Of a stretch of 64,000 nucleotides of DNA, positions 1 through 64,000 are shown in pieces. Within the stretch, counting starts at the first letter, position 1. Every line of letters begins with the position of its first letter. A program made the translations under genes and the position numbers. Source of the DNA: Mesodorylaimus sp. YZB2_4 (lineage: Eukaryota; Nematoda; Enoplea; Dorylaimida; Dorylaimidae); the NCBI GenBank assembly GCA_030248295.1, contig JASANH010000463.1, positions 1 through 64,000 of the forward strand. Direction: 5' to 3'. The notes beneath the pieces are model-generated. The model searched no databases. It had not been told where the DNA came from and saw nothing but the letters and a program-made list of their open reading frames with translations.

Positions 1-129
1 TGCATCCAAATTTCAGCCTAAGGTTAACGACGAACTCTCTCATATAGTACAATATACTATCTGCCCGGCATCACAGAAACCCAAATAATGAAACAAAATT
101 CACTAGCTATTCAAGAAAGTCATCTCCAG

Positions 130-3100
130 TCACCGTTCGTCTCTCCAACCGACGTCTGGTGAGACACCCATTTCGGCGTGGACTTGCTCGAATGACTTGC
201 CGATAACAGACCCGATGTCGCATACGAATCGATATGAGAATCGTCTATCAAAGGACTTATGGATAATATTCTTCTTGTAGTAATAACGGATTCCTCGCGT
301 CAGTTTATCAAAATTCATCTACAATGAAAAAGAGTTGTTCATAAAGATTCCGTTCAATACTGTAGCTCCCGCAAAATATAGACGAAAAAAACAGTAAAGA
401 TATACTACTGTAAAATGGGGCACCTGTATGAAAATATGTACATGTAAATATGAAGTGATGATGCTCAAAGCGAAAATAAATATTCCGCCGATTTCTTACA
501 CTCGCACTCTTACAGTCGTAACATTTATGACGGAAATACCTCATCAAGATTTACAACTAGTCAGCATTAAAAAGTTGTCGGAAACTTATGTAGCAGTTAC
601 AGAAGGCCTAGTTTTGTTATCCCTCTTCCGCCTCTCTCACGCCTCATCGTAAGAAATTCGAAATAAGATTATACCAGGTAACTTGGTTTTTTGAATTTCC
701 CGCGTGTCGCTGAAGCCCCTTACAGCATTTCATCCCTTCTTCAGGCCTGTGCGGAAAGCGGAATAAACTGACAACTCATGACTATACTTTCGTCTGTCTT
801 TTCATCTCTTCAGCTGACGACTGAACATATATCTGGACTGATAGGGCTCGCATTCGCCAAAACACAGACGTGTACACCTGTTAGGCCCATACGCACGCCC
901 CGACCCTTTCATCATCCTTTGCCTGTGTAATTAATTCACAAATTTAGAACGGTGCTCGCTCGTCGTACACATCTTCCCACGTGAGGTAGGTGTCATATGA
1001 AATCGGAAACCGCCCCTGCTTCGCTCATAATTGGATACGAAATTCTCGAGAATCTTCCATCGGATTGACAGGAAGCGTCGAAGGATAACGAGCCCATCAT
1101 GAGACGAGAGCGTCCGAAAGTCTGCCCGACACATAGCTCATGTTTTGAAAACAGTAAGTCCCGACAACACTCACATGACTGAGGCCCCGACTTCTCATGC
1201 TTACCATCGGCTTATCCTTCTTGATGCCCCACAATCGGGCCACTTCGTCTTGGTCAATGAATCTGAATTCCCACTCTCGGCCTGTCCACGCAATCACGCC
1301 CTTGTATTTCTTATCCAACAATAAATCCAGAAGAAATCTCCACAGTATAACGGGGTCAGCTAATGAAAGAGACGAGCATGCTGTTGGTTCTAAAGTCACT
1401 TCTTCATTCTTCACAACATGCAACAACCAGTCATCCCAACAGCAGCGCTAAACTTACCAGGCCGATGTTTGGTGATAATAGAACGCTTGGAACTGCGATT
1501 CGAGTTGGCAGGCTCTCGTCGCTCACCATGTACTTCAACGACAGGCAGGGTTCTCAATGCCGAGCATGACCCAACTCCTGCCTGATTCTTCGATTGATGC
1601 TGCTGTTGCGAGATTCCGCTGCTGGCAGATCGATAAGCTGGCACATGGTAAGCTGATTCGCGGCTACTGGTGGGCTGATGAGCGTTGCTGTTGCCGAGCG
1701 AGGGCGGCGATAAGCGATGTCCGACATACGACGGTGCTGCTGGGTTGAAAGGGGAGAAATCTGAGGGCGCGGGCGGGGCGTAGTTGCCAAAAATGGCAGA
1801 ATTTTGTTGGATGACTAGCGGGAGCGATTGAAAGGGGAGTGGAATTTGATGGGAGGGTACTGGGTTTTGGCCAATAACGGGAACTGGTGGAAACGGGTCG
1901 TAGAAAGGTTGAGCTGTCTGTGCAGCTTGAAATGATCGGCGCAGATCTTGGGTAAAAGCGTACGAGTAATTGCCTAAAAATTTTGAGCGCGATGTGAAGA
2001 CGATCATAAAAGATTTTTTAAGTTTCTTTAGCTTCTTAGGTCTGGCTAGTCCGAGAGTGAGTTCGCTAGACAATTAATGATTGAGAAATGTTTATCCTTT
2101 TGTCCGCTGTGCAAACGATTTTCGATTTTGGAGGAAGTGGCCCGATCGAATTAAACAGAAATCAAAAGCGTCAACAATTCTGATTTAAGAAACATATTTG
2201 AATGCTGTGCGTTCATAATTAGAAACCACAATTTGTTGATTTTCTGGCATGTTGGAGGCTCGGAAACGCGTGCTTAATTCGGAGACAATGATTTTCATGA
2301 ATACTATGCCTGATATCTCAATGAGTTTACTGACATTGACGATGAGTGGGAGACGAGAGTCAGGAGTTCAGAAATAAAAGTGACAACGTCTTTCACTGTG
2401 CCATTTTAAAATGATAACAGTTTATTCCTGAAATCAGAAATGATATTGAGAAAAAGAGATATTGATTTTGTGAGTTTCCTACTTTGAACTGGACCCTGAA
2501 TAAAAAGGCCATCGAGGGGAAACGAACTGATTGTGAGATAATGACGTGCAGTAGAATCGAAATCCCACCAAGGGTATGGTATTTTCGTTCTCACAGTCGG
2601 CAAGCATTGCAGAAAACAGTGTCATAAAATGTGTCCATCGGATGTTACTTCGCAGGCCATGTTGCCCCTCGGGCGACCACAAGGAAACCTTGAGGGCACG
2701 GGTCCAAACGAGTCCCTGAGGAACAAGGAAAAGGACTGCCAGTGACTCCTTAGGGCGGGCTAACTTGTTGAAATGGTAGATTTCGTTCCTTTCGTCATTA
2801 TTCCCATAGGAACTTCTTGACGTTGTATACATGGGGCGAGGAATAACAAAACTGGCCTAAAAGGACGACTCGTAGTTGAAGGGTAACTGGGTGTGTGCCA
2901 AATCCATGATGTGGTCGTGGGAGGTTCGATTATTGCTATAGGGGAAAAGGGGCCATGGGGGAAGAAGCCTTACTAAACAAAATTAGCCAGCGAAAATTGT
3001 CCTTTAGCATTAGGCGTCTGGTTGGCTGGTCTAAGCAGGCACAACCGTGCCTGCTGATATTTGTTGGGGGAGGGGTGGTCAGTTGAGGGAATAAATTTCA

Positions 3101-6100
3101 GTCAAACCTAAGTCTTCGACGGGAAGCTGGGAAATACTGTAGTCCGCCGCTCCATTTTGGCTTCACCTAAACTTTTGAGAGATGCCATCGAGTTTTTGGC
3201 AGCGATCCAAAACAGCCCAATGGTATCAGCGGAATTTTTCACCCAGATATAAAACTCAAGAACTATTTCAAAAGAAATTTTTTGAATAGGAAGTTAAAAT
3301 TTGTTATTCAATCTAGTCTTGCCGCGAGGATCTTCGCGTTGCTCGACGAAATGATGACACCCATAAGGACCCACCCCAAGGAAGACTGACAGTACTGGTC
3401 ACCACACCCCGAGATGGACACACTATCCTCGCATAGCGCCTCCAAAGATGCACACAACACATGACCGGAACTCCTGGTGGGCCTTGAGATGTGTAGGAAC
3501 TGCTTGAGGGAAAGAAGTCACCCAAATTTCCCTGCAATGTCCCATTGACGACATTTAGTTCCCCCACTTGGGTCCCCTTCACAGAGGTGGGAGGAACTAT
3601 ATGTGCGTTCAGAGAGTGCTGAGCCTAAGATTGGGTACAGCACCAAGTGATGACAGGAGGGCCACTAGTTAAAGAATAAGAATGGTAATGATAGAAACGT
3701 GGGCAACTGACTTTTTGAAAACTATTCTATTAAACAGCTCGACAACAGGGAAGAAGACAAAAAGAAAACTTTGATTTTAAAATTTTACAGACGTGCATAG
3801 AAAACGCTAGAAGAGTGAGCCAAATTAGCGGGTATATGCGACACCGAAGTAACTAAATAGCACAAATACTTATTACACTCCGTTCATTCTCTTCTTCAAG
3901 GCGACAGACCACGACGATATGACGTGGGGCGGGCCAAATAAAAACTCTACCTAAAACCAGTCAGTCATGCAAATCAAGGTCTAGTGTGGATAACAAAGCT
4001 TACAATTTGTAGTGGGGGAACTATTCGAGGGAAACTTATTATTACTCTCTTAAAAATGAAGGGGGTGGTCACTTCATGTTTTGAGATTTTTACCATCAGT
4101 AGCCCAACTTCCTATCGAATCTTTTCGTCCACTTTCCGATTCAGAAATACCATGACGATTTGGGAACAGCTGGTGTGTCAGTCCACGTAGGTGTTCATCC
4201 AAAATGACTCTGCCAACTAAACCAGGGTAACTATTGAAGGATTTTTCGACTGCGATCAGAAGGGGGACTATTCGAAGGAAAGTCATTTGACATTATACTT
4301 TACTATAGCCAGGCGGGTAGACCGAACTGGAAGGCTTGGAGCCTCAAAGTCTAAATAGGCAAGTTCGTCCCATCCTTGTCTTGTTTCTGTCGAGAAAAAT
4401 CATAAGTTGTAAACATAAATTGGGCCTCCCCGTGGTATCCAAAATCATCTACCTGGGTCTGTTTTCTGTGGATTATTTTACTTTTATGGATTTTTAGTAG
4501 GAGACACTATTCGAGGAAAATTCTGCGATCCTATGGGTCAAGAAAGGAACTAGAATATTGGGAAGATTCGCAGTTCTGACGTCACCCCTTCCCTTTTCAT
4601 CCTGTTATCGATTTGATGAGTGAGAAAAACCATGACGATGTAAACATGGGGTGGGCCATTGAATGTACCCGAAATGACTCTGCCATACTAAACCTAGGTA
4701 ACTATTAAGGTGAATTTCTTAATTTGACAGAAGAAGGGAAATTATTTGAGAGAAAATTGTTGGACCTTCAAGCTAACAAGTAAACGATATTACAGTGGGC
4801 CGACGGACACGCGATAATTTTTCGATAACGATTTTAATTCCCCAATAGGGGGCCAATAGGGAAAATACAAGTGAAATCAGATGTAACAGGTTCACGGAGG
4901 TAATGTATCTAAAAGAAAGGGTGGACCAGAGGATTTTCACTTCAGGTCCAAATGTCACAATTTCTTCCCATCCTAACTTTCAGCGATCGAGAAAGGCCAT
5001 GACGATGTAAACACAGAGTTGGCTTGAAGGACTAGCAAAAAGGACCAGCTTAATTCATTCTTTGAGTTAACACATATTAGAAGGGGTAACTACTGTATAA
5101 GAGGGAAAGCACCTGACCTTCAAGCTTCACGTAAAATGGGGAACCTAGAAGGGGAACGCAATATTGTAAGTAGTTTTGTCTGACTTCACCAAAAATGGTG
5201 CAATTTTGTCCCATCTTTATCGATCGAGAAAGATCATGACGATGTAAACAAGAGGAGCCTTTGCGTGTTCTCCAAAAAAGAAGTCTGCCATGCAAACCCG
5301 GGTGAACTATTTGAAGTGAATAATTTCATTTTGTCGCTCAGAAGGGGAAATGTTGTACTATCTATGGGTCAAGGGAGAGCGGGTAGATGAGGGCTTAATG
5401 ACTACAAACCCTGAAATACCAAAATTTCTACAATTCTTTTTCCTCTCCCGCAAAATATCATGTAAACAAAAGCGTCTACTGGGTATCCAAAAGTATAGAT
5501 AGGCTAAAGTGACACTGGACTAGTTGGTGGTTTGGTTATACAAATGTGGAAACTATTTTAGGGAGGAACACTTCAGAGGAACTTGAATTTTTCAATATGT
5601 TCCTGATTCCAAGTTTCGGTAAGTGACCAGTCCACCAGAAATTGCAGGTGGACAGATTTCTCTCAAAAGTGTCAAAGGATAGTAAACAATAACAGTCCGT
5701 AAAAAACATTATTCATTGACCTAGTGGGTATAATATATATTCTTATTCGAAAAACTAAAATTTCAATCGAGATTTTCTGAGAATACATATATTCTTCGAT
5801 CACGCTCATCCTGCTCAAATAACCTTTTCTTAGATTTAGCATTTTCATTACCGACTTTTTGATTCAGATTCTATCCTAAAACCTTCTTCGACAAAAGGCT
5901 TTTTGAAAGCGCAGAAAATGCTTTTAAAATTGCTTCAATGTCACGTCGTTTTTTTAGGCCAGTGCTTTTTATTGTTCAAATTAGCGACATTTCATTTATG
6001 TTCAAAATTCAAGAAGTTATCAATGATTTTATTTTTTCCTAGTGTGTCCATCTGTAATCTAATGTGTGCCAGTCGGATGATTCACAAAATTTGTTGCCCC

Positions 6101-9100
6101 TCAGCGTAATTCGCACAAGAAATCCGTGGTTTTTTCTAAAATGTTAGCATTCAGAATTGACTTTATTGGCACATTGCAACACTGTTTCAAATCAATCTAC
6201 AGTAGTGGTTGGAAACATTGTTTCCACTGCTTCGTCGAATGTACTCTCTAAAAATGTGATTGTGCCGCACTGGTCTGGGGAACTATTTGATGGACATAAG
6301 TCGATCTAGTGGATTCTAGCAGGCCAAAAAATGTAAGAAGAAGAGATTTCGTTACTGTGACTTGCATCCCCCCCCCCGCCCCACTAAAAGCATACAAATG
6401 GGCCAGGAAGAGGAACCCTTTTTCATTAAAAAAAAGTAATTAAAGAGTGGGCCATTATAAAAGACATTTAAAAAAGGGAATTATACTAGCAACCCAGGGG
6501 GAATTACTCGAGGTGAATCTAAATTAAACTGAATATTTTGTGGATGCAACATAGTCATGGTAGAGCGTGATTGCGTAGATGGAAGAGGGGTCAAATAGTG
6601 GTTTCCGTAAAGTCCCAGTCGTCCACATGGCACGATTTCTTCACTTTCTTGTCGCACTCTCGAGAAAGACCATGACGAAGTAAGAATTGGGCGGCCCATC
6701 GCACGTACTTTCCAAAAACGCCATATTGAACCTGGATAACTAATTTAGGCAGGTCTTTTAAAAGAAATAGTGGATAGTAATCGGGGAATGATTCGAGGGG
6801 TTATCATTGGACTTTATCTTTCGAAAAATGGAGGAGCCCAGATGGGAGCGAATCAGATAGGTTTATTGCCCTAAATGGAGGTTTCTTTTTATCTCCGTCT
6901 ATTCGAAGATCATGATCATGTAAACCTGGGATGGGCCATCTCATGTACTATCCTCGAATGAGTTTGCCACATTGAACCAAAATAACTTTGGGGTCCCTTT
7001 ATTTTATAATTTAGTGGAAAACTATTCGAGGAAAAATTTTTTGATCTAAGAGGACCGCGGGAGAAGCTGGAAGAAATACTTAGTCAGCAGTCATTCCGCC
7101 TTAAAGCACTAGAATGTTAAAAAAATCTTCAAAAAATCATGGCGATGCAGTCGTTCATGATCATGTTCTATCACATCACCATACTCGAGGATGAAGGGAC
7201 ACCTTTTACACAAAATGATTTTCTGGGCCGCGAGTCGAACTCTCGCCCATAACTGCGCCCCAGCCGTGAGTCTGGTGTACCACGCTCTAAGAACATGGCT
7301 ACTTCAATGCTAACGTAAACTGCTTTTAGAGTTATTATCCAAATGCGGACACTTGTATTTGACGGGAAAACGAAAACCGGACCATTCTCGACTTTTTAAA
7401 GAATTTTTGTTCGCCTGTTAGAAAACGTTATAAATTCTCAAGTAATAAATACTGAAATTGCGAAATCTTCTAGCTTAAAACGTGAGCTGGACGAAAAGCA
7501 ACTACTACGCTGGAAAAATGCTAATTTTAATGACGTTATTGATTCTAAAACTTTGGCGAAGACAAATAACATTTTTCCAGAAAATCGTTTTTTACTGAAA
7601 ATGAGGAGTAAAAATCCCTGAGAAAGATTACTCGGCTACGTCAACGAGGAGAAAATGCACCAATCGGTCCCAATATCCCCGCCCTGGGAAATTAAGCCAA
7701 TCTGGGGTCCTGGGGACGGATTCTCGAAGAAAAGTGAAAAAGGATAACTAGAGAGTTTGAAATCATGGTTTTCACTGCCTATGGCAAAGAGAACCTTCTT
7801 AAAAGTATGACATTTCAGTGATATTTTGTGGCTTTTCTTCACATCAACATTGGTTCCTCAGGTAACGGCTAAGCGATCGCGAGCCTCGAAACTCTTTTTG
7901 ACTGGTCACGAAGCCGTGAAAAAGAAACTGAAATCTGCCCGGTTTTCATCGTCTTTTTAATTAAGGAAGAAATTGACTAAGGAAGGCTCCCAAAAAGTCT
8001 TTAAAAAAATGCTCCTTCGGAGGGGAAACTATTTGAGGGCAGATTATTTGAAAGGGGGAAACTATTTGAGGGAAGATTATTAATATGAAGAAAAACTAAA
8101 TGGGTCTTAACAGAACCCATTTTATTTCGAGAAAACTCATTTCTTTCCCTATTTCAATGAAAAATAGATCATAAAGATGGGCATACATACAGTAGCACCC
8201 ACCCTCCAAAATCGTGAACGCGTCATTGTGGTCCCAGAAGACCGTCAATTAGTGAATTACGGTCTTTTCAACCCAAATTGAGACATGAAAATGAACTCTT
8301 TACATCAATAAATGGGGGGTGGGGGGGGGGGTAAGGGAACTTACTGGATATTTTGAAGAATGAACCATAGTTAAAAGCAGTAACTAATTTTGGGAGTTTT
8401 AGAAACGGGCTATGCGCTTTCAAGCTTTTTGGGTATTAACTCAGTACAGAGAAATGTTTTTATTTCTGAACTCAGGTGATGCAGTGCATGGTTTTACGTA
8501 CAGTTTCTTTCTTTTGTCGTCCTCCAAATTTTCAAAAAACAAATCCAGTAGGTCCCTTGTATTGAACATATTGCCGCAAATCTTGAGTGCACGAAGCCTT
8601 CTACCAAATTTTTACCACTTTGATTATTCAAAGAAACAATGACAGGTGAATTTAGCGGGTCCTTGAAGAATGTATTTACAACTGCTTCCTGGTCAATTAT
8701 TCCAACGAATGCGAAAGATGCCACCACAGAACGGGACGTAAGTGAGCACAAACTATCGAACTGAATTGACCTATGTACATAGGAGGGGATCTAAGCAAGG
8801 GAAAAGTTAATGGCAACTCTTAGCAGTTTATTCATTGCTTGAGTTGGCTCCACTAAACCATCTTTTGATCTGTGCGAAGCCTGTTTTTGAAATTTTTTCA
8901 AGATTAAGAATTTTTGAAGTTTTTATTCTTCCGGTCTTCATAACACAAGACTACGGGAAAAGATAAAAGCAGGAAAAAAGGACCGCATAAGGCGAAAAAG
9001 TTTTAAATAAAAAAATACGGAGCTTGGCAATTAAAATTTTACACACGTTTTGAAACCTTATTTAATAAATTTTTAGCAACAAGGAAGTGATACATGTGGT

Positions 9101-9664
9101 GTGCATCTGCCGCAAATCTTGATTAAGCCATATTTAGTATCAGAAACGGTTCTTAAATGCGGTGTTTGAGTGTAACTAATTCGAACAGTTGCACTGTACC
9201 ATAAATAAAGTATCGCCTATTTGACTAAGGAGTAGAAAATTGAGTACGTGCATTGTGTACTGTGGATGTGCTGCATGCAGGGATGCAATAAACTGTGGTC
9301 TACTGTAGATCTCTGGCTGACTATTGTACGAATCCTCAGAAAACGATGCTATGAGCTAAAGCACGATCTCTAAAGCAGAAGCGCTAGATAGTGAGCTGAT
9401 CGTGAGATTCGTCGATAGAATAGGTAGTGAATGCAGGCACTTACCCAAATCTGGTATCTGACCAGTCGATGCGGCTGGGAATGGTTCCGCCAAAACACTT
9501 GCGGGGCCAAGATTCGGCTGGTAATACGGTCCTTGGAAAAATGGTGCCACTCCGTTATAATGATTGCCAGCAGGTAGCACGTGACCGGGTATATTGGGAA
9601 TGTGTGGGTTGGAAAAGTTGGTCAAATAATCTTCTAGTTGGAAATTTCTTTGATCAGCCACCAT
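130..9664 (-). CDS. ETS-domain transcription factor, ETS1/Pointed-like (4 exons)
   Basis: This gene encodes a sequence-specific nuclear DNA-binding protein of the ETS family. I read four exons: 9664-9445, 1973-1458, 1401-1205 and 318-130. All junctions are GT-AG, the phases agree, and the product is 373 residues. The N-terminal ~245 residues are rich in Pro, Gln, Ser and Tyr, as expected of an activation region. The ETS domain runs from about residue 264 ([10 protein letters not shown]) through [15 protein letters not shown] and LTRGIRYYY to YRFVCD, at the extreme C-terminus. R319 and R322 of the recognition helix are present, at the positions of the DNA-contacting arginines. The tail after the domain resembles ETS1/Pointed. 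I see no SAM/Pointed domain. An in-frame ATG at 9745 would add 27 residues, so the start is uncertain. Intron 1 is about 7.5 kb and filled with repeats. Confidence 0.88.
2100..3869. other. ETS intron 1, 3' part; no recognised feature
   Basis: AT-rich intronic sequence downstream (in gene direction) of the tandem array. Short open frames on both strands look like chance. No splice-flanked exon with family similarity was seen. Confidence 0.5.
3870..8095. repeat. Degenerate tandem array, ~240-bp unit, inside ETS intron 1
   Basis: Two short sentence-like motifs recur in alternation. One is a variant of GGGGAACTATTCGAGGGAAA, near 4015, 4259, 4497, 4733, 5080, 5340, 5542, 6273, 6497, 6780, 7015, 8023 and 8057. 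The other is a variant of CGAGAAAGACCATGACGATG followed by TAAACA and TGGGCC, near 4390, 4625, 4990, 5225, 6660 and 6900. Spacing between successive copies is mostly 224-283 bp. The units are diverged and partly deleted, so this is an old array rather than a fresh satellite. No coding potential is visible. Confidence 0.7.
7185..7292 (-). mobile_element. tRNA-derived SINE, family A (copy 1)
   Basis: Read on the minus strand, this has a tRNA-like head with a B-box-like GAGTTCGACTC, then the body that starts AAATCATTTTGTGTAAAA and continues with GTGTCCCTTCA. The same body follows tRNA-like heads at 37.5, 46.3 and 61.6 kb. It lies in ETS intron 1 and is diverged. Confidence 0.6.
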
Positions 9665-9799
9665 AATTTCGTCCCTTCTCAGAGTATCAGGCTGATTTAT
9701 CGATTGGTGATTGCCAGAAACGGCCGTGAAGGCGGATTTGTGCATGGCTTGAGGAGACGGAGATGAGCGAGCGTACGGTAGTTGTGGCAACAGCTAGAA

Positions 9800-12480
9800 T
9801 AGCCTTCGCGCTCTCCTTGAGGCGACAGGTTGGAAGTGACCTGGCGGAGGATGTACATAGTCCTATATCTCCTGGCACCAATCAAAGATTACGTGGGTTG
9901 GCTAATTTTGCTACTCTAACGTGCAGAGCAGATGAAAGTAGTGAATTTTACTTGCGGGGATATCTGGTCGCCGTCCATTGTGCACTGGCTGGCGCCATCT
10001 ACAAGCCTACAGTATGACATTATAGTACAGTAGGTCTGAAAAACTTGACAAAATCTTGTTCAAAATGTGGTCGTTAAGTGGTGTGCGAAATGGATCATTC
10101 TAGTCTCCCTGTGGGAAAATGTATCGATCTTTGTTCGTCATTACTCTTTTTTCAGCGAAAAAGGTCTGGGCATATCTAAGGTGATGGCAGGCAATGTGAG
10201 GCTTTTGATGTGTTCCCCTTTTCTGGAACATGTAGTCTGCCGTAGCTTGTGTTGTGAGAAGGCACATATCTCGGGGCACATCACTGAATCTCATCGATTA
10301 ATTCCTGTCTTCGCTGGTTTAATGTAGGATGCCGAATCTGCTGGAAGGCTTTCCTTGGTCCACGGGAGTTGTGAGGGTAGCTTGATAACAGAAAGTCGAC
10401 GTTTTTGCCAGCTCATAATTATATATTCTAGCAAGCCTCCGAATTTTCCAAGGGCTCCGAGGACTGGCACAAACTAATTAGCTCCGCCGTGACGCATATT
10501 GGCAGAGATACTAGCTTCGGGACTGAGCGGATGTAAGACGTACGTGGTCAGGGAACGGGGTGATCATCAGCAGTCATCTCGAGCCAAGAAGAACCAAGTG
10601 TTACTCCGAAGATAATAAGCAGGTTTAGTTGACGAACTTTGTTGGCGCGAGTCTAACGAGCGTCCAGGGGAACAGGCAATGCGAAATCATCACTGATGTC
10701 ACACGAGTGTCTGGCGCCAGTAAACCATGGCCGACTGTTCATGTGACAGGGAGCGTCAGCCAGAAGCAAAAGGATACACGAAACTGATGCACCAATCTGC
10801 CTACATAGAACATAGGCCAGGAAAATATCGTCTTATCAGTTGCGTCATGCGGCACAAAACAAGGGTGAGGGACTGTAAAGGTGTCTCGAAAGTCTGTATA
10901 CACTTGCTGTTAGTCTAATATTTCACTATTCTAAGCTGGGTTCCGTGCATGAGTCGCTTGCCAAGTTGCTCTTTGTCATATCAGTTTCAAAGCTACTTTT
11001 ATCGGATATTTCACGAGTGGAGGTACGATGAAAGTTCGAGTGCCCTAAAGTTACGTGTTAGTTAGTGTGATTAATTTGACTGGGAACCCTCGATATGACT
11101 CCATATCTCTTGTTTCTAGGCTGTCGCATTAGTCAATGTAAAGCCAAGAAAAATTGGCACAAAGATTGTGTGTTCGCCAGAATTATGCTATTGCCAGTTC
11201 TTTTTCTCACGGCTTTGAAGTTGCAAGTATGTCGCTTTTTTTTGACATGTGACGGCGTCTTCTCTTGCGCAATTTTCTCCGCAGCTCCGCTCGGCAAGAA
11301 GATCTTGTATCCAGACCCAGCTAATCGCTTCTCTATACGGCTCACAAACCTCACGGGCTGACTATGTTTCTAGTCGGCAAGTGGGTAGTCATCCTGGCAC
11401 GAGGCTCTGATCTTATGACCTGGACGTGGCCAAGAGTCAAGCCAGAAGGAGCAAACATCCGAGGCTGACTCGAATCACCATGATCTGTGACTCCTCCCTT
11501 GCCTTTGTCTAGAGAGGAATAGTGACATGGAATATTGATTTGGCCCTGGAATGGGTGGAATAAGCTCTCGGTTAAGCGCTGGAGCAATCAGCGGATGGCA
11601 CTCCATCTGTGGCGAGGCTATGCCCTATAGCTTGCCGAAAATTTGACCAAAGGGTTAAACTTTCATATATGCTTAACTTCTGTGACCCAAAACGCCCTTT
11701 GTTCACCCTGAGCACAAATCCTATTTTGAACAGGCCTCCTGATCTCCGTCCTCTCTGACGTCCATGCTCGAATGTCAACATCCTGCTCACCTAGCACCTA
11801 ATCGAAACGAACAGTGTCCAATTAGGGCAGTCGGCTTCCGCTCCAGCGTGTCCATATCCAACTCTAGAAGACAAGGGGCGGTCGCTGTATGTGTTTGGAT
11901 GGAAGATCCTAATCCACCGAACAGATCGGTTCTACATGCTGAGCACAAGCAGCTCGGATTTCGTGTAGTTATTTAGGATTTCTGTGCATGGCGACGCATA
12001 GATATTTTCAGTTGCTACTTTCTACGAGGCTTCCATGGCTGCTATGCCAAATTTTCTTTCGGCGTACTGTATCAAACGTGGATATCCTTCACTTTACAGT
12101 TTTTGAGTGCTTAAAAATATTTCAAAACGATTTTGTCTGGAAACGCGGTTTCATTTCTTAAATGAGGCCTCATTTCTCTTGCTGACCTCTCGGGAAGAGG
12201 CGGCGGCTCCTAGGACTGGTTGGCCGGTATCGGCCGATGTGTCTATCGCCAAGACCTCGCAAATAAGACGCATTCCAAACGAGGAGCAAAGGCAAGCGGA
12301 CGCGGGTCCCTGAAACTTTTTCGTCATAATCCGTGCACATAGTCTTTCTGATCATATTTTAGAATATGTAGAATTGGATGTGTTACCTTTCGAACATGAG
12401 TGATTTTACAATAAATTATTCTTTACTGAAATAAACTTTTGTCGTCGCCTTTAGTTTCAGATCACAGATAAGCAACCTCA
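9800..12480. other. Intergenic upstream of the ETS gene; no gene recognised
   Basis: This should contain the ETS promoter, but no clear TATA box or transcription start could be chosen. Short open frames (for example 10067-10327 and 11095-11361, plus) have no family resemblance or splice context. Confidence 0.4.
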
Positions 12481-12483
12481 GTT

Positions 12484-12690
12484 TCACCAAGTCCATTTGG
12501 ATCTAGGTGGAATCCATTTGGATGAAGATCAGGGTGATATCCATGGTGGATTTCACCGTGGATTGCACGTTGTTCCACGTGGATTGCAGGAAATTCCAAG
12601 TGGAATGCTCTCGGAATCCAACTGGAATGGAATGGATCCACGAGGATTTTGGTGGATCCACGATGGATTCTGATGGATTGGGAAATCTGG
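12484..12690. repeat. TGGATCC/GGATTCC-rich palindromic minisatellite-like tract
   Basis: About 200 bp in which TGGA and TCCA cores recur every 10-20 bp (for example TGGAATCCATTTGGAT, TTCCACGTGGATTGCA, GGATCCACGAGGATT). Because TCCA and TGGA are reverse complements, the tract can pair with itself in many registers and stays open on both strands. The flanks are ordinary AT-rich DNA. Confidence 0.65.
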
Positions 12691-13439
12691 GCGATACATG
12701 CAAGATTAAAAATCAGGAAAATTGTACATTTTTGTGAAAATTAAATGTCAGAAGGGAGCTCTTGGGAGATCTGCATAATGCACTATATAGTTGGTTTTTT
12801 TTAATAGTGTGCCGCATAAAAACAAGTAACTTCGAAGGCACCTGTAGAAATGAAGACAGAGCACACTGTTTTGACGAAACCATGTTTTTTTTAACATATC
12901 CCGATGTAGAATTCTGAGTCGCACATATGCCGTTCTTAAACATGATCGTCTAACCGCTCAGCTAAAAAGCGTGCATGGGTCATTCGCGCCCTTGGAGGTG
13001 GTCATACTGTACGCATTTATACTGTTGTAGGCACGAGCAGAATGCCAAAAGAACAACAGCGTCATTTCGAACCTCCACATGTTGCGGGTCAAGAGAATAA
13101 GGACTCTGGTATCGACCATGACCAAAGGGAGTCTATATCTTAAACCATATTTTACATATTAGGCAATACTGCACCATCTTGCCGGCTCGGTGTTGTAGCT
13201 AAAAAACGGCTGCCACAGTTTGCTTGGCAGAGCTGGAAACCGGTCGACCCTGAGTTTAACTCTGGCCGTCTGACAATGAGAACCTGGTGAAGAGCTCTCT
13301 CTTCGCCTTGTGAAACCCCAACGGCAGGCCATGGCGAGTGCGAGAGAGTAATCGATACTTTTCCCTGGCTGGGAGACGTCGACCTCTTCGGTTGATGTTT
13401 CTAGGGCAGGTATAGTCGCGAGACTAACCAACTTCCAGG

Positions 13440-13800
13440 CAAAGTATTTGTACCGTCGACATCGGCCACACTCTTTCCCACGCCTGTCTGCACGGGTTGC
13501 ATTTGCTTACCTGGTCTTGGGTGACTCGCCCTACATCCTTCCGGGGTCCCCAAACGAGGAGAGGCCTTATTGGGCGGAAGGTTCTCGAACCGGGTCCCTT
13601 CACGAGGCACGTGATGGGTTTGGTTGCCCCATGGGGTAACCACCGACAATTCGAGGCAGCGATTAACGCACACTTGTCCGAGCATGCATCCCGGATTGAC
13701 CCTAGTCGATGGTAAGATAGGGTCAACTAACAAGTCCCCTAGCCCGCGGCCAAAAAAGTCGACCGACCTGGATGGGTCAGAAAAAATACTGTACCATCTT
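13440..13800 (-). repeat. GC-richer repeat-like block with a B-box-like motif
   Basis: Unlike its AT-rich flanks, this block is open in several frames on both strands (up to 137 codons, minus) without any protein-family resemblance. Read on minus it holds CCCGGTTCGAGAACC, similar to a tRNA B box, so a tRNA-derived SINE remnant is the likeliest reading. No second copy was found in the window. Confidence 0.3.
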
Positions 13801-13899
13801 TGGTTCGGTCTCATTCCACATATGCGAACAGGTTTCAGTTCCAGCTAATGCTAGTTTTGGCCAGACTGGAAGTGTCGTTGTTGCGCTGCTCCCAATCGT

Positions 13900-16800
13900 G
13901 ACATTGGTTAGTTGCGACGGGTCCACATGCGTTTTACTTTACCGCATTCAGTTGCTATTTATTACCAAAAAAGCTCTTTAGTAAAAGCTTTTCATTACGT
14001 TCAACATAGGGCTGTGAAGTGGCAGAGAATTAGAATAATGTTTCGCACATTTCACGGCAGTACAAAAGTGGGACCTGCTTGCCTGAAGAAAGGATGGACG
14101 GTAATACTTTCAAAGAACCTAGCCGTTTCCGTTGCCATTACTTCTCCATTGCGGAACTACAGTACAGTGGTGTCGCTGGCAGACATGACATAACTTTCCG
14201 AACAACAATGATGTGACCGACAACAACACAATCAAACATTATGTTTCATTGAATTTGTCAATTCAACAAGCCTGTTGTTCCACCGATCAGCTGCTCCCCT
14301 TTTACTGATAGCCCGACCTCTCCCTCGCTGCCCTTTGGTGGCTGAGTCAATATCAAAAGCTTCTCTGACGCATCTGATATGTATATCATTTCCTAAGCCC
14401 ATAGTTTCTGCAGCACACAGATACCTCCATTTCAGGGTTTGCAAGAGATGCTAAACGAGCTGTGGCGGCGGGAGGAGACCGTGGAGTCTGTGAAAGCAGG
14501 TTTTCGTTACCCCAACGAGGACATGGTCACCCCGCAGAAAGGGCGAACAGCCTTGACAACGTGCGACCTGAAAATACATAAAAGCAAATATCCTGGAGCA
14601 CATTACTTCTTTTTAGATAAAACGTGCTCCTACAATACGGAGAATAAGTGAAAATTTCAAAATTAATCAGCGAGGAAGTCCAGACTCATGCCCGAACGAA
14701 TTTGAGTTGCAGTGAGCGCCACTGTGATCCTACAGTAGTTCCATCGTGTTTCTTGACAATCCTTTAGATTGTGTATGAATATCACGAATCGTCGCCCCAC
14801 ATCCAGATGGGCTACACATTGACAGCTGTTAGGTGAATAGAAAACTAGAGCCTGGTTGAGCGGCAACGAGCGTTACTAAGTCAGTCAACTCCGTCCGCTT
14901 CTTGAAAACAAAAATGGTTTGATCGATGACCGACGAGGACAAGCACGCGTCTTGTTGGAATTCTGGCACCAGGGTAACGCCGATACATAGGTAGCCAAGT
15001 CTAGCATACTTAGCGGATGTCGACTCGTTCAAGTGGAGTCGCATAAGTGCGGCATATGCCTAATGTCATCATCGACTCCCCACTGCTAACCTAGGACGAA
15101 GCGCACGATGGACAGATCTGGAAGACTATTCTCAAATGTTCCTCTACTCCGACTATGACAACCTGACAAATCCTTCCAACCAGTGAGGGCTGAACGACTG
15201 CCCCGATCTGCCAATCGTGTCAGATGTCGTCATTTCACTTTGATAAACTTAGATGCCGAGTGTTTTGGCATTTCGAGCTCTCGAAGCGGTCTTCGTCAAT
15301 TCAAGGTTGTCATTAATCATCGTACCTTTCTTCGCTATCACAAACCTTGTCCAGCATAGGATTAGCAACTGGCGCCTTCGTTGAGGAACGTTTGACATTC
15401 CGCACATTCGGGTTGACAAGAATTTTTGAAGAAACTTGAGTAGTTTTATCATTTTCCATCTCTTGTCTTTTCAAATAGGTGGGCTGTTCTGGGCTGGTTT
15501 ATGTTGGATTTTTCAAAGTTTATTTTTGTAAGCCTGAAGAAATTTTGTTTTTCTGTTTAGACGAAGTATTCTTCCCAAAGTACTGTAAATATTCTTAGTT
15601 TTCCCTTAATTAGTCCCCTCCTGGGATATATTGGGCTTAAAATAATTGTCAGCTCACTGTCAAACTCGCGTGAGACATGAATCCTGCGAGGGCTTGTGCT
15701 ACGACCCATCCCGTGGACTTTTTGTCGCGATGATCACGATTGAGAACTGCGCTCATTAAGTGAATTTTATGTATTGAACGATTTTTGGTGCTGACTAAAA
15801 CCCCTAAAATCGCCCAATATCTGTGCCCTCTCAAATAAATCTCTGTCCTCGGTTGCACATGCGCTCGCTCGTGATACTGTTTCAACGCTAACAGTTTTCT
15901 ATTAGTTTTCTTTTTTGGAGAATTCCTCGAATATTTTGACTGCTGTATGTTCTTTCACTGAGAGGACAAAAGTTCTTCATCCGCAGCGAATCATTCTGTG
16001 AGGTCGCATTTGCTCATTGATGAGGAAGTCGGTCCTCTTAAGGCAATGCGGGATTTATACGCATGTTCCACTGTATGGAAAGTTCAACAAGGCTAGGAGT
16101 GATGCTCTGATCTCAGTCGCAGAGGATTGAATCTGGAACGAGCCTCACCCGCTGCCACTAGCAATGCAGGTAGTCAACTGCCGAGCCACCTGCCAGAGTG
16201 TATTTTCACATCAGCAGGGACCCAATTACTCATGTTAGCTTATCGGCGCTGTGCCCAGCTTCGATCGTGACCTCGATAAAAAAGGTTCGTTTCCCTTGTG
16301 GGAACATGCCATGTGTATTCCTTTTTTTGTGACTGTACAGTAATTTATTCAGTGTCGATAACATAAATTTTTCAGTTTCTGTCTTCCTTTTCTCCCTGCA
16401 TCATACTGTAAATCATTTGGGAATGTACCTTGGCCATGTCCCCGAGTTCGCGATTAAGAAAGACAACATCCGAGCCTTTTAGCGACTGAATCAATTCTCA
16501 CCTATTCCTTTGTTCTGGCCGACATTTTCCTTTGTTAGAGCTCAGAACTTGAGAGAGAAAATCCATAGAGTTTTGACCAGCTTCTACAAAGAAGCTAGTC
16601 ACTTTCCTACCTGGCTCGATGTTCACACGCTGAGACCTAGCATGGCCGAAGGGTAAATATGTTAGGGTGCACTGGGTAAATATTCTATGGCCATTATTCT
16701 TGGAAGACTAGGGGAGATAAATAGAAAATGCTAATTGATAGGGGTCATATGCGAGGAAAGAATAGGCGGAACGGATCCGGTTCAAACGCGCCTATGAATT

Positions 16801-18000
16801 CCGAGACACGCCCGAAGGCGGATACTAGGCCGCTCCAATTACCTGTTCGATCCTAGCCGTATACAGACATCACTCATCAGTCCAGTTTGGTTTAGCCGGG
16901 ATCGACTTGATGTTTTTGAAGGGTGAACGGAAGAAAAGTGTCAGGTCGAAGAGGCAGTGTGTCGCGCGTGGAAGGCTTGCTAGGCTTGCATTCCGTGGCC
17001 GGAAGTAGCACTAGACATAATGGGGCTAGTGGCTCGGGGTGGCTCGGCCGTGTCGGTCGTTTAGGATCAATGTAGTATTGTGTGAGGGCGTCAGGAACAC
17101 GAGACACGATGCTTTTGCCTTTTGGAAAAACGATCATTTTAAATGCGGCCAATTCATTTTATACACAGGCACGTTCACGTGGTGTGTATTCATTGCGTAC
17201 CTACTTTCGATCCCACTTCTTCAGGCTCTCCTTCCTCTTCTTCGTGCTGGCGGGGGGGGGGACGTATTTGTGTTTCTGTGTACATAAAAGGACATCGACG
17301 AACCCAGCGATAATGACGAAACGTCAATCCGGAGCTACCGGGCAAAATGAAACGGACCCTAGCGGGGACGATGCTCGTCCTAGTCTGGTCGTTTTAGTTT
17401 ACGCTCTGTCGACTAGAAAACGCCCACCGAGGCCACTAGATGCTCGACGAGCCGTGTAAGGGAAACGACAGGCGCCTGCTGCTTCCACCAGCCACCCGCC
17501 TCGTCTCACCTGAAATCACAACCTCGCCTTTTCCTCGCCTTCAACCAATCAAGCCATCACCAATACCCTCTGGTCGATTTTCGCCTAATCTCGTCGCCTT
17601 TTGATGATTAAATAAAACATGCGAGGTCTCCGGTGACCACTTTCGAACTGATTATATTTGTTCGCCTTTTAGCTAGCTTATCTGCCAGCTTTGAGAATGA
17701 ATACCAAACTATGTCTCTGGTGTCATTATTGCGGATTTTTTTTCTCGAAACCTTTTGCCTGGCAATTGACTCATCAAGTTTACATTTGCACCATTTCTAA
17801 AAGCAGGACGACTTTGCACTGCTGCGGCGTTCTCGCTGATCTCCTGCTTCCTGCTTACACTGTCCTCCTTCCTGAGTGTGTCTCTTTACACTGGTTTTCT
17901 TATTAGCCAGACTGCAATTTCCCTCTTATTCGTAGGTAGATTCCCTTTACACTCACTGGGACACAAGTTAGCGTACTTTCAAAGTGCCACTGGAAAGAAG
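13900..18000. other. Intergenic; no gene recognised
   Basis: Only short open frames. One piece on plus, about 14435-14502, is flanked by TTTCAG and a GT and could be an exon, but no partner exon was found. At 16110-16205 the minus strand carries a tRNA-like stretch (GTTCCAGATTCAATCC), probably an old SINE. Confidence 0.35.
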
Positions 18001-18014
18001 CTTACTCTTTTCGT

Positions 18015-18318
18015 GGTCCTTCCAATCTCGCGTGTTGTTTCTCCACCGAATTCATTGCATCTTCCACCATCTGTTGCGCAAATGCATGCTCGTTCGATGT
18101 TATGCTTACTCGTTCCGACAATGCTTCATCGCACATTTGCCTCGGGTTTTTCGTCGATGAAAAATGACTTAGAACAAGCGGAATGATTGTCGTGAAATAC
18201 GTTTTGCTCTTGTTTCCTATGACGTCTGGTCGTCGTTTAGCTTTGCTAGAACTTGCGAGGGCAGGCAGCGTCGTGATGTTTTCACGGTTATCACTCCAAT
18301 ATTGTGCCTGGTCGTGAA
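18015..18318 (-). CDS. Possible internal or terminal exon, unknown protein
   Basis: About 100 codons open on minus, preceded by an acceptor-like ATTTCAAGTCAG and ending close to a donor-like AGTAAGC. The translated residues are hydrophilic, with no obvious repeat or membrane segment and a Glu/Gln/Lys-rich end. I do not recognise the family. It could belong with the candidates at 19158-19225 and 20560-20880, but no continuous reading could be built, so it may be a chance frame. Confidence 0.25.
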
Positions 18319-19157
18319 CCCTGACTTGAAATGGCATAAAAGGCAGACATTAGCTAGTGGAAAGCTTGTAATTGTGCTTTGTCATATTTAGTCACATTTG
18401 TCAGACTGCTGTTGACTCAACATTTCCTCCTGCATACCTGCACGAGACCATTGACTAAAAATTTACTCCTCGCTTATTTTGCGCGTCCACTATTCAAATT
18501 CATTGCTCTTCTTTTCCTTGTTCCATGTATCTTTATATTAGTCGTATTTGTGTGAGCCCGCTTGGCATGCATCTTGCCCTGGAGGGGGAACTCATTAGAT
18601 AAGCGCGACAGATAGAGATAGGCATTTGGGAACAAACGATAAAAGAAGTACAAGCAAGAACCTTTTCTAGCTTATCTTTCATTTTCTAAGAAAGCGACTA
18701 GCCTCTGCTCTCGATCGACACGCCCGTCATTCGCACGTGGACGCGCGAAGCCTCTCATCTGGCCACTGCACATTATCAAACCTAAGGAGCAGGTGAAAAC
18801 GAACGTTACTCCGACCGTCCCCCATTTCTTCAAGAGTTACGACAAAAAGATAAAGAAGACCTTCGCTTCTCCGAAAAATACTTTTCTAAGAAAAACTGCT
18901 GACCGTCTGGAATCTCATTGAAATTCGCTCCAAAAACCAAACGCAACGTCTTGGGTTTGATTATTGAATTTGTTACATTTTTATGCAGCTTACTCGAATG
19001 GTCTGAACTGGGCGAGCGGCATTGCGTGTTTGGACAGAATGTGAGAATTTATCATCCATTATATCTCGTTCACACAATAACTGATTACTCATGCGTCGAT
19101 TCGAGCGGATAGTCAGTGGTTGGCTGGTGTCAGTATATTCTGTGACAATTGTCCTTA

Positions 19158-19225
19158 CGTCGTCTGGCTTATTAGTCATTGCAGGTAAGACTATTCGAAG
19201 TTTTTGAAGGCTTAGTTCCATGAGA
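19158..19225 (-). CDS. Possible short exon, unknown protein
   Basis: About 22 codons on minus (reading EEFLMELSLQKLRIVLPAM and on) lie between an acceptor-like TGTGTTTAG and a donor-like GTAAGG. Residue composition is protein-like. The family is not recognised and no linked start or stop was established. Confidence 0.2.
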
Positions 19226-20173
19226 AATTCTTCTAAACACAACTTAGCACTATTGCATTAATGCCTTCGAGTCTGATCAGGACGTTAGGGCAGGAGCAGA
19301 AAATAAAGCACTGAAAACGATTTTGAAGTCTTTGTAAAGCATTTGTCCGTGTCAGGAAGAATTGATTATTGAAAAAGTTTAGTGTTAAAACTGGCGCTGA
19401 CCGCTGCTGACCAGTTGCCCAGACAGGCCCAATATTTTGCAGAGAGCTTTTCTTTTCCAAGCACAGTAGACGGCTGGGCGAGCATTGCTGCACGGGCCAG
19501 AATCAGTGCCGCTCGTGCCTACTGTACCCGGATGCAGTTGAGTCGACTTAAACCATAGCTCCCTGATACCCCCATTAGAGAGGATCTTTGCTGGAACATT
19601 CCCTCCTGGTTGTTTGCAGGATAGGTCGGCAGCTTCCCTGGCACGCAGGATGGGTGTTGCCTTTTGACATTACCTAATCCAGGAAGCGCGGAAGCCCATG
19701 GTGCATTCTTGATGTTTCTATTAGCCAACTATTACAAGTAAAACTAACCTGCAGGCATTTCGGGAGAGCGGAGCCCGTTTTACCTACGACTTGTCAGCAG
19801 TCAGGTTTTTTATGCAAGAGCGATTGTGGACTACTGACAACAAGGCAGTGCTTTTCTATTGGAGCATCCTGGTTCCTCGGGCTGCTCATCAACTCTTTCC
19901 TCGAACAATAAGCCAGCTTTTGAGCCTGCCAGTGCTACCGTCTATACCCGACACCGTCTGCCCGTTTGACCTCCCCCTCCTCCGGGAGCCCCGACGGCGC
20001 CTGCAGGCGCTGGGTTCGCGGTCAGTTGAGGGGTCTGAATCTTAGGACATCGAAGAAATCTTATCCTGCAATACTGTGCGTCATGGCGATGTGGCCGTCC
20101 TAACTTTAGGGGATATGTCGCAAATGACAGTGAAAGTGGCCTCAAGTCCCCTCGGCCAGCTATGGTTTTCAAG

Positions 20174-20310
20174 GTATAGTGGTTCTTCCGACTCCCATTG
20201 CTGGATGGGACCCCTATATCCCAGCCGCTATCTACCAATCTCTACTGCGCCACCAGGGACTTTCTTATCCCCGAAACCAACCGTCACCCTATTCTGCGCA
20301 CTACCAATAG
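20174..20310 (+). CDS. Possible terminal exon, Pro/Tyr/Gln-rich
   Basis: After an acceptor-like TTTTCAAG the plus strand reads about 45 codons rich in Pro, Tyr and Gln and ends in TAG. The composition resembles a low-complexity region of a regulatory protein. No upstream exon was identified. This is a weak call. Confidence 0.18.
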
Positions 20311-20383
20311 CCACCACTCTGTTGTATGTGGAAATGAAGTATCGATAATCAATAATATCTGGCATTGACAAGCTCGTTTTTCT

Positions 20384-20914
20384 TCATCCATCCATGATTG
20401 TTCGTATATCGCTGCGCCCTTTAAAAATGTGTTGACAAGAACCAGTAGGCATGTGTACCCTGGGGACTTTATTAGCACCTTTCCTTGGCCTTTTGCTGTC
20501 CCTCTTTTCCAAGTCCGCTTCCCCAAAACAAAGGTGTCTGCTCAGAAAAACATAATTACTCCCCTCGGTTCTCGTTGTGCTCAAGATAAAACCTATTTTC
20601 TCTAATCTTGCCAATTCATTATAGACACCGAGTTGGAGAATTATGACAGTCCCCATCAGCCCCATGGCCAACATCATCAACAAATGTGCTATAGTTGTAT
20701 GTCGACGGACAAGGAGCAAACGTGGGCATACTTGCAGCATGTTTATTTCAAACCGGCCAATTTCACCGATCATTGCAATCGTCCCATGATATCGTACAAA
20801 ATGGGCCTGGTACCTTGCTCGAGTGTTTGCGTAGTCATTACGGAAATGCGTCTCGTTAGCGGTAAGCCATATAATATTTAGTCGATTCGTGGGTAAACAA
20901 AAACAAGATTGCAC
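20384..20914 (-). CDS. Open frame with one strong hydrophobic segment, unknown
   Basis: A 176-codon open frame on minus. Around its middle is a hydrophobic run (AHLLMMLAMGLMGTVIILQL) followed by a charged, Lys/Arg-rich stretch, as in a single-pass membrane protein. Several GT/AG signals fall inside it, so only part may be exonic. I cannot assign a family. It is the longest unexplained open frame in the 10-24 kb region, but a chance frame is quite possible. Confidence 0.25.
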   Translation of the reverse strand: MQSCFCLPTNRLNIIWLTANETHFRNDYANTRARYQAHFVRYHGTIAMIGEIGRFEINMLQVCPRLLLVRRHTTIAHLLMMLAMGLMGTVIILQLGVYNELARLEKIGFILSTTRTEGSNYVFLSRHLCFGEADLEKRDSKRPRKGANKVPRVHMPTGSCQHIFKGRSDIRTIMDG

Positions 20915-22089
20915 CCAGCATGTTTAGCTTGTAACAAAAAATTCTCTGCAAAACGGACAGCGCTATAGTTTTTCAATATCGAATTCCCGAGAATCCGAGT
21001 ATCCTACAATGGTGAATTCTTTATTGCAAGTTTTAAATATGTAATTCTAAAACTTTATATCTTTCTCGAGATGCAGCTTAACAACTCACGCGGCGACAAA
21101 TTTTCTCTACTTCGTTTTTTCGCTGTAATTTTCAAATGACCCGCCTTCCTTAAGTGTGTCTTTTCAGGTCATTTTGCTGGCTACAGTTTCACGAGGGGGT
21201 GCATTCACTCGATAGCCAAGAATGGATTTCGAAACACGACACTGCGCGATTATCATTTCGAACTCAGGCCAAGTTGCGAACGTTTACCACGAAATGCCGT
21301 ATTTTATAAAAGTAATCCAACTATTGAAGATCAAATTTATTTTTGCACGTGTTTTGGTGATCGATGCAACGATGATCGATTAAACAGCGCCTCTTCTCGT
21401 CATTTATTCGTCCCCTCTGTCCTTAGCACGCTGTGTCGATTCGATCTGGTCAATTGGATGGACACGAGATTCGTCCAATTAGTCGCAAGCTCATTAGTCT
21501 TTCCGGTCCTTGTCTTACTCGCGCGGTCTTGTCTTCTCGTACACGATATTCGATTACGATGTTCATAAGGGCGTCTGCATACGATGTAGGGAGTTTAGGT
21601 TTGTGCAAGGGACTCTCTCATTACGTAGGAGAGGCATGGGGCTGTGACAGATGGGAGGATATACCCGTAAGTGTACATACTGCGCTGTACATGGTGTGAC
21701 CTTTGTGAGTATGTGCTTGCTGTTACTGGAAACATTGTGCCAATACCGATACACTACTGTCTTATTCGCGGACACGCGAGGACGTATATCTGACTGCCTA
21801 CTGTGTAGTGTGGAGATCTTATGAAAATTGACTCGTGCAACATCCTGTTTACTTGTGTGTAACATGTGGCCTAACGTAAGTCGAAAGTGAGAGCACATAT
21901 TGGTGACATATACAGTGATAGGAGAGTATACTACCGCTATCGCACAATATTCATGACGCTAGAAGATAAATTTTTAGAGGGTTGTGTTTTCGCTACCCCA
22001 TTTCTTCCACGGGACTTCTAACCCGTTTTTGTCCATAGCCGGTCAGCAGGCAAGATATGATAAGCAAGACCGTGAGGTGACCAGGTCTC

Positions 22090-22500
22090 ACTGCAGCGTC
22101 CCTCTGTGTGTCCCCACTAGTAGCACCTCCAGGCGAGGGCATCCTGTGCCAGCACCAGCATCCCATGATGATACTGGGCGAGAAGAGACGGACTTCCAGG
22201 CTGGTGTTCGAGAGCCATTGTCCTCACTCTCCGACCATCCGCCACTAGAAGGTAACGAGTAGCGCCAAGTGTGCAAGACCAGCGACGGATCTCCTTGTTC
22301 GGCTTCCGCCTCTCCACTCGGAGCACCTGGATGGTACCAGGTGAGTCACCCACGGCCTGGCCTCACCCAAGGTGCGGGGAGTGGGTTTTGCTTCGCATAA
22401 ACGACCCACGTCACCGGGGATCGAACCCGGGACGAGTCCAGCGACTCGCTATATGAGTAGACAAATGCCGAACAGGTGCACCGCTGCGGCCGTCATGCTG
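22090..22500 (-). mobile_element. tRNA-derived SINE, family B (copy 1)
   Basis: Read on minus, the element starts with a tRNA-like head ending in the B-box GGGTTCGATCCCCGGTGACG, followed by a shared body: GGCCGTGGGTGACTCACC, then GAGGTGCTCCGAGTG, then GATGCCCTCGC and GGGACACACAGAGGG. The same order occurs at 56.5 and 62.2 kb. Length is about 410 bp, long for a SINE. Open frames across it are spurious. Confidence 0.7.
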
Positions 22501-24240
22501 AAGATTACCAGGATTGGGTTCAGGATTAAAACATTTTAAATTCGAGTCATGGGAGCCGCTTCACTCCAAGAAAAGGCACTCCACCTCGGAGCCATTAGTC
22601 GGAGTTAAGAGCACGTATTTTTCTCTTGAAATGCCTTTGCTTCCATAACAATTCCACCTTGTATTCTGCACATGGAACCTGAATGTATTGTGGCCACTAC
22701 CGTACAATCTGCCTGATTGTGTATCCTATGTCTGGGCTGCAGTTTTTGGGACCTTTGTTTTTTCTCACTGTTGCAGCACATTATCATCGTCAGAAGGATT
22801 TGTCCAGGCGGGCCTTTTTCGTCAGCTAAAACGGCAATTTTTAGACATAGTGTACAGTATACAGGTTAATTCACTATTATTGAAAGTGACCAGTGAAGCT
22901 TTTCGACCGCGCCAAAAGCGTAGTACAGCTAATCAGGTCATTCGACATGGTTGAAACATCACCCTGATGCTATGCTATTTACTCTCTGCCCAAACACAAT
23001 TGACAATTCACTTGAACGGCAGAGGACATGAACAAAGAACGATAAAACGAGCTGAATGTCTAAGCTGAACCAAACTGATCCCCCTGATGGGTGGTGATGC
23101 TCCCAGCTGCTAGTTCGGCACAGGACCAGTTTCCACTAGACAAGCTTCTACATTGTGTGCATTGATCAGTCCATGTGCTAGACCCACTTGTGCTAGATGT
23201 TTGCTAAAGTCTAACCTGCTATTCATCATGTATTCGTTACGCACATGATAAGGTATTTGGTGAAGGAATGGAGATTGCAACAGACTTACAGTGCTAGTTC
23301 AGGGCGGAAACATCAGCATGTCGGATATGTCCCAGCTGCAGGCTGCGTGCCATATTGCCAGACGAGGAGCTTCTACGTCAGCAATCTCCTCAATATCTTT
23401 GCACCATACATTCAGGGCCTCAGTCATTATCAAAGTCACCCAGCCCGTCCATCAGACAATGAGTGCAATCTTATAGCTAGCTTTCAAGCAGTGTCAACTA
23501 CCTTTTGCAAGAAGTGCTAAAATCTTTTTTTATCAGCTAAATGAGCAGGGTTCGCTCTGTGATTCTGTTTGCTTCTATCATAAACAACCAGCTAAGAATC
23601 TGTACATACTGTATGTGTCTACGGCAGTGGTGGAGCATTGTCAATGTTCGCCTCAGTAGATCTTAAATGTCTCTCTCATCTTCAGAAGAGGTAAGATCCT
23701 TCACCCTACACTAGGAGCCTTCGACCTACAAGGTACCAAGCACTACCCTAACACTACAAAGTGCTCGTACCTACAACATTACACCACAGACATTTTGATG
23801 CCCTATGAGCCCCTTCCTTGCATCTCCCGGGGTGGACCTCGTTCCAAGCGGCGTAAGTTATGTTCTTACAGCAACTTAACTACATCTGCTGTTTTGCAGT
23901 TTCTGCAGTTTTTTCGACTAAGCCGCGAATGACGATGAATTTTGTGATAAAAATTAAGCCCAAAGTATAGTTCCATGCGATGCGTCGAATAAGCTTGCGA
24001 TGCAACGTTTTAGGCACTTTTTTACATCGTCAGTTCACTCAAAAGGGTCGCATCGAAGTCTTATTTGACGCATCTCATGGAGCTACACTTTGGGCTTTAG
24101 TGGTCTTTGTTTTGTGCGGGCGTAAGAATCAATGGACTCTACTTGGGCAAGGGCACAGTGCCTTTATGAGGAGTTATGTAGAGTATGTGTTGGACTATAA
24201 GTCCAGGTGATGCTTTCAACATCAAACCTAATGGTAATTG
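22501..24240. other. Intergenic; nothing recognised
   Basis: No open frame with family resemblance and no repeat shared with the rest of the window was seen here. Confidence 0.4.
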
Positions 24241-24246
24241 TGAAAG

Positions 24247-24252
24247 TTTATT
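24247..24252 (-). terminator. Poly(A) signal AATAAA, collagen 1
   Basis: AATAAA on minus about 110 nt after the collagen 1 stop codon, a position repeated in collagens 2 and 3. Confidence 0.55.
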
Positions 24253-24360
24253 TGTCGCTTTTCTCCAGCAAAAGATGTTCTGGGAACAAAACGAATAAAT
24301 CCGAAAGGGTAACAAGAAAGCGATTGCGTATGTGTAACAAAGTAACCTTGATTGATTGAA

Positions 24361-25570
24361 TTAAGCCTTGGCTTTGGCCTTGGCCTTGGCCTTAGCTTTC
24401 GCTTTGGCTTTGGCGGCAAGCTTGCTACGTTTGGGACAATTGCAGTACTGAGCGTCCTTGCCTGGTGGGCCTGTTGGGCCTGGTGGACCAGGTGTGCCTT
24501 TCTCGCCAGGCTTTCCTGTACTCAGAGTCGAACGCTATAAAAACTGTGCCAGTATCAAAAGCGACAAAATGTTGTTACCTGGAGTGCCGGCAGTGCCAGG
24601 TGGGCCGGGTGGTCCATTAGCACCATTCTTGCCAGGGGCACCCTTCTCTCCATTTCCACCAGCAGGGCCGGGTTCGCCCTTGCCGCCTGCTGGTCCAGGA
24701 TCTCCCTTTTGGCCGGCTGTAGCACTGGCGCCGGCATCTCCAGCCGGTCCCTGTTTGCCTGGAGCGCCGTCTTTGCCAGCGGGTCCAGGTGGACCTTGTG
24801 GACCTGCGACGCCATCTTTTCCTGGGCTTCCAGGGTTTCCTGGGGAGCCTTTGGGACCCTGAATACAAGGTGTCATGTTTTAAAACTCTAGGACCTTAAT
24901 GAGGGACTTACAGCTGGACCAGATGGCCCTGGTGGGCCAGGTGGGCCTGGAGGTCCGTACGGGCACCACAGGCATCTACCATCGGCTGTCAAATGAACTG
25001 GGGGATAATTGCCTGGCAGACCAGGAACACCTGGCGAGCCTGCATCTCCAGGAATGCTAAAACATACAGTTCAGCAACTTGGACAATCTCTAATGTCATT
25101 ACTCACCCATCGACGCCAGGTTCTCCTGGGGCTCCTGGAGGCCCTGGGGGGCACCGGTTGTTGGCATTGCAGTCTAAAAGACGAGAAAACGTGTGGACAA
25201 CTTTGTGAATAGATCAACAACGACGTAGCTTACTGCAAGTGGCCGCCTGCCTGGCTTGCCTTGGCTTGGGAACTTCCTTAACTGCTGAGCTTTTGACCAC
25301 AAATATTTCTTTCCATGCGTCGTCAGCAAGGACCTAAACGTGTCATAATTGTTGTAAATTTACAGCAGCTTGCGACTACTGTCCGACTGGAAACGATCAC
25401 TGGCTGTGATGATGTGCACTCGTACTTACGTTAAACTCGTCGATATCGTTTCGCACCATAGACTGGATGTCCGACACTTTATTCCACAGCATGGGTACGA
25501 AGATTACGCACCCAAACAGGGTAGATATGCTGAGCACAGTTGCAATGCCCGCAGCGATTCTGACCGCCAT
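24361..25570 (-). CDS. Cuticle collagen 1 (6 exons)
   Basis: This encodes a secreted structural collagen of the nematode cuticle. Exons: 25570-25430, 25333-25234, 25173-25107, 25056-24912, 24858-24579, 24515-24361, giving 295 residues in consistent phase. Residues 1-47 form the cuticle-collagen N-terminal domain: a hydrophobic anchor ([10 protein letters not shown]) followed by a polar helix. Then come ADDAWKE, a subtilisin-type RxxR site (RQAR) and a Cys cluster (CNCNANNRC). Gly-X-Y follows in blocks separated by a CRWCPYG-type segment; here it reads CLWCPYG. The C-terminus reads CNCPKR and then eight Lys-Ala dipeptides. The exon lengths match collagens 2 and 3, which lie 29 kb away. Antisense open frames are an effect of the GGN-CCN repeat. 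Confidence 0.93.
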
Positions 25571-25655
25571 CTTTAAATCAGAAACCACGAATTCAATCCA
25601 AGCCCAGGACTTTATTTCCTCTTCCGCTCACTGCTCCCCCGATCTTGCGTTCTCC

Positions 25656-25663
25656 CTTTTATA
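25656..25663 (-). promoter_or_regulatory. TATA box, collagen 1
   Basis: TATAAAAG on minus, 86-93 nt upstream of the ATG. The other two collagens have the same octamer-like box about 100 nt upstream of their ATG. Confidence 0.65.
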
Positions 25664-26854
25664 CCGCTGCAACCATCAATATTTTAATTGATTGAGTTTC
25701 AATCTGATTCCGCTGGAAATTTGTGGAACATATCCTTTAACAGACACTGACATTTTTTGTTTTTAAATGCGTTTTAATGATTGCGCTGAATGGTCAGAAG
25801 ACCACTTCATTACCCGCTACGATTCTAGTTTTCTCCCTTTCTTCCCGCAGCAGCTATTTTTGCCGCGAATAAGACACGCATGAGTCATAAATGGCATAAA
25901 TCTTTACTTGGCAATTTCGCGATGTAAACAGGCCAGAAATGACTGCGTCCTGTCATCCTGGATCATCCTAGACTGTCTTTGCGCGAAACCGTCTTGAAGA
26001 AACAGTTTTTGTAACGTAAGTACCAGCCTTCGAGACAAAATAGAGATACTTGTCGAGAAAAGTATGTTGATTCAGATGCCATTCGAAATCGAGGCCGAGA
26101 CCTTCTCAAGTGCCTGAAAATGTTCGAGGCGTGAGTGATGGTGAGTGTGTTCATGCACTGAATAGAATAGTTATATCTGCAAGGCATAATTTCCTGCGCA
26201 TGAACAGATACACGGGATAATTGTTCTGGCCATCTTGATGCTTTTGATTACGACTGGACCGTGACTAGTCAAACTTCTGCGCATAATAGTCTGATCAGAT
26301 ACGATAGTCACACCTGGTGAGAATAGGAAGCCCATCACGCACGGCGCACTTTGGTTCGCCAGCGCATTTTGTCCTTTTAGAAAAATCCCATTTTTGCTTG
26401 TCTTTGCGCACTAGTTTCGAGGCGAGCCTGCGAGAGTTTTTGTACGTGTAGTACGAGTGCTATAATACTGCACTTTTTCAAATCAGTTTGACCTCTTCCA
26501 GGTCGCACACCTTTTGCTGCCCATGCAGCACGTGGATTGGATGTGCGATTGCAGCTAACAAGTTTGGAGTCAATGCACAGTATGTGAGCTAGTAAGTGGG
26601 ACTGCAAGCAAGTGGGGTCAAAAGTGAGAGTGGTTTATCGAGAGTCATCTGACACACTTATAACGATGCGAAGGTGCACTCCTGACCCAATGATTTTGCG
26701 AAGCACACGCCATCTACCACATGACGTATTATTTCCAATTTCGATTTAATGATGTCGGACATGCTCCATGAGTTTGGAGCAAAAAACTCCTGCATCTCGG
26801 AGTTTTCTACTTTTCAGTTCAGAGTTTTTGCTTACAATTAGTGTAACTGTAAAG

Positions 26855-27060
26855 CGGCATCCACATTGCACCTCGGCTGATCGGCTGCCGAGCACCGAGC
26901 TAGCCGAGCTGTCGGCTGAGCTGACGTGCGTTCACATTGCGCAGGCTCAGTTTGCAGCTTGCGGTCATCTCAGCATGGCTGGCTCGGCTGGACTGTTCAC
27001 ATTTTATCTCGTTCAGGAGCTCGGCCAGCTCGGCTTGGCTAACTTTACCAGCCGAGCTTA
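26855..27060. repeat. Truncated copy of the AGCCGAGC foldback element
   Basis: It begins with GCATCCACATTGCACCTCG, nearly the end sequence of the full element next to it, and shares the internal run GGCTCGGCTGGACTGTTCAC with it about 240 bp further on. It stops where the complete copy begins, so the two sit directly side by side. Confidence 0.6.
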
Positions 27061-27645
27061 AGGGCCGTCCATATTGCATCTCTGCTGCCGAGCGAGCCGA
27101 TCCAGCCGAATTGTCAGCTGAGGTGTCGTTCACTGCGACTACCAGCTCAGCCAGCTCAGCCCGCGGTTGGCTCGGTTTGCGGCTGGCTCGGTTTGTGGCT
27201 TGCGATTTGCTCAGCTTGGCTGGCTCGGCTGGACTGTTCACATTCAGCTCGATCTGCAGCTCAGGAGCTCGGCCAGCTCGGCTAGGAAAGTTAAAATTTT
27301 TCAACTTTTCCAGCCTAGCCAGCCGAGCTTGGAACAATCGTTCTAGAGTTATCAACAGGAAAGTAGACCTTTTCAGCGTCAGCAAAAAAATCGATCCAAA
27401 TAAATAATTGCGATCATCGAGAACGAGTGGACTTTGAAAATTCATTTTCTAGTGATATACAGGCAATTTTTCCTGTTGCTTTCATCGTCAATAACTTCAG
27501 TTATAAGTATTGATCTCAAGCTGACCGCAGGCTGAGCTGACTGAGCTGATACTCGCAATGTGAACGACACCTTAGCTGGCAAGCTCGGCTAAATCGGCTC
27601 GCTCGGCAGGCGAGGTGCAATGTGGACGGCCCTTAGCTAACTGAC
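27058..27645. mobile_element. Non-autonomous foldback/MITE-like element
   Basis: The ends are long imperfect inverted repeats of about 110 bp. The left end reads AGGGCCGTCCATATTGCAT and the right end, read on minus, AGGGCCGTCCACATTGCACC. Both continue through CTGCCGAGCGAGCCGAT to AGGTGTCGTTCAC. The outer bases are TA/TTA on both sides, consistent with a short target duplication. The inside is packed with GCTCGGCT/AGCCGAGC. No transposase is encoded, so it would depend on one supplied elsewhere. Open frames of 156-181 codons across it are low-complexity artefacts. Confidence 0.72.
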
Positions 27646-27938
27646 AAACATTCATAAAGCCCCCCCCCCCCCCCGACTTTTTTTGTCAGTGAAGTCTGGT
27701 AGAGTAAAGTCCCAGGTGAGGCCTAATTGAAAAAGTATCCGCTGTTTCTAAATGTCAAGCTTCCTGTTCGAAATCTTATGGGGGGTTGTAGCGCACAGCT
27801 GCAAGTTCATGAGCTTTATTTAAAGCAGGAAAAATAGACTTTGCTGTACTATGCACAAAACAAGCTGCAAAATAAAAATCACGCGCACTCGCAGAGGTGA
27901 AAAAGCAGCTGAGCAAAGTTGATTCAAGTTCTCATCAA

Positions 27939-30900
27939 TTACTCTTTTGAATTCGAACGAGAGACTGGTGGACTCGCACTGTAAAAATAATCCTTCGGCC
28001 CATTTCTGAACAGTTCATTCAGCTCACTAATCTTCCGCTCTGGATCTTTATTTGATTGTAAAACTGGTCTTTCTTTGACTGTCGATGGTTCTTCGCGGCT
28101 TGTAGTTCTACTTCCGCTAGCTTCTGCTGAACCGCCTTGCTCAGGACGAATGGGCCGATGTGCAGGGGGCACGTGAGCACTTATCTTCCTGACGACGTCA
28201 GCGGGCGTGACAACGGTTGAATTCAAGGACGTGCCAGGAATCGAGTTCTCAGCAGAAATCGAAGACTCCGACAATCGTTTCGAGCGTTTTGGCTGTTTTA
28301 TGTCGGCTTGTCCATTTTGTGCTTTTTCCAAAGCTGCTCGGAGCTAAAACCAAATCGAGGATCAAAATCGGTCAATTTCTAGAAAAGTCAATTAATACTT
28401 CTCTCAATGCAACCACGCCAACCAGTCGTCCTAGGCAGGTAACGTAAGCTCGATTCAAGCCTAATAAGGAAAACAGGGCGTGCGTTTTGTACAATGATGT
28501 GCGTTCGACAAGCTGGAAGGGCGCAGGATCCAATGTCAGTTCGTCAAAGTCCAAATGGTCATCAAGGCGCTGTGCTTCCCATTCGCGACGCTGAAAAAAT
28601 GTGTGCGCTTATATAGTAGGTGTGTTTGGCCTGTGTCGCCTTGTAGCAGTGGAAGTCGATTGAGTGGAATTGGCCACAAGGACGAAACAATTTACTACGG
28701 CCCAAAGCACAGAAATAAATGCGTGCGGACTGGAACCCCCCGCCGGAGGCCAGGCGAGGGGAGAGAGAATCAAACTCTCCCCGGCGGGAGCGCAACCCCG
28801 GCTTGCCGAGCAACCCCCCCGTCCCGCCCGGCCCCCCCCCCCCCCTCGCAAAGGCTACCAAAAGATGTTATGATCGACCTCCCTCTCTTCCCTTCAGTGC
28901 GCCCCATATCGCAAAGAAAGGACAGGTTTCTGACCATGAAACTATGGACCGCATAGTACGTACAAAGATTTGCACCTTGTTATGTCAACGAAGCTGTCTC
29001 CTAGATGCCCACTAGAAAGAAAAAAAGCTCAACGAGAAAAACCTTTCTAGACAGCCTGCGGAGAAGGTAGCGTACAGTATATGTGATTGCCTTGACTGGC
29101 CGCCGCATACAGCGTCCGTTGCCTTCTTTGGCTGCTCGGTACGCTCCTCCAGGCGAGGCAGAGACCCGTTGGGTTGAAGTTTTTGGCACTCACGACTAGG
29201 AGACCTGCCTGTAGGGGTTATTGAGACCATCCGCTTTCCCCGTTGCCTCCTCCAAGGCAATGCTATACCGCCTATTACACACTCTTTATACTGTATACCC
29301 AACTAGGTAGCTAACACGAATCAGCCAAGTCTTGAGAAATGAGACTTACCTCTTCGCTGTTCATATCAACGCTATTGAAGCTCTGCAAAAAATACATATG
29401 AAACCCTGTAAGACCCCTAAATTTCCATGCTTACGTAGCTCCCGGATACAGTTGACTGAAAGCCAAGCGACTGTCGTAGCCGGTTTGACAAAGTTGACAC
29501 ATAACCTATGCATAAGAATTTTCAGCGCATGAATAGTCATGTGGTTCAATGCAGTCGTTCTTACTTCCAAAGGCACTAACCCTGGTTTCCCAGGCTTTAG
29601 CTCTCCTTAGAGACGGTGTACTGACTCTTGAGGGTGGCTTCAAACCATTGTTTTCATCCGGGCTATTTTTCTGCTTCGCTTTTTCAGAAGTACCAGAAAT
29701 GTCGACTTGCTAAAACAAATTCCTTCAGCGTGGGGAGCTAAATAAAGTCCAGACATCGGTTCCACGCAGGTAATTAAAGCTAAGGATAAGTGAAAATGAA
29801 CTGATCAGGTTGGGCCCGCCACTCCCTACTTCAGTACACAGAGCTTTCTGGCTTTCCGCACGTGTTCTGGAGGAGTTCCAGACTCACGATCGGGCACGAC
29901 TAAGTATGTGACTTACATGCAACTCTTCATCCGACTTAGCTTTCCGAATCAGCTGGCTTTTTAAATGCAAAGCGAGTGCTTTCGCCCTTTCACCAGAAAA
30001 TGTCGCTCTGGAGTTCATTTTAGTATTTATAATAGTGCCCATAGAAAATCTGTTTCGTTTACGAAAATTTTCAAAACGCCAGGCGTCATCGCCGACATGA
30101 TCATTCAGTGCCTTTTCCAATTCGGATCGTGCAATAGAACCGAGAAGAATCAAAGACGCTAAAAAGTAACAGATTAGTCAAGGAAATTGAGCTTCTTATT
30201 CTTACATACACGGATGATCGACCAATGGAAAGGCTCGTAGACGAGGAACTTTTTCCAGGACATATCGTAATTGCTTATAAGTTGTCTCCAAGCTGACATA
30301 GTGGACTCGACGGATCATGATGTCGGACACAGTTATGTTGTGTATTCTAAATATATACAAAAGTAGTTGCAGAGGGTCTGCCAATTTCGATTTGGACAGT
30401 CAATTAAAGCTGTGCAATTATTCCAGAGAAGGCTTAGAGCATGGAATAGGCAAAGAGTAACGTATGAAAACTCAAATAATAATAAGGGGGATTATTTTTT
30501 AGGGTCTGAGGTCAAGAAACATTTTGATTAGCGGATAAATATTTCCAATGCATTTCGTACCCATTTCTTTCAAGAACTCGGGCGTTTCCCTCGCAGCGCA
30601 TATAATTCACCCATGATCAGGCGCAGCCTTCTTTATTTCACCTCCGCCGGAAACTTCATGACAGTGCATCTGTAGGGAGGGGGGCTATCGCGCAACTTAT
30701 TGTAGGACATTGCGCTTGTGAAAACTATTTGATGGCGAGGATGTTGAGAAAGCGTATCCTGGGAGGAGGGGACATACTCTAGGCGAAGACTAACACGTAA
30801 TCCAATGGTAAAGTAGCAGGGATAACTTACGTGGACGAGGTGGGTGGAATTCTTGGCAGGTACGGCAATTTCTTAATCCTTATGATACTATCATATATGG

Positions 30901-33900
30901 ATGGTTGAAAATGAGAGCAGACAGCGATTGACAGAAGCACTGCCAGCTGAAAGGAAAAAAGAAAGTCAAATATCACAATCCTGCTCTCCATCGCTGAAGT
31001 GAAGCTACCCAAATTACCATGCATGGTAGCACATATCTCATTTGGCCAGTAATTTCCAGTACGATCACAGAAGACGATATGGCATGAGTGATTCCGCCTG
31101 CGAATGCTGTGGCTCCTTAAAAACACAAACCAAAACTATTTGGATTAAGGGATCGACGGGTTACTGAATATATGAAATGCATATGGTCCACGTGGAAATC
31201 AGTGGATCGATTGCGGATTTTTATGGAGCAGGGAATCTATCTACAGTAGGTGCATGGGCTTACGAACTTGTAAATGATGTCCTCTTGTGGGTGGCATGCA
31301 GCATCTGGGGCTACTAGACACAATAACAGAGGGATAGGTACTAGAGCAGAGGCGATTTATTGCACATGACAGCGGGTGCAATACTGCGTATAGAAAAAAT
31401 GCTGAAGGCAATTTCCACCTTCCTTATGCTTTCGAAACTATGTTGCTTATTAGCACGGTTATGTAAGGGGAATGAAGATCATGTTATGCGATTGAGTGCG
31501 ACCTCGTCAGAGGTTAGGCCTGTCTGGTGATTGCTGTGGAGCTGGTCTCCCTTTGTCTGATGTGTGCTATTTGTTTTTTTTTGTGTCGGTGCACCTTTGC
31601 TCTTTGGGTCGATGTCCGTCTGACTAATCAGTGTTTATGCCTGCGCGTACTCGGTGCGGTCGATTGATAAATCCTCTCCTATAAGACACGTGGTCTTATA
31701 GTTAGAAGAGGTTTTTTCGATCGTCAGAAGAGTATAAAAGTCATGCAGCATCAGTCAGATCAATCTAAAAAGCTCAGGCCATCATTCACTGGTCCGACTT
31801 GGATAGGGCTGATCGAGAATTTTTTATGTAATTCTGAAATCCTTGTGTGCAGCATGCCCTGTACAATCCCACTGGCACTGGTCAATGCTCTATGTCCCTT
31901 TAAAAAAGGAGGCCAGAACAGCTTGGGGCGGGCAAGGGAGTGGCCCCACTTGCTAAAATTTATTTTTTGGGATTGGATCGGCATCTAGGGTCAAAGTTCG
32001 ATGGGCCGGCACTGAAGCTTAGGAACCAGGCAGTCATTGCGAAGCAGGATCAGCAAGAAACTCTTATACTCGAACAGGCAGTCTTCTATGGTAAATGTGA
32101 CAGGCATGGGACACTTACCAACAATGGCATAAGCTCCTGGAATGATTATTGAGAGACCATCGGGGTGCAGTCCGGTCGGAAAAGCAATTGCCATCAATTC
32201 ACCACAGATTCGTCCAAACGCGGCACCTACATTGAAAAAAGGCCAGATTACTAGTAGACTATTGACGGAAAAGTAAACTGAATATATATCCTGTACCCGC
32301 CACAAAAAGAGGGATAAAAATACCGCATGGTACTGGCAAGGTGTTGGATACAGCAGTCATCCAAAACTAAAACGAATAACGGCTCATTTGGTTTCGCAAA
32401 AACCAATGATTTGGATTGGGCAAAACAAAAACCGAAACTATCCACCAACTTCTATACATGTTGTAAAGAACGTATTCTTACCATATTCAACGCGTATAGT
32501 GTCAAAACCAAGAAAATACTCGTCTTTTCACCCGACCAATGATCCATGAGCACAGCACCATACGAACTATTCATGACAATAGGGTCATTCCACGAAAAAT
32601 TGCAAAACAGTTCATCCAAGGCCTCTCTTGGTGTTAGCTGGAACGTACAGGTTTATTTGGCATAGCTAAATCGATTGGGGAAGTTAAAGCATCTTACACC
32701 TCCTGCGAAGAATTCACCGTAGCCAAGAGGACATTTGAGTGAGGCTATCACGAACACCACGATGGCTGGGTAAACAAAGTATCTGAAAGGTAAATCCAAT
32801 CAAGTTCAAAATTACCTGAGACTTTGACTTATTCAAAAAGGAACCCAGACATAATGCATAGCTCAGGCCATGGACACAATTTGTGATATCTGAGGCTTAG
32901 GAACCAGGCAGTCATTGCGAAGCAGGATTAGCAAGAAACTCTCATACTCGAACAGGCAGTCTTCTACGGTAAATGTGACAGGCATGGGACCCTTACCAAC
33001 AATGGCATAAGCTCATGGATGGCTCCTGGATAGGTCGAACCACAGGTCACAGGTGTTACAGAACTGGCTTTGGCATAGTTCAAAGAGGCTACTTGAGCAA
33101 AAAGCCGAAACTTGAAACTTTCGACATATTTGCCCTTGGTACCTATATTTAGAAAAAAGACATCCAGCATCTCATACAATCATCGAAAAATTTGTACTTG
33201 GCAAGCCAAGGCTCGCGCAGGTCGACCCTTACAAAAATTGTTTTCAGTGGAAAACTCAAGAATCGTACTGAATTTGGTCACAAGGGACAGGCGGCTGTAA
33301 ACATCTTTAGCGCTCACCCTCGATCAAAAATAATTCTCTTGATCCAGGCAGTTTCACGAATAAACCTCATGTATCGACGGTGAAAGGCAATAAATCCAGC
33401 CGCCAACAAACCACATGCGATCCTGCAAGAGATGTCGTCAGTCCTAATCGGCTGTAAATGCACGAAACTTTCAGGGAATCGCTCACCCCATTGCAGCAAA
33501 TACGATCATTTCTTTTGGGTCGTAAGGAAATTTTGATGGAAAGTTTGTTGGACTAAAGGCCGCCAGCGTGTCTGGGAAATAAACAGTGATCATAAGTTGA
33601 AACAGAAGCAGTCCCGCTGCCTACCTAATTCGTTCGTTATGACTGCCAGAAGGCGAAAAATAATAGCGCTACAAACTGCAGCGAAAAATCCACGCCAGTA
33701 ATTACGTAATGGAAAAAATACGGAAGTGACCTCTATGCTGAATAGGACGCCTAAAAAAGATACAATGTTAGATTTATTAAATTGGAAGATAGGAAGATAT
33801 CAATTGCAGAAATCCTGGACAAAAATTGCCAAAAATATTGAACACTGTTATGATAAGGGTCACTGGAGGCATTTGCGTCTCATGCATCTCTGTACCTTTT

Positions 33901-35744
33901 GCGCTGTGAGCAAGCACAGACACCCTGCAGTCCGATTCACAATCACTTGGCTTCAACTTTCGTTAATGCAACAAGTTTTGATTGTACACTTTTTGGATAA
34001 TTTCGGACTGCAACTTCGCTAATGTGCAATTTTTAAGGCGCCGAAACACGCGCAAAACTAACGCGCAGGCAGTCATGAGCGAAAAGAAACAGCAGATTAA
34101 AATCGGTTTATAGTGAGTGCCTGAAAGATATCTTCCCCATCTAACACCAGTAGAATGGATTCATGACATACTGTACCTCCAATGGGCGCCCCGTAAGTAC
34201 TGGCCACTCCAACAGCGCAGGCGGCAGCTAACATTTCGCTGCTTCGACTTTCGTTCTAAAAATTTTAAAATCTAAACGCTGTTTGTATTGAAGATACCAC
34301 ATTTTAGATTTACCTCAAACGCGCCTTCGAACGAAGCCACAAATCGTCCCAGTAACGTGGCGACCATGCTTGCAATGTGTACAAATGGACCCTGAACCGA
34401 AAAAGATTTTGTTTCAAACCAAAAGACATAATTTTAAGAGAAAAGATTTCATGTGTCCAAATTTGATTTGGCGCCAGATTGCTTGCTAGGCAAACCTGCT
34501 TAGCGTTCTGGATTTGCCTTGTTCTTTAGCCCCTCCAGCGTTTTATTAGAAACCTGGGAAATGCCAATGTGCTGAAAACTTTTTTTCATATTTTTCACCA
34601 AACGAAAATCAGATCTTGCAAAGTCTCAAATCATGCAGATTTTTATTTACGTTTCATCCCATCACATGGTCTCCTCCTTATCAACCCCGTGTTTGATGAA
34701 AGCAACCTGCGCCTGCGCAGGTGTTGCTTCGATAAGCTAAAAGTGTTTAAGCAAGCCTAAGTTGCAAGAGTCGAGAGACAGGTACTCGTATTTGGACATC
34801 ACCGCGGTGCTGTCTTGTTTGGCTCAATAAAAGTCTCTAAAATTAGCCCTGATATGATATGGAAAACTTTGTTTTAGGAGAGAAGCAATAAAGTCTTACT
34901 TCTTTTCCAAAAGGTAATCCGCTCCCTAATGCCAATACTAGGCCGATGCACTTGGCCACCAATGTTTTCAGTGTCAGATATTCCTTCAAAACAACCCCTC
35001 GCAAAATGGTTTTCATTTCTGGTATGCCTGACCCTAAAAAATATAAATAGTTTTAAAGCCAGCTGAATTTTTTTTAAATCTAGGAAAAAGCTTTACCAAC
35101 AGCCTGAGGCGAGATACAATAGCAGGATGCAGAAGCTAGCAGTACCAAGGCCAGTGTGAAGGCCACCCAAATAAAATATTGCAGAAATGGATGAATTTGA
35201 GCCAATTCGTAAAATAAGTGAAAGTGTACTAAAAATTGTTGATGTTCTAACAACGGTAGTGGTACACAAATATTTGATACTTACACGCACGAAGTTTCTG
35301 AATGCTGACATCGATGACAAAACTGAATATCCCCATAACGGAACCCATCATAATCAATAATAGCCAATCTTCGCCCAATAATTGAATAAATTTCGATTTC
35401 ACTTTAGTTTTGCATTCTGTATGAAAAAGCTACATTAATGAACTGCTCGACTGCATCCACGACCACTGTTTACCTCCTAGGCACGTGGAGAAAGGCCTTT
35501 TATCAAATATAATAGACATATCCTCGTCAAATTCATTTTCACCCAAATCGATTTTCACATGTTTCGGATATTTTCCATTTGTATAATATTCATTCTCATC
35601 TGAGAGCAGTTGCTGTTTTGTTTCGTCACCGTCGTCAGTATTTTTAATCGGTTGCTGATTGGTGGTAGCCAGCTGATCATGCGTGGCGATGTAATTACTT
35701 AGATTTGGCAACACAATCACACAATTCCCATTTTTCGCCGCCAT
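27939..35744 (-). CDS. CLC-family chloride channel with two CBS domains (22 exons)
   Basis: This encodes a plasma- or organelle-membrane chloride channel of the CLC family. I read 22 exons in continuous phase (977 residues), close to ClC-1/2-type proteins. Exon ends: 35744-35474, 35416-35285, 35228-35097, 35033-34900, 34391-34314, 34255-34177, 33750-33625, 33571-33487, 33422-33318, 32782-32698, 32637-32482, 32366-32297, 32226-32119, 31115-31018, 30946-30831, 30346-30210, 30158-29917, 29709-29581, 29455-29435, 29382-29350, 28590-28399, 28343-27939. Pore motifs are present: GSGIPE (~179), GKEGPF with gating Glu (~223), [15 protein letters not shown], and the helix-R Tyr in [19 protein letters not shown]1 ([16 protein letters not shown]) and CBS2 ([19 protein letters not shown]) follow. 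The Ser-rich tail after CBS2 is unconserved by eye. Exon 19 is only 21 bp and is the least certain piece. Confidence 0.92.
28720..28860 (-). repeat. Very GC-rich insert in a CLC intron, SINE-like remnant
   Basis: A GC-rich block with G/C runs (including a long C run at about 28832-28846). Read on minus it contains GAGAGTTTGATTCTCTC, a B-box-like hairpin motif. It lies in the intron between CLC exons 20 and 21 and differs sharply from its AT-rich surroundings. The origin is uncertain. Confidence 0.35.
31673..31711. repeat. Strong hairpin in a CLC intron
   Basis: CTATAAGAC (31679-31687) pairs perfectly with GTCTTATAG (31693-31701) around a 5-nt loop, and an outer CCTCT/AGAGG adds five more pairs. 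It lies in the ~1-kb intron between CLC exons 13 and 14. Confidence 0.6.
32892..33015 (-). repeat. Partial duplication of CLC exon 13 end plus its intron
   Basis: About 125 bp nearly identical to 32020-32144, with about five differences seen by eye. It carries the last ~20 nt of exon 13, the GTAAG donor and the following intron start. It now sits inside the intron between exons 9 and 10 and is not needed for the reading frame. Confidence 0.8.
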
Positions 35745-36050
35745 GATCGTGGGTTTTGCTCAGAATACTCTCAAAGTGAGGCTGCGCATGAGGCCTCAAA
35801 ATAAGTGGAGACATATTTTCAAGCCTCGAAAAGTTGTTGGGGCGAATATGATAACGCACGGAATGTGGTGTGGTAGCGATAAGAAGTAACGTCATATTCT
35901 AACTAATCCTTGGCTACCACGCAAAAATCTAGCACCTGGTTTGACTAGAAAACAATTTTGACATAGCAATATATGCAGAAACATTTTATTGAAAGGCAAG
36001 AAAACAACGCTCGCTCAGTCGAAACTGGCGCTAGGTACAGTTCAAGATGA
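35745..36050. other. Presumed CLC upstream region
   Basis: Lies immediately 5' of the CLC start codon. No clear TATA box; the 66-codon open frame on minus has no family resemblance. Confidence 0.35.
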
Positions 36051-36059
36051 CGATTGATC

Positions 36060-36420
36060 GAGATGAGGAAGGGGTCAGGGTTGAGCAACTGCGCTGGTTT
36101 AGGCTATTCGCACTGCATGGTAGAGGTCTAGGGTTCGATTCCCTGTCCTGGTGGCAACTTTGTGGTATCCATGCGTGTACATGAAGGTCAAGCGAGGTAC
36201 GGCTGGACCCCACTGCTTGTCGCGCCAAAATCTGCCCCGTCGCCCATTTTCGGGCCGAGATGTTCCCGCTGGTGGCTCGCCTTCAGAGTACGTTGTGCGC
36301 AATGGCCCACGCTATTTCTTGACAGAAATTTCCACTGCTCGCAAAATGGGGCTTGGCACTGGGGCAAGAAAAGATCGTCCCTCAAGCAGCTTCTACCAAA
36401 TGCTGGTCACTACGCGCTGA
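36060..36420 (+). mobile_element. tRNA-derived SINE-like repeat, family C
   Basis: A perfect B-box-like GGGTTCGATTCCC near 36130 follows a tRNA-like stretch, then a GC-richer body of about 280 bp that is open in several frames without protein resemblance. The layout is the same as family B but the sequence differs. Only one copy is in the window, so membership of a repeat family is inferred. Confidence 0.4.
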
Positions 36421-36649
36421 TTCAAATTCCTGGCGATGCGAAACGGCGCAGCAGGCAACATTCCACGGCCATAAACATAAGAAAACTGGAGTGCGAGGCC
36501 AAGATGAAAAATTATTAATTCCGGGTTTTGTTTCAGACGAAAACTTTTTATGTACTCATCGCATCGTTCCAGTGACTGAAAAAGCCTACAGGCGCAAAAG
36601 CCACCCACTTAACAGTCGATGCAACCACGCCCAGTACAGGTCCTGAAGT

Positions 36650-37490
36650 CAACACCGAAGATGGTTATCGAGAATAGCGAGTTAGTAAATTTAAGTCATT
36701 CATGATTACTCTCCGCCCCGAGTTCGATGATGGATATTTGAAAACTGGTCCATAAGACTTTCGACACCCCATATATAAAAGGCGTGTGTAAACTCTCCAA
36801 GTGCGCGGACCTACTAATGTGCAGTGGGAGTTTCCATAGATCTCTTGGCCCAGAGTTCATTCATAGGTGCCTCCGGCGTAGACGTGAGTTGTAAGTGGAC
36901 GGTCGAGTGATCGCAAGTCTCATGATGGAAACCACTAGAACACACCGCACCCTTTTTTCCTAAAGGCCAGCAAGATGGCCAATCGAGCGCACGATTCACC
37001 CAGAACGCGTTTCCTGTCGGAGGATTGACAGTTTGTGCTGATACTGTTTTTGCTATAAAAACAAGGGAAGATAACAAACAAGGGCGAGGCGAAAAATATT
37101 TGCAAGAACGCCTGTCTTACGGATGGGCGTGTGCGGGACAGTCAAAACGCCCGAGGGTTTGGCTTACGTATAGTGCAATTGAAATTGGCGCAAGTTTGAA
37201 ATTATGCCAGCATCTTCTCTCAATTCATCCGCGGAGAGTGGTGATCGTGTTCGTTGCTGCACTTGCATCTTTTGTAGAATCGGATTATTCTCAGAAGCGC
37301 CACTGTAATTCGTTACCCATGCGTTTTTAACATGTTTCATGATGCGTTTAAAAATTAGTGAGTGTGCTTTTATGTTTTTGGTCGTGAATTGAAGATAAAA
37401 TGATAGAAAAAAATGAAGTAACATCACCTCCAGTATGGCCCCTCTCTAAATCAGAGAATTGGCAGTTGGCAGGAAAGAGACAGGCAAGTT
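36650..37490. other. Intergenic; nothing recognised
   Basis: Short open frames only, with no splice-supported or family-like coding sequence. Confidence 0.4.
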
Positions 37491-37494
37491 GTAC

Positions 37495-37660
37495 CAGCCT
37501 AGTGGCCTGGTGGGTTGGGCGTCTGCCTTTAACGCCAGGTGCGCACTTACGGGCGAAGGTTCGACTCGCGGGCCGGTAAATCATTTCGTGTAAAATGTGT
37601 CCCTTCACCCTCGCGTGCGCATAAGCCTTTGGTGATGTGGACATGAACATGAACATGAAG
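37495..37660 (+). mobile_element. tRNA-derived SINE, family A (copy 2)
   Basis: The head GTGGCCTGGTGGGTTGGGCG and B box GGTTCGACTCGCG are followed by AAATCATTTCGTGTAAAATG, TGTCCCTTCACCCTCG and a tail of repeated GAACAT (GACATGAACATGAACATG). This is the best-preserved full-length copy and can serve as the reference for the family. Confidence 0.72.
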
Positions 37661-39078
37661 ATCGTAAGGAGCTTTCGCGCATCGCATAAAACCGAAACAC
37701 CGATATTCGACTCTATCAGTCAATAACCAGTGACATCAACCAGGCTGGTTGACGTGCCACCGTTCTCTATGGTATGGCCACCTGCTGTTAACCTTTGTTA
37801 CAGAAGCTTATGGACTACGTAGTCCTTCACGCACATATGTACATACCGTGAGAAACAAAAACTCAAATACCGAGTCCATAGTCTTCTGGTTTACAGCTTG
37901 TACTGTTTGCAGCTCTGCTGGAACCGACAGTACGGAAAGCTGTTGATCGGGCTCCTCATTTACCACATGCACATACTGTATGTCCACCTCGCACGTTTTT
38001 TCACCCCACACAACGCTCCCAAAACATGTCAGTACGGTAAGCGAGCACGTCATACCCATGGTGCTCCAAACAGAACTACCAATACCGTGTTTGCTGGAAA
38101 GTCCAAGCTTGAAGTTTATATCCTAGGGAGATATTCGAGTAATCGCGAAACACTACATACCAAAAGCGAGCGGTAGGAGAGCTTCGTTAGCTGACAGAGG
38201 ACATAATCGAACGTTTCCAGTACACACACAGCTCATAAGCCTACACCCGCTTAGATAATATGCAAAAAATTAACACAGTTTTTCTCGGATATCAGGTGGG
38301 CTGCACAGTAATCGTATTCTGCGTTGTGATTCCATAACCAGCAGTGCAGAGTCGCTTGCAAGAACGAAATGCCTCCAGGATCATGAAACGGCAGCTACTA
38401 CTCAGAATAAAGATCAGATACAACACCAATGTCTTCAAGAGCTCATCCCCACCAGTCAACAATGGATGGTACACTCTGCTGCCACAACTCGAAAACCCAG
38501 GCATGCCATATAACAGCCAAAAATACACAGCAGCTCCTGTCAGTTTCGGAGTAACAGAACATGCCAGGTAAGCGGTGTTGAATGAGATCAGGTACAAGTC
38601 ACCCTGGGCAGTCAGGCTGAATCGGAAAGCATCGAAACAGCTGATTGTCAGACTGAGCAGCATGCTGACACTGAACGCCACCAGCTGGTGCCTCGTCTTC
38701 TTTATATTTTTGTAAACGAACGGTTTGGCCAGGGCGAAAATGCGATCGAGGGTCATGCACAGGGACAGCAGAATCGAGCTACAAAAGAATGTGTTGAATG
38801 TTTATGTGGCAAAGTGTGCTGAGAAGAGCATGAGCGGGTAGCTTCTTCCGAACCACGCCACATTTTTCTGCGTCGGAGCCGGTCGAAGTCGGTCGGGTGT
38901 ACGCTCAGCTCTGCTAGTTTTTTTTCATATACCAGAACATTGAAAAACCTGTTTAATCCTCTTGTTTTTTCTCCCTTAGGGACGGAATTTTCCTATATCT
39001 GTTTGTCCTTAAGCAATCGATTGCTAACGATTTCTCTCCCGCCTTGCTATCCTACAGTGGGAGACGCAACAAGCGGGA

Positions 39079-40576
39079 ATGAGTTCAGCCGAGGAGATCA
39101 CAATCGATAACGGAACCGAGTATCCTGAAAGTATCGAAAATAATGAAAACGTCTTGTCGAAAATTGCCTTCATACCACTGGACTCGAACCACCTTTTTGA
39201 TCGTAATATCAATGATATCATGGTCTCGATGTACAAGAGCAACCCTAAAGAAAGGCAACCGATTTTTGCTTTTCGACATCAAAGATCGATCAAGCTAGTG
39301 TTCGATTCGAAAGAAAGCCGCGACGAAGCTGTGAAAGAGAAATTATCGATTTTTGATCTTCGCGTCCAATTAGAAATACCAGGGCCAGCGATACATCAGA
39401 AGAAGACGATCCATTTGTATGGGTTCCCAGTTGAAGAAAAGCAAAGCGATGTTGAAGCCTGGCTGAAAGAGAAAGAAATCACGGTGGTTTCTGGCCTAAG
39501 ATGGACGACTTGGCCAAATACAGATATACGGAATGGTGGACGATAGCTTGTCGTGTCGGCACTTAGCACCAAAGAAATACCTGTTTTCTGCAATTTCCAA
39601 TCGAAAGCCTAAAAGCGTACGATCCCTGTCACGACTTGGTACCACGGTATGCCAGTCTACTGTCGAAGGTGCAAAGCGAGAGGCCATTTAGCAAAAGACT
39701 GTACCCTGCTGAAAGAACATGATCCGACATCGTATGCGGCCCGTGCTCGAGGAGACTATGGAGGTTTTCGTCCAATGACCAAGACGGCAGAACAAGCGAC
39801 GAGTGAAACTCGAATTCGAAATCAAATAGACGATGAGGGTTTCCCGCCCTTAGCACCTTTGACGAGCCAGTTCCCGATTGTGGCACCACCATCACAAGTC
39901 CAAGAACACACGATCACAGCACACGAGGATACGACGATCGAAAAGACAGCTCTAGGAATCTACCCATTCTACGCCAAAGAATCGCCCTTATCGAATCACT
40001 ATCAATGCTCTTTTACGGTGGAAGGCCAAGTGTACAATACGACCGAACAATATCTTTTCAAAGAGAGGGCGATTAAGGTTGGAGACGAGAAAACGGCAAA
40101 GAAGATTATGAACTCGAAAACGGGCGCCAATGCGGAAAAACATGGCGAATCCGTTGAATGGGATGAGGCCAAATATGGGACATGGGTGACTTTTGCAAAA
40201 GAAAAGCTGTACACAGCCAACATGGCGAAATTTGGTCAGAATCAACACGATCCTGATACGACTTCGACGTATCCTCTTCGAGACGTCACCGAAGCTATTG
40301 GTTGAGGCCAGTCCTACTGACTCCTATTGGGAAGTAGGAATCAAAATAAACGACCCAAACGTCTACGATGTTTCGAAATGGCGTGGGGAAAATATTTTTG
40401 GCAAGCTTTTGACCAATTTGCGAAACGAGATGATGGAGTGGAATGATTTCGAGAAGGAGGCGCAGGAGGTCCGAGAGCGACAAGTATTGGAGGCAAAAAA
40501 ACGAAAACATAGCAGCACGTCAAGTCAGTCGGACTCAGACAATGAATCGGAAGTCCCAAACCCACGTAAGAAATGA
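39079..40576 (+). pseudogene. LINE ORF1: RRM-like region, CCHC zinc knuckle, NADAR domain
   Basis: ORF1 of Tx1-type elements encodes a nucleic-acid-binding protein that coats the element RNA. The first ~155 codons have the layout of the family N-terminus. The frame is broken by TAG at 39544 and TAA near 39610, then continues in the same frame through the zinc knuckle CRRCKARGHLAKDC (CX2CX4HX4C). After a linker of about 90 residues comes a NADAR-like domain (see separate entry). Between about 40290 and 40310 the frame shifts by one and runs to TGA at 40574. The C-terminal tail is charged and Ser-rich, with KKRKH resembling a nuclear localisation signal. The final ATGA overlaps the ORF2 start. 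Confidence 0.85.
39946..40440 (+). other. NADAR (YbiA-like) domain inside LINE ORF1
   Basis: Family-like landmarks appear in order: PFYAKESPLSNHY, a YNTTEQYLF segment (the usual W/Y-x-T-x-E-x-Y/H-F motif), an alpha-helical KAxKI/KIM stretch, LVEASPTDSYW, and GENIFGKLLTNLRNEM (usual GxNxLGxxLxxxRxxL). NADAR proteins act on N-glycosidic or ADP-ribose-type substrates, for example YbiA in riboflavin metabolism. The acidic E in TEQY and the E in LVEAS, both conserved in the family, are present. One frameshift falls between the two halves in this copy. Activity in a retrotransposon protein is not established. Confidence 0.8.
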
Positions 40577-43500
40577 TTTGGCAAACGTCGGGCGACACTA
40601 AACACCGTAAGTTACGTCAGCTTCTGAGCCTTGGCACCAAGTTAGGTCTCGTTTCTTTTTCCTCTGTTATAGAAATAGGGTCCAAAGTAATTTTTGCTAC
40701 ATATAACGCAGCTGGGCTACGGGACAAAATTCCAAAAATATTGTCTATTTTTGCTCCAGTGAATGATGTTGATGTTTTGTGTGTACAAGAGACTCATTTT
40801 CGCAATGCGAAGGAGGCCGCCTTTTTGTAAAGTGTTTTTGAATCTAAATTTAGAATCTCTCATTCCTTCTCGGATGAGCATAGTGCGGGTGTGTGTATTC
40901 TGGTGAATCGCAGAGCTTTGTTTTCGGATATAACTCGAATCACAAGTGTGCCATGTCGAGCAAATACGAGACTAAGGTCTTTCTCTTGCTAGGAGTCTAT
41001 GCACCAGCGCAGGAGCGGAAGGCGTTTTTTGTGAGATTGTATGAGACGGTTTTACAAAAATTCAGGTACTATGATGCGTGTGTCTGCTTAGGAGATTTTA
41101 ATTTCGTGGAATATAGGTAGCTGGACCGCAGTCATCACGCGCACTACCCTGGGGTGGGACTGAAAGAGTTTCGAGTTATCTCTTCAAAATTCAAATTGCA
41201 TGATATCTTTCGGGCTCATCATGCAAAAGCCAGGGAATTCTCTCATCTTGCCCACAGCATCAAGACGCAGCGACTTGATAGAATTTACGGCTCTGAAAAC
41301 GTGGTAGCATCATATGTAAAACATAAGTTTATGAATACGGGCCTGTCAGAATATAAAATTTTTGAACTCGAACTTAATTTTTTATTTGCTAATGTAAGGA
41401 GGGGTCCTTCTTACTGGAAACTCGATGTAGACTTCCTATTGAAGGACCGGTTTTTGCAGGAGTGCATCAGGGATAAGCTTCAGGCGTTAAAAACTATGTT
41501 GACTAACGCATCCGATGAGGATGTGCTGGAGTAATGGGAGGAGTGTAAACATGAAATAGGCATAACGTGTAAAGGTCGTAAGAAAACGATGGATACAGAA
41601 AACAGAAAATACCGCTTATGGCTAGAAAAGGAGTTAGAGGGTGCTAAAAGGCTATTAGGCTTGCACCCCACGAGTGAGATGTTGAAAGCAGAATTCTTGG
41701 ATGTTCGTGAGAGGCTCAAAGCTTTTGATCGCGAGGAAGTAAGGAAGAGGTTAATGAAAACGCATTACAGGGACCTGGCAGCTGACCAGTTTACATTAAC
41801 AACGGCCAAGTTGATGCAAAAAAACTCGGCTGAGGGTAGGACAATTTATGCTATCCGTGGGGAGGATGGGACCTTGTACGGAGACCACCTGGAAGTCATA
41901 CAGGAAATAAGAAGGCAGTACGCGTGTTTGTTTACTAGTACAGGATCGATTGACGGGGAGGCCGCTGATCGCTTCTTGGGACAGGCTCCTTATTGCTTGG
42001 CAGATGACGAAGACAGGGAGGAACTAGGCGAGGAGATTGACGAAGATGAAGTACGGACTGCGATGAGCACATTCAAGAAGAAGAAGTCGCCAGGCAGCGA
42101 CGGCCTGCCAATCGAATTTTACAGTCTTTTCTCGGCTGACATAGGATGGATACTGAGTAAGGTTTACGGGGCCTCATCAAGGCTGGGCGTTCTCCCTCCC
42201 AGCTGCTACTTGGGCATTATTTCGCAAGTGTGCAAGGGGGAAGGGGATAAGGCGGAAAGGTCTAACTGGCGGCCACTGACAATGTTAAATGTGGACTATA
42301 AGATTCTGGCAAAAGTTCTGGTCATGAGACTGAGGAAAGTGATGGGAAAGGTGGTCCATCCGGACCAGACCTGCTCGGTGCCTGGAAGAGACATAAGAGA
42401 CGGGGTCTTGACCCTCTACAATGCTGTATAGTACATCAGTGAGACTGGGGCGGAAGGCATGCCTCTTTCTGTGAACCATATGACAGCCTTCGACATAGTC
42501 GAATGGGAATATATGGATAGAGTATTCGTATACTTTGGGCTAGGACCAGTCTTCCAGAACTGGATTCGACTGATCTATAAACTGGGGAGGGTCTCATCAG
42601 CGGTGCAGGTGAATGGATTCATATCATCTCCCTTTACTCCAAGCATAGGAATCCGGCAGGGGTGCCCTTTGTCGGCCTATCTGTACGTGCTCGGCTCAGA
42701 GACAGTCACCAATTTCATTAGGAGGGACGCAGCTGTTAAAGGATTAGACATATTAGGACGGGAGCTAAAAATCAGCAATTTTGCTGATGATACCAACTTT
42801 GTGGTGGCGGATACTGCCTCTATCAAACGCATTTTTGAAGTATACAAAACATTTAGGAATACCTCGGGCGCCACGCTGAAAGAGGCAAAGCCAAAATTTT
42901 ACCACTAGGTGCGACAGCAGCGAACAGGACGGGGATAGAGGAGGATCTGTCCAAGTATTTGGTCCAGCAGTTAAAAGTGTATGGATTTTGGATTCGCAGC
43001 ACTGGCATGGAGATAGCGGAAAACTGGGCAGCTGTAAGAGATCATATAGGGACCTTGAATAGTAGGAGTCCGCACTGCGAGATATCATATTTTGGGAGAG
43101 TCCATGTTCTGAACACCTATTTTCTGTCCAAAGTGCGTACTTAGCATCGATTATTGCGCCGGATGCTGATTTCCAGAGTTTTGTTGAGAAACATACGGAT
43201 GCTTATTTCTGGCATCCATCCAAATCTAACATGGTGAACAAATTAATTTTAAAACGAAGGAGGGACCTCGGAGGGGTTAACTATCCAGACGTGAATACCA
43301 AGGTGCTAGCTTTCCGATTAATGCTTCTTCTACGCAGACTGACTGCACAGCAGGATGCTGCGTGGAGTGCGTGCTTTGATTTTTTCTATGATAGAGTGCG
43401 ATATGTGAGCCTGAACCAATTGAACAACATAGTGGTGCCCCAGCTGTACAGGGATATACGCAGGGCTGGAAAGACTGCCAAATTTAGCTTACTGGATCAA

Positions 43501-44130
43501 GGCGCTGTTGGATTGGATGCAAGAACATATCCAATGAAACACGTCAAGACCAAGCTGCTGTATGAACACATGATGGAAAAGAGGGGGGGGGGGGTAAAGC
43601 TGCGCTAGCAATGCAGGAGTATTGGAAGGGAAAGTTAGGAAACGAGCATATCGACTTTAGGGCATACTGGAGGCTCAATAGGACCAAGCACGTCGATACA
43701 CTACGCTCTACTGTATAAGCCATTGCACACAAGAAGCAAAGTCTCGCACTTTGCACCGGAGGTTGATTCACACTGCAAGTACTGTAAGAAGCAGGGAACA
43801 GATAAGCACTAGAAATGGCTCGCTCCGCTCGCAATTTTCTAGTTGCTCGCTTCGCTCGCGGAAGGTAGTAATCAGTGGTGGCTTGTATGGGGGTAATTGT
43901 GCGTGCGCAATGCAGTTGGTTTTCAAGAAAGATCACCAACTCACCTCCACAGGAAGGAAGGATGCGAACAAGTTCTCATTGCGTGCACATGTCAAATTAT
44001 TACGCATGGTTGTTGGCATTAGATTAAAGATAGAGCATGCCAGAACGCGTCAAAAGAAAAATAAGGTGTAGACAAGAGGTCCGTTCGTTTCTCACCGACG
44101 GTGTGAAGGCAGTGTTAGCATGGCGCGTTG

Positions 44131-44653
44131 TTATGAACACGTTCGACGATCTCGCGACCGTGTGTCTTCATCGTATTGGTCGTCGAGAAACATGCGCACG
44201 GTGTACGATTCTCCATCCGTTTTCAGTGACAGGAACTTGAACGGACATGGACACGGAAGGCCGGCATTGAAGTCTTGCTCATTGAAATAAGCGATTACTT
44301 TTTCTTCACGTCGCATTGATAAAAGCAGTTTCTTGAGCTGAGGGGAAATGTATAAATTTGGAATCATTCCGATATCCTTCGTCAAGCTAGTCGTTTTGAT
44401 TATGATAGTATACTTTTGAAATTCGTGAGGATTCCTTATCGCTGGATATGATTGAAATCGTCGCTGGTTTATGCAATGAGTGAAGAGTACGAAATGCAGC
44501 AAGTTCTTTTAGCGGCTTTGGCGAGAAGCTTTTCTTGTCATTCGAGTGTTGCCTGTAGACAACGAAATGAGTCCATTTGTATTCGTAATCTTTCAAGTCA
44601 GCCGTGAATAAAGCCATTTTTAAAGGTAAAAATGAAGCTGGCGTATTATTCAA
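44131..44653 (-). pseudogene. Unknown coding-like remnant inside the Helitron
   Basis: Two overlapping minus-strand frames (44653-44387 and 44502-44131) each have protein-like composition and appear to be one frame-shifted gene. The first begins with ALFTADLKDYEYKWTHF; the second contains IPNLYISPQLKKLLLSMRRE. I do not recognise a family. It lies downstream of the helicase end and upstream of the Helitron 3' terminus, so it could be a captured host gene piece or an accessory Helitron gene. Confidence 0.35.
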
Positions 44654-44916
44654 ATTTCTGTCTTGGGCCTTGTATCTATTTGCAGATCAAATGATGCAGT
44701 AATACCGTATGCGAACAAGAGACAGCGTAGTTACCCGGTAGACTACAGTACGGTAGAGTGCGAGTTCTGTTGCGGCGTAAAGTGTGCATATCTGTACAGA
44801 GACACATGAAGCAGTTAGATGACCCGAAGAAGCAATATCCCGAAACAGGAAACTCAGTCAATGGGCACACTTTACACACATAAACCGCATGGAAAGGAAC
44901 AGTGCACTCACGTACA

Positions 44917-45117
44917 CTACTTTAAAACCTGCTTGAAAACGATGTTGTCGGTAACCGTCACACCATTGCTAGTACCTTGTCGGGAACCTTCTACCACTTG
45001 AATCTTAAGGGCGTCGAAAGACCGAACTCGTGAACAGCCGACGTAAAACTGGCCATGCGTGAATACGGGACTTCTCAAGTAAACCCCGCATCGCAAGCAT
45101 ATCTCCTGCGCTGCAAA
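44917..45117 (-). pseudogene. Helitron Rep/helicase, C-terminal fragment
   Basis: Read on minus, the frame shows GVYLRSPVFTHGQFYVGCSR followed by VRSFDALKI, the end of a superfamily 1B (PIF1-like) helicase, whose usual form is GVYLPEPVFTHGQLYVALSR. The fragment covers only the last helicase motifs and a short tail ending in a stop. The nuclease and most helicase motifs are missing, so it is non-functional. Confidence 0.8.
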
Positions 45118-45689
45118 CATGGTTTTGCAGTCAGCACAGCTGTGCATATGGTATGCGAGGGCTGACTTCCAGGCGGAGGACAAGATAGTGGACTTGTGGG
45201 ATGCACTGCGGAGGAGGTTGAAAGTTTTTACTAAACGAGCCAGGTGCATTCTGTCACCGCGCATGTTCCAGGATTATTTTGCAGGATTATTTTGCAGAGC
45301 CGTCTCTCGTGAATTTGTTGGAGTAAAGCGTTAAAAAAGCAATTGAAAAAAAAAGAAAAGAGAAAAGAACAGAAAAAAAAGGCCACACCCTCGTTCTTTC
45401 CTCCGCCCGACCACCATTTCAGCGTGGCAATGAACGCGAGGTGAGAGAACGTCTCTCCAGTCTCGCTGATGGCGTTGAACACTTGATACATGTAAGCCGA
45501 TTCAGATTTATACTGCTTGTAGAATGCCGTCAGCAGGATGAGGTGGGCTGGAGGGTACGCGATCAGATAGATGGGATACATAAACGGGTAGCTGACGAAT
45601 CTTGAGTGGGTAACAATGTTTTTAAAGGACCCTGATTCCAAGCAAATGGGCTGACTGAGTGGTAGTGTTTGTCATTCTTTAGGATCCGC

Positions 45690-46324
45690 CAGCAGAAACA
45701 ACGGGGTTACATTGAGCGAACCAACCAGACGAGTCAGGGTGCGAGTACTGACAGCAATCAATAGCTGTAGACGGACGAAAAATGCCTGGCTGATATGGTC
45801 TTCTTGCGAAGACTGATTTTCGTGCACATCGCTAATTTGGCAGGCAAATCCCTCCCTAGTTTGTTGCATTTAAATGAGGAATTAGTATATCCTTCGGAAA
45901 TACTGTATGCCTGAGCGTTAGTCGACTAGATCATTCTCCTAGCCGATGTCTTTGAGTTTTTTCCTAGAATGCTGAATCATAGAAATGAATCAAGGTCACA
46001 ACACTACGCATGCATTCTTGATGTGATCGGCGACAGCCCATGGATACCTTCAAATGCGATTATGTAATAATAGCCAAAAATTTCACCAACAAGTTAAGGG
46101 TCGACCGATCTGGCATTAAGCAATCCGTAAAGATCAATTGACGTTAACATCAAAATCTCACCCACCATTGTGGATACTGTGCATCTTTTCCTGTATATTC
46201 CTGCAGCCAAAGACAAACGCCCGTGGGGCGCAGAGCAAAAACAAATTAAGTTGCAGTCAATAAAGATTGGAAACAAATCGTTTGAGAGTGTCACGTGGGC
46301 TATGCACTATATCATGTGGTAGTT
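45690..46324. other. Intergenic between GPCR pseudogene and SINE; nothing recognised
   Basis: Presumed former promoter region of the split GPCR gene. No TATA-like box or other feature stands out. Confidence 0.35.
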
Positions 46325-46500
46325 ACCGGGGTCGTGGCCTAGCGGGTTAAGGCGTCTGCCTCTCACGCTGGGTGCGCACTTACAGGGGAGGGTTCGACTC
46401 CCGCCTCGGTACAAAGTGATTGTCAATTATGTGTTCCTTAGCCCTTGAGTGCGCCTTATGGTGCTTGGCTATGGATAAAGTATGACATGACATGACAGAT
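46325..46500 (+). mobile_element. tRNA-derived SINE, family A (copy 3, intact tRNA head)
   Basis: The head 46325-46411 still folds like a tRNA: ACCGGGG pairs with CCTCGGT, the A-box region is TGGCCTAGCGGGTTAAGG and the B box is GGTTCGACTCC. The anticodon loop CTCTCAC is that of tRNA-Glu(CTC), and about 15 extra bases lie in the variable region. A diverged family A body and a GACATGACATGACA tail follow, which argues for a SINE rather than a working tRNA gene. Confidence 0.7.
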
Positions 46501-47400
46501 CATTCCACAGATTATGGCCGATACTTCAGAAGCCTGCGAATATGATGCAGTTATTCCTGCAGGGTTTCAAGATTCAAAATGATCATTGAACTCTCTGCCA
46601 GACACGGCAATATGGATTAGTCGTTGATAAGATGGATAGGCAACCACCCCATGATAAGTCCAGAAGAATTAAAATAGTCTTCTACCTACACACATATGGG
46701 TGGTCTTTTCTACAGCATACTGTATCATTGTAGGGTGTTCATCAACTAGGTAATCTAATGTTTCGGAGATGTTTGCACTGACTTCCAGTTCAACTTTTAT
46801 CTTTCATTTCTAATCGAATAGCTTACCCAAACACGATTTCAGCACTTGAACCTTGGTCTTTTGTTGTGAGCGTGAAACGTTGTTTACCCCCAAGTATATA
46901 CAGTAAGCACCTGCACACCTAAAGTTTCTTCACCATCGACAGAGAGGTAGTGTTCCTTAAAGCCAAACTCAAACTCAAAACATTCCAGCTTTCTGTCGAA
47001 TTTTACCAGGCCTTCACATTCATATCTGATGCACCCGTCATCGACCGCGGCTGTTTATTCTTCCAACAAAACCAATTCCATCGACTAAAAAGATGAATGC
47101 GCTCTGCGCTATCTATTTTCGGAAGTGCCGTAACTCACGCACTGGAACAACTGAGATGGTAGGGCGAACCGAGTTCATTTTCGTCAGTAGTTGGGCAAGG
47201 CAAAAGAGAAATGAACTTTTCGTTCTCGTCTTGATAAAGGCGCGGACACTTGCTGGGTAAGTAAGAAATGTGTTGTTCCCCGATTAGCAGGGATACTGTA
47301 CAATGTGGTCACATCATGGCCAGGACCGCCGTGAGTGGTTAGGCGAACAATTGGCAAAAGTGTACTTTATTTTTACTGGAACTACGATTTTATAGACCCG
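46501..47400. other. Intergenic upstream of the PP1 subunit gene
   Basis: No open frame of note. It presumably holds the promoter of the following gene; a TTTTATAG near 47389 is a possible but weak TATA element. Confidence 0.35.
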
Positions 47401-47413
47401 CTGCAGTGTCAAA

Positions 47414-48316
47414 ATGGGAAACGGCGATCAAATGGTATCGCAGGTGGCTACTTTCGGCTCAAATAAAAATACATCTACAATCCCCAAAGCGCGCGGCTTG
47501 CCTTCACCCAATTTCATTTTTCAACCATCACGCAATGTCCAGTTTCACTTGGAGTATTCTTCAGACTGCAAATACGAGCAGCCACTGGTCATCAACTCAT
47601 CTTTCGAACGTTTGCGCAACAAAAACGATGGCACCGCGACATGTATCCCAAAAGGCTGCATTCTAAAAAAGCAACACCACTCTTTCCCTGCAAAATTAGT
47701 TCGACGTGTTAGCTTCGCTGATGAAAATGGATTTGCTTTAGAGCAGATCAGACATTTTGATAACGACCCTAGACCAAGAAGTTTGGCAAATTTTTTTAAT
47801 CTCGGTTATGACCTTGCCGATTGCTACAGCATTTTCAAATCCACACATGCCAGACCAGCGACTAACATACAATGGCGTCGCCACTCGTTCAGCAATGCAA
47901 ATTGTCGCCGTTTCGTGCCCTACTTTACACTGGCCTGGAATGGTATGGGTAAAAGTGAGGTACTTCACGCTGCTTTGGGTGATCGAAAAATCTGTTTGGA
48001 ATCAGTGTCGATTGATTCACCTCAAAATATTAGTGGTACAATTTTAGCACAAAATTTATCTTTTCACAAACGGGTTTTTGTCCGGTGTACATTAGACGCA
48101 TGGAAATCCTACGAAGATTTTGATGCTAAATATAAATGCTCATTGGACCACGAAGTGGATCGTTTCGGATTCGATTTACGTTTTGCCTTCAAAATTTTGG
48201 CTGGTACTCGATTGGAAATGGCCTTGGCGTACATTGCGGACAACGGGCAAGAATTCTGGGATAATAATCATTGTAATAATTATCCATTTTGGTATAACGC
48301 AAAAGTCGAAAAATAG
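47414..48316 (+). CDS. Protein phosphatase 1 regulatory subunit 3-like (glycogen-targeting)
   Basis: This product should bring the PP1 catalytic subunit to glycogen, where it activates glycogen synthase and restrains phosphorylase. The gene is a single uninterrupted 300-residue frame. The PP1-binding RVxF motif is RRVSF at residues 97-101. The C-terminal ~110 residues form a CBM21 carbohydrate-binding domain: ISGTILAQNLSFHKRVFVR, then LDAWKSYEDF, and the WDNNHCNNY sequence characteristic of glycogen-binding and synthase docking. Length matches the short vertebrate members (PPP1R3B/C/D, about 285-320 residues). The ATG at 47414 is the first in frame and gives MGNG. No intron is needed, unlike the neighbouring intron-rich genes. 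Confidence 0.9.
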   Translation: MGNGDQMVSQVATFGSNKNTSTIPKARGLPSPNFIFQPSRNVQFHLEYSSDCKYEQPLVINSSFERLRNKNDGTATCIPKGCILKKQHHSFPAKLVRRVSFADENGFALEQIRHFDNDPRPRSLANFFNLGYDLADCYSIFKSTHARPATNIQWRRHSFSNANCRRFVPYFTLAWNGMGKSEVLHAALGDRKICLESVSIDSPQNISGTILAQNLSFHKRVFVRCTLDAWKSYEDFDAKYKCSLDHEVDRFGFDLRFAFKILAGTRLEMALAYIADNGQEFWDNNHCNNYPFWYNAKVEK

Positions 48317-48879
48317 TTTTTGCGGCTTTTTTTCCCACGATAAGAGCGAGAGAAATATTGTGGGAGGTTTTTCCTCTTTGTGTTCTAATGTCTATGAGGC
48401 TCTGCGATTCCGGCTCTCTTTTATTTCTCTGCGGTGCCGATAAGTATCGTGACTCTTCCTTCTTCTATGTACAATGTACATTAGGTGGTATAAGTGTTTC
48501 GCCTGCCAGTAGGGCAACGGTCCAGCGCACCTTATGATTTCTGTTGGTGAGTTCTCAGATACGAATCGAGTCTTTGTGCCATATTATTAGTCGGAATAGA
48601 TGGATAAGGTCATCAGTCATCAGTGATATTTTCTTCAGGATTTTCTTGGTACCCATTATTTGTATTACGAGTGTTTTATCAGCTAGAAAATTAGAAGTTT
48701 CAAATCCGTATGTTATCGCGCAGCCAGTGTCATTATGTGATGGCACGAAATCGTTTAGTGGGAGCATAGGGGGCAGGACATCGTAATCAGAATATAACAA
48801 CGAGCTTTCTTCGTAGATGCAGGGGGTGAGTGAGGGATTTTTGTGCAAACTTGTATGCTAGACCTGTTTGAAATTATGA

Positions 48880-48965
48880 TTATGTTCATGTTCATATTTA
48901 CCTAGTCGCCAAGCTCTCATCTGTCGTGAGAGGCAGATGCCTTACCCACAGCCACGGGCCACATG
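48880..48965 (-). mobile_element. Internally deleted SINE, family A (copy 4)
   Basis: On minus it has the tRNA-like 5' half (GGTAAGGCATCTGCCTCTCA) and then jumps to the AACATGAACATGAACAT-type tail, lacking the B box and most of the body. Confidence 0.5.
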
Positions 48966-48969
48966 GGCG

Positions 48970-50180
48970 ATCCATCTGGAATCAGTCGACGATATGACAA
49001 GCGAACAACTACTTCTCGATATACAGCACAAAGACTCATCGGCCGCCAAGGAGTGCCGCGTGTTATATTATCCGACAACGAACGCAAGGTCAAATCAAAG
49101 GAGATTCAGGAAGGACCTAGTTGGCTCAAAATCTAGCAAGTATTCTTGGAATGTAATCAGGTATCAGTTATAAGCGCGTCAACCAATATGGCGGGGCGAT
49201 TCTGTCGCCCGCCTGTTTCATCGCGCCGCCAACAACCAATAAGTCGATCGAATCAGCGCACATTCTTTCTAAATTAATCAAAGCAAGGAACGCATGGCGA
49301 TGACGGAATGGCGGAGGAAGAGACTTCTATGCTTTCAAACCAATTACGGGCTGTTTGTTTCTGGTGATGCTTCCTCGCCTCATGGGAATGACATCATTCA
49401 CTTATCAAGCATCCACGCTTCCGACCCAGAAATCTCGACAAGTCGGCGGTGCGGTCAATGTGCTGGAGATTGACAGTCTTCTTTTTTTCAGACACGTTAC
49501 CATCTGTCGTATTTCCATGTTGCGCGTGTGCGGGTGCGTTTATACTTGATGCCGAAAAATCGAAAGAGTGTGCGGCCGCTAGGTTTGAACACACGCGAAC
49601 CTTATGCTAATGAGAACAAATGGTGCCATATTCTGATAGCGTGCCGCGAGCGAGTGTGCGATCTGCTTAAGGTAATACGGCGAAGGAGCCATATATGTTG
49701 ATTGCTTTTTCGAAAAATACTGATGAGGATTGTTCGGCTATCTGATTGCACGAGCTTATTAATGTGTAAACGATTAGCGAACAATACGGGTAATGCGGCT
49801 TGGCGAAAAAGGAGAAGCTGTAGTGTGCTTGCGCGCATCACCGCGTCACATGCTGACAATGGCTTAAATAATGTTCGCTATTTCGCTAATCTATGTACGT
49901 AATCGTCCGTCGGTTTTTTTTCAAACTGTACTATAAAAGTGACCGATAAATTTTTAAAAACAGTGATGGTAATAAACGCAATTTTTTGTAAAACATGCCG
50001 TCAAGATTGTTGGAAATTATTTCCCCACATTTTTTACAAGCTGAGAGACACTGCTGAAAACAAGGATTCAAAGAGTTTTACAGGAAAATTTTGTTTTCTT
50101 TCACAATCAATACGTTTTACTGACGAAGACTGCCTTTATTATGTGTCGTATCTGATATCGTGAATCACACCCTGAAGTTT
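48970..50180. other. Intergenic; nothing recognised
   Basis: Short open frames only, with no repeat shared elsewhere in the window. Confidence 0.4.
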
Positions 50181-50229
50181 TAGCAGCCAGAGTGCAATAC
50201 TTGAAATTAGGTCATGTCGTACTATCCGC

Positions 50230-51020
50230 ATATAATTTGATACGGGAATCCATATCTAATCAATATTCATATGTTTTGAGATGTGCATATGAATGTCGTG
50301 TCTATAACTATATCTTTTTGCAAATGAATATATGTATGTGTCTATATCTTATCTTTTGGGAGCTGCCGACGAGATATGAATTTGAAAATCCTGCAGGACT
50401 CCGAAATAGGCGAGTTTGTGCACCACCATGTGCCCCTAGCATAAATTTTGCTGAGCCGGCAGTGTTGCGTGTGTGATCCATTAAATTGACTTGTAACCTT
50501 ACTAGTACAGTATCTGCTCGTTGTCAGCTAGAGCGACCGATAACGTAAGAAACCAGCGAGAGTCTTGTGGCCCATGCGTACTCACGATTTATTTCACAAT
50601 CAAATTTAGGCGAGCTCGTCTCTTTCCTCACCACCCAGCAGGCAATGTCTGACGGAAACCTCGATCTACCTGCAATGCGAATTTATTCAAACAAGGTCGA
50701 TCGCGGCTCTCACCTTCTGCAAGTCTAATGTGACGAAACTTGGTAAGCTGGGGCCATGCGCGCCCGGTTTGATCGACGATCGCAACAGCCGCAGCCAATG
50801 CTGTCTGGAGGAGCCTTTTTGATTTAGGCTCCAACCATCTGAAATTTTTTTTCAAAATACTGGTATATCTCAAATAAATATCTTCATATCTCATGCGTCA
50901 TATCTTTTCATTTTCGTATTTTTCAAAAGATATGATTTAGATATTCATATGTACACCCATATCTTTGTGGAATATAGATATCTAAATCATATCTATATCT
51001 TTTTTCAAGTTCGTATCGAC
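50230..51020. repeat. ATATC/GATAT-rich stretch with inverted repeats
   Basis: Clusters of ATATCT/AGATAT at both ends (50230-50400 and 50870-51010) enclose a GC-richer centre. Near 50928-51000, AGATATGATTTAGATAT is followed by its near inverse ATATCTAAATCATATCT, a hairpin with arms of about 17 bp. Both outer edges, read inward, begin GATACG. It could be an old DNA-transposon derivative; no coding sequence was found. Confidence 0.35.
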
Positions 51021-51502
51021 ACTCTCAGCAAGAAAGCTTTGACTAGTCGAATAATGACGTAACACACCAAAAATATAAGGTGTTAGTGACAACCTCCGCC
51101 ATGCCTTATTCCCTTTTCCTCGCATTTTACTCCTGGTGAGAAGCTTTTTAAAATCTCTGTCTTAAGCGATGACCATCTGCGTTTAAACCTAAGGAAGGCC
51201 GGGTGGGCCGCCTCCAAGCCAGCCCCTCTATCTCATAAAAACATGCTTCGTGACCGGAAGGAAGCTGCTCTTTTTTAATCACTTTAATTATCTTGACGAA
51301 TGTTCGAATTTAAAAAAAAACAAAAAAAAAATGAAATCTTTTTCACGTTGCGAATCAAAAATCTATGAGAAATTGCAATATTCTAGTTCTATGAGCCAAC
51401 GTCCTTTTACGCCTGCTCACAATCAGTGCGAAGAATTCGTTCTTCGCGTATAATACATTATCTCATACGCTGGGCTCCTTATTCTGACGCATACCGCAAG
51501 AA

Positions 51503-52609
51503 ATGGCAAATGCCTCAATTGTACTAGGAATGGACAGCAACTCGACAGCTTCACCACAACCCGCCTGCTTGCAGTCATTGTCCTTCACCAAATTGGTCGT
51601 GGACTCAAGATTCGTCTGCTACTCGGTCATGTATCCCATCTATCTAGTCGTGTGCCCTCCAGCCCACCTCATCCTGCTGACGGCATTCTACAAGCAATGG
51701 AAATCCGAATCGGCTTACATGTATCAAGTGTTCAACGCCATCAGCGAGACTGGAGAGACGTTCTCTCACCTCGCGTTCATTGCCACGCTGGAATGGTGGT
51801 CGGGCGGAGGAGAGAACGAGGGTGCGGCGTGGTTCAGAAAAAGCTACCCGCTCATGCTCTTCTCAGCACACTTTGTCGCCCCAATATTCAACACATTCTT
51901 TTGTAGCGCGATGCTGCTGTCCCTGTGCATGACCATCGATCGCATTTTCGCCCTGGCCAAACCGTTCGTTTACAAAAATATAAACAAGACGAGGCATCAG
52001 TTGGTGGCGTTCAGTGTCAGCATGCTACTCAGTCTGACAATCAGCTGTTTCGATGCTTTCCGATTCAGCCTGACTGCCCAGGGCGACTTGTACCTGATCT
52101 CATTCAACACCGCTTACCTGGGCAGTCCACTGGCCAAGGGTCTGTCGCACGTCAGGAATTGTATCTTTGTGATCGGGGTGGCCATGCTGGTCACCTCCAA
52201 CATCGCCCTCATCTGACTGTTCCGATCAAAGGGCAAGATAGTCAAACAAGTGACAGGAGCCAGCCAGAATGAAGGTCTGAAGAAACGACGAGAGAAAACC
52301 TTATTTTTCTTGTCCCTCATGCAGGCATGTTCTGTTACTTCGAAACTGACAGGAGCTGCTGTTTATTTTTGGCTGTTATATGGCATGGCTGGGTTTTCAA
52401 GTTGTGGCAGCAGGGTATACCATCCGTTGTTGACTGGTGGGGAGGAGCTCTTGGATGCTTTGGAAATGTATCTGATTTTCGCTCTTAGTGGCAGATGTCG
52501 TCATATGATAGCGAAAGCATTTCCTTTTTGTAAGCGTGTTTGTGGCGCTGATGTGGAAGTCACAACTCAGAACACTGTGACTCGTACTGGGCAACCCGCA
52601 CGAGAATGA
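51503..52609 (+). pseudogene. Rhodopsin-like GPCR with a single in-frame TGA
   Basis: An intronless seven-helix receptor gene, 368 codons if the stop is read through. Seven hydrophobic segments appear in order: MYPIYLVVCPPAHLILL, a second ending near WW, a third ending in DRI (in place of DRY), HQLVAFSVSMLLSLTIS, NCIFVIGVAMLVTSNIAL, the FFLSLMQACSVTSKLTG region, and a last one near LLDALEMYLIFAL. The N-terminus has potential N-glycosylation sites. TGA at 52214-52216 follows ALI at the end of helix 5, in frame with the rest. The paralogue at 63 kb has Trp (ALIWLYRL) there, so TGG to TGA is the simplest explanation. Ligand unknown. Confidence 0.85.
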
Positions 52610-52624
52610 AATAGAAGGTTGATT

Positions 52625-54150
52625 ATATTCCATGCTGTAATTTCACTGACGGTTTTTGTATTTTGTGTTGTGTGGTACAGTTCGTTTGTGCTAGCTTTGT
52701 ATTACAGTTGCAACATCGTCTTTGCTCTCTGCAGATGCGTTTTTATTGGGTTGATTGTACCATTACGTCGCATGTTCAAGCAACCGACAGTTTGCTTATG
52801 CAGTCAACCGCTTATGGAGCAACCGACAGTTCTCTCATGGATATGCCAAACACACAATAATCACATTTACAATTAAGAGGATTTTCCTGCCGATAAGCAG
52901 CACTCGTTTGGTTGATAACATTTTAGTCGCTTCAAATGATTCTTCTTATGCTCTAGTCGGGATATGCCTTACCTGAGAGCGCGTCGCCCAGGTGAGGTCA
53001 TGCGCGCACATTCAGGCGTCTGCGTCATTGCATAAATCTCACTGTTCTAGTAAGATCCAGTCGGTCCTCAAAATCGACAGATAAATATGATGTTTTCACC
53101 TGAAGGTCTGTAACCTACGATCAGACAGGGTCACCGAAAAACAGCACCCGTCCTCAAATAGCGCAGCAGTGTGGATATTAGCCCCGGTAAAACGCGGGTA
53201 CTCATTATTAATGTTATCCCAACATGCCCATTCCTGTGATTCCCTGTCCCCATGTGGTTTTTTCCATGTACCTAGTATCTGTTTTCTTTGGTAATATGCA
53301 CGCGGCCTATGCGGTAACGTGGAGGGCGTGTATAGTTATTCTCAAAGAGAACAGGTTATAGTTCTTCTTATGGCCATTGTGCTCATCTAGCCTGAAAGAT
53401 TATTTGCCCGCAGAAAAGAATGCACATGTGACATAAAACTAATAAAATATTTTTAAAAGAACTTCAACCATAAGACCCATCATTTACTGCTTATTGCTCA
53501 ATGTTCTGTCAGCTCTTTATCGAGCACTTGAAACTGCGAGTGTAAGTCTTTCATAGACTCTCTAGCGAGAGCCAACGCGACTCCCACGCATGTCCGAGTG
53601 CGCAAACGTGATTTGGGCGGTCAGGACAAAGCAGAAAAAAGAATTGAAGCAAGCTGAGCAGGCTCTGCAGGCTGACAGAGATGACTCCTAGGCCGATTAT
53701 AATTGTTCAAGACAATCGTTGCCGCAAACTTATGGATTTATGGTCCCATTCTAGGTTTCACTTTTCGATGAAGCCATGCAACATGTACCACAGAAACGTG
53801 AGAATGCGATAAACTTAAAAAAGTTTTGTTGCGATCATCTTGTTAAGATAGGGTATTCTGATCATTTGGCAGCTAAGATGCGATTTTTTATTAAACCAAT
53901 CAGATGGATTTTTTAACTTACATTGCACAGATACGGTGCACCAAGTTTTATGGATGCTGTCAAGTACTTATCCAGCAATGGATTTGCAATTCGCCATCAG
54001 TGCAACGATCACCTCAGAAATAACCTTAGACCTGCTCCCTAATTCCTCTGCTTTCACCCGTGCATATATCGTGCATACTGTATATTGCATCAGGCACGCT
54101 CATTGTCAAGAGCTTCCAAATACTGGTACTAATCGTAAGTAAGATCCAGG
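52625..54150. other. Intergenic; nothing recognised
   Basis: Two short open frames after the GPCR (52619-52876, 52663-52860) overlap in different frames and have no family resemblance. The rest is AT-rich DNA. Confidence 0.4.
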
Positions 54151-54159
54151 GACGAGAAA

Positions 54160-54165
54160 TTTATT
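54160..54165 (-). terminator. Poly(A) signal AATAAA, collagen 2
   Basis: AATAAA on minus about 90 nt after the collagen 2 stop codon. Confidence 0.55.
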
Positions 54166-54253
54166 TTGGTTTCCCCGAACATTCACCACCCCACACAAAC
54201 AGCAAATAGTTATTGGGGTGAAAAACCAGGAATTAAAAAAAATTGAAGCCCTT

Positions 54254-55489
54254 TTAAGCTTTAGCTTTGGCTTTGGCCTTGACAGCATGGCGGCGAGGGC
54301 ATGAACAGTATTGAGCATCCTTCCCAGGTGGGCCAGGTGGACCACGAGGACCTGGCGGGCCTTTCTCGCCGGCTTTGCCTGAATGACGGACGTGTTACGA
54401 GCAACTAATGCGGCAACATGTGTAAATCATACGCTACCTGGTGGTCCTGCGGGGCCAGGTTGGCCAGGTGATCCAGGCGAGCCTGGCTTTCCAGGGGGCC
54501 CTTGTTGTCCATTTCCGCCGCCTGGGCCAGGCTCGCCTTTAATTCCAGCAGGCCCTGGATCTCCTTTCTGTCCTCGTTCAGCATTAGCACCAGCGTCACC
54601 AGGTAGTCCTTGTTTGCCAGGTGCACCATCAGATCCTTTGGGGCCAGGTGGTCCAGCTGGGCCTGGACCACCAGGTCCTCCTGAGGTTCCTGGGGCTCCT
54701 GGAGTGCCTTTGGGTCCCTATGACGATACACGTCAAGTGTAAATTACCCTGCCAGTTAAAGTTTCAATGCTTAAAAAGTAACTTGCCGTTGGTCCTGGTG
54801 GTCCAGGTGGGCCAGGGACGCCTGGAGGTCCATACGGACACCAGAGGCATTTACCATCTGCTGCCAGATGAACTGGGTAATAATTGCCAGGGAGACCTGG
54901 CAAGCCGGGTGTGCCAGCCTCACCAGGGAGCCTGAAATAAGCACTTGCGATTCCGTTCGTAATCTGTTTTCTGGTTCTTACCCGTCCAGTCCAGACTCCC
55001 CCGAAGGACCAGGCGGCCCCGGCGGGCATCGATTGTTGGCGTTGCAATCTGCGATTCAAATAGAGTTTAATACGATATGCAGGGCACTCTGTAAATTGAA
55101 ACCACTTACTGCACGTTGGCACCTGCCTGGCTTGCCTGTGTTTCGGAACTGTAGCTGGCGATGGTGCGCTCCTGACAAAGAAGATTTCTTTCCATGCTTC
55201 GTCAGCGATGATCTAAAAAAGAAGTTGTCTGTAGGGGCGGGGGGGGGGGTTAAGCCGCGAAGACGATTCTGGCAAGCATAACTTCTAGAATCGATTATGC
55301 CCACTTCTAACGATAAGTCAGCATTACTATGTGCCCTAATTTTCTTACATTGAACTCGTCAAGATCAGTTTGCACCATAAATTGGATCTCAGATATTTTG
55401 GTCCAAAGCATTGGCACGAAGATGACGCAACCCATCAGCGTGAGCACGCTGACCACACTTGCAACAGCAGCGGCGACCTTGGCGGACAT
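54254..55489 (-). CDS. Cuticle collagen 2 (6 exons, one GC-AG intron)
   Basis: A cuticle collagen of 286 residues. Exons: 55489-55349, 55212-55110, 55048-54982, 54931-54787, 54717-54438, 54378-54254; lengths 141, 103, 67, 145, 280 and 125. The N-terminal domain shows [17 protein letters not shown], then ADEAWKEIF, an RQAR processing site, CNANNRC, Gly-X-Y blocks split by CLWCPYG, and a C-terminus CSCPRR followed by four Lys-Ala dipeptides. The donor after exon 4 reads ACG|GCAAGT, a GC donor; its position is fixed by the 145-nt exon length shared with the paralogues. A short 5'-UTR intron is likely (donor near 55545, acceptor near 55500). An in-frame ATG at 55507 exists just upstream. Confidence 0.92.
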
Positions 55490-55588
55490 TCCTGAAATAG
55501 CCTGCAATATTGAGCCTCCCTGCGTTCAATTGGGCTCACTTACTTTTCGGATCTGCTAGCACTCTGAACCCCTTTCTTTGTCCTTCTT

Positions 55589-55596
55589 CTTTTATA
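55589..55596 (-). promoter_or_regulatory. TATA box, collagen 2
   Basis: TATAAAAG on minus, about 100 nt upstream of the ATG and about 45 nt upstream of the probable 5'-UTR donor site. Confidence 0.65.
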
Positions 55597-55859
55597 CCCG
55601 ACTTTGGTCATGACATTGTGTTATTTCTGTTTGGTCTATTTCCCTTTAGGACCTTCCGCATCAGAACGTATCCAATGTGCATCCACCGAATCTTTCGCGG
55701 GCTTGGTTTTTATCTCGTAAATGTCTGACAATGGTATAATAGAAATACGAAGTGTGAGGCACTCGGTCGCGTAAGTTTCGTTTTTGCGCCATATTGCTTC
55801 TGTTCACGTGCGTACAAACCATGAGTTTGTGACGGTCAGGGAGTAAGAAGATCAATGGA

Positions 55860-56500
55860 CCATTTAATGCATTGTTCTAGCCAATTATTATGCGAAAGAG
55901 TGCGAAAGAGTTTTTTGATTGCCAGTTCAAGGGAAAGAGGTGCTCTTGATTCAGTAGTCCCAAACAGAGTAAGTATAGCCATGGCCGTGACTCCCCGCAC
56001 TTTATTTTTGTGATGTTTGTCCCTTATCTATTTCAATCTTGCAGTTGTAAAGTTTGTAAAGAGGTACTGGAGCTGTGATGGTCACATTGCGTCCGTAACT
56101 GAAATGAGAAAATAATCCAATGCACTTATATGAGGTAAACTCATTGATATTCAGCCAGGCTCTACTCCAGCAACGCGATTCTGAAATAGTACTGTAGCTT
56201 TGTCCTCTTTTCTGTGAGTTACCCTGTCCACTTCTCATCCGGTTCGCCCAACCACCCCGCCACCCCCTAAAAAATTACGTCCACCGTTTGGGTACCTCAA
56301 GCCCTAATGAAAAACATTTCAGAAGAACTAGCAGCACAAGACCATTGGGCGGATATTGATTCTTTGATACTCTGATCCTACAAGAATGAAATCGGTGCAA
56401 GTGTTTTTAAACTGCGCACAGGTCTGGATTTTCAGCCTACAGAACCTGTACAGTTTTAAAACTTTTTTGGTCTTGAGCCCGTTTAGCCTCCCGCCAGTTT
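55860..56500. other. Intergenic; nothing recognised
   Basis: Short open frames only. Confidence 0.4.
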
Positions 56501-56514
56501 GGTCGAATCTTATA

Positions 56515-56830
56515 AGCATGGCTGTGCGGGGACCAGCACACACAGCAGCGGCCCTCTGCGTGTTCCCACTAGGAGCGCCTACACGCGAGGGCATCGTGGA
56601 TGGGACACGTTTCATCGGGCAATGGCAGGGGCTGTGAACCCTGATGGTGTTTGACAGCCGAGACTGTCTGCTTCCATCCATCCACTTGGAGCACCTCTAG
56701 GATACCGGGTGAGTCACCCACGGCCTGGCGTGCAAGGTCAGCGAAAGCGGGTTTATGGCTGGTAAACCGACCTCCGTCACTGGGGATCGAACACGGGACG
56801 AGCCCATACCTGGTCTTTTTCCAGTCTCTT
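56515..56830 (-). mobile_element. tRNA-derived SINE, family B (copy 2, 5'-truncated)
   Basis: Read on minus it starts near the B box (GTGTTCGATCCCCAGTGACG) and continues with the family B body: GGCCGTGGGTGACTCACCCG, GAGGTGCTCCAAGTG, GATGCCCTCGCGTG. The first part of the tRNA-like head is absent. It extends past copy 1 at the far end to a GGTCCCCGCACAGCC segment shared with copy 3. Confidence 0.7.
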
Positions 56831-57321
56831 CTTCAACGCTCTGCCCCACATGAGCGCGATGCAGTCGAACTTGAACTGACCTTGGAATCCGGGGATGACC
56901 AGGGGAAGCCAGGCAATTTTGCTACATTCAGTATAAGCCCGTTCAGGTGGAATCACACCGCATGGCCATGCCTCAGTCCCCTCGCGGGAGTTTACAAGCA
57001 ATCTTTCGTCGTAGATATTTTAAATGTTTATCCCTGAATGCTTTACAAAGGCAAAAGTTTGCTTCTAGACTGAGATTTTAAAACATCATTTTAGCTTTTC
57101 AGTATACTACAGTATTCTGTATTCTATTCTATTCTGTGAGTACTATTCTGCCACTGCTATTTTTGGAGCTAAGAATAAGCAATCGGTCAGCCGCCCATAG
57201 ACCCTTTTTTAAAAGCAGTACACATTTGTGTTTTGCAGAGCAGAGCACCTCTTGCAAACTTTCAAAAGTGTATGTCCGTTGGGCGTAAACCTCCCATTAC
57301 CCCCACATGCGTCCACTTTCC

Positions 57322-57355
57322 TCCTGCCCCCTGCCCCCTGCCCCCTGCCCCACCC
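57322..57355. repeat. Short (CTGCCCC)n minisatellite
   Basis: Four head-to-tail copies of the heptamer CTGCCCC within a C-rich tract. Nearby at 57108-57140 is a run of ATTCT/ATTCTGT pentamer-like units. Confidence 0.75.
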
Positions 57356-57848
57356 CCTTGTGCCCTGCCTATTTCACGGGCAGCCTGGACGTCCTTCATG
57401 GATTGATCCTAACATTTTTGTGCATAAGCTGACCAGATGCCAAAACAGCTTGAGACTCTAGAGTAATTTAGAGTAAAAATATGCAATGGGAAGTGAGAAC
57501 GTAGAGTAGAGTCCCCTAATGAATGCTCAATTGCATATTCACAATAAATGACATCCGCGGTGTGGATCTAGTCTTATGGGTCATAGCTCTGTATTTCACG
57601 AGAATTCCCATCAGTTCATTTATGAGCGAATTCCAACGCAGTAAATACTGTTCATCCTCGTACAGATCATCCAAGGCTGGTCTTGGGCGGTGTTATGTTG
57701 TGCTGTGACAACACAGCCAGGACTGCTGTTCGTCATACTCTTGTAACTGAAAACTGCTTCTGGCAAAGCTTGCTACTAATGACTACTGCGGCTGAGCTCT
57801 ATCCATGCAAAACCTATTTTAAGCTTTTCGGATCACTTTCAGCAAAAT

Positions 57849-57854
57849 TTTATT
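57849..57854 (-). terminator. Poly(A) signal AATAAA, collagen 3
   Basis: AATAAA on minus about 117 nt after the collagen 3 stop codon. Confidence 0.55.
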
Positions 57855-57970
57855 TTTGTAGCCGTTCCTTTCTAGATATCAGTCCGAAAGAAAGAAAAAC
57901 AAGTGATGGAAACAAAACGAAATCCAGTCGAGCACTCGACTCGTCCACTCGAGAGATGAAGAATCGATGA

Positions 57971-59157
57971 TTAGGCCTTGGCCTTAGCCTTAGCCTTGGC
58001 TTTGGCTTTGGCTTTCGCCTTGGCTGACTTGGAACGTTTCGGGCAAGTGCAGTATTGAGCGTCCTTGCCAGGAGGACCTGCTGGGCCGCGTGTACCTGCA
58101 GGTCCCTTCTCACCAGATGGGCCTGCAATGTATAATCACAGTTAGGTATGCTGTGCTCTGCGGGGAAGAGTGTTGAAGCATTCGATCTCTTGCCTGGAGT
58201 TCCAGTATTGCCTGGAGGTCCAGGTGGTCCTGGAGAACCATTCTTGCCAGCAGGTCCCTTCTCGCCATTTCCACCTGCTGGTCCTGGCTCGCCTTTGCCT
58301 CCAGCGGGTCCTGGTGGTCCTTTTTCCCCACGAGTGGCACTGGCGCCAGCATCTCCAGCAGGGCCTTGCTTGCCTGGTGCGCCATCGTTGCCTTTGGCGC
58401 CTTGTGGTCCCGTGGGGCCAACAGTGCCCGCTTTGCCTGGGCTTCCAGGATTGCCCGGGGCGCCTTTGGGTCCCTGCAGCAAAATTGATAGCCATGCAGT
58501 TATTCGGCATCGCTTTGGAAAAATCAAACTTACAGCTGGACCAGATGGCCCAGGTGGTCCGGGTGGGCCTGGAGGCCCGTATGGGCACCACAGGCATCTA
58601 CCATCGGCTGTCAAATGAACTGGGGGATAATTGCCTGGCAGACCCGGTGATCCCGGTGTTCCTGCGTCTCCAGGAACGCTGAAAAGACGTAGTAATTTGC
58701 ATCTATTATTATTTACATAAGGTGCCGCGCTCCATTTACCCTTGAACGCCAGGTTCGCCAGCAGGGCCCGGTGGTCCTGGCGGACACCGATTGTTGGCAT
58801 TGCAGTCTAAAAATCCAGTTTCAATGCCCGTTCGATGATACTCTGCGTACATTACTTACTGCAAGTCGCCGCCTGCCTGGCTGGCCTTGGTTTTGGTGCT
58901 GCATGTGCTCCTGTACTCTTGACGACGAAGATTTCCTTCCATGCATCATCCGCGAGAACCTAGACAAAATTTTGACCATGTTGATCTTCGCCTAAACCTC
59001 CAATCGAACGACTTACATTGAATTCGTCCATGTCGTTTTGAACCATGGATTGTACATCTGACACCTTGCTCCACAGCATGGGCACAAAGATCACACATCC
59101 CAGCAAGGTGGACACGCTGAGCACAGTCGCAACGGCGGCGGCAATTTTGACGACCAT
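57971..59157 (-). CDS. Cuticle collagen 3 (6 exons, one GC-AG intron)
   Basis: A cuticle collagen of 294 residues, the closest of the set to collagen 1. Exons: 59157-59017, 58959-58860, 58806-58740, 58678-58534, 58473-58194, 58122-57971; lengths 141, 100, 67, 145, 280 and 152. The anchor [33 protein letters not shown] processing site, CNANNRC, Gly-X-Y with the CLWCPYG interruption, and CTCPKR followed by eight Lys-Ala dipeptides are all seen. The donor after exon 5 reads CAG|GCAAGA, a GC donor where collagen 1 has CAG|GTAACA. A 5'-UTR intron ending in TTTCAG just before the ATG is likely. It lies about 2.4 kb upstream of collagen 2 on the same strand, as in a tandem duplication. Confidence 0.93.
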
Positions 59158-59263
59158 CCTGAAACCAGTATTTCTAAGAGTTATCTGTGGGGGATACATG
59201 TAGGAGGACTTACCTTACCTGTACCACTTCTTGTTTCACTTGTCTCTCATCTCTTGTTTCCTC

Positions 59264-59271
59264 CTTTTATA
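59264..59271 (-). promoter_or_regulatory. TATA box, collagen 3
   Basis: TATAAAAG on minus, about 107 nt upstream of the ATG. Confidence 0.65.
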
Positions 59272-59299
59272 CTCTTTCCTGCCGTTGTCTCTTTCAGTT

Positions 59300-61630
59300 A
59301 CGATCTGGTTGATACGCAAGTTTTGGAACATCGAATTCTTAATTTCTGTGCGTCTTTGTTTTTTGATTCTTATAACAGGTCTGCGAGGCGTATTGTACAC
59401 GACTCGAATGGCTAGCGTGTGAAGCTGCGCTTGAAATGTTACCTTTTTGTACTTATTTTTTTGCCGACAGGCGACCTTCCGTTTCATTTTATTTCGCGCT
59501 GTTTACAATAACTAGATTTAACTTCTCTGAAACCAATGTCTTCCCGCAGCGCTTTGTGTGGTGCATCTAAGAATAGAAAGTGAATTACGGTCAGTGTCAT
59601 TAAATGTGCAATTGCATTTCTATCAAACATGCTTCAAATAGACTAGAAATATCGTTCAGCAACAAGCCCTCGGGTGTGTTGGACTGTTTTAGACATGATA
59701 TATGACAGCTGTTTTTCGAACAAAGCGGACCCTTTTGCATTCATGTTTGCACAAAACTGGTGAGATCTCTGATCGTGAGAGTAAATCTGTCTGAAATGGC
59801 CTTGCACACGGTCCAGTACCGCACAGGCTCTACAATCAATGCAGTCATGTGTGTCACGTGTCATGTGCGTGAACAAAGCAAATTGAGTGAGGTGCAGAAA
59901 ACCAGTGAAAGAAGGCGGCTAAAGGCGTGGGAGGTCAAAGGTGACAAACACATTGCAGTGACAAGTGGTGGATGGCGCAAGAGTGCTTGAATCCGCAAGT
60001 GAAATGAGGAGATGACAAACAAGACCGTGAGCCAGCGTAAGTTTAAGACTGTCAAATGTACGGAATATGTACCAAAGCATACAAAGTATGGACTAGAACC
60101 TCGATCGTCGTTTGATCCCTGCATGACGGCCGAACGTTCTAGCCTTTTCTTTGAAACTGTGCATAACCCCAAAGTGCACTGATCGAACTGTAAATACAAG
60201 CCATCACTACACACAGAATAGGAATAGACAGATGGTCAACTTTCTGGCAGCGAATCAGATAGCGAAATAACAAATATGAGTAATTGCCGCTACTTTGTTC
60301 AACGCTATGCGGTTAGAGTTTTTATCGGCTACAGTCACGAGGTTACTTGAATCATCTTGTGCAGGAGAGAAAAACCTGATAGCTCCTTCCTGGTAGTGCT
60401 TAGCAGTTACAAAATGGTGACTACTGCCGTGATCCAAATGTTGATGTTTCGCGTGACACCCGTTTCGTTTTTCTAATCTTTATCTCATCAGCAAAAAGGT
60501 GGCGTATTACAAATTTTACTGAGAACGAGGCTTGTCAGTCATGCTGACGCTGTAGGTGCGTGACTTGTGTTTTGATTCACGTAAACGTGGGATGAAGCAG
60601 GCATATAAGCGGCGAGGATTTGAAAAGAGCAACTTGACTTAGCTGTTTGAACTTCCCATAAGCAATACGTGTGATTACAGAATTCTATCAACTCTCTGAT
60701 ATTTTGGAGAAAATGCTGTTCCACAAGCAAGGTAAGAGTATTTTTGAATCCTCTATGAAATTTTGAAGTTTCCTTTTTGGTCTGCTTGCAAAACTAACAG
60801 AGCTAAGATTGATGCATCATATATGTTTCGAGCTAAGGACTGTCATGCTGCACATCACAGGCCCAATTTTTCATGAGGGCTGCAGTCACTCACAGCTTAC
60901 ATACATGGCACTATACTGTATTGCCTAGCACACACGCTCCGTCCTTTTCTTCAGATATTTCCGCTCCGAAGCATGTATTTTTCTCTTAATTGCAGCTGTC
61001 ACCAAATGTCAAGGAACACCCAAATTTGAAGATGCAGCGTACTTGCCGCCAATGCAGCACCCATGGATAAATGTTGAGCAGTGGTCACGAAGTGTGAAAC
61101 TTTAACAGTCACTGCACATGACTTCAACTATCGCTTTATTTGAGTGATCTGAAGAAGCCACGCAGCGGGACTGATAGGCAACTAAAGTATTTGCATTGAT
61201 AGTCTGGTTTGCGTGTTGTTGTGGTTGTGTAGTATATGTGATCATCAGATGCATGTGCTTGAATCATGAAACTCTCACTGTAGCGGCATTGCCGTGAATA
61301 GATTATACGAAAGAGGTATAAAATATCTGTACATTCTGACAATGTGTGCGAGCTCCATTTTATTGTCGAACTTGTCTTTTTATGCCATCCCAAGATCGGT
61401 TCCATTACAGACTGTAAACATTGACATCTTTTGCCTGCAGGCTGATTTTGGGTATAATTTTCTAACGAATAAAGCTAGGCTAAAAATTGTGCTCTTTACT
61501 TTCTCTTCCCGAGCATTTGCCTGTTTCATGCAGCAGTAGCAACAGTCAGAATCGTTCTAATTTTTAAGAATTCGCAAATTTGTTCATGTGCCTATCGATA
61601 GAATCGTAGCTTACCGCCAGTACAATGTGC
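59300..61630. other. Intergenic; nothing recognised
   Basis: Scattered short open frames on both strands, none with family resemblance or a convincing exon chain. Confidence 0.4.
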
Positions 61631-61634
61631 ATGG

Positions 61635-61790
61635 CCCGGTGGTAGCTGTGTCGCTCATGCCGGTGAGCAATTATGGGCGAGTGTTTGACTAGTGACTAGT
61701 AAATCATTTTGTATAAAATTTGGGTCTTCGCCCTCATAAGCGCATGAGCGTTTGCTGATGTGGGTAAAATATGACTGTAAAATATGAGGT
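61635..61790 (+). mobile_element. tRNA-derived SINE, family A (copy 5, decayed)
   Basis: A degraded tRNA-like head (GCCCGGTGGTAGCTG; B-box remnant GTGTTTGACTAG) precedes the body AAATCATTTTGTATAAAAT and a CTGATGTGGGTAAAATATGA segment. It is the most mutated of the full-length copies. Confidence 0.55.
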
Positions 61791-62189
61791 AGCGCGCTCC
61801 TAGAGCCAACAACAAAAGCAAACACATTACCCAGGTCAAGAAAAAAGGAACGCTAACTTCAGAAACTTTGACCTTATAACATCTCTTGCGGCTTACACTC
61901 CTAAACCCACTTGAATGATAGTACTTTCACTCCCCTCAAATAGTTCGCCGCTGTAGGGTGTGGTGTTTATTACTTCGACTGTGTGTGGTAAACAGTAAGG
62001 ATCCTTACTGGTCTAATGTCTCACTGGTCGATCCCATCATCCTGTTCAAGCTGCTTCCGTTAACAAACTATGATTCGATTTCAGAGTGGCTTTTTCTACT
62101 GTAAAATTAGCTCGGAGAAGCAATGTAAGGACATAATAGTGATGCATTCCACGACGTCGATAGCAACACCTCTAGGGACGCTCTCTAAA

Positions 62190-62625
62190 GCTTATCGCCG
62201 TCACAAGCGGCCGCGGTGATGCAGGGGGTCGGCATTTGTCCCACCGTATTGCTTGGGAGCGATTGGCTGGACTCGTCCAGGGTTCGATCCCCAGTGACGG
62301 AGGTCGGTTTGCGAACCATAAACCCTCGCTGACCTTGCACGCCAGGCCGTGTGTGACTCACCCGGTACCGTCGAGGTGCTCCGAGTGAACAGACGGAAGC
62401 CAAGCTAGGAGATAGTCTCGGCTGTCGAACACCGACGAGGTTAACAGCCCACCCGCTTCCCCCGCCACCGGACCCCCAACGACTTTCCGAGGTTCTGTCC
62501 AGGATGCCCTCGCGCGGAGGTGCTCCTAATGAAGACACGCAAAGGGACGGTGCAGTGTGTGCCAGTCCCCGCGCAGTCTCGCTTAGAAGGTTCGACTGCT
62601 GGCCAGCTAGGCAAAACGGGATTCG
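62190..62625 (+). mobile_element. tRNA-derived SINE, family B (copy 3, full length)
   Basis: It starts with a tRNA-like head around GCCGCGGTGATGCAGG and a perfect B box GGGTTCGATCCCCAGTGACG, followed by the family body in the same order as the copies at 22 and 56 kb. The end includes GTCCCCGCGCAGTCTCGC and CTAGGCAAAACGG. The 148-codon open frame on minus across it is spurious. Confidence 0.72.
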
Positions 62626-63231
62626 GTCCAAATCTTAAATTTTCCGTTCAAATGCCAGCTAGTCTTGCTTTTGTCATTTGAACACATAAGTCCACAGTTC
62701 AACATCTGGCTGCCAGTCATGTCACAGAATGTCAAAGATTACCATAAGTATTCTGGTCTGATCGTTGGATGCCCAAAGAATCAGTGAGTGGATGCCGATG
62801 ACGAAAGGGTGTTTTTTCGTCAAGTGTATCAGCCTTTGTGTGACATGGTACAAGATCATGCTGCAAGACATTTAATATCAGCACGATTGACAAGACCTTA
62901 TTGGATCACATTATCAACGTGCAGTATATATTCACAAATATCAACTCTTTTTGAAAGCGCAGTCGCCATTAATATACATTGTACGAACACATAGTGAAAT
63001 ATACATGTCATAGCGGGACACAGTAGATAAGCGCGAAACTAGATTTCCGAAAGGTCTCTTCTCATTGTCAACATTCATACAAGGCGATAACCTCATATGC
63101 AAGACTTTACAAGCAATTCGAGTTGTCCTTCTTTTGCAACAAGACGCTAAACTTGCTCGATAATAAATTCAAGTAGTCACTTCAGGATAAATCACCTAAA
63201 GGTTGGAACGCAGCCTTTGATCTACAGTAGC

Positions 63232-64000
63232 CTATTTCAAACTACGTATCATCTTCGCCACCATATTTCTCGATCGCTTGCAAAGTGCGATGCTTACATA
63301 GGCCTGGAACGTGTCCAAGATCTCCTCGGCATTAAGCAGCCAGAAACCATAAGGTTGGGAAAAACAAGTCGCGAACTGCGGAACATACAAGAGCAGATAA
63401 AAAGCCACCGCACCAGATACCTGCACTGTAACAGAGCAGGCCTGCACAAGAGACAGGACAACCAGGGTATTTTCCCTCCTTTTCTTCGCAACATCGCCTT
63501 GACTTGATGAGGTCAAGTGTTGCACCTTTTGATTTCTAAGACGATAAAGCCAAATCAAAGCGGTATTCGACGTAAGCAGCAATGCCACGCCCAGCAGATA
63601 CACTACGTTACGCACTTGGGACAGAATCCTGGCTAGTGTACTGCTCATGTACTCTACGTTCAGCACACTAGCATATATCTCGCCCATTTGTATAAGCCTA
63701 GTTCTAAAGGTGTCAAAAACACTAATGCAGAAGCTAAGACCGAAGCAAATCAGGGTGGCTACTATCTGATGTTTTCCTTTTTTGATGTGCTGATAAGCAA
63801 AGGGCTTCGCCAGAGCGAAAATGCGATCGATACTCATGGACAACGAAAAGAGCATGCAGCTATAAAAAAGAGTGCTGTGCACTGGCAGAGCAATGTAGTT
63901 AGAATATACCATCAGGAGATAGCTGCCGCGGAACCAAGCCTGACCGCCAGCTCCAGTGAAGTCACCTGACCAGTAGTACCTGACAGCCACCAGTATTAAG
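63232..64000 (-). CDS. Rhodopsin-like GPCR, third paralogue (5' end outside window)
   Basis: An intronless receptor frame of at least 255 codons, still open at the window edge. It aligns along its length with the copies at 51.5 and 38-45 kb: YYWSGDFTGAGGQAWF, SMSIDRIFALAKPF at the end of helix 3, HQIVATLICFGLSFCISVFD, ALLLTSNTALIWLYRL, the KKRRENTLVVLSLVQACS start of helix 6, and a final segment before KRSRNMVAKMIRSLK. It keeps Trp where the 51.5-kb copy has TGA. Sequence divergence is much greater than between the other two. No stop or shift is seen, so it may be functional; helices 1 and 2 lie mostly outside the window. Confidence 0.85.
   Translation of the reverse strand, partial: LILVAVRYYWSGDFTGAGGQAWFRGSYLLMVYSNYIALPVHSTLFYSCMLFSLSMSIDRIFALAKPFAYQHIKKGKHQIVATLICFGLSFCISVFDTFRTRLIQMGEIYASVLNVEYMSSTLARILSQVRNVVYLLGVALLLTSNTALIWLYRLRNQKVQHLTSSSQGDVAKKRRENTLVVLSLVQACSVTVQVSGAVAFYLLLYVPQFATCFSQPYGFWLLNAEEILDTFQAYVSIALCKRSRNMVAKMIRSLK

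What the first reader, a model, noticed from the sequence alone, without database searches (positions are those of the whole stretch)
39946..40440. NADAR domain carried by a LINE ORF1 protein, behind a zinc knuckle
Seen: within one LINE ORF1, a CX2CX4HX4C knuckle is followed by TEQYLF, LVEASPTDSYW and GENIFGKLL, in the order found in NADAR (YbiA-like) proteins. Known: NADAR domains act in NAD/ADP-ribose and riboflavin-linked chemistry, and ADP-ribosylation is used in antiviral defence. Inference: the retrotransposon may use it to remove a host ADP-ribose-type or other N-glycosidic modification from nucleic acid or protein, that is, as a counter-defence, or merely as a nucleotide-binding fold. 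I do not know whether this fusion has been described.
Basis: partly seen in the sequence, partly recalled or inferred. Interest (0 to 1): 0.8.

Follow-up and report, generated by a model that had tools for sequence, protein, structure and literature searches.

The report
NADAR enzyme domain in nematode LINEs
A family of jumping genes in a roundworm genome carries, in its first protein, a well-preserved copy of an enzyme domain whose relatives strip ADP-ribose from DNA bases; the same kind of fusion has been mentioned once before, in oysters, and what it does for the element is not known.

Summary
The window copy is a decayed LINE: its ORF1 (about 39079-40576) holds a CCHC knuckle and a significant NADAR match (PF08719, in two frames split by a frameshift), followed by broken EN-RT pieces. 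It is not a one-off. The genome, a nematode judging by its cuticle collagens, holds several subfamilies. Five fetched copies have both ORFs open, and five of five ORF1s scanned match NADAR at E 1.1e-27 to 7.6e-33. NADAR is the best-conserved part of ORF1, somewhat less so than EN and RT, and is under purifying selection, although dS is saturated. The YbiA-type active-site residues are kept. None of 21 more distant LINE RTs of this genome has a NADAR upstream. Four of four NADAR-less copies checked are 5'-truncated. The fusion is already in print, in one sentence, for Tx1 LINE ORF1s of the Pacific oyster (PMC12477816): a new member of a known, barely studied kind. Best reading: ORF1p brings a working N-glycosidase to element RNA, cDNA or target DNA, ADP-ribosyl-guanine being the best candidate substrate. 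Counter-defence is untested.

The parts
39079..40576 (+). ORF1 remnant of the LINE (first ATG to stop), interrupted by two stops and one frameshift
   Evidence: tblastn with five ORF1s of other copies, 39031-40573, 39-48% identity for the first pieces; frames
39154..39546 (+). ORF1 N-terminal region, conserved in the subfamilies compared; RRM suspected but not shown
   Evidence: aligned region of other copies; profile search gives La RRM only at E 0.12; AF2 single-sequence pLDDT 41
39661..39702 (+). CCHC zinc knuckle CRRCKARGHLAKDC
   Evidence: zf-CCHC 22.4 bits, E 1.2e-4
39976..40248 (+). NADAR domain, N-terminal two thirds (holds the E of TEQYLF and the W of GTW)
   Evidence: PF08719 45.4 bits, 45.7 bits
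40259..40432 (+). NADAR domain, C-terminal third in another frame (LVEASPTDSYW, GENIFGKLL)
   Evidence: PF08719 50.6 bits, 48.6 bits
40433..40576 (+). charged C-terminal tail of ORF1
   Evidence: ORF list; aligned to other copies
40642..41361 (+). ORF2 endonuclease (APE-type) region, broken; end point computed from the alignment to L019's ORF2
   Evidence: tblastn with ORF2 of other copies; Exo_endo_phos in three other ORF2s
42252..43135 (+). ORF2 reverse transcriptase region, broken
   Evidence: RVT_1 in frames 41535-42431 and 42432-42908; 70% identity to an open copy's RT over 42252-42899; further piece to 43135
43120..43809 (+). ORF2 C-terminal region, first part
   Evidence: tblastn
45089..45292 (+). 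end of ORF2, after about 1.2 kb of extra sequence
   Evidence: tblastn, 44-60% identity
45332..45380 (+). A-rich stretch, likely the 3' tail
   Evidence: sequence printed; other copies also end in A-rich tails

Best explanation
This is a decayed copy of a two-ORF, L1-type (L1/Tx1-like) LINE lineage whose ORF1 protein is: conserved N-terminal region, CCHC knuckle, YbiA-type NADAR domain, charged tail. Shown here: the domain is present, significant, shared by several subfamilies, selectively maintained, and keeps most of the residues that known NADARs use to bind ADP-ribose and cleave the glycosidic bond. Inferred: the domain is a working N-glycosidase. ORF1 proteins are thought to coat the element RNA and accompany it to the target site, so the knuckle and NADAR would be held on the RNA, the cDNA or the exposed target-site strand. 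There it would remove an ADP-ribose (or similar N-glycosidic adduct) from a base, guanine being the best-supported candidate, that would otherwise block reverse transcription or second-strand synthesis. My estimates: active enzyme 0.8; substrate on nucleic acid 0.45; host-made adduct, i.e. true counter-defence, about 0.22-0.25.
For: Five fetched copies have both ORFs open stop to stop, ORF1 485-570 aa and ORF2 1190-1201 aa. NADAR E 1.1e-27 to 7.6e-33 in 5 of 5 ORF1s scanned (three of them from copies with both ORFs open); zf-CCHC listed in 4 of 5, above its cut-off in 1. Active site, mapped on 8BAU (P. nicotianae NADAR with ADP-ribose) and recounted in nine copies: E43, K75, G78, D130, W133 9 of 9; K50 is K in 8 and R in 1 (K-to-R is tolerated in E. 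coli C7 NADAR); W89 8 of 9; E125, the YbiA-type catalytic glutamate, 8 of 9. The W89 and E125 exceptions are in broken copies (L023, L014). GY94 by my own script: NADAR omega 0.018-0.084, 2dlnL 76-110 against omega=1 in 6 of 6 subfamily pairs; protein identity 57-70% for NADAR, 42-51% for the N-terminal part with the knuckle, 64-71% EN, 71-73% RT. NADARs including eukaryotic members hydrolyse ADP-ribosyl-guanine in DNA (PMC11543638 passages; PMC11125620 discussion). Guanine-N2 DNA ADP-ribosylation exists in animals, among them six clams (PMC11209040 passages), and the other LINEs reported with NADAR are from a bivalve. PARP1/2 act at human L1 integration sites (PMC8535693 passages).
Against: No activity was measured. 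dS is saturated (3.5-16 in the NADAR pairs), so omega values are not reliable as numbers, and the N-terminal part, EN and RT give omegas as low, so low omega marks the protein as a whole and not NADAR alone. No guanine ADP-ribosyltransferase is known in this host: DarT 0 matches, ART PF01129 0 matches with a silent control, pierisin-like not searched. R79 and R93 of 8BAU, which bind the pyrophosphate, are kept in 0 of 9 LINE copies. Human L1 is helped, not hindered, by PARP1/2, so ADP-ribosylation at the target site need not be hostile. E. coli YbiA failed to rescue from the toxin YarT although another YbiA did, so residue conservation does not fix the substrate.
Confidence: 0.45

Rival explanations
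1. The NADAR is a binding module: it keeps the fold and pocket to hold ADP-ribose-marked proteins or nucleic acid (for example PARP-marked nicks) and so guides the RNP to target sites, without needing catalysis.
For: PARP1 and PARP2 gather at L1 nicks and help retrotransposition (PMC8535693 passages). PARP catalytic-domain matches exist in this genome (10, exon pieces included). One of nine aligned copies lacks the catalytic glutamate, though that copy is broken.
Against: The catalytic glutamate is kept in 8 of 9 copies. Two pyrophosphate-binding arginines of 8BAU are kept in none. Known NADARs act on N-glycosidic links to bases or small molecules; I know of none that reads poly-ADP-ribose (recalled).
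Confidence: 0.2
2. It processes the element's RNA or small NAD-derived molecules (RNA repair, ADP-ribose derivatives, NAD-linked RNA ends) rather than an ADP-ribosylated base.
For: RNA processing is the guess made for the Ectocarpus and oyster elements (PMC12477816 passage) and, for RNA repair and soluble ADP-ribose derivatives, for viral NADARs (PMC9503650 passages). Phage relatives are annotated YbiA-like in several records.
Against: No RNA ligase or Nudix partner appears among the Pfam matches of the ORFs scanned. The direct biochemistry in the passages seen concerns guanine adducts and riboflavin intermediates.
Confidence: 0.2
3. It copies or disturbs the host's SNA-3, a nematode spliced-leader trans-splicing protein with three NADAR domains.
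For: SNA-3 is essential in C. elegans and its NADAR residues matter (PMC9303266 passages). A 768-aa open frame with three NADAR stretches, an SNA-3 candidate, is in this genome (L028).
Against: The LINE domains are split from the C4, C230 and C22 host domains with support 95/94, but the branches are long, 12 of 18 inner branches are open, and no real SNA-3 sequence was in the tree. NADAR LINEs also occur in oyster, whereas SNA-3 is reported to have no homologue outside nematodes.
Confidence: 0.05
4. A selectively neutral passenger captured once.
For: The window copy itself is dead.
Against: Purifying selection in 6 of 6 subfamily pairs. I found no ORF1 with an assembled, unrearranged 3' part that lacks the domain, though eight partial places were not fetched.
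Confidence: 0.02

Closest known systems
NADAR-bearing Tx1 LINE ORF1s of Crassostrea gigas (PMC12477816, passages seen)
   Same: YbiA-family NADAR in ORF1 of a two-ORF LINE
   Different: Another phylum. The oyster sequences (Repbase) could not be compared here; the passage reports them as divergent hits to the Gypsy NADARs, without further analysis.
Gypsy LTR elements of Ectocarpus with NADAR at the N-terminus of Pol (PMC12477816)
   Same: Retrotransposon with a conserved YbiA-family NADAR
   Different: Other element class, other protein (Pol)
Esterase-type ORF1 of non-LTR retrotransposons (PMC3905857, abstract and outline seen)
   Same: A hydrolase domain built into an ORF1 protein
   Different: SGNH lipolytic esterase with a coiled coil; binds phospholipids, not oligo(A) RNA
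DarT1-associated and YbiA-type NADAR hydrolases (PMC11543638, PMC11125620; passages and one section seen)
   Same: Sequence profile match and the residues E43, K50, K75, W89, E125, D130, W133
   Different: Fused to a LINE ORF1 and a zinc knuckle; R79 and R93 not kept; activity unknown
Nematode SNA-3 (PMC9303266, passages seen)
   Same: NADAR in a nematode RNA-linked protein
   Different: Three domains in a host gene; candidate SNA-3-like domains of this genome fall elsewhere in the tree, with long branches
Human LINE-1 ORF2p (8sxt, 8uw3)
   Same: One of the ORF2s aligns over its residues 16-894, E 2e-66
   Different: ORF1 of another make-up (human L1 ORF1p: coiled coil, RRM, CTD; PMC4120745 passage)

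Membership tests
NADAR superfamily (PF08719) | Profile match above the curated cut-off | tested here: met
   45.4 and 50.6 bits in the window's two frames against 35.1; 97.8-114.5 bits in 5 of 5 other ORF1s scanned
NADAR, YbiA subfamily | Catalytic glutamate at the E125 position (aspartate or histidine in other subfamilies) | tested here: met
   E in 8 of 9 copies, the ninth a broken copy with G; E also in the window copy
NADAR superfamily | NADAR fold | not tested
   No structure was predicted for the domain; sequence profile match to 8BAU (E 2.1e-16) and 2B3W (E 1.5e-10) only
NADAR superfamily | N-glycosidase or de-ADP-ribosylation activity | not testable with these tools
   needs biochemistry
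LINE, L1/Tx1-type | ORF2 with APE endonuclease and reverse transcriptase | tested here: met
   Exo_endo_phos and RVT_1 in 3 of 3 ORF2s scanned; one ORF2 searched against solved structures, best match human L1 ORF2p
LINE | A-rich 3' end, shared 5' end, 5'-truncated copies | tested here: met
   5' ends shared by 3 of 3 copies of one subfamily and 2 of 3 of another, A-rich tails; 4 of 4 short copies checked are 5'-truncated
LINE | Target-site duplications | tested here: inconclusive
   8-base candidates next to the ends in L020 and L015, nothing convincing in the other 4 of 6 copies
Tx1 clade as named in Repbase | RT phylogeny with Tx1 reference elements | not testable with these tools
   no Tx1 reference sequence held
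ORF1 Type I (RRM plus CCHC) | CCHC knuckle | tested here: met
   zf-CCHC 22.4 bits, above cut-off, in the window; 28.6, 16.0, 19.3 and 19.3 bits in four of five other ORF1s, one above cut-off
ORF1 Type I (RRM plus CCHC) | RRM upstream | tested here: inconclusive
   La RRM only at E 0.12 by profile; AF2 single-sequence model pLDDT 41
SNA-3 | Three NADAR domains in one protein | tested here: not met
   one NADAR stretch in 5 of 5 ORF1s scanned
SNA-3 | NADAR domains of the SNA-3 branch | tested here: inconclusive
   split from candidate SNA-3-like host domains at 95/94, with long branches and no real SNA-3 sequence

The most novel reading that the evidence does not exclude
A LINE retrotransposon carries its own de-ADP-ribosylase on its ORF1 protein, to erase ADP-ribose that a host enzyme puts on guanines of the element's nucleic acid: an eraser that would point to an undescribed animal defence based on ADP-ribosylating DNA or RNA, in nematodes and bivalves alike.
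Probability: 0.22. Interest if true: 0.85.

Novelty: new member of a known kind. Interest (0 to 1): 0.52.

Why it matters
The roles of NADARs in eukaryotes, animals included, are called unclear in PMC11125620 (discussion). A mobile element that keeps an active-looking NADAR under selection across subfamilies only 57-70% alike in the domain suggests that some N-glycosidic, ADP-ribose-type chemistry touches LINE replication in animals. With several open copies in one genome, a structural template (8BAU) and a ready assay (guanine-ADP-ribose DNA), the question becomes directly testable.

Tried and rejected
SNA-3 mimicry: tested by tree, not supported but not excluded. One-off capture: rejected. 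Domain loss in some copies: 4 of 4 NADAR-less RT copies that I fetched for this are 5'-truncated; the other 35 of the 39 tabulated family RTs without a NADAR upstream were not checked one by one. Of six ORF1-N places 99-100% identical to the query, three lack a NADAR match: two end at a contig end (C946, C313) and one is rearranged at the start of the domain (C250). Host DarT: none found (the control rang in one genome). ART PF01129: no match, but no control rang, so this says nothing. RRM: not shown. Search for relatives of the LINE NADAR in bacterial and viral contig collections: pattern hits only, none confirmed. Phage records do hold relatives: 670 records, 33-37% identity in the 15 rows listed. 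Organism: the C. elegans SL1 22-mer gave no match with up to 2 mismatches, and SL2 gave none with a silent control. The species is not established, only that it looks like a nematode (133 cuticle-collagen matches; the 14 control genomes did not ring, but those that other calls name are bacteria, and that this domain is nematode-specific is recalled). An apparent 22,320-aa frame at C196 is probably an effect of undetermined bases: the stretch read there holds a run of about 1000 N.

Counts and what was dropped: of 152 matches I tabulated 78 (57 at 55% identity or more, 21 at 31-38%); the rest are shorter pieces, and says that more matches are not listed. Of 44 ORF1-N rows, I tabulated 37; 7 second pieces were left out. 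The 75 NADAR matches include host genes and another multi-copy family, and are said by the tool to be lower bounds.

Full report
What is in the window. At 39079-40576 (+) lies the remnant of a LINE ORF1, followed by broken ORF2 pieces up to 45292 and an A-rich stretch at 45332-45380. A CCHC knuckle sits at 39661-39702 (zf-CCHC E 1.2e-4). NADAR (PF08719) matches 39976-40248 and 40259-40432 in two frames, both above the curated cut-off. This copy has two in-frame stops before the NADAR part and a frameshift inside it. Its ORF2 has six in-frame stops in the pieces aligned to one other ORF2, frame changes, and about 1.2 kb of extra sequence before its last part. It is 39-48% identical in the first ORF1 piece and 63-68% in the longest ORF2 piece to the subfamilies compared, so it is probably a further subfamily; its decay suggests an old insertion.

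The genome. The window lies in a 145-Mb assembly. It has 133 matches to the cuticle collagen N-terminal domain, which I recall as typical of nematodes. None of the 14 control genomes rings, but those that other calls name are bacteria, so this is no test among animals. The species is not established.

The element elsewhere in the genome. One search gives 75 NADAR matches in all, host genes included. Among the 20 regions fetched, five carry a LINE with both ORFs open: L010 (493 and 1201 aa), L015 (570 and 1196), L016 (552 and 1196), L019 (485 and 1190) and L020 (502 and 1190). Five ORF1s from what I count as five subfamilies all match NADAR at E 1.1e-27 to 7.6e-33; two of these five come from copies whose ORF2 is broken. 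zf-CCHC is listed for four of the five, above its cut-off in one. Three of three ORF2s scanned match APE endonuclease and RT. One ORF2 aligns to human L1 ORF2p over its residues 16-894 (E 2e-66), whereas R2 reaches only E 2e-9: an L1-type LINE. Copies of one subfamily are 98-99% identical over 5.6-5.9 kb and those of another 99.5% over about 5.5 kb (four pairs compared). Most share 5' ends (5 of 6) and they finish in A-rich tails. So the lineage moved recently.

Is the domain a fixed part? Of 57 tabulated family RTs (at least 55% identical), 18 have a NADAR match 1.8-2.0 kb upstream. Of 21 more distant RTs (31-38% identical), none has. The three of those that I looked at have a frame of 238-253 aa in the ORF1 position without knuckle or NADAR motifs to the eye; two of the three were scanned and gave no Pfam match. 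Starting from ORF1's N-terminal region, 26 of 37 tabulated places have a NADAR match just downstream. Three near-identical copies without one run off a contig (two) or are rearranged at the start of the domain (one). The remaining eight are partial matches that I did not fetch. Four RT copies without NADAR, fetched for this purpose, are all 5'-truncated: three inside ORF2 and one at the last 13 residues of ORF1. I found no intact ORF1 of this lineage that lacks the domain.

Selection. Between subfamilies, the NADAR part is 57-70% identical, against 42-51% for the N-terminal part with the knuckle, 26-45% for the linker, 28-39% for the tail, 64-71% for EN and 71-73% for RT. A pairwise codon model (own script) gives omega 0.018-0.084 for NADAR, with twice the log-likelihood difference against omega=1 of 76-110 in 6 of 6 pairs. 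Synonymous change is saturated, so the omega values are rough. Other parts of ORF1 and ORF2 also give low omegas; the linker and tail give much weaker tests, and two of five tail pairs are not significant. What sets NADAR apart within ORF1 is its protein conservation.

Active site. The chain of 8BAU, which PMC11543638 lists as the P. nicotianae NADAR-ADP-ribose complex, aligns to the LINE profile at E 2.1e-16. Its chain numbering runs two ahead of the paper's; I infer this from matching the residues named to the alignment. In nine LINE copies, E43, K75, G78, D130 and W133 are invariant; K50 is K in eight and R in one; W89 and E125 are kept in eight each, the two exceptions being in broken copies. 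K-to-R at that site keeps activity in the E. coli C7 enzyme. E125 is what marks the YbiA subfamily. R79 and R93, which bind the pyrophosphate in 8BAU, are kept in none. The window copy itself still has the two glutamates, the D and the two Ws, with R at the K50 site.

Where the domain comes from. In a tree of 21 domains, the seven LINE domains form one group (100/100). They sit among YbiA-type domains (a host gene on C18, four phages, 8BAU, YbiA) and the second multi-copy family, apart from the host domains of C4, C230 and C22 (95/94). Twelve of 18 inner branches are unresolved, and the host domains have long branches. By BLAST within this small set, the nearest are phage YbiA-like proteins and the C18 host gene, about 30-39% identical. 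The source, host or viral, is not resolved.

What it most likely does. Shown: a conserved, selected, active-looking NADAR is part of ORF1p. From literature passages: NADARs remove ADP-ribose from guanine in DNA, also in eukaryotic members (PMC11543638; PMC11125620); guanine-N2 ADP-ribosylation of DNA exists in butterflies and clams (PMC11209040); PARP1/2 gather at L1 nicks (PMC8535693). Inferred: ORF1p carries the enzyme onto the element's RNA, cDNA or target-site strand and cleans an N-glycosidic adduct there. Whether the adduct is a host weapon is open. DarT was not found, PARP matches were, and the ART search had a silent control.

What is known. In the held library (20 of 104 papers listed, 15 of 15, 9 of 9, 1 of 1, 1 of 1), I saw one paper that reports such fusions: PMC12477816 finds NADAR in Gypsy Pol of Ectocarpus and, in one sentence, in ORF1 of several Tx1 LINE families of Crassostrea gigas (passages seen). 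The five ORF1 types listed in PMC4120745 (passages seen) name none with NADAR. Enzyme domains in ORF1 have a precedent in the esterase type (PMC3905857, abstract seen). The present case is therefore a new member of a known, little-studied kind. What it adds is a second animal phylum, several recently mobile subfamilies, and evidence of selection and of a largely intact active site.

Noticed in passing
L038 (G000:C289:5500-10500) 2728-3226 and 3362-3739; L039 (C621) 2353-3235; NADAR-like frames also in L040 (C444); probably C929, C765, C491, C936, C134, C174, C47, C358 (not inspected): A second multi-copy NADAR family. In two of three fetched regions a NADAR frame (Pfam E 9.9e-12 and 1.4e-15) is followed by a frame with GDSxxRNI and GTNDLV motifs that looks SGNH-hydrolase-like by eye (no Pfam match). 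No LINE RT was noticed beside it. In L038 a UCH-type peptidase frame lies upstream (E 1.1e-9). May be another mobile or amplified unit.
   Followed up: partly
L028 (G000:C4) 3477-5780 +: A 768-aa open frame with three NADAR stretches, a candidate for the nematode trans-splicing protein SNA-3; not compared with a real SNA-3 sequence.
   Followed up: no
L026 (G000:C230) 2105-4622 +: Two adjacent open frames with two NADAR stretches each: another host multi-NADAR gene or gene pair.
   Followed up: no
L027 (G000:C18:333500-340500): A host gene in exon-like pieces with two YbiA-type NADAR domains that keep the LVEA..D..W motif; among the host domains compared, the nearest to the LINE ones.
   Followed up: partly
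PMC7853720 (passage): In Caenorhabditis tropicalis, a Medea gene-drive haplotype carries duplicated genes homologous to C. elegans genes with NADAR and YbiA-like domains: another link between nematode NADARs and selfish DNA.
   Followed up: no
window 43810-45088: About 1.2 kb of sequence without a match to ORF2 of other copies splits the end of ORF2; probably a nested insertion.
   Followed up: no
window 38292-38801 -: A frame with a rhodopsin-type 7TM receptor match (PF00001, E 5e-5, below cut-off) just upstream of the LINE.
   Followed up: no
L009 (G000:C120) 947-1390 - and 2299-2745 +: Two NADAR-LINE pieces in opposite orientation about 0.9 kb apart at the start of a contig; inverted arrangement or assembly effect.
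   Followed up: no
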